Made by a program: the position numbers and the translations under genes
The notes under the pieces: model-generated
What the model was told of the DNA's origin: nothing
The model's input: the letters and a program-made list of their open reading frames with translations, nothing else
Database searches by the model: none
Source: Haloferax litoreum
GTDB taxonomy: Archaea; Halobacteriota; Halobacteria; Halobacteriales; Haloferacaceae
Direction of reading: 5' to 3'
Length of the DNA stretch: 64,000 bases
Assembly: GCF_009674605.1 (NCBI RefSeq)
Contig: NZ_WKJO01000001.1
Location: forward strand, 806,001-870,000
Shown here: piece by piece, positions 1 to 64,000 of the stretch
Layout of the letters: the number at the start of each line of letters is the position of its first letter
Position numbering within the stretch: position 1 is the first letter of the stretch

Positions 1-1014
1 GCCTGCATGGACGCCTGTCCGGTCGATATCGAACACCTGACGCACTTCACCGAGATGAACCGCCGCCTCACCGAGACGGGCCAGCAGCAAGAACCCGTCC
101 AGGAGGCCATGATGAACATCTTCTCGAACGGCAACGCCTTCGGCGACCCACAGCGAAAGCGCGCCGATTGGACCGACGAACTGGACTTCGAGATTCCCGA
201 CGCCCGCGAGGAGTCCGTCGAGTTCCTCTGGTACGTCGGCGACTACCCATCATACGACGAGCGTAACCGCCGTGTCGCCCGTGCGATGGCCCGCATCTTC
301 GAAGAAGCGGGCGTCTCCTACGGCATCCTCTACGAAGACGAACAGCACGACGGCAACGACGTGCGCCGCGTCGGCGAAGAGGGTCTCTACGAGATGCTCG
401 TCGAAGACAACGTGGCCGCGATGGACGACTGCGACTTCGAGAAAATCGTCTGTACGGACCCGCACTCGTACAACACGTTCCTGAACGAGTATCCGGAGAT
501 GGACGAGTCGTTCGACTACCCGGTGTTCCACTACACCCAGTTGGTAGAGACGCTCGTCGACGAGGGTCGTCTCGGCCTCTCGGGGTCCGAACTCTCCGCC
601 CAGACCGTCACCTACCACGACCCGTGTCACCTCGGCCGATACAACGGCGAGTACGAGGCACCCCGTGAGGTCATCCGTTCGACGGGCGTCAATCTGGCCG
701 AGATGCCCCGCAACCGCGACGAGTCCTTCTGTTGCGGTGGCGGCGGCGGCGGCCTCTGGTTAGACCAAGAAGAAGAGTCGAAGCCGTCCGAAGAACGCCT
801 CCGCGAGGCGCTCGAAGACACCGAGGCCGGCACTTCCGTCGAACGCTTCGTCGTCGCCTGTCCGATGTGCGCGACCATGTACGAAGACGGTCGGAAGACC
901 GGTGACTACGAAGAGGACATCGACATCGTCGATATCTCGGAACTCATCGTCGAAGCACTCGACACGAAAGCCGGTGCGGTCGGGTCGGAGACGACGCCCG
1001 CGTCGGCCGACTGA
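1..1014 (+). CDS. Fe-S oxidoreductase, C-terminal part (HdrD/GlpC-like)
   Basis: The frame is open from base 1, so the N-terminus lies outside the window. The first codons read ACMDACPV, the tail of a [4Fe-4S] ferredoxin-type motif. Further on come HDPCHLGRY, a CCGGGGGG stretch and ACPMCATM, the cysteine pattern of CCG domains of heterodisulfide reductase D, GlpC and LutA-type proteins. Such proteins pass electrons between flavin dehydrogenases and the quinone pool or a disulfide. The acyl-CoA dehydrogenase and ferredoxin 2-3 kb downstream make a role in fatty or amino acid oxidation possible, but that is inference. The C-terminal tail of about 15 residues is Ala/Thr-rich and probably disordered. 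Confidence 0.85.
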   Translation, partial: ACMDACPVDIEHLTHFTEMNRRLTETGQQQEPVQEAMMNIFSNGNAFGDPQRKRADWTDELDFEIPDAREESVEFLWYVGDYPSYDERNRRVARAMARIFEEAGVSYGILYEDEQHDGNDVRRVGEEGLYEMLVEDNVAAMDDCDFEKIVCTDPHSYNTFLNEYPEMDESFDYPVFHYTQLVETLVDEGRLGLSGSELSAQTVTYHDPCHLGRYNGEYEAPREVIRSTGVNLAEMPRNRDESFCCGGGGGGLWLDQEEESKPSEERLREALEDTEAGTSVERFVVACPMCATMYEDGRKTGDYEEDIDIVDISELIVEALDTKAGAVGSETTPASAD

Positions 1015-1093
1015 GTGGGCGAACGAACCGGGTCGCTTTCTCTAGACGTGCAGGCTGATTTTCTCGGCGGCGAGTGGCACGTATTCGACGGTT

Positions 1094-1756
1094 TCAGACG
1101 CCGACGTCAGTGTTCCCGTCCTCGATGCGTTCGTACAGGTAGTACGAGTACGCCACGGTGACAACGGCCGCGAACAGGGCGGGGACGACGAGGAAGAAGA
1201 TGGCGTACTCGCCGAAGAAGAGTCCGACGACGGTGAGAACGGCGGTGAGTTTGAACAGTCGGCCGCCGAGTGTGTGGGTCCGCCGCCAGACGGCTTCGCT
1301 GCTGAGGGTCCACGGGGTTCGGATACCGACGAACCAGTTTCGTTCGGCGTGTGCGACCAGGACGCCGACGTAGTAGAACAGGCCGGCGGCGGCGACGAGC
1401 ACGAGGGCCGTGAAGTCGAACTCGTAGCCGAGATTGAACGCGATAATCCCGGCGTGCAAGACGAGCATGTATCCCGCGAAGACGACGACGAACCAGTCGT
1501 AGTAGGGACGGAACGCGGCGATGTTTTCTCTGAGCGGGTCGATTCGGGGAATCACAGCGAACACGACGAGGAGGGCGGCGGTCAACGCGGGGAAGAGCCA
1601 GAGTGCGATACCTTTGGGCAGCGTTCCGTTCGGTTCGCCAGACGCGCCCCAGTTCGAGACGAGCAGGGCGGGCAGTTCGGGGGCGGCGAGGAGGCTCAGG
1701 ATGCCTGCGAGGGCGACGAATCCGGCGGCGAGTCCGAAACGCTGACGAGTATTCAT
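1094..1756 (-). CDS. SdpI/DUF1648-like membrane protein, 220 aa
   Basis: About six or seven hydrophobic segments cover most of the protein. After the first segment comes a short loop with SNWGASGEPNG, like the N-terminal DUF1648 segment of SdpI proteins, and NWFVGIRTPWTLSSEAVW in the second half is the SdpI-family signature (GIRTPWTL followed by W.KT/RTH). Bacterial SdpI gives immunity to a toxic peptide; in archaea the role is unknown. The ATG at 1756 is preferred because the nine codons before it are not hydrophobic and lie in the likely promoter. Its neighbours do not suggest an operon. Confidence 0.8.
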   Translation of the reverse strand: MNTRQRFGLAAGFVALAGILSLLAAPELPALLVSNWGASGEPNGTLPKGIALWLFPALTAALLVVFAVIPRIDPLRENIAAFRPYYDWFVVVFAGYMLVLHAGIIAFNLGYEFDFTALVLVAAAGLFYYVGVLVAHAERNWFVGIRTPWTLSSEAVWRRTHTLGGRLFKLTAVLTVVGLFFGEYAIFFLVVPALFAAVVTVAYSYYLYERIEDGNTDVGV

Positions 1757-1921
1757 ACCGATTGATACGTTGACGACACGCATAAACAGGCGCTCGGAAC
1801 CGACCGTCGCAGTCGTCGGACAGTCGCGGCGCTACGCAGAAAGGGAGTCGCCATCAAAAAGCGAAACCGCGTGGCACGTTTCCGAACCGAGGCACGGCGA
1901 GGCGTCGGTCTCAGCAGGGGG

Positions 1922-2374
1922 TTATTCGCGCTCGTACTCTTTTTTGAAGCCGCGGAACTCGGTGCGGTGGGCCTCTTCGTCGCCGAGGATGGTCACCGCG
2001 AGGTCCTCGGTGACGGGGTCGTTCGCCTCTCGGGCGGCGCCGATGAGCGAGCGGTAGGTCTCGATTGCGTCCTCTTCGGCCGTGAGGACGCCGTTGATGA
2101 CCGACAACACGTCCGTGCTATCTTCCGGCGGTTGCAGGTCGTGCTGGCGCGCTTCGAAGGTCCCAGAGCCCGGCGGTTTCTCGTCGAGTTGTTTCAGGCG
2201 GTTACCGATTTGCTCGGCGTGCGTGAGTTCTTCTTGGATGTCGGTCTTGAGTGACTCCTTGATTTCTTCGGCCCGAACGCCATCGAGGACGATGGAGTTC
2301 GTCATGTAGTTCATCACCGTCTCGAGTTCGTCTTGATAGGCGCGCTTCAACAGCGCAGTTACGTCCTCAGACAT
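1922..2374 (-). CDS. Ferritin-like domain protein, 150 aa
   Basis: The protein is almost entirely helical, with the pattern of a ferritin-like four-helix bundle: ELETVMNYM in helix A, EELTHAEQIGNRL in helix B, EEDAIETYRSLI in helix C and GDEEAHRTEFRGF in helix D. The ExxH and E...ExxH pairs are the usual di-iron ligands of rubrerythrin, bacterioferritin and DPS-type proteins. A role in iron binding or peroxide protection is inferred. The start at 2374 (MSEDVTALL) fits; upstream codons read a non-conserved leader. The gene stands alone between a membrane protein and a glyoxalase-fold protein. Confidence 0.8.
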   Translation of the reverse strand: MSEDVTALLKRAYQDELETVMNYMTNSIVLDGVRAEEIKESLKTDIQEELTHAEQIGNRLKQLDEKPPGSGTFEARQHDLQPPEDSTDVLSVINGVLTAEEDAIETYRSLIGAAREANDPVTEDLAVTILGDEEAHRTEFRGFKKEYERE

Positions 2375-2514
2375 GGCACCCCAGTATTGACGCTCTGGCA
2401 ACAAATAGCTGTTCGCCGGCGGGGGAACCGCCGGGAGCGAACCACCAAAGTAGTTCGAGGGATTGCCTGTGTGAGACCGCGAGAGTCCGACTCGAGCGTG
2501 TCGGGGCGGCGTTC

Positions 2515-2889
2515 TCAGTCGTCGAATTCGACCAGTTCGACGACGTATCCGTCGGGGTCTTTCACGAACGCGGCGGTGGCGTTCGCCGGGTCGATGTACT
2601 GCGGCGGTTTCACGACGTCTGGGTGTTCTGCGTCGAGGAGTTCCTCGAAGACGCGTTCGACGTCGTCGACTTCGATGGCGACGTGGTCGATTCCAGTGGG
2701 TTCGACTCGTTCAGTCGACGTGGGGTCGTACTTAAACTGGAGTTCCATGTCGGTGTCGTCGCTGCCGACGTAGACGTTCTGCACACCGCCGAGTTCGAAC
2801 TCGTTGGTCTGTTCGAGTCCGAGTTCGGCGTAGAAGTCGAGTGTCGATTCGAGGTCCGAGACGACGAGTGCGGTGTGAATGAGACCCAT
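2515..2889 (-). CDS. VOC (glyoxalase/bleomycin resistance) family protein, 124 aa
   Basis: The sequence shows one full vicinal-oxygen-chelate unit of two beta-alpha-beta3 modules: it begins MGLIHTALVVSDLE, carries TGIDHVAIEVDDVE in the middle and ends with FVKDPDGYVVELVEF. Metal ligands expected in this fold are His5, His at the start of the second module and the Glu near the C-terminus. Substrates cannot be read from the sequence; lactoylglutathione lyase, methylmalonyl-CoA epimerase and dioxygenase relatives share this pattern. The ATG at 2889 is chosen over a GTG four codons upstream. Confidence 0.85.
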   Translation of the reverse strand: MGLIHTALVVSDLESTLDFYAELGLEQTNEFELGGVQNVYVGSDDTDMELQFKYDPTSTERVEPTGIDHVAIEVDDVERVFEELLDAEHPDVVKPPQYIDPANATAAFVKDPDGYVVELVEFDD

Positions 2890-2982
2890 ACCAGTAGTCA
2901 CGCACGCGGGCGGGATAAAATCAGACTTCGCGTCAGAAACAACAGTCGGCGTTCGCCTCGCCGGGAGAGGTTGGCGACGGTA

Positions 2983-3333
<351 letters not shown>

Positions 3334-3470
3334 CTAAAACGTCCGCATCGAGAACGGAAAATCGGCGGACGGAGTCGGGACTGTCGTGTGGCGTTGGTCG
3401 GTGACAGAAGACGGTGTCGTGGCTCACTGCTCGGAATCGGACGGAAAGCAACACCCATCCGTGGGTCTGC

Positions 3471-3761
3471 CTACACCCGTGCGGCCTCGATGTGGTCGAG
3501 GACGTGCGAGATGTAGTGCTGGTCTCGTGTCGGGGCGATTCCCCGATACGCGCGAAGGGAATCTACGAGATAGTCGAGTTCGGCGCTGTCGAAGTCTTCG
3601 TCACCTGCTTCGACCCGCGTGAGCAGGTCGGGGGCCGGATTCGGGTCTTCGTCTGCGTCGACTGCCCGCTCGATTGCTTCGAGCAGGGCGGCGTGAACGA
3701 CCCACGACTCTTCACGAGAGAGGTCGAGCGCCGCTGGACGGTCCTGGGCCGATGTGGTCAT
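3471..3761 (-). CDS. Small acidic haloarchaeal protein of unknown function, 96 aa
   Basis: The protein is short, acidic and predicted helical, with SREESWVVHAALLEAIERAV at the N-terminal third and ELDYLVDSLRAYRGIAP in the middle. I recognise the style of a small haloarchaea-only family but no function. There are no cysteines, membrane segments or signal peptide. An AT-rich promoter region with a good TATA element lies upstream at 3795-3803, so it is likely expressed as a single gene. It sits between the ferredoxin and the acyl-CoA dehydrogenase, all on the minus strand. Confidence 0.75.
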   Translation of the reverse strand: MTTSAQDRPAALDLSREESWVVHAALLEAIERAVDADEDPNPAPDLLTRVEAGDEDFDSAELDYLVDSLRAYRGIAPTRDQHYISHVLDHIEAARV

Positions 3762-3794
3762 TGTGGGGCCTCTATCCTATCCTATGGGTGCGCA

Positions 3795-3803
3795 AATATA
3801 AAT
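3795..3803 (-). promoter_or_regulatory. TATA element for the 96-aa gene
   Basis: On the minus strand this reads close to TTTATATTT, 34-42 bases before the ATG at 3761, within a locally AT-rich stretch that stands out from the GC-rich surroundings. The TATCC units repeated at about 3772-3783 lie between it and the start codon. Confidence 0.55.
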
Positions 3804-3869
3804 GTATGTGTACTGTTGTCACAGCCCATGCACGACTCCGAAAGCACCGGAGTCGTTCACTCTCGGGCG

Positions 3870-5033
3870 TTACTCGAACGCTTCGATTCCCGTCAAGTCG
3901 GCCCCGATGACGAGCGTGTGGATGTCGTCGGTCCCCTCGTAGGTGTAGACAGTCTCGATGTTCTCCATGTGGCGCATCGGCGAGTAGTCGGTCGTGATAC
4001 CGTTCCCGCCGAGCACCTCGCGCGCGGTCCGCGTCACGTCGCGCGCGACACGGACGTTGTGACGCTTCGCCATCGACACGTGCTGATGGCGCAAGTCACC
4101 GCGCTCTTTGAGTTCGGCGAGGCGGTGTGCTTGCAGTTGGGCGTTCGTAATCTGGGTCGCCATCTCGGCGAACTTGCCCTGCTGGAGTTGGAACCGTGCG
4201 ATTGGCCCGCCAAACTGCTCGCGGTCTTTCGCGTACTGGAGTGCGTCCTCGAACGCGTCGCGGGCGGCACCGACGACACCCCACGAGATGCCGAATCGGG
4301 CCTGCGTGAGACACGACAGCGGTCCTTTCATCCCCTCGACACCCGGAAGCACGTCGTCCTCGGAGACCCACACGTCGTCGAGGCCGATTTCGCCCGTGAC
4401 CGACGCCCGCATGGAGAGTTTGTCGTCGATTTTGTTCGTCGTCACGCCGTCGCGGTCCGTCCCGACGAGGAACCCGCGGACCGGCGACCCGTCGGCGGAG
4501 GTGTCGCGCGCCCAGACCACGGCCACGTCGGCGATAGGAGAGTTCGTAATCCACGTCTTCGACCCGTTGAGGACGTAACCATCAGCGTCTTTCTCGGCGC
4601 GAGTCTCCATGCCCGCGGGGTTCGACCCGTGTTGCGGTTCGGTCAGTCCGAAACAGCCGACAGCCTCGCCGTTACCGAGCGCCGGAAGCCATCGCTCTTT
4701 CTGCGCTTCGGAGCCGAACGCGTGAATAGGGTAGATGACGAGCGACCCCTGCACGCTCGCCATCGAGCGAAGCCCCGAGTCGCCCGCTTCGAGTTCCTGC
4801 ATCAAGAGTCCGTACGCTCGCTCGCCGAGACCCGGAAGCCCGTAGCCGTCGAGATTGGGTGCGTAGAAACCGAGTTCACCCATCTCGGGGATGAGGTCCG
4901 TCGGGAACGTCCCCTGTTCGAAGTGGTCGCCGATATCCGGCTTCACCTGCTCTTCGACGAACCTGCGAGCCTCGTCGCGGACGAGTTTCTCTTCCCCGGT
5001 CAGGTCGTCTTCTAATTCAAGATAATCGAGCAT
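3870..5033 (-). CDS. Acyl-CoA dehydrogenase, glutaryl-CoA dehydrogenase type, 387 aa
   Basis: FAD-dependent alpha,beta-dehydrogenation of an acyl-CoA thioester. The flavin/substrate signature GCFGLTEPQHGSNP, the GSKTWITNSPIADV block and the C-terminal YTYEGTDDIHTLVIG with the catalytic Glu are all present. The combination LTEPQHGSNP plus a NIETVYTYEGT ending is what I associate with glutaryl-CoA dehydrogenases rather than short-chain acyl-CoA dehydrogenases, but substrate assignment is inference. The start at 5033 (MLDYLELEDDL) matches the usual length; the 39 codons upstream lie in the divergent arsR promoter region. Electrons would go to ETF. Confidence 0.9.
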   Translation of the reverse strand: MLDYLELEDDLTGEEKLVRDEARRFVEEQVKPDIGDHFEQGTFPTDLIPEMGELGFYAPNLDGYGLPGLGERAYGLLMQELEAGDSGLRSMASVQGSLVIYPIHAFGSEAQKERWLPALGNGEAVGCFGLTEPQHGSNPAGMETRAEKDADGYVLNGSKTWITNSPIADVAVVWARDTSADGSPVRGFLVGTDRDGVTTNKIDDKLSMRASVTGEIGLDDVWVSEDDVLPGVEGMKGPLSCLTQARFGISWGVVGAARDAFEDALQYAKDREQFGGPIARFQLQQGKFAEMATQITNAQLQAHRLAELKERGDLRHQHVSMAKRHNVRVARDVTRTAREVLGGNGITTDYSPMRHMENIETVYTYEGTDDIHTLVIGADLTGIEAFE

Positions 5034-5124
5034 GATAGACGGTCCGACTGGGGTCGTGAAAAGCGATTCGTTCCCGTGGGACGTGGTGACACTGTCGAGG
5101 GCAATCGCCCCCGGCGAAACCATT

Positions 5125-5160
5125 ATATTAGCATCCCCTAATATTAGCAATGTCTAATAT
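5125..5160 (+). promoter_or_regulatory. Two overlapping palindromic operators at the arsR promoter and start codon
   Basis: ATATTAG-N6-CTAATAT occurs perfectly at 5125-5144 and again at 5141-5160. The two 20-bp palindromes share ATAT at 5141-5144 and are offset by 16 bp. The first contains the TATA-like TATATTA expected for arsR; the second covers the ATG at 5150 and reaches the ATG at 5159. ArsR/SmtB repressors bind such AT-rich inverted repeats, so self-repression of arsR-arsM is the likely function. Confidence 0.8.
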
Positions 5161-5530
5161 GAGTCGCCAACCAGCGCCCGCCGCTGAAGACGAGAGTACC
5201 CCCTCTGACGGAACGTGTTGTGCCGCCACGCACACGTTGACCGAGTCTGAACTCGCGTCTGACGTTCAGGTCCTCGCAGCACTCGGCAACGACACACGAT
5301 ACGAAACGCTCAGACTGATTGCCGAAGCAGCGGACGGCGTGTGTGTCTGTGAACTCGAACCCGCACTCGGAGTCAGCCAAAGTGCCGTCAGTCAGGCGCT
5401 CTCACGCCTGTACAGCGCCGGACTCGTCTCACGACGAAAAGAGGGCAGGTGGCGATACTACGCACCGACCCCGCGAGCGACGGCCCTGCTGAACACGCTC
5501 GACGAAACACGGGAGGCGTCCGATGAGTGA
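5150..5530 (+). CDS. arsR: ArsR-family metalloregulator, 126 aa
   Basis: A winged-helix protein of the ArsR/SmtB family. ALGNDTRYETLRLI begins the HTH, VCVCELEPALGVSQSAVSQAL carries the recognition helix, and RRKEGRWRYYAPT is the wing. The VCVCEL pair of cysteines sits where the arsenite-binding ELCVCDL motif lies in ArsR proteins; CC near residue 23 could add ligands. Tandem palindromes overlap its promoter and start, and it overlaps arsM by 8 bases (ATGAGTGA), so the two are translated together. The start may be 5150 or the ATG at 5159; either would give a leaderless message. Confidence 0.85.
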   Translation: MSNMSRQPAPAAEDESTPSDGTCCAATHTLTESELASDVQVLAALGNDTRYETLRLIAEAADGVCVCELEPALGVSQSAVSQALSRLYSAGLVSRRKEGRWRYYAPTPRATALLNTLDETREASDE

Positions 5531-6359
5531 ACCCACGTCTTCCGACTCGGCGACCGGTGGACTGGCTCCCGACGAACAGCGACGGGCAGTTCGCCGACGA
5601 TACGCCCGTATCGCGAGTGAATCGTCGGGGTGCGCTGACGAGACAGACGCGTCGGGGTGCTGTGACGGAGATGGTACGTCAGAAGATGACCTGAACCGCC
5701 AACTGGGCTACTCAGAAGACGAGACCAGCGCTGTGGCAGACGGGGCGAATCTGGGACTCGGCTGTGGAAACCCGACCGCGATTGCGTCACTACGACCCGG
5801 CGAAACGGTCCTCGACCTCGGGTCAGGTGCGGGCTTCGACTGCTTCCTCGCCGCGCAGGAGGTCGGAGACGACGGCCACGTCATCGGCGTCGATATGACG
5901 CCCGAGATGGTGGAGAAGGCCCGTGAAAACGTCGAGAAGAACGAAGCGACGAACGTGGAGTTCCGCCTCGGTGAAATCGAACACCTCCCAGTCGCCGACG
6001 AGACGGTCGATACCATCATCTCGAACTGCGTGGTCAACCTCTCTCCGGCCAAACAGCAGGTGTTCCACGAATCCTATCGCGCGCTTCGTCCCGGTGGACG
6101 ACTCGCCATTTCGGACGTCGTCTTGACAGCCGAATTGCCGGAGGAAGTCCACGACGACGCCGAATCCGTGGCGTCCTGTATAGCCGGTGCGTCACCGATA
6201 CCCGAGTTAGAGCGGATGCTCTCGAACGCGGGGTTCGAACAGGTTCGAATCGAGTCGAAAGAAGAGAGTAAACAGTTCATCAGCGAGTGGGACGACGAAC
6301 GCGACGTGAGTGAGTACGTCGTCTCGGCGACGATAGAGGCCGTCAAACCACCCCGATAG
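5523..6359 (+). CDS. arsM: Arsenite S-adenosylmethionine methyltransferase, 278 aa
   Basis: Methylates As(III) with SAM. The class I methyltransferase fold is clear: GETVLDLGSGAGFDCFLAA (motif I), VIGVDMTPEMVEKAREN, and the ArsM hallmarks LGLGCGNP before motif I, IISNCVVNLSP with the conserved catalytic Cys, and ASCIAGA. Extra N-terminal cysteines occur in SGC and SGCCDGDG, as in other ArsM proteins. The ATG lies inside the arsR stop region, so expression depends on arsR. Its product SAH would feed the ahcY pathway near 51 kb. Confidence 0.92.
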   Translation: MSEPTSSDSATGGLAPDEQRRAVRRRYARIASESSGCADETDASGCCDGDGTSEDDLNRQLGYSEDETSAVADGANLGLGCGNPTAIASLRPGETVLDLGSGAGFDCFLAAQEVGDDGHVIGVDMTPEMVEKARENVEKNEATNVEFRLGEIEHLPVADETVDTIISNCVVNLSPAKQQVFHESYRALRPGGRLAISDVVLTAELPEEVHDDAESVASCIAGASPIPELERMLSNAGFEQVRIESKEESKQFISEWDDERDVSEYVVSATIEAVKPPR

Positions 6360-6411
6360 TTCGGCCATACCCACCTCGGATGGCAGTCAGAAGAACAGAG
6401 ACATGGCCGAC

Positions 6412-7125
6412 TCAGGCCGCAGACCCGACAGAGTCGGCCCGAACCGTGTTCGCGTAGGCGACGAAGTTGTCGAACAGGCGCTTTGCCTCGCAGGCGGCGT
6501 CGTAGTTTTCGGGAGTGATGCCGTCGAGGACGCCCTGAATCTGCTCGTCCGGGAGGAAGTCTTTCGAGCGTGCGATTTCCTCGGCCGTCGTCGTGTCGTA
6601 CTCGGGGTGGAACTGCACGCCGAACGCGTGGGTGCGGCGGAAGGCGTGGACGCCGAACTCGTTCTCCGCGAGGAGTTCCGCGCCCGCCGGGAGGTCGACG
6701 ACGGCGTCGCCGTGGGACGTGAAGACGGTGAATCGCTCGTCGATGCCGGCCAACAGGTCGTCGGCGTCGTCGCCGGTCGTTCGCTGGATTTCGCTGTACC
6801 CCAGTTCGAAGTCACCCATGTCTTCGACCGTTCCACCGAGCGCGTCGGCGACGACCTGATGTCCGAAACAGATTCCGAGAAGCGGGATATCTCGGGCGTC
6901 AGCCTCGGCGACGTACGTGAGAAGGTTCTGTATCCACTCGTCGTCCCAGTAGACCGACGAGGACGACCCGGTGACGACGACGCCGTCGTAGTCGAAGTGG
7001 TCGGGGAGGTGTCCCTCGGTTACGTCGAACTCCACGAGGTCGGCGTCCAGTTCGCGTCGGAAGTTCCGGCGCGTGTTCTCGTCGCCGTGAGACGCGTCCA
7101 AGAAGGCAAATCGCGGTCTGCTCAT
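6412..7125 (-). CDS. Class I glutamine amidotransferase-like protein, 237 aa
   Basis: A stand-alone GATase-1 domain: LLGICFGHQVVADALGG contains the nucleophile Cys of the GxCxGxQ elbow, and VQFHPEYDTTTAEEIARSK has the catalytic His with a following acidic partner. The early GSSSSVYWDDEW segment resembles GMP-synthase-like amidotransferases and gamma-glutamyl hydrolase relatives. No synthetase domain is fused. The start at 7125 (MSRPRFAFLDA) begins directly with the first beta strand; the longer upstream frame overlaps the promoter of the divergent VOC gene. Confidence 0.85.
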   Translation of the reverse strand: MSRPRFAFLDASHGDENTRRNFRRELDADLVEFDVTEGHLPDHFDYDGVVVTGSSSSVYWDDEWIQNLLTYVAEADARDIPLLGICFGHQVVADALGGTVEDMGDFELGYSEIQRTTGDDADDLLAGIDERFTVFTSHGDAVVDLPAGAELLAENEFGVHAFRRTHAFGVQFHPEYDTTTAEEIARSKDFLPDEQIQGVLDGITPENYDAACEAKRLFDNFVAYANTVRADSVGSAA

Positions 7126-7210
7126 TGGAGTGAGACAGTCGGTGCGACCGGAAAGGAGTTGCGTCCGAGACGGCATCTGCCGGCGAGTGTGACGGGCGAG
7201 AGCGGGCTGA

Positions 7211-7219
7211 AAACTTATC
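7211..7219 (+). promoter_or_regulatory. TATA element for the VOC gene at 7244
   Basis: AACTTATCG in an otherwise GC-rich interval lies 25-33 bases before the ATG at 7244, the spacing expected for a leaderless haloarchaeal transcript. Confidence 0.5.
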
Positions 7220-7243
7220 GACCGGCCACCTGAGACTGTCTGT

Positions 7244-7693
7244 ATGGCAATCAACGGTGTCCACCACGTCGTACTCCGAGTCCCAGACGTCCCGGACGGC
7301 GAGGCGTGCTACCGGGAACTGTTCGACATGGAAGTGCGATTTCGGGAGGGGTTGTTGGACGGTGACGTCGGAACCGTTCCGGAGATGTTCACGTGGGACG
7401 ATGCGCGCTCGAAGGGAGTCACACCCACGATGTCGTTTCTGGGGCGAGACGAGTTCTTTCTCGCGGTTGCACAGAGAGACGAGACGGACGGGAAACGACG
7501 GGTCGACCACATCGCGTTAGCCGTCGACGAGTCGACGTTCGAGTCGGTGACAGAGCGGGCAGAAGCGGCGGGGTGTACCGTCGAGCGAAACGCCGCTCAC
7601 CATCGGACGTTCGAAGACCCACTGGGATTCGAGTGGGAACTGAATGCGAGTTCGCCGCCGCCGAGTCGGGCGTTCGACACACTCGAATTATAG
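7244..7693 (+). CDS. VOC family protein, 149 aa
   Basis: Second vicinal-oxygen-chelate protein of the window. It starts INGVHHVVLRVPD, with the metal His in the first strand, has VDHIALAVDESTFESV starting the second module and ends with TFEDPLGFEWELNAS, the Glu-bearing strand. The middle insert with a GRDEFFLAVAQRDE strand is longer than in the 124-aa paralogue at 2.5 kb. The TATA at 7211-7219 suggests a monocistronic leaderless message divergent from the amidotransferase gene. Substrate unknown. Confidence 0.82.
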   Translation: MAINGVHHVVLRVPDVPDGEACYRELFDMEVRFREGLLDGDVGTVPEMFTWDDARSKGVTPTMSFLGRDEFFLAVAQRDETDGKRRVDHIALAVDESTFESVTERAEAAGCTVERNAAHHRTFEDPLGFEWELNASSPPPSRAFDTLEL

Positions 7694-7779
7694 GAGACGC
7701 TCGCACCGTCATCGACGTGGTTGTCGGCCCACTTCAGACCGGAGTGTGCTATCGGGACACACACTGTGTTGTGACGCGC

Positions 7780-8553
7780 TCAGTCGTCCAGCGATTCGAG
7801 GAATCCAACCACCGCGTCGTTGACGAGTCGTGACCGCTCGACGGTGACGAGGTGTCTGGCCCCGTCGAAGGATTCGAACGTCCCCTTCGGAAGTCCATCG
7901 GCCAACTGGCGGCCGCCCTCGACCGGCCAGACCGGGTCGTCGCGCCCGTGGAGGACGAGCGTCGGGACCGTCACCTCGTAGAGCGGTCCAGCGTCGAAGT
8001 CGGCGATAGCGGCGATTTGTGCCGCCCACGCGTCGGGGGTGGCGTCTTCCATCCCACGCCACTCGACGAGTTGGTCTACGACCTCGGGTTGCTCGGCGCG
8101 GAAATCGTCGGAGAGCGCCGGTGTGAGGGACTCGCGGAGTGCCGTCGGGTCGTGGGGTGCGCCGTACAGCGAGTCTGCGTCGATGTCGGCACCCGAGGCG
8201 GCGGTTCCGACGAGGGTGAGACTCCGAACGCGAGCGGTGGTCCGAGCGGCCTCCAGACCGACCATGCCGCCGAGTCCGAGTCCGACGACGTGGGCCTTTC
8301 GAACTCCCGCGTCGGCGAGTACTGCTTCGAGGTCGGAGACGAGCGTCTCGACCGAGTACGGGCCTGTCGGTGCGTCGGAACGGCCGGTTCCGCGAAGGTC
8401 CATCACGAGACTCTCGTACGGCCCTGCGACCGCAGCGTGTTGCCACCCCCACTGCCACGCGCCGTATCCCGCGTCGCCGACGAAGACGACTGTCTCACCG
8501 TCACCGTCAGCGTCGTAGTAGAGTTCGACACCGTTCGTCGTCGCGGTAGGCAT
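7780..8553 (-). CDS. Alpha/beta-hydrolase fold protein lacking the nucleophile Ser, 257 aa
   Basis: The fold is clear: a VVFVGDAGYGAWQW oxyanion strand, LVMDLRGTGRSDAPTG, VPTLVLHGRDDPVWP with the usual acid, and a GARHLVTVE histidine near the C-terminus. The nucleophile elbow, normally GxSxG, reads GLGLG at residues 91-95, with Gly93 in the Ser position. So the protein keeps the acid and His but not the nucleophile, and may bind rather than hydrolyse a ligand or use another chemistry. The gene is alone between a VOC gene and a KaiC-like gene. Confidence 0.83.
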   Translation of the reverse strand: MPTATTNGVELYYDADGDGETVVFVGDAGYGAWQWGWQHAAVAGPYESLVMDLRGTGRSDAPTGPYSVETLVSDLEAVLADAGVRKAHVVGLGLGGMVGLEAARTTARVRSLTLVGTAASGADIDADSLYGAPHDPTALRESLTPALSDDFRAEQPEVVDQLVEWRGMEDATPDAWAAQIAAIADFDAGPLYEVTVPTLVLHGRDDPVWPVEGGRQLADGLPKGTFESFDGARHLVTVERSRLVNDAVVGFLESLDD

Positions 8554-8664
8554 ACCCGCAGGTCGGCCGGCGACGAACTTAGGCGTGCCCGTCTCGGTGT
8601 CGCCTGCGGGGGTAACACGGTCTCGTCACCGTGCTGTTTGAGCGGTCGAAGCGCGTGACGACGC

Positions 8665-9237
8665 CTACCGGACGCGAACGTCCCACTCGCCGTTGTCAGT
8701 CCGCTCGGCGATAGCGTCGAACAGCGACGCGAGGGTGTGGACGGTCTTGCCGCTCTGCGTCATGGGGTCAAGAAAGAACACGCCGTGGGCGTTCGAGTTG
8801 GCGAGTCTGGTAGTCAACGCGTGCAAGAATCGGAATATCGCCTGCAAGTCGGCGTACTGGAAGAGAATCGTCAGCGAGTCGAGGACCACGAGCGGTGTCG
8901 GCCCGTCCGCACTGTCGTCCCACCGGCCGAGATGTTTCGTCGCGAGCATCCCGAGACCGGTGAGGTCCGACGGTGCCGTGACCTGTTCGACGGTGTCTGC
9001 ACCGACGGCGTCTGGGTCCCGCGTCTCCGACGTGACGACGACGAGTTCCGTCGGCCGAACACCGAGACGACGCTCCCAGTGGTCCGGGTCGCCCGTGCTA
9101 CGGGGTGAGAAATCCAGCGCGAGGATGGGGAGTTCTCGGACGTCCGAGAGCCCCAACGACGGTGTCTCGACGTCACTGTCGAGGACCAGCACCGACCGCG
9201 CCGACTCCGCGCCAGGCCGCATCACCCCTGATTCCAT
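8665..9237 (-). CDS. DUF7504-like (degenerate RecA/KaiC-type) haloarchaeal protein, 190 aa
   Basis: The pattern resembles haloarchaeal proteins called HTR-like or DUF7504: DLTGLGMLATKHLGRW, VVLDSLTILFQYAD followed by FRFLHALTTRL, and FFLDPMTQSGKTV before LFDAIAER. The Walker-B-like VVLDSLT remains but there is no Walker A glycine loop where LVLDSDVETPSLG stands, so ATP binding looks lost. Family members are thought to have a signalling role. Starts at 9237 or 9222 are both possible; the frame stays open further upstream but I see no conserved sequence there. Confidence 0.75.
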   Translation of the reverse strand: MESGVMRPGAESARSVLVLDSDVETPSLGLSDVRELPILALDFSPRSTGDPDHWERRLGVRPTELVVVTSETRDPDAVGADTVEQVTAPSDLTGLGMLATKHLGRWDDSADGPTPLVVLDSLTILFQYADLQAIFRFLHALTTRLANSNAHGVFFLDPMTQSGKTVHTLASLFDAIAERTDNGEWDVRVR

Positions 9238-9526
9238 CACTGTACGTAGCACGCGTACAACACTTAGAACTACCCACTCGTTATCAAAACCGATTTTGTG
9301 AAGAGAGGAATGAGATGGGTTTCTAAGGCGTCTACCCACTAATTTCGGAACGGGATACTCAGAAGTTGGAGTAGCGGCACCGAGAGCGAGTAGTGCGGCC
9401 GTGAAGTGGCGACTGACCGACCAGTAGCGATGGGGCGGAACCGCTGTCGAGATGGAGTCCGGTTCGAACGACAGTGCCGATTCGCACAGAAAGACAGGAC
9501 CGAGTGCCGGTGTCTGACGTGCCGAG
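9238..9526. other. Intergenic stretch without a recognisable gene
   Basis: 289 bases between alaS and the DUF7504-like gene, both on the minus strand. It is somewhat AT-richer near 9270-9345. I see no tRNA, no small ORF with haloarchaeal codon use and no strong repeat. It should hold the promoter of the gene starting at 9237. Confidence 0.5.
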
Positions 9527-12295
9527 CTAGGCGTTGAGAACGGTCTTGAGAACGTCTTCAGCCTCGTCGAGGGCGTCGTCGAGGGCGTCCACGTCCGGCC
9601 CACCGCCCTGTGCGAAGTCGGCCGGACCGCCACCACCGCCGCCGACCTTCTGGGCGAGTTGGCCGACGACCTGTCCGGCGTTGATGCCGACGTCGTCCGG
9701 CACGCCGACGACGAACTGGGCGGACCCGCCAGCGGCGGACCCGAGGACGGCGACTTTCCCCTCTTCGACGAGGGCATTGGCCGTTGCGCGGAGTTCGTCC
9801 GCGTCACTGTCGAGACGCTGAATCACGGCGGGCGTACCGTCGATGTCGATTTCGTCGGCACCCGCGGCGGCGCGCGCCTCGGCGAGTTCGGTCTTCAGAC
9901 GGTCGATGGTCTTGCCACGCGCCTTCCACTCGGTGAAGAAGCGCTCGGCCGTCTCGGGCACGTCTTCGGGGTTCACGTCCAGAACCTCGGCGGCGTCGTA
10001 GAGCGAATCTTCGGTGCGCTGGGTGGCCTCGATGGCCGCGTCGCCGGCAGCGAAGACGACGCGTTCGACACCGTCTTGGACCGGTTCGGTGTTCAGCACC
10101 TTGATAGCGCCAATGTCACCGGTTCGCTTGACGTGCGTTCCACCACACGCCTGCACGTCGCTGCCGACGTGGATGAGGCGAATCTTCTCTCCCGGCGGGA
10201 TGCCACCCTGATAGAGGTCGAATCCGTACTTGTTCTCGGCGTCGTTCCGGTCGGGCCATTCCTGTTTGACCGGGATGTTGCGCATCACGAGTTCGTTGGC
10301 GACACGCTCGATTTGCTTGACCTCCTCGCGGGAGATTCGCTCGTAGTGCGTCACGTCGAGGCGCGAACGGTCGGTCCCTTTCGAGGCACCGGCCTGTCGG
10401 ATGTGGTCGCCGAGGACTGTCCGGATGGCGTGGCCGATGACGTGGGTCGCCGTGTGGTGTCGCATGAGGCGGCGACGACGCTCGACGTCGAGTTGGCCGC
10501 GGACGAACTCGCCCTTGCCGGGGTCGTCGTCGGTGCGGTGGAGCACCACGTCGCCTTCTATCTGCACGTCGGTCACTTCGACCGTCTTGTCGTCCGTCGC
10601 GAGCGACCCGTGGTCGGCGGGTTGGCCACCACCTTCGGGGTAGAACATCGTCTGGTCGAGGACCACGTCGTACCCCTCTTCGCGCTCGAACACGTCAAGG
10701 ACGACGGCTTCGAACTCGGTTCGTTCCTGGTCGTCGTAGTAGAGTTTGTCCGTCGCGGGCAGGTCGCCGAGGCGTTCGTCCTGTTCGGACGTGACCGTCT
10801 CGCCGTCGACCTGTTCGTGGCGGTCCGCGACGAGCGAGTAGAAGTCGTCGGGGATGTCGACCGTCGCACCGCGCTCTTCGGCAATCTCCTGTACCATGTC
10901 GGGTTGGATGCCGTGGGAGTCGTACAGTTCGATGAGTTCGTCGACCGGGATGGGTTCGCCCTTGTCGGCGTACTCGTCGGCGAGTTGCTGGACCCGGCGC
11001 GACCCGCGTTCGAGCGTCTTTCTGTACTTGCGCTCTTCGCTGCGGACGATGTCGCGGATAGTGTCGCGGTTCTGGTAGTCGAGGCGTTCGGCCTGCATGT
11101 CCACGAGTTCGTCGAGGGGGGCGTCCACGCCGAGGTTGTCGACGAGGCGCTTGGTGCGGCGAAGGACCATGCGGGCGAGGTAGCCCGTCCCGACGTTCGA
11201 GGGAACGATGCCGTCACCGAACATGTACGCGAGCGTCCGGCAGTGGTCGGCGATGGCGTAGATATCTTCGAGGGGACGGAGCAGTTCGGTCAACTCGTCG
11301 GCGTCCACGTCGAGTTCGCCGGCGACTTCGGCGCGCGCGGTGGCGAGGTCGTCGATTTCGTCGATGTCGAGGTGCCCGGAGAGTTTCGCCGCGCGGTGGA
11401 TGAGTTCCTCTTCTTCCTCGGAGTGTTCGATACCGACGTTCTCCTTGAGGAAGTCAATCATGTCGGGGTAGACGGCCTCGTAGACCGTCGGCGTCCCTTG
11501 GGAGACCCACGTCCACCGTTCGAGGCCGTAGCCCGTGTCGACGATGTACGTGTCCATCGGCGAGTAGTTGTTCCCGTCCTTGAGGTGGTACTCGCCTTCG
11601 GGGTCCTGCTTCATCGACATGAAGACGAGCGTCGCGAGTTCTGCGCCGCGGTAGAGAACTTCGAAGGCAGGTCCGGCGTTGCCGCCGCCGACCCACGGGT
11701 CTTCGATGTAGGTGATTTCGGAGATGTCGGCGCCGAGCGACTCGAAGAACTCGTCGCAGAGACGGACGGTGTCGTCCTTCCAGTAGACTTCGCCCTCGTA
11801 GGCGTACTTGTCGCCCGCTTCTTCGCGTGCGTTGAACGCGTGGTGCGCCATCATCTCGAACGCCATCGTGTGGCGTCCGGTCTTGCCCACGTTGTCGATG
11901 TCCTGCATACGGATACAGGGCTGAGAGATGGTCAGTGGGTTCGCCGGCGGCGGCGTCTCGCCGGACGTGACGAGCGGTTGGAAGTCGTAGATAGACGCCT
12001 GCGTCAAGAGCACGTCGTCACGCCAGCGGTTCGCGGCGACCGGATAGGGGTCGATACGCTCGTGGTCCTGTTCTTCGAAGAACGAGAGGAACTTCTCTCG
12101 CATCTCTTCGAGGGTGTACTCCTCGTCGAATCCGGGGTTGTCGATGAACGTGTAGTCGTCCGCCGGGGGTTCGCCACACGTCTCTCGGTCTGGGTCTCGT
12201 GTCCAGAAGTACACGCCCGTCACGGGGCACTGCTTCCGGTAGAAGCCCTCCTCCTCGAAATAATCGAGGCGGTACTCCTCTTCGAGTTCACTCAT
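9527..12295 (-). CDS. alaS: Alanyl-tRNA synthetase, archaeal type, 922 aa
   Basis: Charges tRNA(Ala). The order is archaeal: an N-terminal zinc-ribbon-like segment ([10 protein letters not shown]...ETCGEPP), the class II catalytic core with [21 protein letters not shown], the tRNA-recognition helices, the editing domain with the metal-binding HHTATHV and QACGGTHV motifs, and the C-Ala region ending in [14 protein letters not shown], a DHHA1-type glycine-rich motif. The length is normal for archaeal AlaRS. The ATG at 12295 ([13 protein letters not shown]) is chosen over a TTG two codons upstream. The opposite strand carries long open frames that are codon-bias artefacts. Confidence 0.98.
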
Positions 12296-12408
12296 TGCCA
12301 AAGTCTGGTCTACCGTCGGGTAAAACAGTTCCGGGAAATAGCCGCAGACGCCCGATTCTGGGCAATACTGTCTGCACGGGCCGTGTCGTTCATTTCCCTC
12401 CGTAACGA

Positions 12409-12903
12409 ATGGAGAGTATGGAACTCGCCTCGGTCCGCAGACGACCTGCCGTCGAACTCCTCGCGTGGGTCGTCCTCGCGCAACTCGCGGGGGCCGTCGG
12501 AAGTGTGTTCACCGTCACCTCGCTCGACTCGTGGTACGCGACGCTCGTCCGCCCGTGGTTCGCACCGCCGAACTGGCTCTTCGGTCCCGTCTGGATAACC
12601 CTCTTTACGCTAATGGGCGTCGCGGCGTTCCTCGTCTCGCGGAGTGGTCACCCCCGAAGTCGCCGCGCCCTCGCCATCTTCGGCGGACACCTCGTCGTCA
12701 ACGTCGCGTGGTCGGCCGCCTTCTTCGGCCTCCAGTCGCCAGCGGCGGGCCTCGTCGTCATCGTCGTCCTCCTCGGCGCAATCCTCGCGACGATTCGTGA
12801 GTTCGCCATCGTGGACTGGCGGGCCGCCGCACTCCTCGTCCCGTATCTCGCGTGGGTATCGTTCGCGACAGCACTCAACTACGGATTCTGGTCGCTCAAC
12901 TGA
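12409..12903 (+). CDS. tspO: TspO/MBR family membrane protein, 164 aa
   Basis: Five transmembrane segments with TspO signatures: GAVGSVFT in the first helix region, [21 protein letters not shown] after it, [12 protein letters not shown] in the third helix, [36 protein letters not shown] at the end. TspO proteins bind porphyrins and sterol-like ligands and are linked to stress and photosensory responses; the archaeal role is not settled. The ATG at 12418 (MELASVR) is an alternative start three codons in. The gene is divergent from alaS with 113 bases between. Confidence 0.93.
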
Positions 12904-12960
12904 GCGACCGAGAACGAGTCATTACTGTCAATTCTTGTGAGTAGGGAACATGCCGCAACG

Positions 12961-12969
12961 ATTATATTT
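12961..12969 (+). promoter_or_regulatory. TATA element for the sensor kinase gene
   Basis: ATTATATTT in an AT-rich patch ends 29 bases before the GTG at 12998, fitting a near-leaderless start at this non-ATG codon. Confidence 0.55.
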
Positions 12970-12997
12970 CTCGTACTCGTCAAAACGGTAGAAACCC

Positions 12998-15250
12998 GTG
13001 TACGCGACGGAACTTACGGTCGTCGTGGATGTCGATTTCGACTGCGACATTGACCTCGGTACCGAGGTTACAGTCGCATCGGCGAGCGACGACTCGACGC
13101 CGAGTGACCCCGCCTGCCTCGTCGTCTCCGACTCGACGACGGCCATCCCCAGTCGCGTACCAACCATCCTGTACACCGACGAAGACCCGGAAGACGTCGT
13201 CTCCCCGGAGCGGTTCGACGCGTACGTGCCACGCGGTGACCCAGAGGCAGTCGAAGCACAGATTCGGTGGGTGCTTTCGACTCGCGGCACCGACACACCT
13301 CCCGAACGGGACCGACTCAAGCGCCTCTACGAAGGGACGACAAATCTCATCACGGCAGAGACTGTCGACGAATTGTACGACCGAGCCATCGGCCTCGCAA
13401 AACACATCCTCGAATTCGACAATTCGTCGTTCATCGTCCACGAGGGCGACGGGTTCTACATCAGGGGGAACGAGCGCGACTTGGAGGGGACAGGACCGAT
13501 TCCGACCGACACGGGAATTCTCGGCCAGACCTACCAGACGCAACAATCCTCCCTCGTCGACGACATTCGCGACCATCCGCAGGCCGAACCCGACGACCCG
13601 GCGTATCGGTCAGTGGTGAGCGTCCCGATGGGGAACAAAGGTGTCTTTCAGGCACTCTCGAACGAAGTCGGTGCCTACGACGAGACCGACCTCAGATTGG
13701 CCGAACTCCTCGTCTCGTACGTCTCGGAGACCCGAGCACGCATCGAAACCGAGGCCGCGATGCGGCACAGTCGCGAACAAATCGAGCGACTCCACCACGG
13801 TGCCACCGAGTTGGCCGCGACGACGAGTCTCACCGAGTTGTTCGAACGAACCGTCGAGATTACCGACGACATCCTCGACTTCCACCTGAGTTACGTCGGC
13901 GTCGTCGAAGACGACGAAATCGTCCCGACGGCCATCTCGACGGGCACACCGGACGATGGGGCCGAACGCGTCTCTATCGAGGATGGCGGAACCGCCGCGA
14001 AGACGTACCGAACTGGCGAGACGCAACTCGTCTCTGACATCGCCAGCGACGCGGACGCAAAACCGGTCAAACAGACGTATCGGTCGGGACTGAGCGTTCC
14101 AATCGACGACATCGCCGTGTTTCAGGCCGCATCGTACGTCCCGGACGCGTTCGACCAGACAGACGTGGAGTTGACCGAACTGCTCATGGCACACGTCGCC
14201 GTCACCGCCGACCGAATCTGCGCGGAGACGAATCTCCGCGAGGAACGTGACCGGTCCAGCGCCCTCTTTGCACACGTCTCGGACGCTGCCGTCGCCTACG
14301 ACGTCGAAGACGGTGCTGTCACAGTCCTCGGCGTGAACAGAGCGTTCGAGGATATCTTCGGCTACGACTCGGGTGCCGTGGTCGGAACCGACCTTCTCGG
14401 CCGCGTCGTCCCACCAGAGAGCGACGACGACGGCGACGACGACACCGCCGGTGCCGCAGGCATCCCAGAACTACTCGTCGCGACAGGTGAGAGTTACCGC
14501 GGAGAGGTACGCCGTCGAACGGACGACGGTGTCCGTGAGTTCATCTTGAACGTGGTCCCGCTTTCGCCCGGCGAAGAACGCGGGTCGGGGTACGCAATCT
14601 ACACGGATATCACCGAGCGGAAGGCGCGTGAAGACGAGTTAGAGCGGCAGAACGAACGTCTCGAAGAGTTCACCAACATCGTGAGCCACGACCTTCGAAA
14701 TCCACTGAGCGTCGCCCGTGGACACCTTCAACTCGCGCGTGAGACCGGTGCAGACGAACGGTTCGACACGGCGGAAGACGCACTCGACCAGATGGAGACG
14801 CTCATCGACGACCTGCTCTCGCTCGCTCGACGTGGGCAACTCGTCGACGAGACGACGCCCGTCGACCTCGGAACCGTCGCCAACCGGGCGTGGATGACGA
14901 CCGAAACCGCCGATGCGACGCTGGAGACGCCAGAAAACGTCGTGCTAGACGCAGACGAAGACAGACTCGGCGAGTTACTCGCCAACCTGTTTCGGAACGC
15001 AGTCGAACACGGTTGTGAGTCGGTTCACGTCGAGGTCGGTGGTGTTGACGGCGGCTTTTTCGTCCAAGACGACGGGTCGGGCATCGAACCGGACCGCCGC
15101 GACGACGTGTTCGAGCCCGGTGAAACGACCGGTGGCGACGGTATCGGCTACGGCCTCGCAATCGTAGAGTCGATTGCCGACGCACACGGGTGGTCGGTTA
15201 TCGTCACGTCGTCGCCGTCGGGTGGAGCGCGCTTCGAATTCCGAGGCTGA
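12998..15250 (+). CDS. Soluble sensor histidine kinase with two GAF domains and a PAS domain, 750 aa
   Basis: The start is a GTG 29 bases after a TATA element; no in-frame ATG lies near. Residues 1-100 resemble the second half of a receiver-type domain (ILYTDEDPEDV...YVPRGDPEAVEAQI) without a phosphorylatable Asp that I can place. Two GAF domains follow, about 110-245 and 260-415, then a PAS domain (SDAAVAYDVEDGAV... to DITERKAREDELE). HisKA has NIVSHDLRNPLSV with His at about residue 564. The HATPase has NLFRNAVEHG, DDGSGIEP and GIGYGLAIV boxes. No membrane segments, so it senses a cytoplasmic signal. No response regulator is adjacent. Confidence 0.9.
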   Translation: MYATELTVVVDVDFDCDIDLGTEVTVASASDDSTPSDPACLVVSDSTTAIPSRVPTILYTDEDPEDVVSPERFDAYVPRGDPEAVEAQIRWVLSTRGTDTPPERDRLKRLYEGTTNLITAETVDELYDRAIGLAKHILEFDNSSFIVHEGDGFYIRGNERDLEGTGPIPTDTGILGQTYQTQQSSLVDDIRDHPQAEPDDPAYRSVVSVPMGNKGVFQALSNEVGAYDETDLRLAELLVSYVSETRARIETEAAMRHSREQIERLHHGATELAATTSLTELFERTVEITDDILDFHLSYVGVVEDDEIVPTAISTGTPDDGAERVSIEDGGTAAKTYRTGETQLVSDIASDADAKPVKQTYRSGLSVPIDDIAVFQAASYVPDAFDQTDVELTELLMAHVAVTADRICAETNLREERDRSSALFAHVSDAAVAYDVEDGAVTVLGVNRAFEDIFGYDSGAVVGTDLLGRVVPPESDDDGDDDTAGAAGIPELLVATGESYRGEVRRRTDDGVREFILNVVPLSPGEERGSGYAIYTDITERKAREDELERQNERLEEFTNIVSHDLRNPLSVARGHLQLARETGADERFDTAEDALDQMETLIDDLLSLARRGQLVDETTPVDLGTVANRAWMTTETADATLETPENVVLDADEDRLGELLANLFRNAVEHGCESVHVEVGGVDGGFFVQDDGSGIEPDRRDDVFEPGETTGGDGIGYGLAIVESIADAHGWSVIVTSSPSGGARFEFRG

Positions 15251-15282
15251 CTAGACCAGAGTCGGTAAAACGTGCGTGTCGA

Positions 15283-16266
15283 TTAGTTCTGCGAGAGTGC
15301 GAGCGACGCGAGGAGCGCTTCGAGTTGGACCTGTTCGTTCGCCCCCTCGGAGATGCGGTAGTCGGCCTCGCCGATGCGTTCCATGAGGCGGACGGCGGCG
15401 CGTTCGTCTAGGTCGAAGTCCCAGACCGACCGGTGGAGTTGGTCGATGATGTCGCCACCGGCCATACCGGTGTCGACGATGAGCGTCTCCAGTTTCTTGC
15501 GGGCGGTGGTGAACTCGCCGTCGATGGCCGCGCGGACCATCTCTTCGATGTCTTCGGGGCGGGCCGTCGAGGTAATCATGTAGACGGCTTCCTCGTCGAC
15601 GACTTCGCCGGTCGTCGCCGCGGCCTGCAAGGAGTTGATGGCGCGACGCATGTCGCCGCCGGCGGCGTAGACGAGGGCGTCGAGACCCTCGTCGGTGAGT
15701 TCGATACCTTCGGCGGCGGCGATGTCACGAGTCTGGTCGGCGATGGCGTCGTCACCGAGTGGTGAGAAGCGGAAGACGGCACACCGCGACTGGATGGGGT
15801 CGATAATCTTCGAGGAGTAGTTACACGAGAGGATAAAGCGCGTGTTGTCGGAGAACTGCTCCATCGTCCGGCGGAGCGCCGACTGCGCGTCGTTGGTCAG
15901 CGAGTCGGCCTCGTCGAGGAAGATGATACGGTAGTCGTGGCCACCGAACGACGACCGAGCGAAGTTCTTGATTCGGTCGCGAACCACGTCGATGCCGCGC
16001 TGGTCCGAGGCGTTGAGTTCGAGGAAGTTGCCGCGCCAATCGTCGCCGTAGATTGCACGGGCGATGGCCGTCGCGGAGGTCGTCTTCCCGACGCCCGCCG
16101 GGCCCGCAAAGAGCAGGTGCGGCAGGTCGTCACGCTCGATGTAACTGCGCAGTCGCTCGACGATTTCTTCTTGTCCGTAGACGTCGTCGAGGGTCTGCGG
16201 TCGGTACTTCTCGATCCAGATTTCGCGACCCGCCGGGGTGTCGCCCGACTCCGCGGCCTCGCTCAT
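15283..16266 (-). CDS. rfcA: Replication factor C small subunit, 327 aa
   Basis: Clamp-loader ATPase that opens PCNA onto primed DNA. Walker A is GPAGVGKTT, Walker B FLDEADSL, sensor 1 SCNYSSKI and the arginine-finger box SRC in [22 protein letters not shown] is sensor 2. The C-terminal collar helices follow. All catalytic motifs are intact, in contrast to the second small subunit at 61.9-62.9 kb. The start at 16266 ([11 protein letters not shown]) gives the normal length; upstream codons read a Cys/Ala-rich leader without conservation. pcn lies 25 kb away in this window. Confidence 0.97.
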
Positions 16267-16367
16267 ATCCACTTCACAGGCGGCCGCGCACATAAAGCGT
16301 CCGAGACAACTCGCTCACCTCGAACCGGCGAAGAAAAACCGGCAGTTCGTGGCCGGCGAGACACCGC

Positions 16368-16661
16368 TCACGGCAGGTTCGCGATGAGGTCGCGGTACTC
16401 GGCTTCCGGCCACGCCTTCAGCGTCTCGCCTTCGACGGCCCCCGTCTGACCGATTCGGAGCATCGCCTTCGCCGCGGCGTCGTCGTCCGGGAATTCGATG
16501 ACACTGACGATGTCGTATTCCCCCATCGTGAGGTAGAATCCTTTCATCTCGCCACCTAACGACTCCACGAGGTCGATTGCGGAATCGAGGCGGTTCGGAC
16601 TGTCGTCTATGTGTTCGATACCTCGCTGTGTGTAGTTCCAGAGGGTGATGTAGGTCGGCAT
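16368..16661 (-). CDS. GYD-domain protein, 97 aa
   Basis: The sequence MPTYITLWNYTQRGIEHI, followed by GGEMKGFYLTMGEYDIVSVIEFPDD split by a turn, is the GYD-domain pattern: a ferredoxin-like dimeric alpha/beta-barrel small protein with the GEYD core. Its biochemical role is not known in any lineage I can name. It starts at 16661 with a short leader and ends 100 bases from rfcA, on the same strand, with which it may be co-transcribed. Confidence 0.85.
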   Translation of the reverse strand: MPTYITLWNYTQRGIEHIDDSPNRLDSAIDLVESLGGEMKGFYLTMGEYDIVSVIEFPDDDAAAKAMLRIGQTGAVEGETLKAWPEAEYRDLIANLP

Positions 16662-16812
16662 TGGTGCAGTCCCTCTCTGGCGTCTTTCGACACCAGCCAG
16701 TTATTCGTCACAAATTGGTATAACTATTGACATATTTCGACATTCGAGAAGCTAGCCTTCGCTTGACGTACAAGCCGACGGACTGAAACCGACTCCCGCC
16801 CCACGCCAGAGC

Positions 16813-17019
16813 ATGGACGTAACCGTCGAAGTCGTCGGCGAGGAGACCCAAGCGGTCACCGTGGGCGACGATGGTACCTACGCGGACCTCGTCAAGGCGG
16901 TGGGCCTCAGTCCCCACGAGGTGTCCGTCCTCGTCGACGGCCGCCCCGTTCCCGAGGACCAACCAGTCGAAGTCGAACAGGTGCAGGTACTCCGCCTCAT
17001 CAAAGGCGGACGCGCCTGA
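16813..17019 (+). CDS. samp2: Ubiquitin-like small archaeal modifier protein 2 (SAMP2-type), 68 aa
   Basis: A beta-grasp protein of the MoaD/ThiS/SAMP class. DVTVEVVGEE...GTYADLVKAVGLSPHEV and VLVDGRPVPED match SAMP2, which in H. volcanii is both conjugated to lysines and used as sulfur carrier for tRNA thiolation after activation by the E1-like UbaA. The functional end is LRLIKGG, with Gly65-Gly66. Here two further codons, Arg-Ala, follow before the stop (17005-17019). SAMP2 as I remember it ends exactly at Gly-Gly, so this form should need trimming before activation. Neighbours are rfcA upstream and a peroxiredoxin-like gene downstream. Confidence 0.93.
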   Translation: MDVTVEVVGEETQAVTVGDDGTYADLVKAVGLSPHEVSVLVDGRPVPEDQPVEVEQVQVLRLIKGGRA

Positions 17020-17100
17020 CTGGCAGGTCACCGCACCCGACAGTCCGGTCTTCACGGCGGCTTTCGGTGTTTGGTAGCGAAATCGCACTCCCGCAGGGCG

Positions 17101-17108
17101 GTTATACT
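17101..17108 (+). promoter_or_regulatory. TATA element for the redoxin gene
   Basis: GTTATACT lies 23-30 bases before the GTG at 17131. This supports GTG 17131 as a leaderless start rather than the ATG 20 codons further upstream. Confidence 0.5.
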
Positions 17109-17130
17109 CGGCGTCCTCGATTTCCAGAGC

Positions 17131-17622
17131 GTGTCTGCCAACACGAACTCCCTCGACTTCGAACTGCCTAACGTCGCCGCCGGTCCCGACACGCTCTCGC
17201 CGGCCACCCTCGACGCCGACTTCCTGCTCTTGTTGCTCCAGCGAGACTACTACTGCAAAGTCTGTCGCCGGCAAGTCCAATCGGTGAAGCGGCGCTACGA
17301 CGAGTTCGAAGCACGCGATGCCGAAGTCGTCTCTGTCCTCCCCGACCCACCGGAACGCGCCGAGAAGTGGCAGCGAAGCTACGACCTGCCGTTTCCACTC
17401 CTCGCCGACCCCGGTGCCGAAGTCGGCGACGAGTTCGACCAGCCGACGCGATTCGGCGCGCTCGGTAAACTCCACGACATGGTGGGACGGATGCCCGAAG
17501 CCGTCCTCGTGGACCTCCGTGACGACAACCCGGAAGTCGTCTACACCCACCGTGGGTCGAACCCGGCCGACCGTCCCGAACTCGACGACCTGTTGACCCG
17601 TATCGACCGTATGGCCGCGTAA
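17131..17622 (+). CDS. Peroxiredoxin-like redoxin-domain protein, 163 aa
   Basis: A thioredoxin-fold AhpC/TSA-like protein: SLDFELPNV at the start, LLLQRDYYCKVCRRQVQSV with a CxxC at the redox-active position, FPLLADPGAEVGDEF and AVLVDLRDDNPEVVY. The CKVC replaces the TxxC peroxidatic site of true peroxiredoxins, so it may act as a thiol oxidoreductase or a bacterioferritin-comigratory-type peroxidase. The GTG at 17131 begins just before the conserved strand and follows a TATA element at leaderless spacing; the ATG at 17071 would add 20 unconserved residues and overlap the promoter. Confidence 0.8.
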   Translation: MSANTNSLDFELPNVAAGPDTLSPATLDADFLLLLLQRDYYCKVCRRQVQSVKRRYDEFEARDAEVVSVLPDPPERAEKWQRSYDLPFPLLADPGAEVGDEFDQPTRFGALGKLHDMVGRMPEAVLVDLRDDNPEVVYTHRGSNPADRPELDDLLTRIDRMAA

Positions 17623-17685
17623 ACCCGCTGTCGTTCGCGCTCTCACTCCGTCGGACCTTTCTCTCTCGGCATCCCATCACCGGTG

Positions 17686-18087
17686 ATGAGCGATACCGTC
17701 GTCCGCGAGGGCGGCCCGGACGAGTTGGTCGCCGTCATGCGCGTCCTCGACGCGGGACTACTCGAAGTGGCCGCCAGCGAGGTGCGCGAGCGACTCGAAA
17801 CGGGCGATTGTCTCGTCGCCGACGCGTCGGGTCGTGTCGTCGGTGCACTCGTCCTCGACGACGACTACATCGACGCAGTTGCCGTCTCACCGAGTCGACG
17901 TGGGAACGGGGTCGGGACCGCACTCGTCGAGGCCGCAGTGGCCCGGCAGGGACGTCTCGTCGCCGACTTCGACGCTCGTGTCCGTCCCTTCTACGAGTCG
18001 CTCGGCTTCTCCATCGAACCGACGTCCGAAGCGCAAGCCGACGACCGATTCCGCGGTGTTCGTGCCGATTACCGTGGGTGTCGTTAA
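17686..18087 (+). CDS. GNAT family acetyltransferase, 133 aa
   Basis: A single GNAT domain: VVGALVLDDDYIDAVAVSPSR split by the beta4-bulge, then RRGNGVGTALVEAA, the acetyl-CoA pyrophosphate loop (R/QxxGxG/A), and YESLGFSIE at the C-terminus. Substrate unknown. The ATG at 17686 follows directly on a GTG at 17683, either being possible. It lies 63 bases after the redoxin gene on the same strand. Confidence 0.88.
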   Translation: MSDTVVREGGPDELVAVMRVLDAGLLEVAASEVRERLETGDCLVADASGRVVGALVLDDDYIDAVAVSPSRRGNGVGTALVEAAVARQGRLVADFDARVRPFYESLGFSIEPTSEAQADDRFRGVRADYRGCR

Positions 18088-18138
18088 CAACCGACATAGG
18101 TATATCGCCACGCCTGTTATGATTACAGAGCCGAGGCC

Positions 18139-18525
18139 ATGGCAAACCGAGAACGCGGCGACAGAATACTCACCGACTGGAATCGGGTGTTCGACGCGCT
18201 CGCGGACCCGTCGCGCCGGTACGTCCTCGAGTATCTGCACGACAGGACCCAACCGGTACCGGTGTGGGAACTCGCTATCGCGCTCGCAGTTCGGACGACC
18301 GACCGTCCTGCGGATCAGGTCGACATCCAAATCGTCGAACAGGCAGAGACGGGTATCGTCCACGTCCACCTGCCGAAACTCGAGGCGGCGAACCTCGTGG
18401 AGTCGAACGGCGAGACGATTACGTTGACGGACCACGCCGAGACACTCCCGCTGTTCACGCCGGCGTACCGAGGTATCGTTCGACCGGCCGCGAGCGAAGA
18501 GAACGAAGGGGACTGGGAGTCTTAG
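18139..18525 (+). CDS. Winged-helix DUF7344-type protein, 128 aa
   Basis: The N-terminal half, WNRVFDALADPSRRYVLEYL, is the typical opening of haloarchaeal winged-helix proteins, and VHVHLPKLEAANLVES is the recognition helix and wing region shared with the DUF7344 group. A DNA-binding regulator role is inferred. Its stop overlaps the stop of the convergent phosphohexomutase by three bases (18522-18525). Confidence 0.8.
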   Translation: MANRERGDRILTDWNRVFDALADPSRRYVLEYLHDRTQPVPVWELAIALAVRTTDRPADQVDIQIVEQAETGIVHVHLPKLEAANLVESNGETITLTDHAETLPLFTPAYRGIVRPAASEENEGDWES

Positions 18526-19895
18526 ACGAGTGGTTCGACGAGTTCGCGGCCCGCATCGAGGAGCGCAGAGACTGCATCTTCGCTCCCTGCTTCTGCGTAG
18601 ACGCGCATCTTCGGTTCCGTGCCGGACGGGCGGACGAGAAGCCACGAGCCATCGTCCAAGAGCAGTTTGAACCCGTCGAGCGTGACCACTTTCGCGATGT
18701 CGCGGCCAGCGACCGTCTCGGGGAGTTCGTCGTCGAGTTCGTCGATGACACGGTCCTTTTCAGCGTCCGGACAGTCGATGCTAATCTTGTCGGCGACGAT
18801 TTCGCCGTACTCGTCTTCGATACGGTCGAGACGAGCGTCGAAGTCCTCTTCGGCGGCGGCGGAGGCCGCGAGGAGTCCCATCAACACACCGTCTTTCTCG
18901 CGGACGTGGCCGCGGATGGAAAAGCCACCAGATTCTTCGCCACCCATGAGCGCGTCGTGTTCGCGCATCGCGTCGGCGACCCACTTGAACCCGACTGCCG
19001 TCTCGAAGACCTCCTCGCCGTGTGCCTCGGCGATGCGGTCGATGAGGAACGTGGTCGAGACGGTGCGGATGGCCGGGCCGGAGTCCGATTCGAGCAGGTA
19101 GTCGTAGATGGCGGCGAAGAAGAGATTCTCGTCGAGGACGCCGCGTTTGGGTGTAGCGATGGCGAGACGGTCGGCGTCACCGTCGTTGGCGACCCCGAGG
19201 TCGGCACCGATATCTATCATGGCGTCGGCGAGTTCTTCGAGGTTCTCCGGCGACGGTTCCGGTGAGGACCCACCGAATTCGGGGTCCCGCTCACACCGGA
19301 GGCGAACCACGTCCGCACCGGCCGATTCGAGCAGGGCGTCGGTGACGCCGCGGCCGCTACCGTGCATGGCGTCATAGACGACGGTTAGCCCGGAGAGGTC
19401 GTCGCCGACGAGGTCCAGTGCGTGGTCGGCGTGCGGTGAGACGATATCGACGCGCTCGATGGTGCCGCGTTCGGACTCCGGCAAGAGGTCGGGTTCGGCG
19501 AGGTACGCGGCGACGGCGTCTGTCACTTCGGGGAGGGCAGGCGCGCCGTCGGAGGGGATGAACTTCACGCCGTTGTACTCCGGCGGGTTGTGCGAGGCAG
19601 TGACCATGAGCGCACCCGAGAGTCCGCGGTCCGCGATGGCGTACGCGACGAGCGGCGTCGGGCAGTCACGCTCTGGAAGAAGTACGTCGAACCCGTTGCC
19701 TGCGACGACTTCCGCGAGCGACTCGGCGAACCCGGGCGACGTTTCGCGGGCGTCGTACCCGACGAAGACGGGGTCGGTGTACCCCTCTTCTCTGAGATAG
19801 TCTGCAACCGCTTGGCCGACGATGCGGACGCGTTCGTCGGTGAACGTGTCCAGCGTGGCGCGCCACCCATCGGTCCCGAAAGAGATTTCGTCCAT
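18522..19895 (-). CDS. Phosphohexomutase (phosphoglucosamine/phosphomannomutase family), 457 aa
   Basis: Alpha-D-phosphohexomutase superfamily. FGTDGWRA opens the protein, MVTASHNPPEYNGVKF carries the phosphoserine loop, NDGDADRLAIA binds the metal, GGEESGGFSIRGH recognises the sugar and VRPSGTEPKMRVYAEA binds the phosphate. The family includes GlmM, ManB and Pgm; substrate preference cannot be fixed, but the ESGG-F and the length fit archaeal phosphoglucomutase/phosphomannomutase forms used for nucleotide-sugar synthesis and N-glycosylation. The start at 19895 is at the conserved N-terminus. Confidence 0.95.
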   Translation of the reverse strand: MDEISFGTDGWRATLDTFTDERVRIVGQAVADYLREEGYTDPVFVGYDARETSPGFAESLAEVVAGNGFDVLLPERDCPTPLVAYAIADRGLSGALMVTASHNPPEYNGVKFIPSDGAPALPEVTDAVAAYLAEPDLLPESERGTIERVDIVSPHADHALDLVGDDLSGLTVVYDAMHGSGRGVTDALLESAGADVVRLRCERDPEFGGSSPEPSPENLEELADAMIDIGADLGVANDGDADRLAIATPKRGVLDENLFFAAIYDYLLESDSGPAIRTVSTTFLIDRIAEAHGEEVFETAVGFKWVADAMREHDALMGGEESGGFSIRGHVREKDGVLMGLLAASAAAEEDFDARLDRIEDEYGEIVADKISIDCPDAEKDRVIDELDDELPETVAGRDIAKVVTLDGFKLLLDDGSWLLVRPSGTEPKMRVYAEAGSEDAVSALLDAGRELVEPLV

Positions 19896-19975
19896 ACGCG
19901 CACGTCTGCGCCCCGAGCCAAAAAACTACGTTACAGGTCGACAGGGTCTCAGTCTGCGACCGAAGAGTCTCGCAA

Positions 19976-20215
19976 TCACGGCTCGACGAGCGATAGTTTC
20001 TGCTGTCGGCTGAGTTGTTTAATCTCGTACTCGCGTGACATCGCCGCCGACTTCGAGTCGAACTCCTCGACGTGGACGAGTTCGACGGGCGTCCGACCAC
20101 GCGTGTACTTCGCGCCGTCGCCCGCGTTGTGTTCGGCGACGCGGCGTTCAACGTCAGTCGTGTAGCCCGTGTACAGCGACTCGTCGTCGCACTGGAGGAC
20201 GTAGACGAAGTGCAC
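19976..20215 (-). CDS. GIY-YIG domain protein, 79 aa
   Basis: A minimal GIY-YIG nuclease-fold protein of the UPF0213/YhbQ type: FVYVLQCDDESLYTGYTTD corresponds to the GIY...YIG strands (YVL...YTG), RRVAEHNAGDGAKYTRGR carries the conserved Arg/His, and VELVHVEEFDSKSAAMSREYEIKQL the Glu. Such proteins are present in most archaea and bacteria and are linked to DNA repair or RNA metabolism. Complete at 79 residues. Transcribed away from the phosphohexomutase promoter region. Confidence 0.93.
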   Translation of the reverse strand: MHFVYVLQCDDESLYTGYTTDVERRVAEHNAGDGAKYTRGRTPVELVHVEEFDSKSAAMSREYEIKQLSRQQKLSLVEP

Positions 20216-20309
20216 GAGAGAATGGTTCAGGGGCGAGGGTATGAACCCTGCGCCCGGCCTCGTGCACCGAATGTTGGCTTCGCGTGGTGGTCTTTGTTCG
20301 CTTCAGTGG

Positions 20310-20459
20310 TCATGCAGTGCGGGCACGTTGCCGAGCGACTTCCGCGATACCGGCGTTCGCCGAGCAGTTCGGGCAAGCGAGAACTTGGCCGTCCTTGTCG
20401 GCGAACACACGGGCGAAGCGCTCAGAGACGTGTGACCCGCAGTGGTCACATACTGGCAT
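20310..20459 (-). CDS. Small zinc-finger protein (DUF7563-like), 49 aa
   Basis: Too short for simple ORF cutoffs. The sequence begins MPVCDHCGSHVSERFARV and continues with LACPNCSANAGIAEVA, a CxxC...CxxC zinc ribbon followed by a basic C-terminal tail RQRARTA. It looks like a small haloarchaeal zinc-finger family with many near-identical members; function unknown. The much longer in-frame upstream sequence overlaps the adjacent membrane-protein gene and has no conserved features, so the ATG at 20459 is taken. Confidence 0.8.
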   Translation of the reverse strand: MPVCDHCGSHVSERFARVFADKDGQVLACPNCSANAGIAEVARQRARTA

Positions 20460-20653
20460 TGTCTGAATCCGGCAGCCACCAAGCCGGTGCCGTGTCACTC
20501 GGTTCCGGACCCTTATGAGGCCTTCGCGCGTGTGCGTGCGCACGCGAAATTGGTCGGTTATGCCGTGGGAAAATAGACGTGTGTCAAGAATTGGCATAGG
20601 GCCATCAGTATCGTTAGAGAATCTGTGTTCGGGTGCTCGTGTTTCGACCCCCG

Positions 20654-21844
20654 TCAGCGACCACCGTATCGTTCCCGAAAGAGCCCGAACAGCAGGTACC
20701 CGTACAGGCAGGCACCGACGAACGCGAGGAGTCGACCGAACGTTACGACGAGGGCAACCCCGGCGAGCGAGCCAGACGCCTCGACAGCGACGCCGACTGC
20801 GAGACACCAGATGGACGCGAGTGCGGTCCGGTCGTCAGCGCCGGGAAACGAACCGATTGCTGGCGGATAGAACTGGTAGGCGATGCCGACGATTGTGACT
20901 CCGAGAAAGCCCGTCAGGTTCAATCGGTAGTGAGCGGTCACGCCGCCTGTCGGGACGCCGACGAACGCGAAGTGAAGGCCCAAGCTAACCCCGACCACAC
21001 CCAGAACGACCCCGAGTAACGGTCCGTAGAGGCCGACCCGTCGGCGATCGGAGCGAACGAAGAGAACGACGTACGCGACGGCGAATCCGACGATGGCGAG
21101 TGTTTCGGCGACGGCACCGAGTCGGAACCACGTTCCACCCCAGAGGTTCCCGGCCACGAGTGTGGGGCCGAGAGCGCCCGCCGGGAGGACGACGGCGACG
21201 AGCGCGGACGGTGGATAGCTGACGAGAAATCGCGGGAGAAGGCGAAAGCCGACTGTGAACACCAAGAGAACACCCACGCCGGCCGCGAGCAGGTGAATCG
21301 CACCCGCTAGACCCCGGCCGGTGAGCGACGGTCCGCCCCCCGTGACCGCGAGCGTCTCGTACGCACCAGCGAGAAGGTAGCCGAAGACGACCGGAACGAA
21401 CGCGTTGGCGAACCGGTCGACTCGTCGTCTGTCGGCGTTCGGTTCGCCGGTCCCCGTTTGTCGACCGGTAACGTTGTCTCGGACGGTCCACCCGAGCGCG
21501 CCGACGAGGACGAGTGCCCCGAGTGCCCAGCAGACGGCACCGGCGACGCCAACGACCGCTGGAACGCCCGGGAAGGGCACCGCGGCGAGACCGACGGTCC
21601 CGAGAGACAACAGCGAGAGACTCGCGGGCGGGGCACGGGGAACCACCAACTGTCGCGCGAAGTACGAGGGAACGAGCGAGTAGCCTTTTCCGGCGACCGT
21701 GTGGAGGACGAATCCGTAGAGACCGAAGGCGACACCCGTCCTGTGGGGTGCACCGAAGAGGACAGCGGCCTGCCACGCGACCAGAAAGAGTGCACCCGCA
21801 GCGACGTGTCGTCGGGACCACCGCGAGACAGCCTCGGGGTTCAT
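20654..21844 (-). CDS. Polytopic membrane protein with conserved His/Tyr helices, 396 aa
   Basis: Ten to twelve hydrophobic segments. FTVGFRLLPRFLV, AHYRLNLTGFLGVTIVGIAY and QFYPPAIGSFPG are reminiscent of NnrS-like or haem-copper-oxidase subunit-I-like membrane proteins of haloarchaea, but I cannot match the haem ligands securely. A GRQTGTGEPNADRRR loop separates two halves. I treat it as a membrane protein of unknown function, possibly linked to haem, nitric oxide or copper. It has no operon partner; the zinc-finger gene downstream is on the same strand 194 bases away. Confidence 0.75.
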   Translation of the reverse strand: MNPEAVSRWSRRHVAAGALFLVAWQAAVLFGAPHRTGVAFGLYGFVLHTVAGKGYSLVPSYFARQLVVPRAPPASLSLLSLGTVGLAAVPFPGVPAVVGVAGAVCWALGALVLVGALGWTVRDNVTGRQTGTGEPNADRRRVDRFANAFVPVVFGYLLAGAYETLAVTGGGPSLTGRGLAGAIHLLAAGVGVLLVFTVGFRLLPRFLVSYPPSALVAVVLPAGALGPTLVAGNLWGGTWFRLGAVAETLAIVGFAVAYVVLFVRSDRRRVGLYGPLLGVVLGVVGVSLGLHFAFVGVPTGGVTAHYRLNLTGFLGVTIVGIAYQFYPPAIGSFPGADDRTALASIWCLAVGVAVEASGSLAGVALVVTFGRLLAFVGACLYGYLLFGLFRERYGGR

Positions 21845-21925
21845 GCGTCTGACAGATTGGGTGCGGGTCGACTAAGCGTTTCGCCGGTCACGGGGCAACT
21901 GTCACTCGGTTACAGAATGACCGCG

Positions 21926-22687
21926 CTACTGGTCTGTCTGCCGGGCACCCGCAACGGCGCGGGCAATCAACCCGGCCTGTGCCCCCGCGATGTAGCCGGC
22001 GTCGATATTCACGACGGAGAGGACGGTACACGACTGGACCATCCCGAGCAGTGCCGCCTCCCCGTCGCCGCCGTGTCCGTACCCGGTCGAAACGGGAAGT
22101 CCAATAACGGGGGTATCGACCAGTCCGGCGGCGACAGTGGGCAACGCACCTTCACGCCCGGCAGCGACGATGAGAACGTCGACCTCACGGAGCAAGTCGA
22201 GGTGGTCGAGGACACGGCCGAGGTGGGCGACGCCAACGTCTTCGACTCGTTCGACGGAGACACCCATCTCACGGAGGACGACGGACGCCTCGCCTGCGGC
22301 CTCCGCGTCCGACGTTCCGCCAGTGACGATACCGACGGTCGCGTCGAGGTCAGGGCGTTCGAACGACGAATCGCACGCGACGACGGTCTTTGCTCGTGCG
22401 TCGCGGTCGATAGTGCAGTCGGGGAGCGCATCTGCGACGGCCTCTGCGTGGTCGGCGCTGGCCCGTGTGACGAGTGCTCGACCACTCGTCTCGACGGCCG
22501 CGACGGCTATCGTCGCGGTTTCGTCCGGTGTCTTTCCCTCGGCGAGGATAGCCTCTGGGACCCCTCGACGCGTCTCCCGTGCGGCGTCGAACCGTCCGGC
22601 ACCGGTCGTCGCGTACCCCGCGAGTCGTGCTTCGGCCTCCGCGGGCGAGAGTGACCCGTCCGCGACGGCCTCCAGAATGTCGCGCAT
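21926..22687 (-). CDS. larB: Nickel-pincer nucleotide biosynthesis carboxylase LarB, 253 aa
   Basis: LarB carboxylates and hydrolyses nicotinate adenine dinucleotide, the first step to the nickel-pincer cofactor of lactate racemase. The N-terminal helix MRDILEAVADGSLSPAEAEA and the PurE-like core are typical: GIVTGGTSDAEAAGEA, EDVGVAHLGR, VLIVAAGREGALPTVAAGL, IGLPVSTGYGHGGDGEAALLG and the ending VVNIDAGYIAGAQAGLIAR. The length is normal. The partner larE lies at 30.8 kb; larC and larA are not seen in this window. Confidence 0.94.
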   Translation of the reverse strand: MRDILEAVADGSLSPAEAEARLAGYATTGAGRFDAARETRRGVPEAILAEGKTPDETATIAVAAVETSGRALVTRASADHAEAVADALPDCTIDRDARAKTVVACDSSFERPDLDATVGIVTGGTSDAEAAGEASVVLREMGVSVERVEDVGVAHLGRVLDHLDLLREVDVLIVAAGREGALPTVAAGLVDTPVIGLPVSTGYGHGGDGEAALLGMVQSCTVLSVVNIDAGYIAGAQAGLIARAVAGARQTDQ

Positions 22688-22746
22688 GGCCGCACGTTCG
22701 CCCGAGACGTACTCATACCCGTCGTTCTCGACTCAGAGGGAGAAAG

Positions 22747-22757
22747 CATATATAAGT
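22747..22757 (+). promoter_or_regulatory. Strong TATA element in the larB / histone-fold intergenic region
   Basis: CATATATAAGT, preceded by GAAAG as a possible BRE. It lies 115-125 bases before the start of the small gene at 22872 and about 60 bases upstream of larB on the other strand, so it could drive a transcript with a roughly 90-base leader, a small RNA, or both directions weakly. Confidence 0.5.
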
Positions 22758-22773
22758 GGACATTGTTCCTCCG

Positions 22774-22826
22774 AAATCCGTCGTTATAGAAGCGCCATAA
22801 CCCCCAAATCCGGCGGTATTAACGAC
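22774..22826 (+). repeat. Direct and inverted repeats upstream of the histone-fold gene
   Basis: AAATCCGTCGTTAT at 22774-22787 recurs with two changes as AAATCCGGCGGTAT at 22806-22819, 32 bases on. In addition GTCGTTA (22780-22786) is the exact reverse complement of TAACGAC (22820-22826), with CGCC and GGCG nested inside. The block lies between the two TATA elements and may be a regulator-binding site or a leader hairpin. Confidence 0.55.
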
Positions 22827-22839
22827 CAATATAGGAAAT

Positions 22840-22847
22840 TTTATTAA
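22840..22847 (+). promoter_or_regulatory. Proximal TATA element for the histone-fold gene
   Basis: TTTATTAA in the context GAAATTTTATTAATGG, 25-32 bases before the ATG at 22872, which would give a leaderless or nearly leaderless mRNA. Confidence 0.6.
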
Positions 22848-22871
22848 TGGTGGTTCGGTACAACATTCTGT

Positions 22872-23039
22872 ATGGCAGACCTCATTGTTAAGGCAGCCGT
22901 CAAGGAAGCGCTTCAGGACAAGAACGTGGCCTCGGACTTCTACGACGCCCTCGACGAGGAAGTCAAGGAGCTTCTCGAAGACGCTGCACGCCGTGCTGAG
23001 CAGAACGACCGTAAGACGGTCCAGCCCCGCGACCTGTAA
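22872..23039 (+). CDS. Short histone-fold (DUF1931-like) protein, 55 aa
   Basis: The ATG at 22872 starts MADLIVKAAVKEALQDKNV, followed by FYDALDEEVKELLEDAARRA and a RKTVQPRDL ending. This is the single histone-fold pattern of short DUF1931 proteins: a helix, a long central helix with DALDEEVKELLEDA, and the R-T-x-x-P-R-D-L motif that precedes the last helix in archaeal histones and CBF/NF-Y proteins. The last helix is essentially missing. DNA or protein binding is inferred. Promoter elements and a T-rich end flank it, so it is monocistronic and probably well expressed. Confidence 0.85.
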   Translation: MADLIVKAAVKEALQDKNVASDFYDALDEEVKELLEDAARRAEQNDRKTVQPRDL

Positions 23040-23046
23040 ATCGGTC

Positions 23047-23071
23047 TAAACTACTACTACTACTTTCTTTT
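23047..23071 (+). terminator. T-rich terminator after the histone-fold gene
   Basis: After the TAA at 23037 comes a run of ACT triplets (about 23050-23063) leading into TTTCTTTTA. Archaeal termination relies on T tracts, so this is a likely 3' end for the short gene. Confidence 0.5.
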
Positions 23072-23133
23072 ATCGCAACCCCGCGAGCGACAGCGCAGTC
23101 GGGGGGTGTGAGACGTATGTCAGAGCCAGTATC

Positions 23134-23820
23134 TCACAGTTCAGTGACGTCTACGCCGTCGTCGGTTCCGACGTAGACTACGTCGGCCAGACCGGCGAAG
23201 ATTCCGTGTTCGACCGCACCGGGGAGTGCAGACAACGACGCCGCGAGGGCTTCAGGGTCGGCCATCTCGCCGAAGTCACAGTCGAGGACGAGGTTCCCGT
23301 TGTCGGTGACGACGGGACCGTCTTTTCGTTCGGCCCGCCGAAGCGTCGGGTCGCCACCGAGGTCAGAAACGGCCGCAGCGACGGTCGTCCGCGCGCTTGG
23401 AAGGACTTCGACCGGCACGGGGTGCGAGAGCACGTCTGCCGTCTTCGACGGGTCGGCGACCACGAGGAACTGGTCGGCAAAGGCGTCGACGACTTTCTCA
23501 CGAGCGTGGGCCGCCCCACCTCCTTTGACGAGTGCGTCGCCTGCGACCTGGTCGGCACCGTCGATTGCGACGTCGATGCCGTCGACGTCGTCGAGGTCGA
23601 CGAGTGGGATGTCACACTCGCGGGCGAGTTCACGGGACGCGAACGAGGTCGGAACGCCACGAACGTCTACGCCGTCGGCGACGAGGTCACCGATTGCACG
23701 GATGGCGAACGCCGTCGTGCTTCCGGTCCCGAGGCCGACGACCATGCCGTCTTCGACTGCTTCGACCGCCGCCTCGGCGGCGCGGCGCTTCTGGTCGTCG
23801 GTTCCGCCAGTCGTCTTCAT
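23134..23820 (-). CDS. rpiA: Ribose-5-phosphate isomerase A, 228 aa
   Basis: Interconverts ribose-5-phosphate and ribulose-5-phosphate. GLGTGSTTAFAI, GVPTSFASREL, DVAIDGADQV, KGGGAAHAREKVV and the VTDNGNLVLDCDF block are the RpiA signatures, with the catalytic Glu in HAREK and Asp in DGAD. The length is normal. It probably supplies ribose for nucleotides, as haloarchaea lack a classical oxidative pentose phosphate path. It ends about 95 bases after the convergent small gene and starts 73 bases downstream of the orc/cdc6 gene on the same strand. Confidence 0.96.
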   Translation of the reverse strand: MKTTGGTDDQKRRAAEAAVEAVEDGMVVGLGTGSTTAFAIRAIGDLVADGVDVRGVPTSFASRELARECDIPLVDLDDVDGIDVAIDGADQVAGDALVKGGGAAHAREKVVDAFADQFLVVADPSKTADVLSHPVPVEVLPSARTTVAAAVSDLGGDPTLRRAERKDGPVVTDNGNLVLDCDFGEMADPEALAASLSALPGAVEHGIFAGLADVVYVGTDDGVDVTEL

Positions 23821-23892
23821 GACTCAGGCGACTCGGGCGGCGAGTAAAAATGGACCTGAAACGGGACGGAAGGAGTGTGTCCAGACTCCCGC

Positions 23893-25017
23893 TTAGAGGC
23901 GGTCTAAAACCGCGTCGGCGTCGTAGGCGAGCGAGATGGACCGGGTCCGTCCGCGACCTTCGATTTCGGTGTACCGCGCTTCGATGACGCCGAGTTGGTC
24001 GAGTTTGTTCACGAGTTCGGAGTAGCGCGTGTACCCCAGTCCGGTCTCCTCGTTGAACGCCTCGAACACCGCACCGGCGCGTTCGCCGTCGAACTCGGCG
24101 ACGACGCGAACGAGTTCGCGTTCGGGGTCCGACAGGCCACGGAGACACCGCGAGAGGTGGACGTACTTCGACTTGTCGTAGGTCGCCTCGACGTCTTCCA
24201 TGTCGACGGTCCGCGACGCCCGCATCTCGGCGTGGAGGCCAGCGCGACGGAGTAAGTCGATGCCGACCCGCAGGTCGCCACTCTCGGCGGTCAGTTCGGC
24301 CACGCGGTCGAGTTCAGGGTCGCCGATGACGTCCTCGTGGAACCCGCGTTTGCTCCGCCCGCGAAGGATATCGACGATTTCGTTCACGTCGTAGCGGGGG
24401 AAGAACACCTCTTCGGGCCGGAAGACACTCTGGACGCGGCCGTCGAGTTCGTCGATGACGTCGAGCGAGAGGTCCGACGAGATGATGATGACGCCGATAC
24501 GCGCTCCAGAGTGTGCCTCGTGGGCGCGAAGCAGCGAATAGAGCGTGTCGGACGCCTCGTTCTCGTAGAACAGGTAGTTCACGTCGTCGAGGGCGACGAC
24601 GAGTACCTCGTCGTCTTCGACCAACCGGTCGGTAATCTGCCCGAACAACTTCTTGAACGAGATGCCCGACGACGGTGGTTCGTACTCGAAGATGTGTTCG
24701 AAGACGCGCGAGAACACCGCGTAGCGGGTCGAGTCGACCTGGCAGTTCACGCGGACGGTTCGGACGCCCGATTGCGTCCCCAACTCGCCGAAGAGTTTCT
24801 GTACGGCGGTGGTCTTGCCCGTGCCCGGTGGACCACGAACCATCGTGTTCAGGGGGCGAGAACCACGAACCGCGGGGCGAAGCGCGTACTTCAGGCTCCG
24901 GAGTTGGCTCTCACGGTGGTTGAACGTCTCCGGGACGTGGTCTATCTCGAAGACGTGTTCGTCGCGGAAGACCGTCTCGTCCCACGACAGCATCCCCTCT
25001 TCGGGGTCCTCCCTCAT
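23893..25017 (-). CDS. Orc1/Cdc6-family replication initiator, 374 aa
   Basis: AAA+ initiator that binds origin repeats and helps load MCM. VRGPPGTGKTTAVQKLF is Walker A, VLVVALDDVNYLF Walker B, GVIIISSDLSL sensor 1 and SGDLRVGIDLLRRAG sensor 2. The C-terminal winged helix runs from about residue 285 (PERELVRVVAEFDG to LGVIEARYTEIEGRGR). This family is multi-copy in haloarchaea, so it need not mark an origin; I see no origin recognition boxes beside it. The ATG at 25017 (MREDPEEG) is chosen over an upstream one at 25032. Confidence 0.95.
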   Translation of the reverse strand: MREDPEEGMLSWDETVFRDEHVFEIDHVPETFNHRESQLRSLKYALRPAVRGSRPLNTMVRGPPGTGKTTAVQKLFGELGTQSGVRTVRVNCQVDSTRYAVFSRVFEHIFEYEPPSSGISFKKLFGQITDRLVEDDEVLVVALDDVNYLFYENEASDTLYSLLRAHEAHSGARIGVIIISSDLSLDVIDELDGRVQSVFRPEEVFFPRYDVNEIVDILRGRSKRGFHEDVIGDPELDRVAELTAESGDLRVGIDLLRRAGLHAEMRASRTVDMEDVEATYDKSKYVHLSRCLRGLSDPERELVRVVAEFDGERAGAVFEAFNEETGLGYTRYSELVNKLDQLGVIEARYTEIEGRGRTRSISLAYDADAVLDRL

Positions 25018-25194
25018 CGAGTAGAGTACCACGCGCCGGGGACTTAATCGTTTACCGGCGTTCGTCCGACGGGAGGCTTGCGAACGAAGCGAGTGGAACG
25101 TCGTCGGGAGAGTGAGCGAAGCGAGAACGGACCCGACGGGAGTCCGACGAGTGCCGGTGCTTCCGAACCCGCGAGACGAATCGGCCCTCTGCCT

Positions 25195-25899
25195 TCAGAC
25201 GTGCCGTGTCAGGCCGCCATCGACGCGGAGGTTCTGGCCGGTGACGTAACTCGACTCGTCGGAGACCAGAAACGCGACGGCGTCGGCGATTTCTTCGACG
25301 GCGGCAGGTCGGCCCATCGGGATTCGCTCGCGAGTCTCGTCGTCGATTTCGTAGCTATCGGCGAATCCCGGAAGCACGCTGTTCATCCGCACGCCGTCGG
25401 CCGCGAACCGGTCGGCGTAGAGTTTCGTGTACGCGCCGAGTCCGGCGCGCAGAACCGACGAGACGGGAAAGTCGGGAGACGGTTCGTACGCCGAGAACGT
25501 GGAGATGTTGACGACGCTTCCGCCGTCGCCCTCGCGCAAGAGCGGTGTCGTGAGTCGGGCCATGCGGACGACGTTGAGCAGGACGAGGTCCATCCCCTCG
25601 CGCCACTCTTCGTCGGTGATGTCGAGGAGGTCGCCGGTCGGTGGGTGACCGGTGTTGTTGACGACGGCGTCGAGTCGGCCGTACGTCTCCGAGGCGGCCT
25701 CGACCATCGCCGCGAGGTCGTCGGGGTCGGTCACTGAGCCTTCGAACCCGACGCCGCCGAGGTCCTCTGCGAGGTCGACGGCGGCACCGGATGTTGACAA
25801 GAGAACCGGCGTGTAGCCGTCGTCCGCGAGTCGACGGGCACACGCCGCGCCCATGCCGCGACTACTTGCAGTGACGAGTGCGACGGGAGAATCGTGCAT
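25195..25899 (-). CDS. Short-chain dehydrogenase/reductase family protein, atypical catalytic site, 234 aa
   Basis: Rossmann-fold [22 protein letters not shown] is the cofactor loop, VVNNTGHP the NNAG-like motif, [13 protein letters not shown] the active-site Ser strand and [25 protein letters not shown] the classical ending. Where classical SDRs have YxxxK the sequence reads SSVLRAGL, giving Ser147 and Arg151 in those positions. I know a divergent SDR group with SNxxRAA at this site, so this may be a subfamily feature; redox activity is uncertain. Complete at 234 residues. Confidence 0.9.
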
Positions 25900-26019
25900 A
25901 CAGTGGCGTCACGCCGAGGTTGCAAAACGATTCGTGATGCAGAACTCGCTCGGAGTCGATTCTGGCCGGAACCGTGGGTCCCACCGCCACGATACGGTGG
26001 GAAGTGACGAGTCGGTACG

Positions 26020-26289
26020 TCACCTACTGAGAGAGTATATCTGGTGCGCCGCGATGAGTGCGACGAGGAACCCGACACCCCCGACGCCGAGGACGAACGG
26101 GTTGGTCCCGCCCGACGCGAGTTCTCCGAGTGCGGGGAACACGAGTCCGAGAAGCGTGATTCCGAGCGCGAAGACGAGAAACAGCAGGTACACCGCGGTT
26201 CCGAGTACGTCCCAGATGGCGTTCTTTGTGGCGTGATAGACGACGTCGTACTGTCGCCGTTCTTCTGGGGAGAGCGAGTCGGAGGGCAT
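26020..26289 (-). CDS. Small membrane protein, 89 aa
   Basis: The first 30 residues are polar and helical (SDSLSPEERRQYDVVYHATKN), followed by two or three hydrophobic segments covering residues 30-85 and a short Ser/Arg end. This is a recognisable haloarchaeal small-membrane-protein layout without known function. The ATG at 26289 fits; upstream codons overlap the promoter of the divergent GNAT gene. Confidence 0.72.
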   Translation of the reverse strand: MPSDSLSPEERRQYDVVYHATKNAIWDVLGTAVYLLFLVFALGITLLGLVFPALGELASGGTNPFVLGVGGVGFLVALIAAHQIYSLSR

Positions 26290-26339
26290 GGGCGGAGTTG
26301 TCGGCGTGGAATAATAAACGAGGGCGGTGAGTTCCATCC

Positions 26340-26894
26340 ATGCCCGGTGCACGTATCACGAGTGGTGAGCGAATCACGCTCCGGACGGCCGAGACGGAGG
26401 ATATCCCGTTTCTTCAGCGCGGTGGGGCCACCCCGGAGATACGGTTCCCACTCGGCAACCCGGTGATGAACCGCGAGCAGTACGAGATATCGGACGACAG
26501 AAACGCGCCAGACCGATTTCTCGTCTGTCTCGAAGACGACGACACGCCCCCAATCGAACCGGGCGAAGACGACGTGACGCCGATTGGATTCGTCGGCGTG
26601 AGCGACGCGCACTTCAAGCGCCCGGAACTCGGGTACTGGCTGATTCCAGAGGTACACGGCGAAGGCTACGGGAAAGCGGCCGTCTCGCTCGCCATCGACT
26701 ACGTGTTTCGACAGTACGACACGCCCGCCGTGGAAGCAGAGGCCTTCGACTTCAACGACGCGTCGCGCGGACTCTTGGAGTCACTCGGGTTCACCGAAGA
26801 GGGCCGGAAACGCAAGTTCATGTTCGTCGATGGCGAGTACCGCGACATGATTCAGTACGGGTTGCTTCGAGAGGAGTGGGAGAGTGAGACGTAA
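26340..26894 (+). CDS. RimJ/RimL-type GNAT acetyltransferase, 184 aa
   Basis: The opening ERITLRTAETEDIPFLQR is the RimJ/RimL pattern. LGYWLIPEVHGEGYGKAA contains the pyrophosphate-binding HGxGYG loop, and EAFDFNDASRGLLESLGF the C-terminal N-x-x-S-x-x-L-L-E-x-x-G-F. N-terminal or antibiotic acetylation are family functions; the substrate is unknown. Its TATA (ATAATAAAC near 26310) lies in the 50-base divergent gap with the small membrane protein. Confidence 0.9.
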   Translation: MPGARITSGERITLRTAETEDIPFLQRGGATPEIRFPLGNPVMNREQYEISDDRNAPDRFLVCLEDDDTPPIEPGEDDVTPIGFVGVSDAHFKRPELGYWLIPEVHGEGYGKAAVSLAIDYVFRQYDTPAVEAEAFDFNDASRGLLESLGFTEEGRKRKFMFVDGEYRDMIQYGLLREEWESET

Positions 26895-27020
26895 ATCGTC
26901 AGGAGAAGACACAACACGCCGGATGCTGACAGTCCGACGAGACACCACACACCCGCGTCACCCGGTTTGGACCCGCGTACCCGCTGTGCCCCGAAGACGA
27001 GTCTAAAAGTCGCCACGCCG

Positions 27021-27041
27021 GCGGATAATATCCGCTTAATT
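27021..27041 (+). promoter_or_regulatory. Palindromic operator and TATA-like element for the permease unit
   Basis: GCGGATA-A-TATCCGC at 27021-27035 is a perfect 7+1+7 palindrome immediately followed by TTAATT at 27036-27041. Transcription would then begin near 27063, about 170 bases before the microORF. The arrangement suggests a repressor or activator site overlapping the promoter. Confidence 0.5.
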
Positions 27042-27159
27042 GAACGGTTGGGTGAGTAACTTTCCATCAAGCCATCGACAGGACACAGTATTCCTCGCGA
27101 GGCGAGGCGCGCGTCACGAGACGCCGTGTGGGGTGGCCATCGAGACGCGACGTATCCAC

Positions 27160-27188
27160 CGCAACTCCGCATGTCCACGCAACTCTGC
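27160..27188 (+). repeat. Imperfect direct repeat in the permease leader
   Basis: CGCAACTCCGC at 27160-27170 is followed by CGCAACTCTGC at 27178-27188; the CCAC just before each copy is also shared. It lies in the proposed leader, 47-75 bases upstream of the microORF. Confidence 0.5.
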
Positions 27189-27234
27189 GGGTGAGCGTAC
27201 GACTTCACAGAGGAGAATCAGGATTTCACCTGCT

Positions 27235-27306
27235 ATGGCCCACGTAAGAGACATCCGTGACTTGGTCGGCTCAGCATTGAAGGTGTATAGCGAGGGCATC
27301 CGATGA
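27235..27306 (+). CDS. Possible 23-codon leader ORF coupled to the permease
   Basis: ATG at 27235 opens MAHVRDIRDLVGSALKVYSE, 23 residues in total, and stops with TGA at 27304-27306, sharing ATGA with the permease start at 27303. The peptide is amphipathic and unlike a random haloarchaeal frame shadow, but it has no recognisable family. It could be a small subunit of the transporter or a leader peptide that couples translation. Confidence 0.45.
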   Translation: MAHVRDIRDLVGSALKVYSEGIR

Positions 27307-28526
27307 CCCTCGTCATCTCCATCGTGGTAGTCGTGACGCTCCTCGGACTGTCTGCAGTCCTCTATTCGAGTCGCGTCCAGAACTCGGAACAGTATCAGGC
27401 GACGGTCGTCCCGCTCGCCAACATCATGGACATCGGGTTCGTCGCGATGACGCCGATTATCGTGTTCATCATCGGACTCGAATCGCCCCTCATCATGTTC
27501 GGGCTCTGCGCGCTCGGGTACACCATGGGGTGGGTCATGCGATACAACATCCGAAAATACGAACCGATAGCCGGCGGGAAAGGCGCACTACACAACGTCG
27601 CGCGCCTCGGGCAGGCTTCGTTACTCGTCGCGTCGCTCGTGAACGTCGCCTACTACTTGCAGCTAATGGGTGGTGTCATCGTCCTCCTCATCGCAGTACC
27701 ACTCGGCATCAGTCTCGACCCCGGCGTCTCACAGGGGTCAGGAATCGCGGTCCTCTCGCTCGTCGCCCTCGGGTTGATTGGCCTCACCAGAGGGCTGGAC
27801 CAACTCAACAACCTGGGCGAAAAGACGACAGCGTTCAACCTCGCGGCCATCACGGCAATCATCGTCGGGTTCCTCGCGTACAACGTCGACGCCGTCCTGG
27901 CAGGGAGTTGGGCGCTCCCCAATTACAACCCACCTGTGGGCACCGAAGGACTCCGGAAGATTCTCGGCCTGTTCGCCATCGTTCAGGGGTTCGAAGCATC
28001 TCGGTACATCGGGTCGCAGTACAGTGCTGACCTCCGTATCAAGACGATGCGAATCGCGCAAATCATCGCCACGATTGCCTTCGTCCTCTTCCCGTTGACG
28101 GCTCTCCTCCTCTTTGCGGATTACCGCCCAGACACGGCCGACCCAATCTCGGTCGTTCTCATCGCGACGGTGGCGAGCCCCATCCTTCCGTGGCTCATCT
28201 TGCTCCTCGCGGTCGGGAGTCAGGCATCGGCAGCAGTCAACGCAATCTCCTCGCGGTCGGCGGTCCTGCTGGAACTCACCGAAGGGGGTGTCGAGCAGCG
28301 CTTCACCTATCCCATCCTCGCTATCGGGGCCATCGCCGTCGTTCTCGTCACCGACGTACTCTCGGCCGTCGCAATTGCCTCGCGGGTGTTCGCGGCGTTC
28401 TTCACCATCCAATGTGTCATCGCGCTCGTCATGGCTTCGCGCAACAACCAGTGGACGCGGTTCGTGGGCATCGGTCTGGTCGGTCTGGCGATGCTAACTA
28501 TCGCCATCTTCGGACTTCCCACGTGA
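27303..28526 (+). CDS. Polytopic membrane transporter-like protein, 407 aa
   Basis: About eleven or twelve hydrophobic helices with short loops. SYSTEM features such as ALGYTMGWVMRYNIRKYEPI, an interior GLTRGLDQLNNLGEKTTAF loop and IVQGFEASRYIGSQYSADLR suggest a LeuT-fold secondary transporter (APC or SSS superfamily), but I cannot name the family or substrate. It starts by ATGA overlap with the 23-codon ORF and lies after a long structured leader, so its expression is probably tightly controlled. No soluble partner gene follows. Confidence 0.8.
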   Translation: MTLVISIVVVVTLLGLSAVLYSSRVQNSEQYQATVVPLANIMDIGFVAMTPIIVFIIGLESPLIMFGLCALGYTMGWVMRYNIRKYEPIAGGKGALHNVARLGQASLLVASLVNVAYYLQLMGGVIVLLIAVPLGISLDPGVSQGSGIAVLSLVALGLIGLTRGLDQLNNLGEKTTAFNLAAITAIIVGFLAYNVDAVLAGSWALPNYNPPVGTEGLRKILGLFAIVQGFEASRYIGSQYSADLRIKTMRIAQIIATIAFVLFPLTALLLFADYRPDTADPISVVLIATVASPILPWLILLLAVGSQASAAVNAISSRSAVLLELTEGGVEQRFTYPILAIGAIAVVLVTDVLSAVAIASRVFAAFFTIQCVIALVMASRNNQWTRFVGIGLVGLAMLTIAIFGLPT

Positions 28527-28642
28527 CCACGAGGACGAGTTGAACCGCGAGCCTCGACCGTTAGCCTCGCTCGCGGGTTTCCCCTCCAGATTTTTACGCT
28601 GAGTGGGTCGCATCCGGCGACCCCGAACCGTAAAAAGTGGGG

Positions 28643-30634
28643 TTAGAACTTCTCCAGCAACCGCCCGTAGAAACTCGTCTCACTCTCGCCGGCCAACTTC
28701 TCGACAATCAACTCGGGCGTCGAACGCGCCAAGTGGTCCTTCACGGGCGACCGGTTGACGACGAGCTCGCCGTCTTCGAGGCCGACTGCTTCGATGCCGT
28801 CTACAGCGACATCGACGTCCGCGGCCTCCCGAATCCCGCCGGCGAGGTGGGAGACGAACACCGCCGCCGCACCCTGCTCGGAGAGTTCTTCGAGGATGCC
28901 GGCGATAATCTTGGCCGACGCGCCGGGTTCGGTGATGCTCTCTAACTCGTCGACGAGGACGAGGCGGTCCGCCGCACCGTCGGTGAGTGCGGCGAAGTCC
29001 CGGAGCGTGCTCTCGAACGCCCCGGCGTCGAGCGTCCCCTGCGACTTGGCGTAGTAGTGGAGTTCGGAGAACCGCGAGAGGCGGACCGACTCGGCCGGGA
29101 CGGGCAGTCCCATGTGGGCGAGGACGACGACCAGTGCCACGAGGTCCAGCGTCGACGTCTTCCCACCGCTGTTGACACCCGAGAGGAGCGTGACACCCGA
29201 CACCTCGTAGTCGACGGGGTCTACGTCCTCGAAGTCCACGTCGAGGAGCGGCGAGCGTCCTGCCTCGATGGTGAACGACCCGGTGCCGTCGTCGCCGGCC
29301 GCGCCGGTGAACTCGGGGAAGACGCAGTCGAAGTCGCGGGCGAACCGCGAGACTGCGAGGCGCACGTCGAGTTCGAGGGCGTCGCGAACGAGCGTCTCCA
29401 CCGGGTCGCGGAGTTCGCCGAGGTCCGACGCGAGGTCGGCTTTCAGTTTGGCGGCCCTGCGGTCACGTGCGGCCTTCAGTTCAGTCCGTAGGCGGCCCAC
29501 TGCCTCCTCGTCGTGACCGAGTGGGAACGACGGGTCCTCGGGGAAGATGCGTTCGGTCAGGTCGGCCTCGCCGGGGTGGAGCGCCAGTGCGTCGACGAAG
29601 TGGTCGCGGGCGGCGGCGAGTGCTTCGTCGAACTCGTCTTCGAGTTCCCGCGAGAGCAACGAATCGACGCGTGCGCCCTGTTCGACGAGCGAAAGGAAGT
29701 CGGTCCCCTCGATGGTCACGTCGCGTTCCCGAATCACGTCGCGGAGGTGGTCGTTGGCGACCGATTCGGCAGTCGAGACGGCGGTGTCGATGTCGTCGAC
29801 GGCGTTCGAGAGTCGCTGGAGTTCGTCGTCGCCGACGATAGTGCCGTCGTCGTCGAGTCGAGAGAGTGCATCGCGCAGGGCGTCCACGTCGCACGGCGGG
29901 TCGATGTCAGCGACTTCGTGGACCTCGGCCGCGGCCTCCAACGCCTCGCGGTTCTCGGCGAAGAACGCGAGCAATCGCTCGGGAACGACTTCGTCGGTTC
30001 GCTCTGCGGCGTCCGGGAGGACGCGCACGTCGCCTTCGACGTCGATGCCGGCGAACGACTCGTCGAGGACGACGACTGTCGAGTACGAACGGGCGAGTTC
30101 ACCGATGCCGCGCGCGTCTTCGACGACTTCGATAGAGAGTTCGGGAAACACCGCCTTCGCCTCGGCGTAACGCTCGGCGTCGGCAGTGGCGATACACCGC
30201 TCGCGGACCCGGCGCGTCCGCGGGTCGGTCAGTGGTTCGACACCCGAGAGTGCCGCGAGTACGTCCGGGTCTGGGTTGAGGTCCGTCGCGCTGGCGGCGA
30301 AGTCGCGGACTTCCTCGATGCGTGACTCCGACCCAGTCGGGAACAGCGTCTCCAACCGCTTTTCGGCGTACGTGGTGACGGTGCGCGACTGCAAGAGGCC
30401 GAGTGCGTCGCGGTAAATCTCCCGCGCACGGTCGGTGGCGAGGAAGTCACCAGTGTCGTCGTGGTCACGCCGAATCGCCCCGCGGGCGATGGCCGCGGCC
30501 CTGCCCTCCGTGAGACCCGGCGCTCGCGCGAGTGCGACTACGTCCCCCTCTGTGAGCGCTCGTTCGGCGTCGTCGAGTTCCGAGAGTGCGGCCGCCGTCT
30601 TCTCGCCGACGCCGGGGATGGTCTCGAAGTCCAT
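28643..30634 (-). CDS. MutS2-like ATPase with N-terminal helix-hairpin-helix, 663 aa
   Basis: The C-terminal MutS ATPase core is clear: VTLLSGVNSGGKTSTLDL is Walker A, DRLVLVDELESITEPGASAK Walker B and signature region, and VFVSHLAGGI the H-loop. The N-terminus, MDFETIPGVGEKTAAAL, is a helix-hairpin-helix, with another near residue 55. A long helical lever and clamp region lies between. The mismatch-recognition domain of MutS1 and the Smr nuclease of bacterial MutS2 are absent, as in the archaeal MutS5-type proteins, whose job (recombination control or repair) is unsettled. The ATG at 30634 puts the HhH at the start. Confidence 0.9.
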   Translation of the reverse strand: MDFETIPGVGEKTAAALSELDDAERALTEGDVVALARAPGLTEGRAAAIARGAIRRDHDDTGDFLATDRAREIYRDALGLLQSRTVTTYAEKRLETLFPTGSESRIEEVRDFAASATDLNPDPDVLAALSGVEPLTDPRTRRVRERCIATADAERYAEAKAVFPELSIEVVEDARGIGELARSYSTVVVLDESFAGIDVEGDVRVLPDAAERTDEVVPERLLAFFAENREALEAAAEVHEVADIDPPCDVDALRDALSRLDDDGTIVGDDELQRLSNAVDDIDTAVSTAESVANDHLRDVIRERDVTIEGTDFLSLVEQGARVDSLLSRELEDEFDEALAAARDHFVDALALHPGEADLTERIFPEDPSFPLGHDEEAVGRLRTELKAARDRRAAKLKADLASDLGELRDPVETLVRDALELDVRLAVSRFARDFDCVFPEFTGAAGDDGTGSFTIEAGRSPLLDVDFEDVDPVDYEVSGVTLLSGVNSGGKTSTLDLVALVVVLAHMGLPVPAESVRLSRFSELHYYAKSQGTLDAGAFESTLRDFAALTDGAADRLVLVDELESITEPGASAKIIAGILEELSEQGAAAVFVSHLAGGIREAADVDVAVDGIEAVGLEDGELVVNRSPVKDHLARSTPELIVEKLAGESETSFYGRLLEKF

Positions 30635-30765
30635 TCGGCCGGACCTATCGCGGCATAGGACAAAAAGTCGCGGGGTCAAACCGGGGGACAAAGAGAGAAT
30701 CCACACTTCGCGGTCGTTCGCGCCGGGGACGAGGGGCTTTTGACGGTCCACCGGGAAGAGAGGCC

Positions 30766-31650
30766 ATGAGCGAGCGAGACGTCACGGCGAAGGCAGACGC
30801 GGCGCGCGAGGCACTCGCAGAGCGTGAGAGCGTCCTCGTCGCCTTCTCCGGTGGCGTAGACTCCAGTGTGGTCGCCGCACTCGCCCACGACGCCCTCGGG
30901 GACGACGCGGTCGCCTGCACGGCAAAGAGCGAGACGCTCCCCGAAGCGGAGTTGGACGACGCCAAACGCGTCGCCGACGAAATCGGCATCCAACACATCG
31001 TCGTCGAGTTCTCGGAACTCGACAACCCGGACTTCGTCGTCAACGACGACGACAGGTGTTACCACTGCCGGACGATGCGCCTCGGTCGAATGTACGAGGC
31101 CGCACGTGAGCGCGGTATCGAGACAGTCTGCGATGGAACCAACGCGTCGGACCCCGGCGAAGGCCACCGCCCCGGCCTCCGCGCAGTCGAGGAGTTGGAG
31201 GTCATCTCTCCACTACTCGCACACGGCATCACGAAAGACGAGGTCCGAGCCATCGCCGACGAGTACGACCTCTCTGTCGCCGATAAACCCTCGATGGCGT
31301 GTCTCTCGTCGCGTATCCCGACCGGCCTCGAAGTCACCGAGGCGCGTCTCTCTCGCGTCGAACAGGCGGAGAACGTCCTCCGAACGTGGGGCTTCGAGCA
31401 GTTCCGCGTCCGCGACCACAACGGCCTCGCCCGTATCGAAGTCGCCCCCGAAGAGTTAGAACGCGCACTCGACCCAGACTTCGTCCGCGCGGCCCGTGAC
31501 CACATCAAAGACGTCGGCTTCGACCACGTCACGCTCGACTTACACGGCTACCGCACGGGAAGCGTCAGCCCCGCGGCCGAAGGTGACGACGACGAAGACG
31601 AGTTCCTCGTCGACGACGTGTTCGCACAGGACTACCCGATGCGGAAGTAA
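30766..31650 (+). CDS. larE: Sacrificial sulfur transferase LarE, 294 aa
   Basis: PP-loop enzyme that activates the NaAD-derived dicarboxylate with ATP and donates sulfur to make the nickel-pincer nucleotide. VAFSGGVDSSV is the PP-loop (residues 25-35). RCYHCRTMRLG (Cys98, Cys101) and KPSMACLSSRIPTG (Cys179) are LarE motifs; Cys179 is near the position of the sacrificial Cys in the Lactobacillus enzyme, and the three cysteines could instead hold a [4Fe-4S] cluster as reported for tri-cysteine LarE. An acidic Asp/Glu tail near residue 275 is halophilic. larB lies 8 kb away. Confidence 0.92.
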   Translation: MSERDVTAKADAAREALAERESVLVAFSGGVDSSVVAALAHDALGDDAVACTAKSETLPEAELDDAKRVADEIGIQHIVVEFSELDNPDFVVNDDDRCYHCRTMRLGRMYEAARERGIETVCDGTNASDPGEGHRPGLRAVEELEVISPLLAHGITKDEVRAIADEYDLSVADKPSMACLSSRIPTGLEVTEARLSRVEQAENVLRTWGFEQFRVRDHNGLARIEVAPEELERALDPDFVRAARDHIKDVGFDHVTLDLHGYRTGSVSPAAEGDDDEDEFLVDDVFAQDYPMRK

Positions 31651-31770
31651 GCAGTCGGCGCGTTCGGACCGTCAGCTGATTTTGGTGCCGACGACGAGAA
31701 CCCGAACACTCGTGAGCGCTGTCGCTCTCGCTGCCAGAACGGCCAGTGACGGACCGACAGGTCGAGTCGG

Positions 31771-32409
31771 TTACGCCGTCAGAAAGCGCGTCTCGTTCTC
31801 GACGACGACGTGAACCAACGGGTCGTCACCGTCGTCGCTGCGTTCGACTTCGAGTTCGCACAGGCCCCCGTTGTCGAGTGGTTGTGACTGCATCGCTTCG
31901 ACGATGTCGAGTCCTCTCAGGTCACCGAGTGTGAGCCGAATCGGCGTCCCGTGTGTGACGACGAGGACAGTTTCGTCGGGTTCCATCGACGCAGTGAGTC
32001 CTTCGTGTGCGGTGAGGACACGGCGGCGAACCTCGACGAGGCTCTCACCGCTCGGCGGACGCTCACGCGCCGCGGGGGTTCCGACTGCCGAGAGGACGTA
32101 CTGCGGGTACCGTTCGACGAGTTCGTCGAACTCGAACCCCTGGAGCGACCCGACGTCGCGTTCGCGCCACGACGGGTCGAGGACCGGTTCGACGCCGGCT
32201 TCGCGGGCGATTGGACGGGCAGTCTCTTGGGCGCGTTCGATATCCGATGTGACGAGGCGGTCGACCTCGTACGAGTCTGCGACGTGTCGAGCAAGCGCGT
32301 GCGCTTGGGTGCGACCACGGTCAGTGAGCGAGGTTGGGGCCCACCCCTGCACACGTCCTGCGTGGTTCCACGTCGTCTCGCCGTGACGGGCGAGAAGGAG
32401 GGTTGCCAT
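31771..32409 (-). CDS. Histidine phosphatase superfamily protein, 212 aa
   Basis: Phosphoglycerate-mutase-like histidine phosphatase: LLLARHGETTWN carries the phosphorylated His in RHG, SLTDRGRTQAHALA the second Arg, WRERDVGSLQGFEF the Glu, and VLVVTHGTPIRL the second catalytic His. It resembles CobC/PhoE-type phosphatases; the substrate could be a sugar phosphate or a cobamide precursor. The start at 32409 is directly at the first strand. Confidence 0.9.
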   Translation of the reverse strand: MATLLLARHGETTWNHAGRVQGWAPTSLTDRGRTQAHALARHVADSYEVDRLVTSDIERAQETARPIAREAGVEPVLDPSWRERDVGSLQGFEFDELVERYPQYVLSAVGTPAARERPPSGESLVEVRRRVLTAHEGLTASMEPDETVLVVTHGTPIRLTLGDLRGLDIVEAMQSQPLDNGGLCELEVERSDDGDDPLVHVVVENETRFLTA

Positions 32410-32496
32410 ACGTCCGTGTGTTCGTCACCAGCAATGAACGTTCCGCGCCGAGTACCACACGCGAGATTCACGGTCTTCGCCCGCGAATAGACGTGT

Positions 32497-32970
32497 ATGG
32501 CACGTGAAATCACGACGAGCATCGAAATCGACGCCCCACCGGAACGAGTGTGGGACACACTCGTCGACTTCGACACCTACGACGAGTGGAACCCCTTCAT
32601 GCGAATCGCTGGGCGGGCGAACGTCGGCGCGACACTCGTCGTCCACCTCAGACCACCTGGTGGACGCGAGTCCGTGTTCGAACCGGACGTGACGAAGTGC
32701 GAGAAGCATCGAGAGTTCCGATGGCTCGGCCACCTGTTCGTGCCCGGACTCTTCGACGGCGAACACCAGTTCCGCCTCGAACCACTCGACGGCGGGACGA
32801 AAACCCGCTTCGTCCACGCCGAGACGTTCTCCGGAATCCTCGCGGGCCTCGTCTTGCGGTTCATCGGCGACAAGACGAAGGCAGGATTCGAGGCGATGAA
32901 CGAAGCGTTGAAGGTCCGTGTGGAGAGTCTCGTCGCCGCAGAGGAGCGAGAAGAAGCAGAGTCGGCGTAA
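32497..32970 (+). CDS. SRPBCC (START-like) domain protein, 157 aa
   Basis: EITTSIEIDAPPERVWDTLVDFDTYDEWNPFM is the classic start of a polyketide-cyclase/CoxG/START-like helix-grip fold, split over residues 4-35; the end FRLEPLDGGTKTRFVHAETFSG and a long C-terminal helix GFEAMNEALKVRVESL complete it. These proteins bind hydrophobic ligands. Function unknown; divergent from the phosphatase gene with 87 bases between. Confidence 0.87.
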   Translation: MAREITTSIEIDAPPERVWDTLVDFDTYDEWNPFMRIAGRANVGATLVVHLRPPGGRESVFEPDVTKCEKHREFRWLGHLFVPGLFDGEHQFRLEPLDGGTKTRFVHAETFSGILAGLVLRFIGDKTKAGFEAMNEALKVRVESLVAAEEREEAESA

Positions 32971-33020
32971 GCGACTCACACTGGCAGTGTGTCCGATGCA
33001 ATCGGGTCGGAGCAGCGTCG

Positions 33021-33323
33021 TCACAGCGGTTCGCCACAGACACGGCAGACCTCACGCTCGGTGTCCTCTAACGACTGACAGTTTGGACACGTGGTCAGCC
33101 CTCGCTGGGTGGGGAGGTCACTCGCCGCAGTGGTCTCTTCTCCGTACTGGTCCCTCCCGAGGTTGATGTAGAGAAGCAACCCGAGGATTCCACCGACGAA
33201 GACAGAGAGCGCCCAGATAAAGGCATTCTGTGAACTGTTCTTTCCCGCGTCGATGCCAGCCAAGACACTCACGATGAGCCAAATCGGGACGAACAACCAG
33301 AGCCACGCGGCGACTTCGACCAT
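33021..33323 (-). CDS. Small membrane protein with C-terminal zinc ribbon, 100 aa
   Basis: Two hydrophobic helices (residues 3-22 and 34-53) are followed by a cytosolic tail ending in TTCPNCQSLEDTEREVCRVC, a CxxC...CxxC zinc ribbon. This tandem of membrane anchor and ribbon is common among unassigned haloarchaeal proteins. The ATG at 33323 is chosen; TATA-like GATAAGCG at about 33349 supports it. Confidence 0.75.
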   Translation of the reverse strand: MVEVAAWLWLFVPIWLIVSVLAGIDAGKNSSQNAFIWALSVFVGGILGLLLYINLGRDQYGEETTAASDLPTQRGLTTCPNCQSLEDTEREVCRVCGEPL

Positions 33324-33470
33324 CGTATCAGAAAATTTACTTGTGTGGGATAAGCGTTCCGTACTCGGGTGAACGACGCCCACCGGTGGGTGTCCCCCAA
33401 ACGACTAAATGAAACCTTGCCGACTGATTTGTCAGTATGCGCCGTCCCACCGAACCCCCGAGGTGTTGCG

Positions 33471-34388
33471 ATGTCCGGTGACGAGAACGGTGTGTTCGTT
33501 CGCGGTGTGCGCCACGCAATCGAGTATCCGAACCTCACGTACCGATTACTGTTCTACCCGCTCGTCGGGTTCGTCTGTCTCGTGTTTCTGTTTCCCCTGT
33601 ACTGGCTCATCGTCCTCTCGGTCACGCCGGACGCCGCAGTTGCCGAACTCGGCGTCTTGCCAACCGAGGTGACACTGAACAACTACCTCGTCGTCCTCTT
33701 CGGAACGTCCTTCCTCAGGCACCTGTTCAACGGCCTCGTCATCGCCGGTGGGACGACAGTCTTCGTCGTCTTCGTCGGGAGTCTCGCAGGGTACGCCTTC
33801 GGGAGACTCGACTTCCCCGGACGGCGACTCGTGATGTTGTTCACGCTCGGGCTGGCGTACGTGCCGCCGGTCGCGTTCTTCTTGCCAGTCTATCGCCTCT
33901 TGACGGGGAACGTCTCGGTGTCACTCGGCACTATCGCCGTCTCCAGTCCAAACCTCTACAACACTCCCTTTTCGGTGGGACTCCCGCTGAGTGCGTTGAC
34001 GATGCCACTCGCCATCTTCATCCTCACTGCCTTCTTTCGGCAGATTCCAGACACACTGGAAGACGCCGCGCGAGTCGAAGGAGCGACCCGACTCGGCGCG
34101 CTCGTTCGGGTGGTGATGCCGTTATCGAAGCCCGGCATCGCAACCGCGGGCGTCTTTACGTTCATTCAGGTGTACAACGAGTTCTTCTACTCGTTTCTCA
34201 TGACCGACGGCGACGCGTCGAGTTGGGCACCGCTCATCTGGGCGCTGTACGAACTGCGCCTCTCGCTGGCAGTCTTCGGTGCCGCGGGTTCCATACTCGG
34301 GTTGCTTCCGGTCGTAGTGATACTTCTCCTCGCAAACGAACGGTTCATCGAGAGCGCAGAAGCAGGGGTTGCGACGAGGCTCGAGTGA
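33471..34388 (+). CDS. ABC transporter permease, MalG/carbohydrate type, orphan, 305 aa
   Basis: Binding-protein-dependent transport permease with six helices. The EAA loop reads EDAARVEGATRLGALVRVVMPLS, contacting an ATPase in the complex, and FNGLVIAGGTTVFVVFVGSLAGYAFGRLDF starts the core split over residues 85-120. The N-terminus LVFLFPLYWLIVLSVTP and ending ANERFIES resemble MalG/UgpE proteins. No ATPase, second permease or binding protein adjoins it, which is unusual. A 14-codon ORF at 33437-33481 overlaps its start. The ATG at 33471 (MSGDENGVF) is preferred. Confidence 0.85.
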   Translation: MSGDENGVFVRGVRHAIEYPNLTYRLLFYPLVGFVCLVFLFPLYWLIVLSVTPDAAVAELGVLPTEVTLNNYLVVLFGTSFLRHLFNGLVIAGGTTVFVVFVGSLAGYAFGRLDFPGRRLVMLFTLGLAYVPPVAFFLPVYRLLTGNVSVSLGTIAVSSPNLYNTPFSVGLPLSALTMPLAIFILTAFFRQIPDTLEDAARVEGATRLGALVRVVMPLSKPGIATAGVFTFIQVYNEFFYSFLMTDGDASSWAPLIWALYELRLSLAVFGAAGSILGLLPVVVILLLANERFIESAEAGVATRLE

Positions 34389-34412
34389 CGGCAAAAAACG
34401 CGCGACTGCCGC

Positions 34413-35762
34413 TCAGTTCCCAGTCCACCGCAACACGGCGAGTGTCCCCTCGAAGAGGGTAATCATCGTCGCCGCGATGATGATGGGTGCCATCCCCGTC
34501 GGGTCGGGGCTGACGAGGAACGCGAGGCCGAGGAACGCGCCCCAGAACAGCAGGCGGCGGTTCTCAAGCCACTCGCGCGTGACCAGTTTCATCATGATGG
34601 CCAACTCCACGAACAGTGGAATCTGGAAGACGATGGCCATGTAGCCCATCAAGATGAGGATGAGGTTGAACGTCTCTTTGAGGCCGAACGCGATGACTGC
34701 CGTCCCTTCGGTGTACGAGGTGAAGTACGCGAAGATGGCCGGCAGGACCACGAAGTGAGCGAAGGTGACGCCGATGAGCGCGAGGATGAGACTCGTCGGC
34801 ACCGCCGCGAGGTAGTACTTGCGCTCTTTGGGGTACAGGCCGGGGCGCATGAACAGGTACGTCTCGTAGACGAACACCGGAAGCCCGATGACCGTCCCGG
34901 CGAGGCCGGCGACTTTGAGTTTCGTCAAGATGAGTTCGAGCGGGCCGTAGAGGCGCGGACGACGGTCGGCAATCGCGTCGGCCGCCGGGATGTGCGTGTT
35001 CCAGAGGAAGTTGATGACGTCCGTCGCACTCGGAAGTCCCGTGTTCACGTACGCGTTGAGGATGTCGGCACCGGGGAAGAGAGTGAGCGTGATGAGGCCA
35101 GCGACGCCGAAGACGACGGCCAACCGACGAATCATCTCCTCGATGTGGTCGGTCAGCGGCATCTCCTGGTCGCTTTCGGGCGCGCTACCGGCGATGTCGT
35201 CGTCTAGCAGGTCGTCGCCACCGGGTGCCGTGTCGGCGTCGATAGCGCCAGTCGAGTCGCTCGTGGCGACGGGGGCGTCTTCTCCGTCGGTACTTTCGTC
35301 GGGGCCACCGTCGATATCTTCGTCGCGGTCACCGCCGTCTTCGGACTCGGCGTCTCCGTCCGCATCGTCGTCGTACGTGCCTTCCGGGACGTGCGAGAAG
35401 TGTTTGTCCTCCTCGAACGGAGCGTCAGGGTCGTCTTCGAAGTCGTCGTCGAAGATATCGTCAGCCGTGTCGACTTCCTCGTCGCCAGCGTCGTCGGATT
35501 CCGCGTCCGACGCCTCGTTCTCGTTGGCATCGACAGGTTCGTCGGAGACGGTTTCTTCGCGTGGCGTCACGCGACCGTACACGGGTTCTGTCGTCGCCGT
35601 CTGCGCGTCGTCGCCGCCGGAATCGCCTTCGTGAGACTCCTCACTGGTAGGTTCGCCGTCGGAGTCGTCACCGCGCGAGACCGAATCGGTGTCACCCGCG
35701 TCGTCCGAGACGTGCGTCTCGTCGGGTGGAGATGACTCCGCGTCGCGCTCCTCGTCCGCCAT
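34413..35762 (-). CDS. tatCo: Twin-arginine translocase subunit TatCo, 449 aa
   Basis: Single-copy TatC domain with six membrane helices in residues 201-449: PLTDHIEEMIRRL before helix 1, the LYGPLELILTKLKVAG loop, FVYETYLFMRPGLYPKERKY with the conserved E-x-x-F-x-x-P-G-L, and VSPDPTGMAPIIIAATMI in the last helices. Residues 1-200 are a very acidic, Asp/Glu/Ser-rich disordered extension. An in-frame ATG at codon 201 (35162) would give a bacterial-length TatC, so the true start is open. Tat is the main export route of haloarchaea. Divergent from tatCt with 130 bases between. Confidence 0.93.
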   Translation of the reverse strand: MADEERDAESSPPDETHVSDDAGDTDSVSRGDDSDGEPTSEESHEGDSGGDDAQTATTEPVYGRVTPREETVSDEPVDANENEASDAESDDAGDEEVDTADDIFDDDFEDDPDAPFEEDKHFSHVPEGTYDDDADGDAESEDGGDRDEDIDGGPDESTDGEDAPVATSDSTGAIDADTAPGGDDLLDDDIAGSAPESDQEMPLTDHIEEMIRRLAVVFGVAGLITLTLFPGADILNAYVNTGLPSATDVINFLWNTHIPAADAIADRRPRLYGPLELILTKLKVAGLAGTVIGLPVFVYETYLFMRPGLYPKERKYYLAAVPTSLILALIGVTFAHFVVLPAIFAYFTSYTEGTAVIAFGLKETFNLILILMGYMAIVFQIPLFVELAIMMKLVTREWLENRRLLFWGAFLGLAFLVSPDPTGMAPIIIAATMITLFEGTLAVLRWTGN

Positions 35763-35892
35763 TCAGGTGACTTAGGCTTCCGGCCAGTTATAGGTCTTTT
35801 CGCATCGCTCCGGCGAACCGGGGTCCCCCACCCGAAAATACGGATGCGGTGAAAAAGATTGATAACCGCCAGACTGCTTTCCCCGCATACGT

Positions 35893-38049
35893 ATGTCCAG
35901 CGCCCTCGACGAGGACACCCAAGAGACACTCGCGGCAGGCCGTGAAACCGCGGGCGCGATGCTCCGAGCGGCGCAAAAAGACCTCCAGAAGGTCTTCATC
36001 GTGTTCCTCGTCGGGTTCCTCGGGTCGTTCTACGCCCTCAGACTCTACATCTGGGACTTCTTCAAAGGCGTCACCGTCGCACAGATGGACGCCTCCGTCG
36101 AAGGCGTCCTCGAGATTATCGCTCAGACGCCCTTCGACGTCATCCTCCTCCAAGCGAAAATCGGTCTCGTCGTCGGGATACTCATGGCTATCCCACCGTT
36201 CATCTACTACGCGCGAGACGCGCTGAAAGCGCGCGGTGCGTGGCCACAGGCACCGATTGCACTGTGGAAACTGGCGCTCATCTTGGTCACGATGGTGGTG
36301 TTGTTCGCCGCCGGCGTCGCCTACGGATACTTCGTCTTCTTCCCGTTCACCTTCGCGTTCCTCGCGCAGAACGCAGACGCCGCCGGGTTCGCGCCGACGT
36401 ACTCCATCGTGAAGTGGGCACAGTTCATCTTCCTGCTCACGCTCTCGTTCGGTCTCGCAAGCCAACTTCCGCTGGCGATGACCGGTCTCTCGTACGCGGA
36501 AATCGTCCCGTACGAGACGTTCCGAGACAAGTGGCGTCACGCTGTGGTCGGTATCTTCGCGTTCGGTGCGCTGTTCACCCCGCCGGACCCGTTCACGCAG
36601 ATTATGTGGGCCGTACCGGTCATCTCGCTGTACGGGTTCAGTCTCTACCTCGCAAAGGTGGTCGTCACGGCCAAGCGCGGCAGCGCGAAGATGGATATCA
36701 AGGCCACGGCGACGGCCCACTGGAACGTCCTCGCGGGAACCGGCGTCGTCGCCGGACTGCTCGTCTACGCCTTCTACGAGTACGGCGGTCTCGCACTGGC
36801 GAACGCCGGCCTCGACGCCGTCGGCAGCGACTACGCCTTCCTCGTACCCGGGTCGCAGGCCGTCCTCGGCGCGTTCGTCGTCGCCGGTGGACTCGTCGGC
36901 GTCGTCCTCGGCGTCGCGTACTTCGTCTACCGGGACATCGAACGCCTCGAACGAACCGAAGTGGGCGTCGGCGACCCGTCGAAACTCGACCTCGGTGCAC
37001 TCGACGTAGACGGCATCCGCGCCGCCCCGCCAGAGGCGTTCGCCGACCTCGACGAAGACGAAGCGATGGGCCTCGCGTCCACCGCAATCGACGACGGCGA
37101 TACGGAGAAAGCACAGGCAATCCTCGACCGCTTCGACGAGGCAGAGGCGGACCGCGAGGCCGCCGCCGAAGCGAGCGACGACCAACCCGACGAACTCGAA
37201 GACCGGGCGACTCGCGCCGGCGGCGCGTTCTTCGACGAACTCACCGGCGGTGAGACGGACGAAGACGACATCGGTGGCTACTACAAAGATATCGCGTTCA
37301 TCGTGGACTCGCTCACCTCACGGGCGTTCTGGCTCGTCGGGTGGTTCATGGCCGTGCTCGCGATTACGTTCGGGTGGCTCTACACTGGCGGTATCAAGGA
37401 AGTGTACGACGACTTCCTCCGTCGGTTGCCCGACGCAGTGACACCCGACGACGTGCTGAACGTCGTCGCCCTCCACCCGATGGAGGCGCTCATCTTCGAG
37501 GTGAAGTTCTCGACTATCTTGGCCGCCCTCGCGACGATTCCGCTCCTCGCGTTCTTCGCGTGGCCCGCACTCCGCGAACGGAACGTCGTTCGACAGCGTC
37601 GTCGGACTGTGTTCCTGTGGACCGGCGCACTCGCCGGTGGTCTCCTCGGTGGATTCGCACTCGGGTACAGTTACGTCGCCCCGACGGTCATCACGTTCCT
37701 CGTCGAGGATGCCATCGCGGCGAACATGATTATCGCCTACCGCATCACCAACTTCTTCTGGCTCATCTTCTTCACGACGGCCGGAATCGGCCTCCTCGCC
37801 GACGTACCCATCCTGATGGTGCTCCTCAACACGGCGGGTATCACCTACGACACGATGCGGAGTCGCTGGCGCGAGGTGACGGTGCTCATCCTCGCACTCT
37901 CTGCCATCTTCACGCCGGCGAGCATCACGACGATGTTCATGGTGACGATTCCACTGATGGCCGCCTACGGCATCGGACTCGGCGTCTTATTCGTGATAAC
38001 GTTCGGCGGCCGACGCAACCTCGCACCCGCTCGCGGGGCCGCAGAATAG
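35893..38049 (+). CDS. tatCt: Fused double TatC translocase subunit TatCt, 718 aa
   Basis: Two TatC domains in one chain, a haloarchaea-specific form with about 14 membrane helices. Domain 1, residues 25-250, has FIVFLVGFLGSFYALR and PFTFAFLAQ; domain 2, residues 475-710, has WFMAVLAITFGWLYTGG, RNVVRQRRRTVFLW and the VLLNTAGITYDTMRSRWREV and FTPASITTMF blocks that mirror the YETFRDKWRHAVV and FTPPDPFTQIM blocks of domain 1. Two further helices near residues 275-355 and a soluble acidic linker (about 355-465) join them. Essential in H. volcanii as I recall. The adjacent divergent gene encodes its partner TatCo. Confidence 0.95.
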   Translation: MSSALDEDTQETLAAGRETAGAMLRAAQKDLQKVFIVFLVGFLGSFYALRLYIWDFFKGVTVAQMDASVEGVLEIIAQTPFDVILLQAKIGLVVGILMAIPPFIYYARDALKARGAWPQAPIALWKLALILVTMVVLFAAGVAYGYFVFFPFTFAFLAQNADAAGFAPTYSIVKWAQFIFLLTLSFGLASQLPLAMTGLSYAEIVPYETFRDKWRHAVVGIFAFGALFTPPDPFTQIMWAVPVISLYGFSLYLAKVVVTAKRGSAKMDIKATATAHWNVLAGTGVVAGLLVYAFYEYGGLALANAGLDAVGSDYAFLVPGSQAVLGAFVVAGGLVGVVLGVAYFVYRDIERLERTEVGVGDPSKLDLGALDVDGIRAAPPEAFADLDEDEAMGLASTAIDDGDTEKAQAILDRFDEAEADREAAAEASDDQPDELEDRATRAGGAFFDELTGGETDEDDIGGYYKDIAFIVDSLTSRAFWLVGWFMAVLAITFGWLYTGGIKEVYDDFLRRLPDAVTPDDVLNVVALHPMEALIFEVKFSTILAALATIPLLAFFAWPALRERNVVRQRRRTVFLWTGALAGGLLGGFALGYSYVAPTVITFLVEDAIAANMIIAYRITNFFWLIFFTTAGIGLLADVPILMVLLNTAGITYDTMRSRWREVTVLILALSAIFTPASITTMFMVTIPLMAAYGIGLGVLFVITFGGRRNLAPARGAAE

Positions 38050-38130
38050 GCCGTACGACGGTCGTTCGCCCACATTTTGCCGCAGCAGACTGTTGAAAAG
38101 GCGTAAGTATTCTCGTGATAATCGCCCAGT

Positions 38131-38307
38131 ATGGCCAAGATTAGTGTCGAGATTCCCGACGAACTGCTCGCCGACTTAGACGAGCACGTCGGCGACGACA
38201 AGAAGTTCGTGAATCGGAGCGACGCAGTCCGCTCGTCGATTCGCAAGAATTTGGACATCCTCGACGAGATAGACAAACGACACAATCGACTGGTCGACGA
38301 TGAGTGA
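38131..38307 (+). CDS. Ribbon-helix-helix (CopG-type) DNA-binding protein, 58 aa
   Basis: ATG at 38131 gives MAKISVEIPDELLADLDEH, a beta strand then helix typical of MetJ/Arc/CopG proteins, followed by KFVNRSDAVRSSIRKNLDIL, the N-R-S-x-x-(I/V)R second helix. The protein is complete at 58 residues, a full dimeric DNA-binding unit. It overlaps the next gene by 8 bases (ATGAGTGA), so the two form an operon and the regulator may control the transporter. Confidence 0.9.
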   Translation: MAKISVEIPDELLADLDEHVGDDKKFVNRSDAVRSSIRKNLDILDEIDKRHNRLVDDE

Positions 38308-39019
38308 GGGGCACTCGAACGTCGGCCAAGTCGTCCTCGTCGGCCTGTTCGTCACCGCGCTGGCGACGGCGCAGTTGACGGCGTCGAAGTTGCTGGCGAT
38401 TCCGGTCCCGTCCGCACTTGGCGAACTCCCACTCGTCGGCGCGACGATTATTCTCCCGGGCGCAGCGCTGGCGTACGCACTCACCTTCTTCGCGTCTGAC
38501 TGTTACTCCGAACTGTACGGCCGGCGTCCAGCGCAGGTAATGGTGAACGTCGGGTTCGCGATGAACTTCGTCCTGCTCGGACTCGTCTGGAGTACCATCG
38601 CCGCACCCGCAGCGAACCCCGAATTCGCGGCCAATTTCGCAGACGTGCTCGCCTCGGGGACAAACATCGTCGCCGGCAGTCTCCTCGCCTACCTCGTGAG
38701 TCAGAACTGGGACGTCATCGTCTTCCACGGCATCCGCGACCTGACCGACGGCGCGTTCCTCTGGCTTCGCAACATCGTCTCGACGGCGACGAGTCAGGCT
38801 ATCGACACGGTCATCTTCGTCGGCGTCGCGTTCTACGTCGCACCGACGGTGCTCGGCATCGGGCAAGCACTGCCACGGAACGTCCTCGTCGGACTCATCG
38901 CCGGACAGTACCTGTTGAAGCTTCTTATCGCGATTATCGATACCCCGCTCGTCTACGGCGTCGTCGCACTCTTCGGGAGCGAATCCTCGTCGTCCGACGA
39001 CGGGTGGGTCGCCGACTGA
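38300..39019 (+). CDS. YhhQ/VUT family queuosine/archaeosine precursor transporter, 239 aa
   Basis: Six-helix ECF-like uptake protein of the DUF165 family: TALATAQLTASKLLAIP, ALTFFASDCYSELYGRR, YLVSQNWDVIVFHGIRDL and LRNIVSTATSQAIDTVIF are family motifs with the conserved Asp/Glu and Arg. E. coli YhhQ imports preQ0/preQ1; in archaea preQ0 is used for archaeosine at tRNA G15, so import of a 7-deazaguanine is the best guess. Start overlaps the ribbon-helix-helix gene, which suggests co-expression. Confidence 0.92.
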   Translation: MSEGHSNVGQVVLVGLFVTALATAQLTASKLLAIPVPSALGELPLVGATIILPGAALAYALTFFASDCYSELYGRRPAQVMVNVGFAMNFVLLGLVWSTIAAPAANPEFAANFADVLASGTNIVAGSLLAYLVSQNWDVIVFHGIRDLTDGAFLWLRNIVSTATSQAIDTVIFVGVAFYVAPTVLGIGQALPRNVLVGLIAGQYLLKLLIAIIDTPLVYGVVALFGSESSSSDDGWVAD

Positions 39020-39072
39020 AAACTGCATTTCGTCGCGCGGCTTATCTCTTTTGGTAGCATATCACACACGCG

Positions 39073-39249
39073 ATGAGCGTTGAGCGCCGCGTCCGCCTCA
39101 CCGAGCGCGACGGGATGGAGATGGGGGTTCGATGTCCGAACTGCGAGACGTACACATCGTTCGGCGACATCCTCGCGACAGGACACTGTCGCGGTGGGTG
39201 GAAGGGATGTCAGACCGAACTCCGAATCGACCTCGTGATACTGGACTAA
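39073..39249 (+). CDS. Small zinc-finger protein, 58 aa
   Basis: ATG at 39073 gives MSVERRVRLTERDGMEMGVR then CPNC, and later HCRGGWKGC before the end QTELRIDLVILD. Two cysteine pairs (CxxC and CxxxxxxC with a preceding His) suggest one zinc site on a beta hairpin. Codon use is haloarchaeal with strong third-position GC. It lies 53 bases after the transporter on the same strand and may be co-transcribed. I do not recognise the family. Confidence 0.7.
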   Translation: MSVERRVRLTERDGMEMGVRCPNCETYTSFGDILATGHCRGGWKGCQTELRIDLVILD

Positions 39250-39376
39250 TCGAGTGGTGTAGACCGACAGTGCCGAATGGTTCTCCGTCGAGCGGAGCGT
39301 CCGAGCGTGGCGGCGCAGTCTGTGAGAGAACGGAGAGAGAATCGAGTACCGCAGCAGAGACGCGAGCGAGGCGCGT

Positions 39377-40150
39377 TCAGTCGTCTAGCGGTTCGGCGAA
39401 CGCGAACCGTGGTTTCACGTCAGTGATGCGGACGCGCGGCGTGTCGCCAGCGTCGACGCCCGAGACGAATACGGTGAAGTCTTCCACCTTGGCGATACCG
39501 TCGCCTTCGCTGCCGACGTCGACGATTTCCACGTCGAGTTCGTCGCCTTTGCGGACCGGGGCGGTGAGGAAGTGCTTGCCGACGAGGTACTGCTCTGACG
39601 AACTGTCGCGCGACGCCTTCGGGCGAATCGACCGCACGTACTGGAACTCTTTTTCCATGTCGGCGCGGAAGTCCGCGAGGTCCTGTCCGTCGAACACCTT
39701 GACGGCGAAGTCCCCGCCAGTGGCGAGGAGTTCCTGTGCGACTTCGAACGCCTGTCGAGCGAGGTAGACGGACCGAGCGTGGTCCAGCGAGTACTCGCCG
39801 GTCATGTTCGGTGCCATGTCCGAGACGACAGCGTCTGCGCCGCGTTCACCGATTATCGCGGTCAGTTTCTCCTTCGTCTCGTCTTCGGTCATGTCGCCGC
39901 GGATGGTCTCGACGTTGTCGAGGTCGAGGCTGCGGATTCGCTGGAGGTCGACACCGACGACTTTGCCGTTGGCTTTGACTCGCTCGGAGGCGACCTGTAG
40001 CCACCCACCGGGGGCGGCACCGAGGTCGACCACCGTGTTCCCGGGGCCGAACAACCCGACTTCCTCGTCGAGTTGTTTCAGTTTGTAGGCCGAACGGGCG
40101 CGGTAGCCCTCCTGTTTGGCCTTGTTGTAGTAGTGGTCTTTGCGCGCCAT
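39377..40150 (-). CDS. rlmE: 23S rRNA (uridine-2'-O-)methyltransferase with TRAM domain, 257 aa
   Basis: RrmJ/FtsJ fold: YRARSAYKLKQLDEE with the first catalytic Lys, VVDLGAAPGGWLQVA (SAM motif I), VVSDMAPNMTGEYSLDHAR with the Asp, GGDFAVKVFDGQD with the second Lys and SRDSSSEQYLVGKHF with the Glu. The C-terminal 60 residues (RKGDELDVEIVDVG to VRITDVKPRFAFAE) are a TRAM RNA-binding domain, present in archaeal but not bacterial RlmE. Methylates the A-loop U of 23S rRNA. SAM is consumed and SAH released. Confidence 0.95.
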   Translation of the reverse strand: MARKDHYYNKAKQEGYRARSAYKLKQLDEEVGLFGPGNTVVDLGAAPGGWLQVASERVKANGKVVGVDLQRIRSLDLDNVETIRGDMTEDETKEKLTAIIGERGADAVVSDMAPNMTGEYSLDHARSVYLARQAFEVAQELLATGGDFAVKVFDGQDLADFRADMEKEFQYVRSIRPKASRDSSSEQYLVGKHFLTAPVRKGDELDVEIVDVGSEGDGIAKVEDFTVFVSGVDAGDTPRVRITDVKPRFAFAEPLDD

Positions 40151-40248
40151 GATTCGTTGCGCGTCAGTAGCGTATCAGGCCGTATACCGCCTTCGGCTTG
40201 CCGTGCAGGCCGTGCGGTTGTCTACCACGCTGTCGCGGGTGAGTCGCG

Positions 40249-40683
40249 TCAGGCCTCACCCACGAGTTCGTCGAACAGTGCCGAGACGCGGGCCTCGATG
40301 TCGTCGCGAATCTCGCGAACTTCGTCGAACGGTCGGCCGTCGGGGTCGTCGAGGTCCCAGTCACGGGCGTCGCCGCGCCACGTCATAGGACAGATGCCCT
40401 CCGCCGAACAGCCCATCGTGATGACGATATCCACGTCCATAATCTCGTCTTGACTGATGGCGCGCGGTGTATTCCCCGCTAGTTCGAATCCCTTCTCTCC
40501 CATCACCTCGACCACTTCGTCGTGGACGTGGTCTGCGGGGTCGGTACCGCCCGTGACGATGTCGATTTCCTCGCCGACGCCGCGTTCGTCGCGTTCGCGT
40601 CGGGCGAACGCCGTCGCCATCTGGCTTCGACCGGCGTTCTGGACACAGACGAACGCGACACGAGTCTGCTCGTTTCGGGCCAT
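40249..40683 (-). CDS. arsC: Arsenate reductase / low-molecular-weight phosphatase family, 144 aa
   Basis: FVCVQNAGRSQMATAF is the CX5R phosphate-loop (here CVQNAGR) and VITMGCSAEGICPM gives the two further cysteines of thioredoxin-coupled ArsC, matching Staphylococcus-type arsenate reductase. It reduces As(V) to As(III), which could then be methylated by ArsM or exported. arsR-arsM lie 34 kb away; no arsenite pump adjoins. The ATG at 40683 is preferred over one six codons upstream. TATA-like GCATAATT lies about 20 bases before it on the minus strand. Confidence 0.9.
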   Translation of the reverse strand: MARNEQTRVAFVCVQNAGRSQMATAFARRERDERGVGEEIDIVTGGTDPADHVHDEVVEVMGEKGFELAGNTPRAISQDEIMDVDIVITMGCSAEGICPMTWRGDARDWDLDDPDGRPFDEVREIRDDIEARVSALFDELVGEA

Positions 40684-40903
40684 ATCTACCCAATTATGCA
40701 ATCACTCATATGAACGCATCGAAGCCTTAGGCACCCGAATTCGGGAGTTTCGGTATTTTGTGATACCATGTCAAGAGTAGTCATTGTGAGGCGTCGGGAG
40801 ACGAATTACCGACCAGAGATTGGGTCGGGTGTCGGTCACTCGTTTCGGGTCGCGCACGCGAGAGGGCGTGCGGGAACATCATATGGTTAGTCCAAATCAG
40901 GAG

Positions 40904-40912
40904 TATTTTTAA
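40904..40912 (+). promoter_or_regulatory. TATA element for pcn
   Basis: TATTTTTAA lies 25-33 bases upstream of the PCNA start codon, in the only strongly AT-rich patch of the 250-base gap between arsC and pcn. Confidence 0.65.
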
Positions 40913-40936
40913 GACGCCTGTCGTACGACGGCACAT

Positions 40937-41680
40937 ATGTTCAAGGCCATCGTGAGTGCCGCGACGCTCCGGGACGCGCTCGACTCAGTGAGCGTTCTCG
41001 TCGACGAGTGTAAAATTCGACTCAACGAGGAGGACCTCGCCATCCGCGCAGTCGACCCCGCGAACGTCGGCATGGTGGACCTCACGCTCGACGCTGCAGC
41101 ATTCGAATCCTACGAGGCTGACGGCGGCGTCATCGGTGTCAACCTCTCGCGACTCGAAGAAGTCGCCGGCATGGCGGGTTCGGGCGACCTCATCCACCTC
41201 ACGCTCGACGAGGAGACGCGTAAACTCAACATCCGCATCGACGGACTGTCGTACACGCTCGCGCTCATCGACCCCGACTCGATTCGACAGGAACCGGACA
41301 TCCCGGACCTCGACCTGCCCGCGAACATCGTCCTCGAAGGCAACCACCTCGACCGGGGTATCAAGGCGGCCGACATGGTCTCCGACCACATCCGCCTCCG
41401 CGTCGACAGCGCCGAAGAGACGTTCCACGTCGAAGCAGAAGGCGACACCGACGACGTGGACCTCTCGCTTCCCCCGGCGGACCTCATCAGCATCGAGGCA
41501 GGGGACGCCGACTCGCTGTTCTCGCTCGACTACCTGAAGGACATGAACAAGGCGATTCCGTCGGACGCCGAAGTGACCATCGAACTCGGCGAAGAGTTCC
41601 CGGTCAAACTCCACTACCAGATTGCCGAGGGCATGGGCACCATCACGTACATGCTCGCCCCGCGCATCCAGAGCGACTAA
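40937..41680 (+). CDS. pcn: DNA polymerase sliding clamp PCNA, 247 aa
   Basis: The N-terminal [18 protein letters not shown], the interdomain [13 protein letters not shown] region, [18 protein letters not shown] and the C-terminal [16 protein letters not shown] are classical PCNA features. Two topologically equivalent halves form a homotrimer ring loaded by RFC. The acidic composition (many Asp/Glu on the outer face) is halophilic. It stands alone under a good TATA; the RFC small subunits are 25 and 21 kb away in this window. Confidence 0.98.
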
Positions 41681-41774
41681 CGACGCGTTCCCACCTCTTT
41701 CAGCACTCGGACGCCGGTGAGCGGCGGCGCTCTCGCATCTCGGTCTCTCTATCGAGATGGTATCGAGGTAAACG

Positions 41775-43508
41775 TCAGGATGACGCCGAATCGGCGTGTC
41801 GAACGCCGTCGTCATCGTCGCCGCCGTCGTCGTCATCACCGTCGAACCGACACCAGTGCGGCAGTCGGACCGTGGCCGTCGTCCCCGAGTCGACGTCGAA
41901 CGTCAGTCGGCCACCGAGTGCGTCGACGGTCCAGCGAACTGCCCACAGGCCGAGTCCGCTGCCGTGTTTGAGCGGAGACTCGCCGCCCGTCTCGACGACT
42001 GTTCGTTCGTAGTCTGGGACGCCGGGGCCGTCGTCGCTGACGCTGACGACTAAATCTGCGTTCTCCTCGCGGAGTGTGACGCGCACTGTCGGGTCGTCGC
42101 CGCCGTGTTCGAGCGCGTTCTCTACGAGTTCGCGCACGACGAGTTTGGCCGCAGGTTCACTGCCGGAGACCAGAAGCGAATCTGGGGCATCCACCGACAC
42201 GGACCCACTGTCGAACTCGGACCGAACCGGTGTGATACACGACCGGACCGTCTCAGCGGCGTCGAAGCGTGCGCTGGCGTCGATGCCGGCCATGACACGT
42301 TCGACTGTCCGGGCCTTCTCTCCGAGCGAGAGCAAGGCGTTCGACCGCGTCCGAATCGTCTCGGTGATGTCCTGTTCGCCCGGTGGGAGTCTGTCTGAGA
42401 CCATGTCTGCGTATCCCATCACGACGGTCATGTCGTTTCGGAGGTTGTGCCGGAGGACGCGGTTCAACACCTCCAGACGCTGTCGGCGACGCACCCTCCC
42501 CGTCACATCAGAGATACTGACGGTTCGACCGAGGCGACGGTCGTGTTGGTCTGTGACCGGCGACATCGTCACCTCGTACGTCCGGCGTCGACGGTCCACG
42601 GTCACGTCGACGAGTTGTCGGTCCTCGTCTGGGTCGACGCCGGGGAGGACCGTCGGGAGTGGGTCGAACAGGGCCGACCCGATGTCGAACCCGAGGAGCG
42701 AGGTTGCGGCGGCGTTGGCGTCCACGATACGGTTCTTCCGGTCGAGGACCAAGATGCCGATGGCCACGTCGTCGATGGCGGCACGTCGCCCCAGTCGCCC
42801 CGTCGCTGGCGAGAGGCCGAACAGTTGGAAGCGATAGAGTGCGTATCCGAACGTCACACCCGTCACCGAGAGGGCGATTGGCGTGAAGTTCACCATGGGA
42901 AACGGACCGAGTCCGAGCGTGTGTGCGACGTGGGCGACAGTCGGTGCAGTGGACCCGATGGCGAGTGCGACGGCTTGCTCACGATACCGAGAGAGTCGCT
43001 CGAGAAGCATCCCCACGACGAGGACGATTCCGGCACCGATGATGACGTATCCGTAGACTGCGTGGACGTAGTACCAGAGGTTCGGGTCGAACTGGACCGT
43101 CGCCGCGTCGAACACGGGAACGAGTCGGTAGTTCGACCACAGGAGGCCGTGTATCGGATTCGTCACGAGTGCGACCACAGTGACCGCCGGGAACAAGAAC
43201 AACCCGACGACGAGGCGACGCGACGCGAGTTCGCCGCGACCGGTGTACGCCAGCGAGAAGGCGAGCCACGCCGGCGCGATGATTCCCTGTGCGATTTCGA
43301 TAGGCACCTGAAACCAGATACGGAGGGCCGGGTCGAACGTGACCAGCGCGAGCGCGTAGGACCCCGCCCACAGCGTCGCGGCGAGCAACAGCACCGAGAA
43401 CCACCTCGACCCGGGTTCGGTCCCCTCCCACCACGCAACCGTCGCGATAGACCCAGAGACGCTGGCCGCGATGATACAGAGTATCACCAGGGGTGAGACC
43501 GAAAGCAC
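41775..43508 (-). CDS. Membrane sensor histidine kinase with seven-helix N-terminus and PAS domain, 577 aa
   Basis: A GTG start at 43508 gives a protein whose first 225 residues hold seven hydrophobic helices of the histidine-kinase 7TM region (FALY/RF-like end FGYALYRFQLFGLSPATG). A PAS domain follows (AIDDVAIGILVLDRKNRIVD to DVTGRVRRRQRLE), then RVLRHNLRNDMTVVMGYA with His354, and the HATPase boxes LVENALEHG, DDGPGVPDYE and GSGLGLWAVRW. The C-terminal tail is Asp-rich. No response regulator adjoins, as is common for haloarchaeal kinases. It follows the MFS gene by 57 bases on the same strand. Confidence 0.9.
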   Translation of the reverse strand: MLSVSPLVILCIIAASVSGSIATVAWWEGTEPGSRWFSVLLLAATLWAGSYALALVTFDPALRIWFQVPIEIAQGIIAPAWLAFSLAYTGRGELASRRLVVGLFLFPAVTVVALVTNPIHGLLWSNYRLVPVFDAATVQFDPNLWYYVHAVYGYVIIGAGIVLVVGMLLERLSRYREQAVALAIGSTAPTVAHVAHTLGLGPFPMVNFTPIALSVTGVTFGYALYRFQLFGLSPATGRLGRRAAIDDVAIGILVLDRKNRIVDANAAATSLLGFDIGSALFDPLPTVLPGVDPDEDRQLVDVTVDRRRRTYEVTMSPVTDQHDRRLGRTVSISDVTGRVRRRQRLEVLNRVLRHNLRNDMTVVMGYADMVSDRLPPGEQDITETIRTRSNALLSLGEKARTVERVMAGIDASARFDAAETVRSCITPVRSEFDSGSVSVDAPDSLLVSGSEPAAKLVVRELVENALEHGGDDPTVRVTLREENADLVVSVSDDGPGVPDYERTVVETGGESPLKHGSGLGLWAVRWTVDALGGRLTFDVDSGTTATVRLPHWCRFDGDDDDGGDDDDGVRHADSASS

Positions 43509-43565
43509 GGGTAGGTCTCAGTCTGCGCCAGCCTAACGTTTACGGGACTCGGTGGGCCGCACACG

Positions 43566-44930
43566 TCACCTGCCGACCACTCGGGGGCGTCGGGCCACCG
43601 ACGCCAAGACGTAGATGACAGGCACGATGAGGACCGCCCCGACGACGAACGGTGACCAGTAGGTGAGGACGTACAGGGCGGCCATCGCAGGCGGGCCAAT
43701 CGTCCGCCCGAGACTGCCAGCGCCCTGCGTGACGCCGAACGCGTTCCCCTGTTTCTCGGCCGACGCGGACGTCGAGACGAGCGTCGAGAGCGAGACGTTC
43801 AACATCCCGTTACCGAACGACAACAGTGCGCCGACGAGCAAGAGCGCCAACAGTTCGGGTGTGAACCACGCCGGGCCGTCGATTGTCGGGAGGTACTGCC
43901 CGATTTCCGGCGAGAACGGGAGCAGTGCCAACGAGAGCATGAGGCCAGTCGCGCCGACGACTGCCAGTTTCGCCTCCGAGTAGCGCCGCGCGAGTTGTCC
44001 GACGACGACTCCCTGATTCAGCGTGCCGAGCAGGCCGATGTACGTCAGAAACAGCGCCGTCTCGGTTTCGCCGTAGCCGTAGATGTCCGCCGCGAAGGGG
44101 ATGAACATGACCTGAATGCCCGAGAACGCCACCGACACGACGAAGAAGGAGACGACCAGTCCGCGCAGGTTGTCGTCGGAGAGAGCGTCACGGAACTGCG
44201 TCACGAGCGTCGTCGTCGACGACCCGGCGGGCGCGCGCTGTCGGTCAGGTTCGCGGAGGAAGACGAACGCGAACACGAGGCTGACGAGACTCAACGCCGC
44301 CGCCGTGAAACTCGGCAACGAGAAACGCGTCGCCGGCACGACTGTTGGAAGTACGTCGCGGGCGGCGGTGACCACCGGGTCAGAGGCCATGAGGCCGCCG
44401 ATTGCCGGGCCGAAGATGAACCCGAGGCTGAACGACGCACCGATGAGTCCGAGCGCTCCAGCACGGCGTTCTGCCGGTGTAATGTCGGCGATGTACGCCT
44501 GTGCCGTGGCGATGTTGCCACCCATCGCGCCCGCGAGCATCCGCGACGTGAAGAGCGTCGCCACCGCGAGCGTCGTTCCGAAGAGGAGGTCGATTTCGCC
44601 CGCGAGGCCGAAGACGGTCCACGCGAGGACACTCCCGACCAGCGAGAGCATGATGACGGGGCGACGGCCACGCTGGTCGGAGATTCGACCGAGGATAGGC
44701 GCGAAGAGGAACTGCATGATTGAGTACGACGCCGCGAGGAAACCGATGAACACGTCACTGACACCGAAACTGCGGACGTAGAACGGGAGAATCGGAATGA
44801 CCACGCCGAACCCGAGGAGGTCGATGAAGACGATGGCGATGACGACGGCGAGGGCGCGTCGCGTGCCCTTCGCTGTCGCGTCAGGTGGGACAGACGCGTC
44901 AGAAACCGGTGCCGACTCGGGTGCACTCAC
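43566..44930 (-). CDS. Major facilitator superfamily exporter, 454 aa
   Basis: Twelve-helix MFS protein of the drug:H+ antiporter (TetA-like) type: FIDLLGFGVVIPILPFYVRSF is helix 1, GRISDQRGRRPVI the motif A loop, and GGNIATAQAYIADITPAERR the helix 4-5 motif with the following antiporter-type GASFSLGFIFGPAIGG. The GTG at 44930 starts an N-terminal disordered segment. A drug or metabolite is the expected substrate; regulator genes are not adjacent. It may be co-transcribed with the kinase 57 bases downstream. Confidence 0.92.
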   Translation of the reverse strand: MSAPESAPVSDASVPPDATAKGTRRALAVVIAIVFIDLLGFGVVIPILPFYVRSFGVSDVFIGFLAASYSIMQFLFAPILGRISDQRGRRPVIMLSLVGSVLAWTVFGLAGEIDLLFGTTLAVATLFTSRMLAGAMGGNIATAQAYIADITPAERRAGALGLIGASFSLGFIFGPAIGGLMASDPVVTAARDVLPTVVPATRFSLPSFTAAALSLVSLVFAFVFLREPDRQRAPAGSSTTTLVTQFRDALSDDNLRGLVVSFFVVSVAFSGIQVMFIPFAADIYGYGETETALFLTYIGLLGTLNQGVVVGQLARRYSEAKLAVVGATGLMLSLALLPFSPEIGQYLPTIDGPAWFTPELLALLLVGALLSFGNGMLNVSLSTLVSTSASAEKQGNAFGVTQGAGSLGRTIGPPAMAALYVLTYWSPFVVGAVLIVPVIYVLASVARRPRVVGR

Positions 44931-45026
44931 GACTCACCAGACGCGCGACAAATCCCTAACCATTACGCCCGGGGCGCGGTGAAAATCGAGTGTCGTAAGC
45001 AGCAGGGACGAGTGCAGTCGAACGAT

Positions 45027-45620
45027 TCAGGCCCGGTACCGGTCGATGATTCGCTTCGCCGAGGTGGCTTTCTCTTTCCACCCGTACCCGGCGTCGTAGA
45101 CGTGGCGCTTCTTCTCGACGAGTTCCTGTGGCGTCGCCTCTTCGAACCCGCCGCGGTCCCACGTCCCAGTCTCGCGCAACCAGTTCACCACGTTCTCGCG
45201 CGTCTCTGGCCACGACAGGCCGACCATCTCGTACCACGCAATCATGGCGAAGACGGCGTTGTCGTGACATCCCGGGACGCTCCCGTAGCGGAAGAGCGTC
45301 CGCATCGGTTCGTGGGTCGGTTCGGACACTTCCTCTCTGAACTCTTCGGCGGTGAGGAGACGGAGGACGCCGGAGTTCGCCTCGGAGATTCGGTCGTCGC
45401 GCTTGAGTCGCGTGAGCGCAGATTGCTGAAGCGCACCCCACTCGCCCGGTGCCTCGCGGCGAAGCGTCTCCTCGTCGCACGGTCCGCCGGTGAGGACGGA
45501 CACGATATCGACGTAGGCGCGTTCGACGTCCACCCACGGCGTCCCCTCGAACTGACAGTCGGCGTCGTGGAGGCTCGTCGTCGCGCGGCAGTCCGGGCAC
45601 GGATAGTCGAAGTGCGGCAC
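45027..45620 (-). CDS. Haloarchaeal protein with N-terminal zinc finger, unknown function, 197 aa
   Basis: From a GTG at 45620 the protein begins PHFDYPCPDCRATTSLHDADC, a CxxC plus later Cys/His finger, then continues as a soluble alpha-helical protein with WVDVERAYVDIVSVLTGGPC, LTRLKRDDRISEANSGVLRL and a C-terminal VNWLRETGTWDRGGFEEATP. I recognise no family. It is divergent from priL (151-base gap), so replication or DNA handling is possible but unproven. The much longer in-frame upstream sequence is the antisense of priL and is not included. Confidence 0.75.
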   Translation of the reverse strand: MPHFDYPCPDCRATTSLHDADCQFEGTPWVDVERAYVDIVSVLTGGPCDEETLRREAPGEWGALQQSALTRLKRDDRISEANSGVLRLLTAEEFREEVSEPTHEPMRTLFRYGSVPGCHDNAVFAMIAWYEMVGLSWPETRENVVNWLRETGTWDRGGFEEATPQELVEKKRHVYDAGYGWKEKATSAKRIIDRYRA

Positions 45621-45739
45621 GTGAGAGGGTGAAGAAGCGGTCCGTAATAGGTTGTGTGATGCGTCGCCGCCGCGAGACTCATCGGCGCACCGACTCGGCA
45701 GCGACGACCCGACATCCGACCCACCGGGAGATTCGTCGC

Positions 45740-45748
45740 GTTTATCGG
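45740..45748 (+). promoter_or_regulatory. TATA-like element for priL
   Basis: GTTTATCGG, 23-31 bases before the ATG at 45771, the usual spacing for a leaderless transcript. Confidence 0.5.
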
Positions 45749-45770
45749 GTGGCACCCGGAACGTGGCGGT

Positions 45771-46868
45771 ATGCGGATGCGCCCGCTCCACGCTCGATAC
45801 CCGTTCTTCGCCACCGCCCGAGAGGCGGTCGAATCGGCAGACGTGGCTATCGCGACGCTCGTCGCCGAAGACGCCCCAGCAGTCGAGCGTGGGGTCGAGC
45901 GCGTCGAACGCGCTCTCATGGAGGGCACCGTCGAAGCCGAGTCCCCCTACTCGTGGGACACGAAGTCCGAACTCCTGTCGTACCCCATCGCCCGCATCAT
46001 CGTCTCGCTGGTCGAGACACCGGCGGCGGTGGACAAGTACGCCCGCGCAGAGGCGGAGACGGCCTACGAACGCATGCTCGCCGACTTCGAGTCCGGCGAC
46101 GACGACATCAACAGCGACGCTCGCGCGAGTCTCGACGACGTGCTCCGTGAGTTCGACTTGACCGACGCGGTACGAGCCGAACCGGCCGAGAGCGCCCATC
46201 GTGGCCCAGACCACTACTGGGTCGACGTCGGCCCGTACCTCACCTACTGTGACCCCGATTGGGGCGACGACTGGCGACTCGTCAACCGCGCACTCGCCGA
46301 CGGCGCAGTTCGCGTCGCTCGCGAGGAACTCTACGACCTGCTCCGAGAGGCCACCCGCCGCCGCGTCGCCGAGGGCCTTCCGTTCACGGTCCGTGGAAGC
46401 GACGCGGGCGACCAACTCGCGTCTGCCCTCCAACCACACGTCGAGCGACTCCGAAACCTGCTGTCGGACCGAGGTTCGGTCAACGTCGTCTACACAGACT
46501 CGGTCGAACCCGACTTGTTCCCGCCGTGCATCCAGGCGCTCCTGACCCAGACGAGAGACGGCGACGACGTGCCGAACGAGGCGGCGTTCACGCTCGCGGC
46601 GTTCCTCGTCGGCGTCGGTCTCGACCCCCAAGCGGTCGGTAGCGTCGTCGGCGACGAACACGCCGAGTCGCTGGAAGCGCGCGCGACCATCCTCGCAGAC
46701 TCCAGCGGGTCGCAGTACGCCCCACCGACCTGTGAGACGATGCAGGCGTACGACCTCTGTGTGAACCGCGACGACCGCTGCGACACGATTTCGCATCCGA
46801 TGAAATACTACGAGACGGCGACCCGGGACGCGGCGGCGAACGACGCAGCAGCGAGCGACGACGACTGA
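45771..46868 (+). CDS. priL: DNA primase large subunit PriL, 365 aa
   Basis: Archaeo-eukaryotic primase regulatory subunit. The N-terminal MRMRPLHARYPFFATAREAV and SYPIARIIVSL are typical, and the four C-terminal cysteines that hold the [4Fe-4S] cluster are visible: LFPPCIQALL, PPTCETMQAYDLC and DDRCDTISHPMKYY. PriL supports initiation and primer counting with the PriS catalytic subunit, which is not in this window. The last 15 residues are Ala/Asp-rich and likely disordered. Start at 45771 or two codons on at 45777. Confidence 0.96.
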   Translation: MRMRPLHARYPFFATAREAVESADVAIATLVAEDAPAVERGVERVERALMEGTVEAESPYSWDTKSELLSYPIARIIVSLVETPAAVDKYARAEAETAYERMLADFESGDDDINSDARASLDDVLREFDLTDAVRAEPAESAHRGPDHYWVDVGPYLTYCDPDWGDDWRLVNRALADGAVRVAREELYDLLREATRRRVAEGLPFTVRGSDAGDQLASALQPHVERLRNLLSDRGSVNVVYTDSVEPDLFPPCIQALLTQTRDGDDVPNEAAFTLAAFLVGVGLDPQAVGSVVGDEHAESLEARATILADSSGSQYAPPTCETMQAYDLCVNRDDRCDTISHPMKYYETATRDAAANDAAASDDD

Positions 46869-46989
46869 GACACCCCGGGTGGCGACGGTCGAGAACGACC
46901 GAGAGCGACTGCTGTTGCTCAGAACCAGCGTGGAACGTGGTGGCGAGGACGCGGGTGACAGCAGTCACCTGAACCGTCGCCGAGAGACT

Positions 46990-47193
46990 TCAGGACGAAC
47001 GAGAGAGCCAGACGCCGATACCTGCCATCACGAGGACGAACGCCGTGATAGCACCCACGAGAGCGAGGCCGCCCATCTCGACCAAGCCGCTCTGGTTGTA
47101 GGTCGCACCGATGCCGACGATGAGGGCGATGAACACCCCAACCGCGACCATGGAGACGACAATCTTCCGACGCATCTCCGCTTCGATAGCCAT
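46990..47193 (-). CDS. Small two-helix membrane protein (DUF7472-like), 67 aa
   Basis: The start IEAEMRRKIVVSMVAVGVF, a first helix through residue 30, a short polar loop YNQSGLVEMGG and a second helix to about residue 62 make a compact haloarchaeal membrane protein. I recall a similar conserved group near priL in other haloarchaea. Function unknown. The ATG at 47193 is chosen over in-frame sequence further upstream that overlaps the SWIM gene region. Confidence 0.7.
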   Translation of the reverse strand: MAIEAEMRRKIVVSMVAVGVFIALIVGIGATYNQSGLVEMGGLALVGAITAFVLVMAGIGVWLSRSS

Positions 47194-47370
47194 GCGACGA
47201 CGTATCCGCGGCCGTTCTAAAAGGTCTTCGATGGGTCGATGACCGACGAGAGCCACTCACACGGTCGATTTCCCCACAGAACGAGGGTTTAGGTCGCTTC
47301 GGCACCTATATTCGCTGATGGAGACGGCTCCCGAATCGCCGTGCGACGAGGGGGTCGCCACCGCACCACC

Positions 47371-48060
47371 ATGACGCACATTGCACACACACCCGCGTCG
47401 ACTCGCCGCCCGGTGCGCCGGAAGACCACGCTCCCCCCAGATGGGTTGACTGGACGCGCACGCCGCGCGCGAGTCGAACCGATGGCCGTTCGCCCCCTCC
47501 GCGACGGCCGGTACGTCGTCGAGACGGACGGCGGCACCTACGTCGTCGACGTGGAGGCCAGAACCTGCACTTGCCCCGACAACGCCATCCGGCACGCTCG
47601 CTGTAAACACCTCCGCCGAGTCGCTATCGAGATTACGACTGGGTTGGTCCCGCCGCCAGGTCGCCGGCGCGCCACCTGTGCCGTCTGTGGCGACGAGACG
47701 TTCGTCCCGATGGACGCCCGTGGCCCGCAACTCTGTCACGAACACGAACACCACGCCGGTGACCTCGTCCACGACAGGGAGACGGGGAGTCTCCTCGTCG
47801 TCACGCGCGCACTCCACACCCGCGCCGACGAGACGCCGACAGACGTGGGGAGACTCGTCTCCGAGTTCGAGACCAACGCCGAGTACGGCGACCACGAACC
47901 GGTCTTCGAAGCGGTCTATCTCGGGTCGCTCCCCGTTGATATCGGTCTCTCCGAACTCGGTGGCTTGCAGGCGTACCGCTTCCCGGCGTCGCGACTCAGT
48001 CGCGTCGAACGAGGGTTCGTCGGCACGCGTTCGCTCGGCGAGCGACTCGCTCGGGCCTGA
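47371..48060 (+). CDS. SWIM zinc-finger domain protein, 229 aa
   Basis: The SWIM motif CxCxnCxH is visible as ARTCTCPDNAIRHARCKHLRR (the central Cys, then Cys-His), preceded by the strand YVVETDGGTYVVDV. A second cysteine pair, TCAVCGDETFV with LCHEHEHH after it, makes a separate zinc site. SWIM domains bind DNA or partner proteins. The rest (LVVTRALHTRADETP to the end) is not recognisable. The ATG at 47371 is chosen; an upstream start at 47341 is possible. Divergent from the small membrane protein. Confidence 0.85.
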   Translation: MTHIAHTPASTRRPVRRKTTLPPDGLTGRARRARVEPMAVRPLRDGRYVVETDGGTYVVDVEARTCTCPDNAIRHARCKHLRRVAIEITTGLVPPPGRRRATCAVCGDETFVPMDARGPQLCHEHEHHAGDLVHDRETGSLLVVTRALHTRADETPTDVGRLVSEFETNAEYGDHEPVFEAVYLGSLPVDIGLSELGGLQAYRFPASRLSRVERGFVGTRSLGERLARA

Positions 48061-48112
48061 GCGGCGAGTCGCAGAGAAACAGCAGAAGACGGCCAGCGAG
48101 CAGTCGTCTCAG

Positions 48113-48541
48113 TCAGTCGTCCGCGTCGCCGAGTTTCGTCTGTGTCGGGCCGCCGACGAAGGAGTCGAAGTCTTCGCCGTCCGCCAGCGCCGTCTCTTTC
48201 TTCACGCGGTAGTTGCCGCCGTCGGTCACGTAGAGGTCGCCGGGGTGGAAGAAGTACCAGTCTTCACGGTCGAATCGAACCGCGATTCGCGCCTTGGCAC
48301 CGAAGTTTCGAGAGAAGTAGACGAGTGCTTCGACCTCTTCGCCGCTGAGGTAAATCGGTCGGCCACTGGAGGCCTTCGCTTCGATTGCGTAGAACACGTC
48401 ACCGTTGCCCGCGAGCACGTCCGGGAGTTCGCGCGTCGTCGCGCTTCCTGAGGCAGGGGCACGCATGACGGCGAACCCGGCCTCGTCCAGTTTGTTGACG
48501 AGTTCGCGTTCGCGTCGGTCGCCCTTCCTGTTCGAAGACAT
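48113..48541 (-). CDS. hjc: Holliday junction resolvase Hjc, 142 aa
   Basis: Archaeal four-way-junction nuclease: [20 protein letters not shown] with the conserved Glu, [23 protein letters not shown] with the PD-(D/E)xK residues Asp, Glu and Lys, and [16 protein letters not shown] at the C-terminal half. Length and order match Hjc, with an extra acidic tail of about 15 residues. It resolves recombination intermediates and interacts with PCNA in other archaea. The ATG at 48541 ([10 protein letters not shown]) fits; upstream codons are a low-quality extension. Confidence 0.95.
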
Positions 48542-48677
48542 GCTCGTGACTCGGCCGTGGCCCTTCTTAAATGGGACGACCGGAGAACACTCTCCACAGT
48601 CCTCCACTGATTCGAGCCCGGTAACGTGGTTGTCACCAAAAGAATAAGTCTCGTCTCGAAGAACGTGAACCAGTTAC

Positions 48678-50213
48678 ATGGGTCGTCTCCGAGGGCACGG
48701 TGTCAAATACGGCGGGTTCGTCGTCGCTGCTATCGGCTTCTTCGCGACACGATACACGGTCCTCGAATCGATAGACGCCGGCGCGAGTCTCGGAGAGTTC
48801 CTCCTCGGGCAGGCGACGTTCCTCACGCTGGGACTCGGATTGACCGTCTTCGGAATCGGCTTGGCCGTGAGTTCCTACGAGGAGTCGTTCGTCGACACCG
48901 TCGCCGCGTGGAGCGTCCTCGGGACCATCTCGATGGTCCTCGTCCTCGGTTTGACGTTCGTCGGTATCGGGGACACCGGCGAGGTGAGCGCAGTCACGCA
49001 ATCGACACTCGTCGCGAACGTCCTCATCGGCGGGTCTATCGGTGGCGTCCTGACCGGGGTTCGGGCAGCGATGAACAGTCGCCACCGCCGTGAACTCTCG
49101 AAGCAAGCAGACCGACTGACAGTACTCAATCGTATCCTCCGACACGAAGTCCTGAACAAAGTCAACGTCATCAGAGGGTACGCGGACCTCGAATCCGGGG
49201 AGACAGCGTCGGGCGCGTCGAGTCTGCAGGTCATCCAGCGAAACGCCGACCGTATCGACGACTCCATCACCGAGTTGCGGGCCATCGTCGGTCCGGCCGG
49301 TGAACGCCCGGTGCCGACAGACGTCCCCGCGGCCCTTCGGACTGCCATCGACGACGTTCGCTCGACCCACGAGACGGCGACAGTGTCACTCGATATCGAC
49401 GCCCCCGAGGGTGTGCAAGCGCTGGCCGACGCGCACGTCGACACTGCACTCCAGCACTTGATAGAGAATGCGGTGGTCCACGCCGGCACGGCGGCTCCGC
49501 ACGTCTCGGTCCGTCTCGAAGCGCGGGCAGACCGGGTCGTGGTCCACGTCGAGGACGAAGGCCCCGGCATCCCCAACGACGTTGCAGCAGTCGTCGAAGA
49601 ACGACACCTCCCCGAGTACGACGACCCGACGACCGGATTTGGCCTCACGCTCGTTCGCCTCCTCGTCGTCGACAAGTACGGCGGCGTCATCGACGTCGAG
49701 GCCGGTGACAGCGGGTCCGTCGTGTCCGTCACCCTCGCACGGCCGAACGACGATGGCGTCGACGACACGACTGGGTACGGTGTGCCACCGTGGGTGCTCG
49801 GCGTCACCGTTATCGCGGCAGTCGTCGCTGGCGTCGTGATGGGCCTCGTGTCGCAAGCACTCACGGGGTCACTCGCCATCATCGGCGCACTCTACGGCGT
49901 GATGAACGGCGGCGTCGGGTGGGTCCTCCACATCTTCCACAGCGTCGTCTTCGGTATCCTCTTCGCCGTCGTCGTCACCCGTCGTAATCCGTGGCAGGTT
50001 CTCCAACGACCCAGTGCAATGACGGGCCTCGGCGTGGGGTATGGCCTGTTCCTGTGGGTCTTCGCCTCCGGGTTCGTCATGCCAATTTGGCTCAACGCCG
50101 TCGGCATCCCCGCACCCGTCCCGAACCTCTCGACACCAATCTTGGTCTCCCACGGCGTCTGGGGCGCCGTGTTCGGGGCGTTGTTCGCGGCGGGGGTCGG
50201 ACGCCGTCGGTAG
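48678..50213 (+). CDS. Membrane histidine kinase with N- and C-terminal membrane regions, 511 aa
   Basis: Residues 10-130 hold about four hydrophobic helices. The kinase core follows: NRILRHEVLNKVNVIRGYAD with His156, HLIENAVVHAG (N box), DEGPGIPND (G1 box) and GFGLTLVRLLVV (G2 box), ending about residue 360. Residues 365-505 are again membrane-embedded with about four helices (PPWVLGVTVIAAVVAG to VWGAVFGALFAAGVG). A kinase core between two membrane regions is not the standard layout, in which the ATPase ends the chain. No response regulator adjoins. Divergent from hjc. Confidence 0.88.
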   Translation: MGRLRGHGVKYGGFVVAAIGFFATRYTVLESIDAGASLGEFLLGQATFLTLGLGLTVFGIGLAVSSYEESFVDTVAAWSVLGTISMVLVLGLTFVGIGDTGEVSAVTQSTLVANVLIGGSIGGVLTGVRAAMNSRHRRELSKQADRLTVLNRILRHEVLNKVNVIRGYADLESGETASGASSLQVIQRNADRIDDSITELRAIVGPAGERPVPTDVPAALRTAIDDVRSTHETATVSLDIDAPEGVQALADAHVDTALQHLIENAVVHAGTAAPHVSVRLEARADRVVVHVEDEGPGIPNDVAAVVEERHLPEYDDPTTGFGLTLVRLLVVDKYGGVIDVEAGDSGSVVSVTLARPNDDGVDDTTGYGVPPWVLGVTVIAAVVAGVVMGLVSQALTGSLAIIGALYGVMNGGVGWVLHIFHSVVFGILFAVVVTRRNPWQVLQRPSAMTGLGVGYGLFLWVFASGFVMPIWLNAVGIPAPVPNLSTPILVSHGVWGAVFGALFAAGVGRRR

Positions 50214-50258
50214 CCCGAGGCCACCACCTATTTGCCAACATGGCAGATTTGAAACCAT

Positions 50259-50942
50259 ATGAACCGCCAGAACTGGCGTGGGTTCGTCCTCCTCCTCCTC
50301 GGAGTCGCGCTTCTGGCTAACCCGCTGTACCTCTACCCCGAGAACGTCTCCTACGAGACGGAGTACACCTACGAAGCATCGACAATCGACCACCTTCCGC
50401 ACACCAGTCACGTCACCTACCGCTTCACGTCGTGCGGCTGGAACCCTCTCCAATCGGCCGAGTGTGCCGTCGTCAACGATATGGCACGCGGCGACGCTGT
50501 CGAACTCCGTCTCGACCCAGACAGGGGCGTAGATGACGAACTCTGGTCGTTCGAGTACGTCCGGGCGGATGGTCGGTACTTCGAACCGAACGCCACGCTC
50601 GACGGACGCACGCTCACCCTCTCACTCGACCCGGTATCGGAAGAGACGGTCAAACGCGCCCTATCCCAGGACATCGACGAGGTGCCACAGCACGTCCGGC
50701 GGGCAGTTCAGAACGGCAGGAGTACCGTGACAGAAGAAGGCGTGTACGAGGCGGAGACGTACTACGTCGAACACGGGGGACAGTACTATCTGGTCGAACC
50801 TGCTCAAAGCGAGCGCGTCCCGACCGGATGGGGGTGGAAGGAGCCATCTACCATCGCCATCGATGCGATGCGACTCGCCGGCTGGATAGGCGGTGTCGCA
50901 CTCATCTGGCGGGGCGGTGAGTGGACAGAACGCGGTCGCTGA
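50259..50942 (+). CDS. Membrane-anchored protein of unknown function, 227 aa
   Basis: One helix at the N-terminus (GFVLLLLGVALLANPLYLY) and one near the C-terminus (AMRLAGWIGGVALIW) frame a polar, probably extracellular domain of about 165 residues containing NVSYETEYTYEA, a Cys pair (TSCGWNPLQSAEC) that could form a disulfide, and the SYETEY and EAETYYVEHGGQYYLVEP strands. It looks like a haloarchaeal surface protein. No known family. It follows the sensor kinase by 45 bases on the same strand, so a signalling partnership is conceivable. Confidence 0.72.
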   Translation: MNRQNWRGFVLLLLGVALLANPLYLYPENVSYETEYTYEASTIDHLPHTSHVTYRFTSCGWNPLQSAECAVVNDMARGDAVELRLDPDRGVDDELWSFEYVRADGRYFEPNATLDGRTLTLSLDPVSEETVKRALSQDIDEVPQHVRRAVQNGRSTVTEEGVYEAETYYVEHGGQYYLVEPAQSERVPTGWGWKEPSTIAIDAMRLAGWIGGVALIWRGGEWTERGR

Positions 50943-50982
50943 CGGCGTGAAAAAAGAGAACCCGAGAAAAGCGGGAGTTCGC

Positions 50983-52269
50983 TTACGTCCCGTGGGCCCA
51001 ACTGCCCATGTATTCGCGCTGTTCGTCGGTCATCGAGTCGAACTCGATACCTTCCGCGTCGAGTTTGATTTCGGCGACTTCTCGGTCGAGTTCGTCCGGC
51101 ACGTCGTGGACACCGGCGTCGTAGGCGTCGCCGTTCTGGACGATTTCGCGGACGACGACTGCCTGGACGCCGAACGACTGGTCCATGACTTCGACGGGGT
51201 GGCCGAGTGCGATGGGCGACGCGAGGTTGACGAGGCGCCCCTCTGCGAGGACGTTCAGGCGGCGGCCGTCTTCCATCTCGTAGGCGTCGACACCGTCGCG
51301 GGCCTCGTACTGGTCCACGGCGAGGTCAGACAGTTCTTCGAGGTTGATTTCGATGTCGAAGTGGCCGGCGTTGGCGAGGAGGACGCCGTCTTTCATGTTC
51401 TCGAAGTCCTCGCGGGTGATGACGTCGCGGTTGCCGGTGGTCGTGATGAACACGTCGCCGACTTTCGCGGCCTCTTCCATCGGCATCACGTCGTAGCCCT
51501 CCATGTGGGCTTCGAGGGCGCGACGCGGGTCGACTTCGGTGACGATGACGTCCGCGTTCTGGCCGGCGGCCTTCTTCGCGACACCCTTGCCGCAGTAGCC
51601 GTAGCCACCGACGACGACGTTCTTGCCGGCGTACGAGAGGTTGGTCGTCATGGCGATGGTCGCCAGCGACGACTCACCAGTTCCGTGAACGTTGTCGAAG
51701 AGCGTCTTCATCGGCGTGTCGTTCACGGCGAAGACGGGGTACTGGAGTTCGCCGTCTTCGTCCATCGCGCGCAGGCGGTGGACCCCCGTGGTGGTCTCTT
51801 CTGCGCCGCCGAGGATGGTGTCGATGAGTTCGGGGTACTCCTCGTGGATGGTGAAGACCATGTCCATGCCGTCGTCGACGGTGATGGTCGGTTCGTGGGC
51901 GATGACCGCATCGATGGCGGCGTAGTAGTCGTCGTCACCGACGCCGCGGACGGCGTAGGAGGTGATGTCGTCGTTCGCGTCGAGGGCGGCGGACACGTCG
52001 TTGTGGGTCGAAAGCGGGTTGCACCCGGTGATGGCGACTTCCGCGCCACCGAGGGCCAGCAGTTCGACGAGGTTCGCCGTCTTGGCTTCGACGTGCATGG
52101 CCATCCCGATGACCTCGCCGTCGAGCGGTTTGTCGGCCTCGAACTGGTCACGCAGTTCCTGCAGGATGGGCATGTGCTGGAGTGCCCAGTCCATCTTGCG
52201 GCGTCCCTCGTTCCGGGCGGCCTCGACGTCGTCGAGATGCTCGGAGACAGGAGCGTAGTGTTCGCTCAT
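50983..52269 (-). CDS. ahcY: Adenosylhomocysteinase, 428 aa
   Basis: Hydrolyses SAH to adenosine and homocysteine with bound NAD. AMTTNLSYAGKNVVVGGYGYCGKGVA contains the NAD loop GxGxxG split over two strands, MHVEAKTANLVE the substrate region, GCNPLSTHNDVSAAL the Cys-bearing loop, and GVLLANAGHFDIEINLEEL with GHPVEVMD and the C-terminal tail conserved features. The start at 52269 (MSEHYAPVSEHL) gives the usual length; upstream codons overlap the adjacent promoter. It drains SAH made by the methyltransferases in this window. Its neighbour on the other side of a small HTH gene is a SAH-type deaminase. Confidence 0.97.
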   Translation of the reverse strand: MSEHYAPVSEHLDDVEAARNEGRRKMDWALQHMPILQELRDQFEADKPLDGEVIGMAMHVEAKTANLVELLALGGAEVAITGCNPLSTHNDVSAALDANDDITSYAVRGVGDDDYYAAIDAVIAHEPTITVDDGMDMVFTIHEEYPELIDTILGGAEETTTGVHRLRAMDEDGELQYPVFAVNDTPMKTLFDNVHGTGESSLATIAMTTNLSYAGKNVVVGGYGYCGKGVAKKAAGQNADVIVTEVDPRRALEAHMEGYDVMPMEEAAKVGDVFITTTGNRDVITREDFENMKDGVLLANAGHFDIEINLEELSDLAVDQYEARDGVDAYEMEDGRRLNVLAEGRLVNLASPIALGHPVEVMDQSFGVQAVVVREIVQNGDAYDAGVHDVPDELDREVAEIKLDAEGIEFDSMTDEQREYMGSWAHGT

Positions 52270-52373
52270 GGAGGATGCTTCGGCGAGGTGTCCGAAAACC
52301 CTACCGAAGGCGGATGCGGCGAGCGCCCCCGAATCTACAAGTGTCAATGGAGCGATTACCATAGCGAGGCGCG

Positions 52374-52685
52374 ATGCTCGTTATAGACAACGGCACCACG
52401 ATGGCCGAGCAAGAGCTGTTCGCCCTGATGAGCGCACCGGCAGTTCCCGACCTGTTACGCGTGGCCGACGAACCACTGACGGTCAAAGAGCTGAGTTGCC
52501 GCGCTGGCGTTCCACTCTCGACAGCCTACCGGGAGGTCAAACGCCTCCACGAGGCGTCCCTCCTGGAGAAGACCATAATGGTCGACCACAGCGACGGCCG
52601 ACACGTCGCGCAATACTGCCGGACGTTCGAGACGATGGAGGTGCGCGTCACCGACGACGGCCTTCGTATCGAACTCGCCGGGTGA
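52374..52685 (+). CDS. Small winged-helix regulator, 103 aa
   Basis: LFALMSAPAVPDLLRVADEPLTVKELSCRAGVPLSTAYREVKRLHEASLLEK is a helix-turn-helix (TVKELSCRAGVPLSTAYREV) with a wing, here shown in parts. It lies exactly between the divergent ahcY and the SAH/MTA-type deaminase, so it may regulate the methyl-cycle genes. Start at 52374 or at the ATG 52401 (MAEQELFAL); the latter removes a nine-residue leader. Confidence 0.82.
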   Translation: MLVIDNGTTMAEQELFALMSAPAVPDLLRVADEPLTVKELSCRAGVPLSTAYREVKRLHEASLLEKTIMVDHSDGRHVAQYCRTFETMEVRVTDDGLRIELAG

Positions 52686-52736
52686 CACCGCTGACGTGGG
52701 AGCGGGGTTCGTTCGCGAGAGGGAGGGGAGTCCCAG

Positions 52737-54029
52737 TTAGACGCGTTCGTGAAGCGCGTCGACCGTCGACCGAGCGCGGTCCACGACGGCCGATTCGTCG
52801 AGCGTTAGAACCTCACGGTCGCGCATCAACACTTGCCCGTCGCAGATAGTGTGTCGAACGTCCGACCCGCGGGCGGCGTAGACGAGGTGACTCACGAGGT
52901 TGGTCGCGGGCGTGAGGTGCGGCGCGTCGAAGTCCACGACGGCGATGTCGGCGACGCCACCGACTTCGAGCGTACCGCCCGGAAGTCCAATCGCGTCGGC
53001 AGAACCGGCCGTGGCCATGTCGAGTACGTCGGGCGCAGCGACTGCGCTCGCGTCGTCTGCCGCGAGTTTGCCAATCATCGCCGCGTCGCGCATCTCGTCG
53101 AACATGTCGAGGTCGTTGTTCGAGGCGGCCCCGTCGGTGCCGATACCGACGGTGACGCCGGCGTCGAGCATGTCCTGAACAGGTGCCATCCCAGAGGCGA
53201 GTTTCATGTTCGACGCCGGGCAGTGGACGACACCCGTCCCCGCGTCGGCGAGCAGGGAAATCTCTTCGTCGTCGACGTGGACGCCATGGGCGACGAAGTC
53301 GGCGTCCGTGAGCATACCGAGGTCCTGTGCGTACGCAAGCGGACGCTCGTCACGTTCCTCGACGATTGGGTCGACTTCGTTCGTCGTCTCGTTGGCGTGG
53401 TAGTGGACGGGGATACCTTCGTCGTGAGCCTCGGCGGTTGCCTCGCGGAGGTACTCCTCGTCGACCGTCGTCAGCGAGTGGGGCATGACCGCCGTCCGAA
53501 TCCGGCCGTCTGCGGCACCGTCGAACTCACGGGCCACGTCGAAGCTCTCTTCGATGTCGTCCCACGCGTCTTCCTCGTCTTTGCCGATGGTGACGACGCC
53601 GTGTCCGACGCGGGCGCGGATGCCTGCCTCCTCGATGGCGGCGACGACTTCGGGGACGTGGAAGTACATGTCCGCGAACCCGGTCGTCCCCGATTTAATC
53701 ATCTCGACCAGTCCGAGTTCCGCGCCGACGCGCACGTCCTCGGGAGTGAGCGCCGCTTCCGTCGGCCAGATGTCCTCTTGAAGCCACGCGTCGAGTGGCT
53801 TGTCGTCGGCGTAGCCCCGGAGGAGCGTCATCGAGACGTGGCAGTGGGCGTTGACCAACCCGGGCATGACGAGACAACCGTCGGCGTCGAGCGCTTCGTC
53901 CGCCTCGGCGTCGATATCGGACCCGATATCGAGGATGGTTCCCTCGTCGCGGTCCACGAGAACGTCCGCGTCTTCGACTGTCCCGTCGGGACGGAGTACC
54001 CGACCGTCCGTGATTCGCAGCGTGTCCAT
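52737..54029 (-). CDS. mtaD: Amidohydrolase: SAH/MTA or 5'-deoxyadenosine deaminase, 430 aa
   Basis: AHS-family deaminase: VMPGLVNAHCHVSMTLLRGY carries the HxH metal pair, VHYHANETTNEV the third His, VAHGVHVDDEEI the fourth and IGTDGAASNNDLDMF the Asp. Motifs match 5-methylthioadenosine/S-adenosylhomocysteine deaminases (MtaD) and archaeal 5'-deoxyadenosine deaminases (DadD), which act on SAH, MTA and related nucleosides. The pairing with ahcY, across a shared small regulator, fits control of SAH levels. Start at 54029 is at the N-terminal barrel strand. Confidence 0.93.
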   Translation of the reverse strand: MDTLRITDGRVLRPDGTVEDADVLVDRDEGTILDIGSDIDAEADEALDADGCLVMPGLVNAHCHVSMTLLRGYADDKPLDAWLQEDIWPTEAALTPEDVRVGAELGLVEMIKSGTTGFADMYFHVPEVVAAIEEAGIRARVGHGVVTIGKDEEDAWDDIEESFDVAREFDGAADGRIRTAVMPHSLTTVDEEYLREATAEAHDEGIPVHYHANETTNEVDPIVEERDERPLAYAQDLGMLTDADFVAHGVHVDDEEISLLADAGTGVVHCPASNMKLASGMAPVQDMLDAGVTVGIGTDGAASNNDLDMFDEMRDAAMIGKLAADDASAVAAPDVLDMATAGSADAIGLPGGTLEVGGVADIAVVDFDAPHLTPATNLVSHLVYAARGSDVRHTICDGQVLMRDREVLTLDESAVVDRARSTVDALHERV

Positions 54030-54195
54030 GTCGGGCGTTCAGTTCGGGTCCGTCGTGAATCCACCGTCTCGTCGCGGCACACGTTCGTCGGCACGAAACC
54101 CCGTTCTTCACCGTCGTTGGCCACCCGTTGGTCCGATTCCCGAAATTCGAGAACGAGCGAGCCCTCTTACCTACACCCCCCAATTATGCAGGTAC

Positions 54196-54546
54196 ATGGA
54201 GCCCCTGTTACGGTTCGCGTTCGTTCCGGGGCACGTCCAGACCGCAGAGAGTCCGTTCATCACTGTCGTCGTCGCCCTCGCAGGCATCGCCTCGGTGACG
54301 CTCGCGGGTCTCGGCGTCGCGGTGTTCTACCGCCGACAGACTCGGTCGCACCTGCTCATCGCGTTGGCGCTCCTCGCCTTCGCGTCGCGGGCGGCTATCG
54401 CGGCCCTCTCGTTCGGCGGCGTCCTCTCGGACTTCGACCACCACGTCGTCGAACACGCCCTCGACCTCGTGATGGCCGGACTCGTCCTCGCGGCCATCTA
54501 CTACGCCCGGACTATCGAGCGCGAAGCAGGGGTAAACGAACCATGA
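54196..54546 (+). CDS. Four-helix membrane protein (DUF7471-like), 116 aa
   Basis: MEPLLRFAFVPGHVQTAES is followed by three or four hydrophobic helices and a short Arg/Glu tail. It ends with a 4-base overlap (ATGA) with the next gene, a two-winged-helix regulator. Such coupled membrane-helix/wHTH gene pairs recur in haloarchaea as I recall and may form a one-component regulator in two chains. Function unknown. Confidence 0.78.
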   Translation: MEPLLRFAFVPGHVQTAESPFITVVVALAGIASVTLAGLGVAVFYRRQTRSHLLIALALLAFASRAAIAALSFGGVLSDFDHHVVEHALDLVMAGLVLAAIYYARTIEREAGVNEP

Positions 54547-55055
54547 GCGAGACACGAATCCGCGTCGCAGACCACATCAAGCACAACCCGGGAGTCCACT
54601 TCAACGAGCTCGTGCGCGCGCTCGACCTCGCACCCGGCCAAGTACAACACCACATCCGTCGCCTCCTCTCTGACGAGACGGTTCTTCGAACCGAATTCTA
54701 CGGACGGACCCACTACTACCCGCCCGAGTTCGACGACTGGGAGCGCGGGGCCCTCGCACTCGTCCGACGAGAGACCGCTCGCGACATCCTCGGCCACCTC
54801 ATCGAACACGGTGACGCCCGCCCCGACGACGTGGCCGACGCAATCGGCGTCGCCCGAAGCACGCTGGAGTGGCACCTCAACCACCTCACCGAACGCGACG
54901 TCGTCCGCAAAGAACGCGACTTGCACAACCGCGTGACGCTCGTCCTGACGCACCCCAACCGGACGGCCAAACTCTTGGGCGAGGTGTCACCGTCGCTCCC
55001 CGAACGGTTCGTCGACCGGTTCGACCGCCTCATCGACACACTCGTCGAAGGCTGA
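54543..55055 (+). CDS. Two-winged-helix transcription regulator, 170 aa
   Basis: The N-terminal half (ADHIKHNPGVHFNELVRALDLAPGQVQHHIRRLLSD) and the C-terminal half (IGVARSTLEWHLNHLTERDV) each contain a winged helix; the sequence is shown in short fragments of a longer domain. Haloarchaeal winged-helix proteins with two DNA-binding units of this type are numerous. It is coupled by ATGA overlap to the preceding membrane protein and lies 89 bases before hisG on the same strand, so hisG may share its transcript. Confidence 0.85.
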   Translation: MSETRIRVADHIKHNPGVHFNELVRALDLAPGQVQHHIRRLLSDETVLRTEFYGRTHYYPPEFDDWERGALALVRRETARDILGHLIEHGDARPDDVADAIGVARSTLEWHLNHLTERDVVRKERDLHNRVTLVLTHPNRTAKLLGEVSPSLPERFVDRFDRLIDTLVEG

Positions 55056-55143
55056 CCACTGACTCGCGTCGCCTCGGCCGGTCACGTTCGCTGTCGTTTG
55101 CACCGGTCGAAAGCCAATTAGCCCCAGAGTGTGAGGTGTCGGT

Positions 55144-55989
55144 ATGCGAATCGCCGTGCCCAACAAGGGTCGCCTGCACGAACCGACCATCGACCTCTTG
55201 GAACGTGCCGGACTACACCTCGACAACGGTGCCGAGCGGAAACTCTACGCCGACACCGTCGACCCCGACGTGACGGTTCTCTTCGCCCGCGCCGCGGACA
55301 TCCCCGAGTACGTCCGCGACGGGGCCGCCGAAATCGGTATCACTGGTCTCGACCAGGTCCGCGAGTCCGGACATCGACTCGCAGAACTTCTCGATTTGGG
55401 GTACGGAAAGTGCCGCCTCGTCCTCGCCGCCCCGGAAGACGGCGACATCGAGTCGGTCGCCGACGTGTCCGGGAAAGTCGTCGCCACCGAGTTCCCGAAC
55501 ATCGCCCGCACGTACTTCGACGAACAAGGCATCGACGCTGAGGTGGTGGAAGTGACGGGGGCGACGGAACTCACCCCGCACGTCGAGATGGCCGACGCCA
55601 TCATCGACATCACCTCGACGGGGACGACGCTCCGCGTCAATCGCCTCGGCGTCGTAGACGAGGTGCTCTCGTCGTCCGTCCGCCTGTTCGCCCACCCCGA
55701 CGCCGTCGACGACCCGAAAGTCGCCCAACTCGTGATGGCGCTCGAATCGGTCCTGTCCGCAGAGGGCAAGCGCTACCTGATGATGAACGCGCCCCGCGAG
55801 AAACTCGACGACGTGCGCGAAGTCATTCCGGGACTCGGCGGACCCACCGTGATGGACGTCGCCGGCGACGACACCGTCGCCGTCCACGCCGTGGTGAACG
55901 AACGCGACGTGTTCGAAGTCGTCAGCGACCTCAAGAAAGTCGGTGCGAGCGGTATCCTCGTCACCGAAATCGAGCGACTCGTCGAATAG
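55144..55989 (+). CDS. hisG: ATP phosphoribosyltransferase HisG, long form, 281 aa
   Basis: First enzyme of histidine biosynthesis. [19 protein letters not shown] opens the catalytic domain, [14 protein letters not shown] and the [13 protein letters not shown] strand follow, and [18 protein letters not shown] is the PRPP-binding loop. The C-terminal 75 residues ([18 protein letters not shown] to [11 protein letters not shown]) form the histidine-binding ACT-like regulatory domain, so it is the long HisG_L form and needs no HisZ. The other his genes are elsewhere. Confidence 0.97.
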
Positions 55990-55998
55990 CGCTCGCGC

Positions 55999-56943
55999 TC
56001 ACTTCTTCTGCCATCGTAACTCTGGCACCGTCACACCCGGGTCGAACTGGACTTCGCCGTACCTGAACCTGACGTACAGCGCGATAGCCGCCATGCCGAC
56101 GAGCATCGCACCGACACCGAGGAGTCCCGCCTCGGGGCCGAACGCACCGCCGGTGACGAGGTCCGGTCCGCGTTCCGTCGTCTCGACGAACGACGACCCG
56201 AAGTCGAGGCCGCTGACGGCGAATCCGTAGACGCCGCCTTGCACGAAGTTCCACGAGATGTGGATGCCGACGGGAATGGCGAGGTCACCCGTGAGGACGT
56301 ACCCGAGGCCGAGCATGACGCCCGCGAGCGTGATGCTGAGGGTGCTGGTGAGACTCGCGTTCGGATTCTGTAGGTGGGCGAGACCGAAGAGCGCCGAGGA
56401 GACCACGAGGGCGACGGTCAGTGCGGTCGGCACGTCGAATCGCCAGCGCATCCCTTCGGCGATGTCCGTGAGGACGACACCTCGCAGGAGAAGTTCCTCC
56501 GCGATGCCGACGGAGATGAAAAACAGGAACAGTGCGGCAGCGCCGGTGAGACGGTCCACGCCGAAGCCAACGCCGTCGACGACGACCCACCCAGTGACGA
56601 GACCGATAGCGAAGATACCTGACATCAAGACGCCGCCGAGGACGAGTCCGAACACGAGGTCGACCGCCCAGTCGCGGTCGACGCCGAACCCGAGGTCCGC
56701 AATCGTCCGCCGGTCGACGTATCGGGCCGCGACGAACCCGCCAATTCCGGTCGCACCAGTCAGGACGACCGAGACGAAGAGGCGGGCAAGTGCGCTCGTC
56801 TCCAGCAGGTCGGTGAGGGCGACACCGACGCCGACGCCGATGGCCAGCGAGACGAAGACGACGACGACGACAGTCGCGAGGAGTCGAACCGGTGCGCGCG
56901 GGCGTCGTTCGGCGTCGTTCCAGACGAGTCTGCGGGGAGACAC
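55999..56943 (-). CDS. CPBP-family intramembrane metalloprotease, 314 aa
   Basis: Type II CAAX prenyl endopeptidase/ABI family with about eight helices. The three motifs are present: EELLLRGVVLTDIAEG (EExxxR), FGLAHLQNPN (FxxxH) and VGIHISWNFVQGG (HxxxN). These proteins process prenylated or immunity-linked substrates; the archaeal substrate is unknown. The GTG at 56943 is chosen because the in-frame sequence further upstream overlaps the next gene's region and is not hydrophobic. It ends 9 bases from hisG, convergent. Confidence 0.86.
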   Translation of the reverse strand: MSPRRLVWNDAERRPRAPVRLLATVVVVVFVSLAIGVGVGVALTDLLETSALARLFVSVVLTGATGIGGFVAARYVDRRTIADLGFGVDRDWAVDLVFGLVLGGVLMSGIFAIGLVTGWVVVDGVGFGVDRLTGAAALFLFFISVGIAEELLLRGVVLTDIAEGMRWRFDVPTALTVALVVSSALFGLAHLQNPNASLTSTLSITLAGVMLGLGYVLTGDLAIPVGIHISWNFVQGGVYGFAVSGLDFGSSFVETTERGPDLVTGGAFGPEAGLLGVGAMLVGMAAIALYVRFRYGEVQFDPGVTVPELRWQKK

Positions 56944-56998
56944 GGGAGTCGGTTCTCCGCCATCGGTTAAGAATGTACGCCGGGGATGCGGCGAGCGC

Positions 56999-57379
56999 TT
57001 AAATTGGCGCACTCGTCAAGATGACGAGAAGGCCGAACAGGATGACGCCGAGAATGACGGTCACGACGAAGTGGATGAACACCACGTAGGCGGAGAGTCG
57101 GTTCGACCGGCCGTAGAGGTACTTGACGAGCGTGAAGTCGAGACCGATTGCGAGGGCCAACGCGACGAACGAGTTCCACCCGAACGTGGTGAAGACGACG
57201 GCGATTGCCGCCGGAACCGGGCCGACGGCGAACGCCTTCTTGAGTTCGACGTCACCGAGGACGTTCCGCACGGCGATGTGTGCAGTGAGAGAGAGAAACA
57301 ACGCGAACAGCGCGAAGGTTCCGGCGACGGCGGTGACCGGTGCGCCGGAAGCGGCCGTCTGCAAGATGAGCGCGTCCAT
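56999..57379 (-). CDS. Four-helix membrane protein (DUF7473-like), 126 aa
   Basis: Four hydrophobic helices: residues 12-38, 50-68, 70-85 and 95-120, with short loops such as NVLGDVELKKAF and KYLYGRSNRLSAY. I recognise it only as a conserved haloarchaeal membrane protein next to tbp. No function can be given. It lies 55 bases upstream of the CPBP protease gene on the same strand. Confidence 0.73.
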   Translation of the reverse strand: MDALILQTAASGAPVTAVAGTFALFALFLSLTAHIAVRNVLGDVELKKAFAVGPVPAAIAVVFTTFGWNSFVALALAIGLDFTLVKYLYGRSNRLSAYVVFIHFVVTVILGVILFGLLVILTSAPI

Positions 57380-57462
57380 ATCGGCGCATCGGACGCGACG
57401 AACTTAGGTTCGGTCGATTCGCGACGTGACAAACGCGACGAGACGAAACAGAACGAACCGAG

Positions 57463-58032
57463 TTAGAGCGACCCAGACAGCAACCCGAGTTCGGAGAGGC
57501 GCGAGATGATGACGTCCACTGCCGCCTCTGCGTCTTCGGGTTTCTTGCCACCCGTGATGACAAGTTTGCCCGACCCGAAGAGGAGTGCGACCACGCTCGG
57601 TTCGTCCAGACGGTAGACGAGACCGGGGAACTGCTCGGGTTCGTACTCGATGTTTTCGAGGCCGAGGCCGATGGCGATGGCGTTGAGGTTCAGATTCTCG
57701 CCGAGGTCGGCGCTGGTGACGATGTTCTGGACGGTGATTTCGGGGTCGTCGTCGACGGGAATCTGGAGTTCACGAAGTTTGTCGAAGACGATACCGAGAC
57801 TCTCGTGTACGTCGTCGGTCGATTTCGCGCCGGTACAGACTATCTTCCCCGAGCGAAAGATGAGCGCCGCAGACTTCGGATTCTGTGTCCGATAGACGAG
57901 TCCCGGGAACTGTTCCGGGTCGTAGTCGGCACCTTCGAGGTCCATGGCCACACTCTGGAGGTCGAGTTCTTGGCCGATTCCCGTGGAGGCGACGACGTTC
58001 TCGATGTTGATGGTGTCCTTGGGGTCGGTCAT
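57463..58032 (-). CDS. tbp: TATA-box-binding protein, 189 aa
   Basis: Two imperfect TBP repeats: [21 protein letters not shown] with [20 protein letters not shown] and a [10 protein letters not shown] strand, and a second repeat [20 protein letters not shown] with [20 protein letters not shown] and [13 protein letters not shown]-contacting Phe/Val residues are conserved in both halves. Haloarchaea usually encode several TBPs; this copy has no extension or loss, so is likely a general one. Its own promoter has repeated TTAA-containing boxes, listed separately. Confidence 0.97.
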
Positions 58033-58038
58033 GCAACA

Positions 58039-58068
58039 ATTTAAGTCACGTATTTAAGGTTTAAAAAG
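58039..58068 (-). promoter_or_regulatory. tbp promoter with repeated TATA-like boxes
   Basis: On the plus strand ATTTAAG occurs at 58039-58045 and 58052-58058, 13 bases apart, followed by GTTTAAAAAG at 58059-58068. Read on the minus strand these are three TATA-like boxes; the CTTTTTAAAC box is 27-36 bases before the ATG at 58032 and is the best core promoter. The nearer two could bind TBP or a regulator and give autogenous control. Confidence 0.55.
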
Positions 58069-58090
58069 ATTGGTGCAAGAGTTTGACAAT

Positions 58091-58402
58091 TTAGACGCGC
58101 CGTCGGATAATCTGGACGTTCCGGGCCGTGACGACGGTCCCAAGTAATGTCAGTGCAGTGGGAACAGCGAGCCGAGCAGTCGTGGGGCTGAGCGTCCAGT
58201 ACGCGGCCACGAAGAGCGCGACTGAGACGAGTTTCAACACGGCGAACGACCCCGGTCCGGGGTCGCCGCCAGAGATAAATCGAACGAGTGGGTTCCCCTC
58301 CTGTACACCTGCCATCCTGACCCCGACGATGGTCGTGACGTAGTCACCGAGGCCGTAGGCGAGTGCCGCCGCGCCCCAGAGGATGGCGTCGAGCGAAGCC
58401 AT
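58091..58402 (-). CDS. Small membrane protein, 103 aa
   Basis: MASLDAILWGAAALAYGLGD opens the first of three hydrophobic helices; GVQEGNPLVRFISGGDPGPG is a polar loop and LKLVSVALFVAAYWTL the next helix. The pattern is common among unassigned haloarchaeal membrane proteins. It is upstream of tbp on the same strand, but the strong tbp promoter between them makes co-transcription unnecessary. Confidence 0.75.
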   Translation of the reverse strand: MASLDAILWGAAALAYGLGDYVTTIVGVRMAGVQEGNPLVRFISGGDPGPGSFAVLKLVSVALFVAAYWTLSPTTARLAVPTALTLLGTVVTARNVQIIRRRV

Positions 58403-58560
58403 GGGGGTGGATTCGGACCATCCGTCATAAATCTCGCCGTCCGTCGTCGGACAGGAGACCCCACTCGTGGCGGCACGCTGGCACCCCCGAAACCCGTACG
58501 AACGCAGACAGACTCGCCGGCGACCGATACCCTCATTTTTCCGCCCCGTTAGGTCCGAGC

Positions 58561-59526
58561 GTGTACGGATTGGAACTCGCCGGCGAGGAAGACGCGTTCG
58601 CCGCGCGCGAGGCAGAGGCGGCGGCGACGGCAGTCGAAGTGGTCGCCCCGGGTCTCGCCACCGCCCGCGGCGTCGACATCGAGCGAGCGACACTGCTCGC
58701 GTACACCCGCCGCGTCGTCGAACTCGTCGGGAAGTGCGACCCCGACGTCGACGCCGCCCGCGCACTCGTCGAAGCCGCGAGCATCGACCGCGAAGGGACC
58801 GTCGCCGTCCGCGCCCGCGACGTGCGCGGCCTGACCGGTGTCAGTACGAGCGACGCCGAGCGAACTGTTGGGTCCGCCCTGGTGGAGCGCGGATTCGACG
58901 TGGACCTCGACGACCCAGACCACGAACTCCGCGTCTACTTCACCGAGGGAACGTGTCTCGTCGGGTGGGCCGTCGCCGAGAGCGTCCGAGACTTCTCGGA
59001 CCGAAAACCGACCGACCGACCGTTCTTCCAACCGGGGAGCATGGCCCCCGTGGACGCCCGTGCCTTCGTCAACATCGCCGGCGCGGAACCCGGCGCACGC
59101 ATCCTCGACCCGATGTGCGGAACTGGCGGCGTGTTACTCGAAGCGGGTCTCGTCGGGGCCGACGTCGTCGGCGTCGACGCACAGGAGAAGATGGCCCGCG
59201 GTGCGCGGGTGAATTTGGACCACTACGTCGACGGCGGGCACGTGGTCCGCGGCGACGCGACTGCACTCCCGTTCCGCGACGACACCATGGACGGTGTCGT
59301 CTTCGACGCGCCGTACGGGAGACAGTCGAAAATCGAGACGCATTCACTGGCAGACTTGGTCGGCGGCGCGTTAGAAGAGGTGTATCGAGTCGCCCCGCAG
59401 TGTGTGATGGTCGCCGATAGGTCGTGGGTGGACGAGGCCGAGGATGCGGGGTGGGACGTCGAACAGGTGTTCGAGCGACGAGTCCACCGGTCGCTCGTTC
59501 GGTACGTGCACATTTTGACGCGGTGA
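58561..59526 (+). CDS. tRNA (guanine-10) N2-methyltransferase, 321 aa
   Basis: Archaeal Trm-G10 (Trm11-like). The N-terminal 160 residues form a ferredoxin-like/THUMP region that recognises tRNA, and the C-terminal half is a class I methyltransferase: ARILDPMCGTGGVLLEAGLV (motif I), VGVDAQEKMARGARVNL, and VVFDAPYGRQSKI with the DxPYG catalytic motif, where the usual second Pro is Ala. It produces m2G/m22G at G10 of tRNA. The GTG at 58561 begins at the conserved YGLELAGEE; a T-rich CATTTTT lies about 25 bases upstream. Confidence 0.93.
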   Translation: MYGLELAGEEDAFAAREAEAAATAVEVVAPGLATARGVDIERATLLAYTRRVVELVGKCDPDVDAARALVEAASIDREGTVAVRARDVRGLTGVSTSDAERTVGSALVERGFDVDLDDPDHELRVYFTEGTCLVGWAVAESVRDFSDRKPTDRPFFQPGSMAPVDARAFVNIAGAEPGARILDPMCGTGGVLLEAGLVGADVVGVDAQEKMARGARVNLDHYVDGGHVVRGDATALPFRDDTMDGVVFDAPYGRQSKIETHSLADLVGGALEEVYRVAPQCVMVADRSWVDEAEDAGWDVEQVFERRVHRSLVRYVHILTR

Positions 59527-59555
59527 GAGAACAGACGTTCAAAGCGAGGCCATGT

Positions 59556-60581
59556 TCAGGAGTTTTCTTTTGAGACCTCGGTAATCCGTAATACAGCCCC
59601 TTCTACGAGCTCCTGAAATTCACTCTGGTCAATTACTCTAATCCCGTTGGTAGAGGTGGTACTGACCAGACTGGTGACGACATCCGATTCCACGATGACG
59701 ACGAACACACTGGTGACAGACTCGTTCTTCATCAGTGACCGGCACAGCGAGAGATCGATGTGGTCTACCTCCTCTCGATAAAAGACGCGAGCCGCGATGT
59801 TACGCTCTCCTTTGGTCGCAGTCAGTGGTGTGGCAGACTCGCCAATACCTTGTTCGGGAATACTGTAACCGAGAACTTGAAAAATTTCTTTCAGAAGTTC
59901 ACTGACAAGTCGACTGTCATTCGCCTTTCGAACGTACGAATCGAATCGCTTCTGCGAGTAATACGAACCAGACTCAAAGATTGCAGACAGTTCTGGGTAG
60001 GAATTAGCGACGGGAGACGGGATGGAGCGTTTGGTTGTGGGTTTGAGGGGAGAACCCTCGCTGTTGGCACTAGTCCTACCTTTGGACTGACCCACATCTC
60101 TCGCCGTCGTACCATCGTCAAAGACGAGTTCGATAGAATCGAGGTTGGCAAAGATATCAGGGACTTTGCTTCCTTCGGTCATGACCCGTATCTCGTTGTT
60201 GTGAAGAGTAACTTCGCCGCTGCGAGAAGTGTCTGGGTCGACTTTGTGTGGCGGACGCGTGTTGACTCGCTTCGTGAGTTTGACTCTCGGTTGCCCGCGG
60301 ACACGGCGGTCGGCACTCTGGTCCAAATTTTTCCAGTAGCTACGCTCCGTGATGGATTTGAGACCCACGTTCCGTTCGTGGACCATACGCCAGCCATCGA
60401 ATAGGAGTCGCCGACCGTCAGGCGTCTTCACACCAATGAGGGCCGTGCCACCCGTTGTGAATAGTTCGAAACCATTCGATCCACCAATATTTAGCGTGTA
60501 CGGGCCACGGTGAGTGGAAAACCCATCTGCGTTCGGAAGGTGATTTTTGTGATTGTCGTACCACCGGTCGAAAAGTCCCAT
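59556..60581 (-). CDS. Unrecognised low-GC gene; C-terminus resembles a degenerate Mrr-like nuclease fold, 341 aa
   Basis: Codon use and base composition differ sharply from all neighbours: in one 60-base stretch I counted, 59881-59940, only 24 bases are G or C, against 40 of 60 at 59401-59460. The first 165 residues (GLFDRWYDNHKNHLPN, GFELFTTGGTALIGVKT, a PDIFANLDSIELVFDDGT strand) match nothing I know. Residues 225-330 have the order of an Mrr/restriction-endonuclease-like fold (ELLKEIFQVLGYSIPEQG, SVFVVIVESDVV, NGIRVIDQSEFQELVEG), but the expected GD...QxK catalytic residues are absent. Start: ATG 60581; a GTG lies five codons upstream. Probably acquired by transfer. Confidence 0.7.
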   Translation of the reverse strand: MGLFDRWYDNHKNHLPNADGFSTHRGPYTLNIGGSNGFELFTTGGTALIGVKTPDGRRLLFDGWRMVHERNVGLKSITERSYWKNLDQSADRRVRGQPRVKLTKRVNTRPPHKVDPDTSRSGEVTLHNNEIRVMTEGSKVPDIFANLDSIELVFDDGTTARDVGQSKGRTSANSEGSPLKPTTKRSIPSPVANSYPELSAIFESGSYYSQKRFDSYVRKANDSRLVSELLKEIFQVLGYSIPEQGIGESATPLTATKGERNIAARVFYREEVDHIDLSLCRSLMKNESVTSVFVVIVESDVVTSLVSTTSTNGIRVIDQSEFQELVEGAVLRITEVSKENS

Positions 60582-60665
60582 AAGTCCGTAAGACACGTGT
60601 CTCTGGTTCGCAATTCAATCTTTCCTCGAAGTTATCCGGTAGTCGGTTCGTTCGGCACATTCAGA

Positions 60666-60724
60666 CACTGCACCGATTGTCTCGTCGGGAGAGTACCAAC
60701 TCCCGACCAACTATAGGTGCAGTG
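60666..60724. repeat. Nested two-stem inverted repeat upstream of the low-GC gene
   Basis: CACTGCACC at 60666-60674 pairs perfectly with GGTGCAGTG at 60716-60724, and inside it GTCGGGAG (60684-60691) pairs perfectly with CTCCCGAC (60700-60707) around an 8-base loop. A 9-base and 8-base unpaired interval separate the stems. It lies 85-143 bases before the low-GC gene and 24-82 bases after the stop of the GNAT gene, both on the minus strand, so it could be a terminator, a structured leader or a protein-binding site. Confidence 0.6.
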
Positions 60725-60747
60725 AATTGAGGGAGATTGACTACCCT

Positions 60748-61236
60748 CTACTCCAGCACGTACCGATTTTCCCGATACGAGGTGCCCCCGATAGTCGTCT
60801 GACTCTCGTCGACGTACTCGAACCCGAACTGTTGGTAGAAGGTGTTTCCCGGGTCGTTCTCGGCGAGAACCATCGCGTTGATTCGTTCGACACCCTCACT
60901 TGCGAGTTCGGAACGGGTGTGATTGAGCAACTCGTGGCCGACGTTCTGGCGGCGGTAGTCGGGATGGACGTAGAGGCGAAGGATGTAGCCCTCACTCTCG
61001 TCGCTGCTCCACGTCGCGTGGGCGAACCCGACGACTACGTCGTCGCGTTCGGCGACGAGGACGAGTGACCGGGCCGGAAAGAGCGCATCTGCAATCTGCT
61101 CACGTGCGTACCAGTCGTTGAATCCTTCCTCGATAGTTTCACGTGTCAAAACCTCCGGGTAATCTGTCTCCCAGGACGCTTTCGCGACGTGTCGAATCGC
61201 GTCGATATCCTCCTCGGTCGCCACACGAACTGTCAT
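60748..61236 (-). CDS. GNAT family acetyltransferase, 162 aa
   Basis: GNAT fold: TVRVATEEDIDAIRHVAKAS at the start, VVVGFAHATW and LRLYVHPDYRRQNVGHELLNH with the acetyl-CoA loop (R-x-x-N-V-G), and MVLAENDPGNTFYQQFGFEY for the C-terminal N-x-x-F-Y-x-x-x-G-F. It resembles protein N-acetyltransferases of the PhnO/RimI kind; substrate unknown. The ATG at 61236 is preferred over one five codons upstream. A nested inverted repeat lies just past its stop codon. Confidence 0.88.
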   Translation of the reverse strand: MTVRVATEEDIDAIRHVAKASWETDYPEVLTRETIEEGFNDWYAREQIADALFPARSLVLVAERDDVVVGFAHATWSSDESEGYILRLYVHPDYRRQNVGHELLNHTRSELASEGVERINAMVLAENDPGNTFYQQFGFEYVDESQTTIGGTSYRENRYVLE

Positions 61237-61287
61237 GTGTACACACACCACTCGTGTGCCGATATTCCTTCCCCTGCACAGGGCGCG

Positions 61288-61899
61288 TCAGGGAGACTCT
61301 CGCCGCGCCAACACCGTCTCGCCCGCCCGCACCGACTGCCCCTTCTCGACGACGACGTCCTCTGACCCGTACTCCGGCGGCAGGAGCACGTCCGCCCGAG
61401 AACCGAAGTCGATATGGCCAATCTTGTCGCCGCGTGCCAGTTCGTCACCGGGAGCGACGTACGGGTGGATTCGCCGGGCGAACGCACCCGCAATCTGGGA
61501 CACTTCGTACTCGCCGTCGTCCGATTCGACGACGATATCGACGCGCTCGTTCTTGTCCGAATCCTTCGAGAACGCGGGTTTGTGCGCGCCGGGACGGTGG
61601 GTCACGTCCGCGACTGTCCCCGCGACGGGGGCACGGTTGACGTGCACGTCGGTGACGTTCATGAACACGCCGACGCGGACACGCCCGTCTTCGACGCGGA
61701 CGACAGAGACGTGGCCGTCGGCGGGCGAGACGACACCGGGCGCGTCCGGCGGAAAGCGTTCCGGGTCGCGGAAGAACCACAGGACGAACGCGCCGACAGC
61801 GAGGAGGACGGCACCCGCTGGCGGGAAGACGAACGCGGCGACTGCCGCGCCCAGAAATGCGGGCACGGCGAACCGTCGATAGCCGGGGGCGAACTGCAT
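61288..61899 (-). CDS. pssD: Archaetidylserine decarboxylase PssD-type, 203 aa
   Basis: Pyruvoyl-dependent phosphatidylserine-type decarboxylase. The N-terminus has a membrane segment (AFLGAAVAAFVFPPAGAVLL), then WFFRDPERFPPDAPGVVSPADG, MNVTDVHVNRAP and the HKPAFSKDSDKNERVDIVV strand; IDFGSRADVLLP carries the Gly-Ser cleavage site of the proenzyme. In H. volcanii PssA and PssD are needed for lipid attachment of ArtA substrates. Its start codon follows the rfcC stop with no gap (TGA at 61900-61902, ATG at 61897-61899), so the two are co-translated. Confidence 0.94.
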   Translation of the reverse strand: MQFAPGYRRFAVPAFLGAAVAAFVFPPAGAVLLAVGAFVLWFFRDPERFPPDAPGVVSPADGHVSVVRVEDGRVRVGVFMNVTDVHVNRAPVAGTVADVTHRPGAHKPAFSKDSDKNERVDIVVESDDGEYEVSQIAGAFARRIHPYVAPGDELARGDKIGHIDFGSRADVLLPPEYGSEDVVVEKGQSVRAGETVLARRESP

Positions 61900-62925
61900 T
61901 CAGGCCTCGCCTCTGACGTCGGCACCCCAACTCGTGAGGAGGTGGGTGACGTGCAAGCGGTCGTCGATACCGACCGAGAGGTCCAAGTCGACCTGTCCGG
62001 CGATTTCGTGGAGACGTGCGAGTTCGCCGTCGGCGAAGCGTTCCGGGGTGGCGTCGGCGACGCGGAGGATGTCGCGAAGGAGTTCCTGTCCCTCGTAGCC
62101 CTCGTCGTCGAGGAGCGTCGTAATCGTCTTGCGGGCGTCTTTGATGTCGCCGTCGCGGGCGTTGATGAGGAGCGTCTTCAGTTCGTCGTCGAAGCCGACG
62201 TCGCCGAGGGCGGCGTGGACCGTAGACATGGTGACTTCGTCCGCCTCGATGGCCGTCCGCTGGGCGGAGAGGATTGCCTTCCGGATGTTTCCGGCGGACG
62301 CGTCGGCGAGGAACTGGAGGCCGCCGGCGTCGTAGTCGACGCCCTCAGCGTCGAGGATGTCCGCGACGAGTGCTTCGAGGGCGTCGTCGTCCGGCGCGGG
62401 CATCGGAACGGGGAAACACCGCGAGCGAATCGGTGGGATGAGTTTCGAGGGTTGTCGCGTGGTGATGACGAACTGCGTCGTCCGGTGGTGTTGTTCCATC
62501 ACGCGGCGAAGCGCCTGCTGGAAGTCTTCGCGGATGGCCTCGGCGTTGTCGAGGACGATGGTCTTGTACTCGCCCGACATGGGGGCGTAACTGGCCGACT
62601 CCTTGAGCACGCGGTTTATCATGTCGCGTTTGGCCATGCGACTCCGTCCGTCGAGGAACTGTTCGAAGCGCGGGTCTTGCCGAATCTGCTTTTTCGTCCG
62701 GTTGAAGAAGTCCGCGACGTTGAGTTCGATGAGGTCGTTCTCCGGGTCGGCGTGTGCTTCTTCGGCGAGGGCGCGGACCGCGGCAGTCTTGCCGACGCCC
62801 GGGGGGCCCTGCACCACGAGGTTCATCGGTTCGTCAACGGCGCGGCGAAGGCGCTCGCGAACCTCCTGCTGTGGGAGGTCGTCGAGTGTCGGCGCGTGCG
62901 TCTCGGTCCACAGCGGCGCGTCCAT
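61900..62925 (-). CDS. rfcC: Second replication factor C small subunit (RfcC), 341 aa
   Basis: AAA+ clamp-loader subunit: NLVVQGPPGVGKTAAVRAL is Walker A and SRCFPVPMPAPD carries the SRC motif with the arginine finger. The Walker B reads KTIVLDNAEAI, with Asn in place of the catalytic Glu (the rfcA copy has FLDEADSL), so ATP hydrolysis in this subunit should be weak or absent while binding may persist. It likely joins RfcA and RfcB in a heteropentamer. Overlapping expression with pssD is indicated by the abutting codons. Confidence 0.95.
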   Translation of the reverse strand: MDAPLWTETHAPTLDDLPQQEVRERLRRAVDEPMNLVVQGPPGVGKTAAVRALAEEAHADPENDLIELNVADFFNRTKKQIRQDPRFEQFLDGRSRMAKRDMINRVLKESASYAPMSGEYKTIVLDNAEAIREDFQQALRRVMEQHHRTTQFVITTRQPSKLIPPIRSRCFPVPMPAPDDDALEALVADILDAEGVDYDAGGLQFLADASAGNIRKAILSAQRTAIEADEVTMSTVHAALGDVGFDDELKTLLINARDGDIKDARKTITTLLDDEGYEGQELLRDILRVADATPERFADGELARLHEIAGQVDLDLSVGIDDRLHVTHLLTSWGADVRGEA

Positions 62926-63090
62926 TGGACTGCGGTAACAGTCGGTCGGGTAAGAATCGGTCGGTCCGTCGCGTCACTCACTCGTCGGTCGTCGCGTCAG
63001 CCACGGACCGCCGTCGTGACGGCGAGAGTGGGTGTGAGTAGAGCGAGACGATTCGACGCACGTTTAGCCCCGCCGCTATCAGTATGTGGC

Positions 63091-64000
63091 ATGTCCATGC
63101 GTGCGACCTTCCTCGGGACCGGCGGGGCCGTTCCCACCACGGCGCGAGCGCCGAGCGCGTTTCTCGTGAACCGCGACGGCGAGCGCCTACTGTTCGATTG
63201 CGGGGAGGGGACCCAACGACAGATGATGCGATTCGGTACCGGGTTCGGCATCGGCCACCTGTTCGTCACGCACCTCCACGGTGACCACATCCTCGGCATC
63301 CCCGGCCTGATTCAGACGCTCGACTTCAACGAACGCGAGGGGCCCCTCGCAATCCACGGCCCGCCGGGGAGTAAGCGTCACCTCGAAAAACTCGTCCACG
63401 CCGGGGGCTACCAACCCGGGTTCCACGTCTCGGTCCACGAAGTCCAACCGGGGAACGTCGCCTACAGCGCCGACGAGTACGACGTCCGCGCCTTCGAGAC
63501 CGAACACCGGACCTCCTCGGTCGGGTACGTCCTCGTCGAAGACGACCGACCCGGCCGATTCGACCGGGAGAAAGCCGAGGAACTGGGCGTCCCCGTCGGC
63601 CCCGCGTTCGGCCGCCTCCACAGCGGCGAAGACGTGGAACTCGAAGACGGGACCGTCGTCCGCTCCGAACAGGTCGTCGGCGACCCCCGACCCGGTCGAA
63701 AAGTCGTCTACACGGGTGACACGCGCCCGCTCGATACGACCGTCGAAGTCGCCGAAGACGCCGACTTGCTCGTCCACGACGCGACGTTCACCGACGAGGA
63801 ATCCGACCGCGCGAAGTCCACCGCACACTCAACTGCCCGCGAAGCGGCACGCGTCGCCCGCGACGCCAACGTCCGTCGGTTCGCACTGACCCACATCTCG
63901 GCACGCTACGCCGCGAACCCGAACCCGCTCCTCGAACAGGCCCGAGAGGTCTACCACGGCGACGTGTTCGTCGCCGAAGACGGACAGAAAGTGGACGTTC
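63091..64000 (+). CDS. rnz: Ribonuclease Z, partial (3' end outside the window)
   Basis: tRNA 3'-processing endonuclease of the metallo-beta-lactamase fold. MRATFLGTGGAVPTTARAPS is the opening, FDCGEGTQRQMMRFG follows, FVTHLHGDHILGIPGL carries the HxHxDH zinc motif, YTGDTRPLD the metal-bridging Asp and HDATFTDEESDRAK / ALTHISARY the C-terminal His residues. The frame runs open to base 64000, so the last residues are missing. Starts at 63091 or the ATG two codons on at 63097. It is divergent from rfcC with 165 bases between. Confidence 0.95.
   Translation, partial: MSMRATFLGTGGAVPTTARAPSAFLVNRDGERLLFDCGEGTQRQMMRFGTGFGIGHLFVTHLHGDHILGIPGLIQTLDFNEREGPLAIHGPPGSKRHLEKLVHAGGYQPGFHVSVHEVQPGNVAYSADEYDVRAFETEHRTSSVGYVLVEDDRPGRFDREKAEELGVPVGPAFGRLHSGEDVELEDGTVVRSEQVVGDPRPGRKVVYTGDTRPLDTTVEVAEDADLLVHDATFTDEESDRAKSTAHSTAREAARVARDANVRRFALTHISARYAANPNPLLEQAREVYHGDVFVAEDGQKVDV

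Follow-up and report, generated by a model that had tools for sequence, protein, structure and literature searches.

How can a ubiquitin-like modifier be activated when two further residues follow its Gly-Gly? The question is raised by the samp2 gene of Haloferax litoreum, which lies in the stretch of 64,000 nucleotides analysed here (the window). In SAMP2 as translated, Gly-Gly is not at the very C-terminus and Arg-Ala comes after it. From the codons of the gene, the SAMP2 genes of other haloarchaea and the distribution of the desampylase JAMM1, we consider it probable that SAMP2 is made here as a precursor that matures through a cut after Gly66, JAMM1 being the most likely protease. Translation would yield a 68-residue precursor, SAMP2-Gly-Gly-Arg-Ala, in which a protease, most likely JAMM1, would hydrolyse the bond after Gly66 and release the dipeptide Arg-Ala. 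UbaA would then adenylate the exposed Gly-Gly end of free SAMP2 in preparation for conjugation or sulfur transfer.

The samp2 gene of the window and its Haloferax relatives

The codons at positions 16993-17019 are CGC CTC ATC AAA GGC GGA CGC GCC TGA, i.e., R L I K G G R A stop (Table 1). The open reading frame matches the SAMP2 models of both Pfam (PF21965; 105.7 bits, cut-off 27) and NCBIfam (NF041919; 112.7 bits, cut-off 70; residues 1-66 on model positions 1-66 of 66). Both curated cut-offs are thus passed, and Gly-Gly is present at residues 65-66, which confirms the preliminary description of a SAMP2-type modifier with Arg-Ala past its Gly-Gly. The same description gave H. volcanii SAMP2 as a protein of 66 residues ending in GG, and in the structure 4hrs the chain indeed terminates at the residue aligned with Gly66 of the window protein. 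The two proteins belong to the same family over 66 residues (PF21965, NF041919; 2l32, 4hrs) and have the same RLIKGG end region; however, H. volcanii SAMP2 terminates at Gly66, whereas that of the window continues. A terminal Gly-Gly was not taken as defining for SAMP2, because 93 of the 150 genes read in the window's own family lack it. The mature form could still possess one.

Table 1. Features of the window that bear on the SAMP2 tail.
Feature	Position	Strand	Basis
samp2: SAMP2, ThiS-family ubiquitin-like modifier, 68 residues, precursor form (predicted)	16813..17019	+	Pfam, NCBIfam, PDB 2l32/4hrs
Gly65-Gly66 di-glycine, C-terminal once trimmed (predicted cleavage after Gly66)	17005..17010	+	codon reading; Gly-Gly in 224/224 distinct SAMP2 loci
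Arg67-Ala68 tail and stop codon TGA	17011..17019	+	codon reading; RA, RA, RD, RS tails in one Haloferax clade
redoxin (AhpC/TSA, peroxiredoxin-like), start uncertain (TTG in ORF list)	17071..17622	+	Pfam PF00578 62.2 bits, synteny
GNAT acetyltransferase	17683..18087	+	Pfam PF13508 46.8 bits, synteny
replication factor C (RFC) small subunit, divergent neighbour, species-tree gene	15283..16293	-	Pfam PF08542 92.7 bits

One copy of samp2 was found in the source genome, which also encodes a ThiF-domain protein of the E1-like type. Its other ubiquitin-like proteins (L261, L262 and L263, found with the ThiS model) have Gly-Gly directly at the terminus. Scans of the window for tRNA and Rfam families gave nothing bearing on the SAMP2 tail.

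All 15 Haloferax genomes searched possess samp2; two residues follow Gly-Gly in four of them, and the stop codon comes right after Gly-Gly in the other eleven. The tails are RA in the window and in H. profundi (G012), RD in G006 and RS in H. marinum (G007). In the order window, H. profundi, G006, H. marinum, the first tail codon is CGC, CGT, CGC and CGA, and the second GCC, GCC, GAC and AGC. The four tailed Haloferax group as one clade, with a support of 0.994, in a tree of the adjacent RFC gene, for which 29 of the 30 loci L001-L030 matched and one match of 357 bases was dropped by the length filter. Because H. profundi has the same RA tail with a synonymous Arg codon (CGC/CGT), and because the two others carry RD and RS, a frameshift or sequencing slip appears unlikely as the cause of the RA tail, and an error of sequencing or assembly at the samp2 stop codon is scarcely conceivable even though the window rests on a single assembly. 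Taken alone, the four sister species with their two-residue tails could reflect neutral drift.

SAMP2 tails and fusions across haloarchaea

In the window's own family we surveyed 170 genomes, of which 156 had a SAMP2 match and 150 had the gene read (the six matched genomes outside the reading are G015, G017, G018, G027, G068 and G077). Gly-Gly is present in all 150 genes, and a tail follows it in 93. From a survey of the class (391 genomes) we used 86 genomes outside the family, which are the best matches listed, i.e., those most similar to the window SAMP2; 20 of these were read as sequence, and for the other 66 the stop column of the match listing was used. Own family, named loci and other families together gave 250 loci, or 224 distinct ones after removal of 26 duplicates. 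The comparison of SAMP2 termini across haloarchaea, which the preliminary description had proposed, showed a tail at 115 of these 224 loci, none at 109, and Gly-Gly at every one. The di-glycine is therefore kept also where it is not terminal, in 93/93 tailed genes of the family and 115/115 tailed distinct loci.

The tails themselves vary freely in sequence and length. Among the 115, none has one residue, 26 have two, 66 have 3-25 and 23 have more than 30, and the 224-locus set holds 78 different short tails. A kept Gly-Gly followed by a variable tail or a fused protein is a trait of the precursor type, and the invariance of Gly-Gly next to such freely varying tails counts for a precursor that is trimmed. 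With its RA tail, the SAMP2 of the window stands at the modest end of a series that runs from tails of 2-25 residues up to SAMP2-redoxin and SAMP2-GNAT polyproteins. Tails were found in all 49 genes read in Halorubrum (g21), where they are mostly rich in Ala, Thr, Asp and Gly, and in 10 of 12 in Halobellus (g19); none occur in g6 (0/10), g12 (0/7) and Halonotius (g13; 0/5). Tailed and tail-less SAMP2 are both present within g1, g18, g19 and g26.

The first residue of the tail is mostly small or polar. In the own family (n=93) it is A in 40 cases, S in 29, T in 8, R in 7, G in 4, D in 2 and E, H and V in one each. The residues P, L, I, V, F, W, Y, M and C thus make up 1/93 of first positions, against 26% of the codons just downstream, and 1/29 when distinct genus-residue pairs are counted (p 0.0025). 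Such a preference would be expected if something has to cut there. We also considered whether the tails arise by plain loss of the stop codon, and rejected this: a virtual read-through of the 109 tail-less loci yields at least 40 residues at 58 of them, runs off the locus end at 15 and gives two residues at one. Since stop loss would produce mostly long tails, the short ones are not simply read-through. A minimum of two residues past the cut, which the SAMP2 tails had suggested, was dropped as a general rule of tail length, as four of the 26 SAMP1 tails consist of a single residue.

Several loci show particular ends. The tails TGG and RGG of L030 and L140 restore Gly-Gly at the new C-terminus, so these two proteins might be used without trimming. 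In Halonotius roseus (L069), about 13 bases past the samp2 stop codon, the DNA reads R-L-I-K-G-G-stop again, which looks like what is left of a tandemly duplicated samp2 end. All seven SAMP2 of g12 (e.g., L147, L158) have LIAGG instead of LIKGG and have lost the lysine before Gly-Gly.

All 23 tails of more than 30 residues are in-frame fusions past Gly-Gly, 11 to a redoxin and 12 to a GNAT acetyltransferase, and these partners are the gene types found downstream of samp2 in the window. A Pfam scan of five fusions returned SAMP2 with either redoxin or GNAT. SAMP2 is fused to redoxin in three genera of the own family (g14, g16, g28) and in g37 of another family, and to GNAT in 10/10 genes read in g17 and 2/49 in g21. 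In nine SAMP2-redoxin proteins L-R-L-I-K-G-G is invariant from its second residue, while the linker varies in sequence and length. Most of the redoxin fusions examined, with the exception of L283, have no methionine between Gly-Gly and redoxin; because of this, unless translation can begin at a non-ATG codon, the redoxin of these loci seems to be made only within the precursor. Two folded parts are seen in the AlphaFold models of both fusion types, which were built on small alignments. In the SAMP2-redoxin model the pLDDT is below 50 for residues 64-74, a stretch that takes in Gly65-Gly66 and some of the linker, and this counts for a trimmed precursor. In the SAMP2-GNAT model the junction is coil (mean pLDDT 71 over residues 61-70). 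The fusions argue for an internal cut, yet they could also partly work uncut. In Haloferax, a redoxin gene lies between samp2 and the GNAT gene in the four tailed species and in H. larsenii and H. elongans; it is absent from this interval in the other nine genomes (15 loci compared, L001-L015).

JAMM1 and its association with tails

In the source genome there is a desampylase of the JAMM1 type and, besides it, a protein of the JAMM2 type. The former matches the NCBIfam model desamp_Halo (NF041370) with 187.4 bits (cut-off 130) and has P. furiosus JAMM1 among its best PDB matches; the latter has no NCBIfam match. Numbered from a GTG start, JAMM1 has E31, H88, H90, S98 and D101, which we take to be the active-site positions published for HvJAMM1 in its 2012 characterisation. 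With this protein as query, matches were obtained in 153/170 genomes of the own family and 298/391 of the class. The Pfam JAMM model, which detects both JAMM types, matched 169/170 and 391/391, respectively, and in genomes without JAMM1 its matches, among those listed, are weak only. In one genome (G238:C1:1947204-1947614) a TAG stop interrupts the JAMM1 match. In Haloferax mucosum (G010, C8:21730-21954), whose SAMP2 is tail-less, the match covers query residues 67-141 only, and JAMM1 may be truncated or diverged there.

We compared the SAMP2 end with the presence of JAMM1 in 236 genomes; the 80 named loci L031-L110 entered the reading of tails only. A tail occurs together with JAMM1 in 104 genomes and without it in none, while tail-less SAMP2 was found in 84 genomes with JAMM1 and 48 without. 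The latter 48 are all the JAMM1-lacking genomes with a known SAMP2 end, and they belong to 16 genera of 6 families. Because the RFC gene tree is the sole tree built, the test was made by genome and by genus only. By genus, SAMP2 tails occur in 17/37 with JAMM1 vs. 0/16 without (Fisher p 8.3e-4, not tree-corrected) and, within the own family, in 14/21 vs. 0/4 (p 0.026, not tree-corrected). That SAMP2 tails are found in JAMM1-bearing genomes only counts for JAMM1 as the maturing protease.

SAMP1 offers a parallel case. It was read as a control in 90 of the 165 own-family genomes with a match (L325-L414), chosen partly by a tailed SAMP2 or the absence of JAMM1. Gly-Gly is present in 90/90, and tails past PVSGG or PVTGG occur in 26/90, none of them among the 15 Haloferax. 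Tails were found in 25/75 genomes with JAMM1 vs. 1/15 without (p 0.058); the single exception, G077, carries RVAE as its tail and gave no JAMM1 match, its assembly being rated 79% complete.

Known precursors and rival explanations

Cleavage of the kind proposed has precedents. According to the accessible part of PMC4443979, HvJAMM1 cuts a linear SAMP1-MoaE fusion in vivo, depending on the C-terminal residues of SAMP1, and ESI-MS of the products matched the masses of intact SAMP1 and MoaE. There, as we propose here, JAMM1 frees at Gly-Gly a SAMP that is peptide-bonded to the sequence behind it; that fusion, however, was artificial and involved SAMP1 in H. volcanii, whereas the present tails and fusions are natural and best documented in SAMP2. 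In Caldiarchaeum subterraneum, as described in the available text of PMC6043591, archaeal modifiers likewise carry residues past Gly-Gly (nine in CsUb-pre), CsJAMM cleaves SAMP precursors, and CsRpn11 cuts CsUb-pre precisely after Gly-Gly, at a rate altered by the residues past the cut. This archaeon is distant, and its CsUb system is eukaryote-like with E2 and E3, whereas SAMP2 is ThiS-like; fused redoxin or acetyltransferase was not found described in that portion of the study. The related enzyme CsRpn11 is stopped when certain bulky or charged residues directly follow the cut (PMC6043591, same portion), and by analogy Arg67 may count against cleavage by JAMM1. Eukaryotic ubiquitin-ribosomal protein fusions and the precursors of NEDD8, SUMO and ISG15 also consist of a ubiquitin-like protein (Ubl) with Gly-Gly and then a tail or useful protein (PMC11354881, accessible part); in the haloarchaea the partners are redoxin and GNAT, and the proposed protease is of the JAMM type.

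The accessible sections of the gene-context study of Makarova and Koonin (PMC2948915) report a GNAT gene adjoining arCOG00535 in Halobacteria, archaeal Ubls with GG ends, and MoaD-MoaE and Ubl-Cgi121 fusions; SAMP2-redoxin, SAMP2-GNAT and tails past GG were not found in them. Nor did the literature searched, mostly non-subscription, yield natural tails of haloarchaeal SAMP2 or SAMP1, SAMP2-redoxin or SAMP2-GNAT polyproteins, their tie to JAMM1, or a measured terminus of mature SAMP2 from a tailed species. As a kind, Ubl precursors are already known.

The chances seem about even that a broader reading holds, in which haloarchaeal SAMP2 and SAMP1 are both cleavable precursors and SAMP2 has repeatedly become a polyprotein with a redoxin or acetyltransferase, a prokaryotic counterpart of the ubiquitin-ribosomal protein fusions. 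JAMM1 would then be an obligatory maturase besides a desampylase, its loss would demand SAMPs that lack tails, and the gene itself would fix the modifier-to-partner ratio. SAMP biochemistry so far comes largely from H. volcanii, whose SAMP2 requires no processing. If many of its close relatives do make precursors, JAMM1 also supplies free SAMP beside removing it, and Ubl polyproteins with stress enzymes occur in archaea beyond the eukaryote-like ubiquitin systems. As Haloferax is a genetic model, the predicted maturation is directly testable. C-terminal tagging, or annotation by 'ends in GG', misses about half of haloarchaeal SAMP2 genes (115/224 distinct loci tailed).

The precursor trimmed by a JAMM-type desampylase had already been suggested in the preliminary description, and the comparison supports it: Gly-Gly is retained at all tailed loci, SAMP2 tails accompany JAMM1 only, SAMP1 behaves in parallel, and HvJAMM1 cleaves a linear fusion (PMC4443979, accessible part), the cleavage in the present case being inferred. 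Trimming could also be the work of a carboxypeptidase, JAMM2 or another protease, with the JAMM1 link due to shared ancestry. This would agree with the two JAMM types co-occurring in the source genome, with an association that is not tree-corrected and with the SAMP1 exception in G077, and two-residue tails in particular might be removed by carboxypeptidases, or tolerated, instead of being cut by JAMM1. As a general explanation we find it rather unlikely, since a carboxypeptidase acting on the fusions would not set the redoxin or GNAT domain free intact, all 48 JAMM1-lacking genomes, from 16 genera and 6 families, are tail-less in SAMP2, and recombinant HvJAMM2 alone is reported as inactive (PMC4895103, accessible part).

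The other alternative of the preliminary description, that the tail blocks conjugation and leaves SAMP2 another role, or lets it work uncleaved as a domain in the tailed species, starts from a sound premise: UbaA acts on the C-terminal glycine, so SAMP2 as translated cannot be its substrate. It is nonetheless disfavoured and in our view highly improbable, because Gly-Gly is undecayed in every tailed lineage (115/115 loci), SAMP1 has the same pattern, and SAMP2, found once in the source genome, would have no stand-in if permanently blocked. A precursor cleaved after Gly66 must also be weighed against neutral tolerance, under which a two-residue tail is harmless or background proteolysis suffices, and tails drift in and out. 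The presence of both states within each of g1, g18, g19 and g26, the unconstrained tail sequences and the varying tail codons of Haloferax would fit such a drift. We judge it improbable, as tails may also span 16-177 residues or consist of an entire fused protein, SAMP2 tails are wholly missing from JAMM1-lacking genomes, and bulky residues or proline are depleted at the first tail position.

Follow-up and report, generated by a model that had tools for sequence, protein, structure and literature searches.

Inactive restriction-endonuclease domains have been recorded in conflict systems, for example the iREase of Orc/CDC6–HerA (PMC10853773), and PbeABCD, a phosphorothioate-linked antiviral module that works in haloarchaea (PMC6459918), forms part of DndCDEA–PbeABCD phosphorothioate defence (PMC6459918; PMC10853773). 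The 64,000-nucleotide stretch of Haloferax litoreum DNA analysed here (the window) contains, at 59556..60581 on the minus strand (ATG start at 60581, stop codon included), a gene for a two-domain protein of 341 aa that invites comparison with these systems. Like Mrr_cat (PF04471) of the type IV/Mrr family, its C-terminal half displays the expected secondary-structure order and aligns by profile over the whole domain, first helix and last strand included; unlike Mrr_cat, it carries S/P/A/R at the catalytic positions and lies below Pfam detection. Classical Mrr proteins begin with a winged-helix DNA-binding domain, whereas the window protein has an orphan domain instead, and its N-terminal half gave no Pfam match. 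With NA-iREase1 (PF22722) and other inactive restriction-endonuclease domains it shares an apparently dead fold within a larger protein and a connection to anti-invader loci. However, the window protein is without a NACHT, STAND or Orc/CDC6 partner; no NTPase domain was found within its 341 aa, and it gave no match to PF22722. The resemblance to DndCDEA–PbeABCD arises from one haloarchaeal genome (G281), in which a homologous C-terminal domain ends an SF2 helicase in a Pbe-type locus; in contrast, no pbe or dnd gene is adjacent to the window gene, and its protein contains no helicase. Finally, the Hjc Holliday-junction resolvases provided the best fold matches of a low-confidence model of the C-terminal domain, but they belong to another sequence family and the window protein lacks the catalytic residues; the likeness is one of fold only.

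The C-terminal domain comprises residues 190–341 (59559..60014, minus strand), with an Mrr core at about residues 222–328. In single-protein scans, the whole 341-aa protein gave no usable match to Pfam, NCBIfam, PADLOC, PHROGs or PDB sequences, and no relative was present in the viral and phage collections scanned; weak matches to GlyL_C and phrog_15715 were judged to be due to chance. Searches of haloarchaeal genomes brought the number of C-domain sequences to three: that of the window protein, that of a full-length homolog in G399 (32% identity over 333 residues), and that which terminates the 998-aa helicase of G281. Weak matches in G118 and G160 were rejected, as these loci overlap unrelated genes or contain stops. 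Sequence homology to Mrr_cat emerged only with a profile of the three sequences (residues 190–341). The sole matches of this profile above threshold were haloarchaeal Mrr proteins of three additional genomes, which keep intact active sites and are plainly nucleases. In hmmsearch, the best three matches had E-values of 1e-6 to 1e-5, which stem from a small custom set and are not database-wide. A profile–profile comparison of the C-domain with 31 Mrr domains scored 43 (E = 1.3e-6), against no more than 18.3 over 20 column shuffles (best E = 0.028) and 17.7 for a reversed alignment; because the 31 references were gathered mostly as Mrr_cat matches, this result tests Mrr homology and not the general fold.

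In the joint alignment, every one of the four catalytic residues (E, D, Q/E and K) is kept in 30 of the 31 Mrr references. The equivalent positions in the window protein are occupied by S227, P252, A263 and R265, so that none of the four residues of the E-D-(Q/E)xK set is retained; the corresponding residues are Q/D/R/K in G399 and R/D/P/K in G281. The G281 fusion also gave Pfam matches to NA-iREase1 and Mrr_cat, both subthreshold (for PF22722, E = 0.0023 and 18.3 bits versus a cut-off of 27); as PF22722 and PF04471 retrieve overlapping haloarchaeal proteins, this match means Mrr-like and does not denote a subfamily. Assignment of the C-domain to an Mrr-like family, with loss of the catalytic residues, is well supported, in line with the initial annotation, which had described an Mrr-like C-terminus without the acidic-QxK set. 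That annotation also proposed structure prediction for this region. A single-sequence AlphaFold model of the C-domain, queried with Foldseek, matched Hjc resolvases, a splicing endonuclease, MGME1 and HincII (best E = 0.0073); these matches and the α-β-β-β-α-β order agree with a PD-(D/E)xK fold. A restriction-endonuclease fold is therefore likely, albeit predicted from a model of low confidence (pLDDT 52).

The N-terminal orphan domain (residues 1–165; 60087..60581, minus strand) possesses conserved GG...L, TPDG..LF..W and ADRR..G.P blocks, and is followed by a low-complexity linker (residues 166–189; 60015..60086, minus strand) with a terminal RSIPS motif common to the full-length homolog of G399. 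Residues 1–165 matched none of the families or solved structures compared, as anticipated from the earlier statement that they fit no known family, and a structure model of the domain (pLDDT 33.6) was unusable. As far as searched, relatives of the N-domain occur in haloarchaea only. In G399 it is fused to the C-domain, as in the window protein, and in four cases (G016, a Halobellus ramosii plasmid, G301 (Natronomonas aquatica) and G541) it stands alone in proteins of about 135–170 aa. With no known relative among described families or structures, any role assigned to this domain is a guess. The standalone genes of G016 and the Halobellus plasmid (L018 9670-10137 and L003 5944-6402, respectively) have downstream non-coding stretches in common (e.g. 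GCGCCTTGTA and GAACTGGTAGAA), as if gene and downstream stretches had moved as a unit.

Homologs of the window protein are, on the sequences compared here, rare, modular and patchily distributed, and their neighbourhoods provide clues to function. In G399, a tyrosine integrase comes right after the gene for the full-length homolog, at the border of a defence island; farther on, this island includes a type IIG restriction-modification enzyme, a PLD-helicase, a NucS-like protein and a resolvase. The standalone N-domain gene of G541 comes after a probable integrase (Pfam below cut-off), that of the Halobellus ramosii plasmid lies near an IS630 transposase gene, and the short homolog of G016 is placed among winged-helix regulators. 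In G281, the C-domain is fused to the SF2 helicase and a helix-hairpin-helix, and the gene is oriented divergently from genes with matches to PbeA and PbeC and a weak match to PbeD. This Pbe-type variant locus (L015 3816-16116) contains PbeC, a DndE/PbeD-like gene and a PbeA-like helicase whose match to the PbeA profiles is confined to their helicase part. Opposite these lie a DpdJ-like helicase of 1378 aa, a PLD-type protein of 147 aa and the helicase bearing the dead Mrr domain. The link to defence drawn in the initial annotation thus holds indirectly, through homologs; no defence gene, nuclease or helicase adjoins the gene in its own genome.

The composition of the gene is atypical. Its GC content (0.519) is the lowest among the window genes tabulated, and both GC3 (0.563 versus 0.80 ± 0.03) and codon adaptation (0.43 versus a CAI of 0.67 ± 0.07) depart from the values for 41 reference genes of the window, confirming an early impression of low GC and of codon use unlike that of the neighbours. 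These neighbours are, as originally described, a THUMP/UPF0020 RNA methyltransferase resembling TrmG10 (58363-59526) and a GNAT acetyltransferase (60748-61236), and no integrase or transposase adjoins the gene. The gene was absent from all 14 congeners searched, each of which keeps the order TBP, TrmG10, a variable portion, GNAT (in some cases), PSD and RFC. Homology to the nearest congeners ends at the TrmG10 stop codon and restarts at the GNAT 3′ end, indicating that ~1.2 kb is foreign; this stretch (59527..60747) has no recognisable counterpart in the congeners examined. The foreign-looking DNA, at first equated with the low-GC gene, is therefore wider than the gene and extends from ~59527 to ~60745. 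Absence from the congeners, atypical composition and the integrase adjoining the closest homolog together sustain the proposal of horizontal acquisition.

The TrmG10–PSD interval is variable in every congener, and is mostly nearly empty or occupied by small ordinary genes (membrane protein, lipoprotein, GNAT). A 164-aa membrane protein occupies the site in the nearest relative (G006, TrmG10 95% identical), only 277 bp are present in G005, and other congeners have a lipoprotein, the membrane protein or both. A small membrane protein without a Pfam match (PWWYGVA...LYRRGKRVG; L048 1981-2472, with counterparts in L049, L051, L054, L056, L057 and L060) occupies the interval in several congeners and is missing there in the window genome. 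In G009 the interval measures ~4.2 kb, and its cargo (L051 1156-3944) includes an IS240-type transposase with a Pfam E of 7.8e-11. The cargo also has a low-GC cluster (GC3 about 0.41), to which a Tat-signal-like precursor, a cysteine-rich frame and a membrane protein belong. In G003 the interval contains a low-GC stretch without a long ORF. The Tat-signal-like precursor and cysteine-rich frame of G009, interrupted by an ambiguous base or a frameshift, may resemble a halocin-type precursor, for which the membrane protein could be a candidate immunity protein; only the transposase of this cargo matches Pfam. Insofar as G009 and G003 hold other acquired DNA, the interval takes up foreign DNA repeatedly. 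However, no recognised defence system was found at this interval in any congener, and the term hotspot is half earned: variability and acquired cargo speak for it, whereas the defence cargo did not materialise.

Two elements occur upstream of the gene. A perfect 12-bp palindrome, AGACACGTGTCT, is situated at 60591..60602, ~10 nt upstream of the ATG, and overlaps an alternative in-frame GTG start at 60596; it is a possible operator, of modest significance. Between GNAT and the gene lies a strong compound hairpin (60666..60724, minus strand) with a 9-bp outer and an 8-bp inner stem, which folds as single-stranded DNA with –19.1 kcal/mol (z = –4.9). The hairpin has no T-run after it and, as regards a known RNA, no Rfam match. 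It was not seen at four homologs and occurs once only in the genus, such that it was rejected as a conserved system part; it may be an element of the GNAT 3′ end, or a piece of the acquired stretch. Candidate terminal direct or inverted repeats bounding the insertion amounted to matches of 10–11 bp and were unconvincing.

The safest statement is that the window protein is mobile and has two domains, of which the Mrr-like one is catalytically dead. Our preferred reading, which we hold at an even balance of belief and doubt, is that of an anti-invader accessory gained by horizontal transfer, whose dead Mrr domain would bind DNA or a partner and whose N-domain would serve as effector or adaptor. 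The C-terminal half would have descended from an Mrr-type restriction-endonuclease domain and, with all four catalytic residues lost, would cut no DNA by known chemistry. It would most likely retain a DNA- or partner-binding surface and so act as a recognition or recruitment module, with the N-terminal half, which also travels alone on mobile DNA, as the other working part. Given that relatives reside beside integrases and antiviral genes, the protein probably serves in virus or plasmid defence by recognising DNA and not by cutting it; we infer both the binding of DNA or a partner and the role in defence from the context of the homologs. A broader and decidedly tentative proposal is that haloarchaea have a modular anti-invader system that is so far undescribed. 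Its small orphan N-domain protein would be carried about by integrases and plasmids and, depending on the lineage, would work alone or be fused to a dead Mrr recognition domain; separately, the same dead domain would be fused to a helicase in Pbe-type loci.

The association with mobile DNA is also compatible with cargo that serves the element itself, through superinfection exclusion, help with replication or partition, or inhibition of host restriction, the dead Mrr domain acting in the last case as a dominant-negative decoy. Of the homologs, two adjoin a tyrosine integrase, confirmed in one case and probable in the other, and another is plasmid-borne with an IS630 transposase gene nearby. A decoy would moreover have targets, because the genus is rich in active Mrr proteins (at least two Mrr_cat matches in 12 of the 14 congeners), although G000 itself has no Mrr_cat match. 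Nevertheless, presence of the C-domain in the helicase of a Pbe-type locus points to a working defence part, and phage and viral collections gave no match; we therefore regard service to the element as unlikely. A nuclease relic, acquired in an active or semi-active state and now decaying without function, seems to us improbable. Among the three C-domains, erosion of the active site has gone furthest in the window copy, where the D and K kept in G399 and G281 are missing; this copy is also single, without an adjacent partner. Yet its 341-codon frame is intact and fully open (its stop ending at 59556 on the minus strand), and the 32% identity to a distant homolog spans both domains and the linker motif. 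In addition, loss of the catalytic E and Q/E in all three C-domains suggests that inactivity is probably ancestral and not recent. A decaying selfish gene keeps some probability all the same, as constraint is judged on one full-length homolog at 32% identity.

Two other explanations dispense with either the dead domain or defence. Residues E232, K257, D273 and D276 are invariant across the three C-domains, and active-site migration is known within the PD-(D/E)xK superfamily; these residues might replace the canonical set in a nuclease that is still active. However, D276 aligns with an aspartate of several active Mrr proteins, and is thus not special to this group, and invariance over a set of three sequences carries little weight. 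Indeed, with only three sequences containing the C-domain and six the N-domain, conservation claims are weak in general, and a migrated active site is most improbable. The upstream palindrome could alternatively be the protein's own operator, consistent with a DNA-binding regulator that acts in ordinary cell physiology and takes no part in defence, and the G016 short homolog among winged-helix regulators fits this possibility. An extremely patchy distribution, foreign composition, and homologs in a Pbe locus and an island render such a regulator hardly probable.

A domain too diverged for Pfam became placeable with two or three homologs. If the preferred reading of an anti-invader accessory is right, the few archaeal antiviral parts known to date would gain an undescribed domain, as well as a way of using a dead restriction-nuclease domain that has no description yet. 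The gene, single and intact, would then be testable for virus or plasmid resistance in laboratory haloarchaea.
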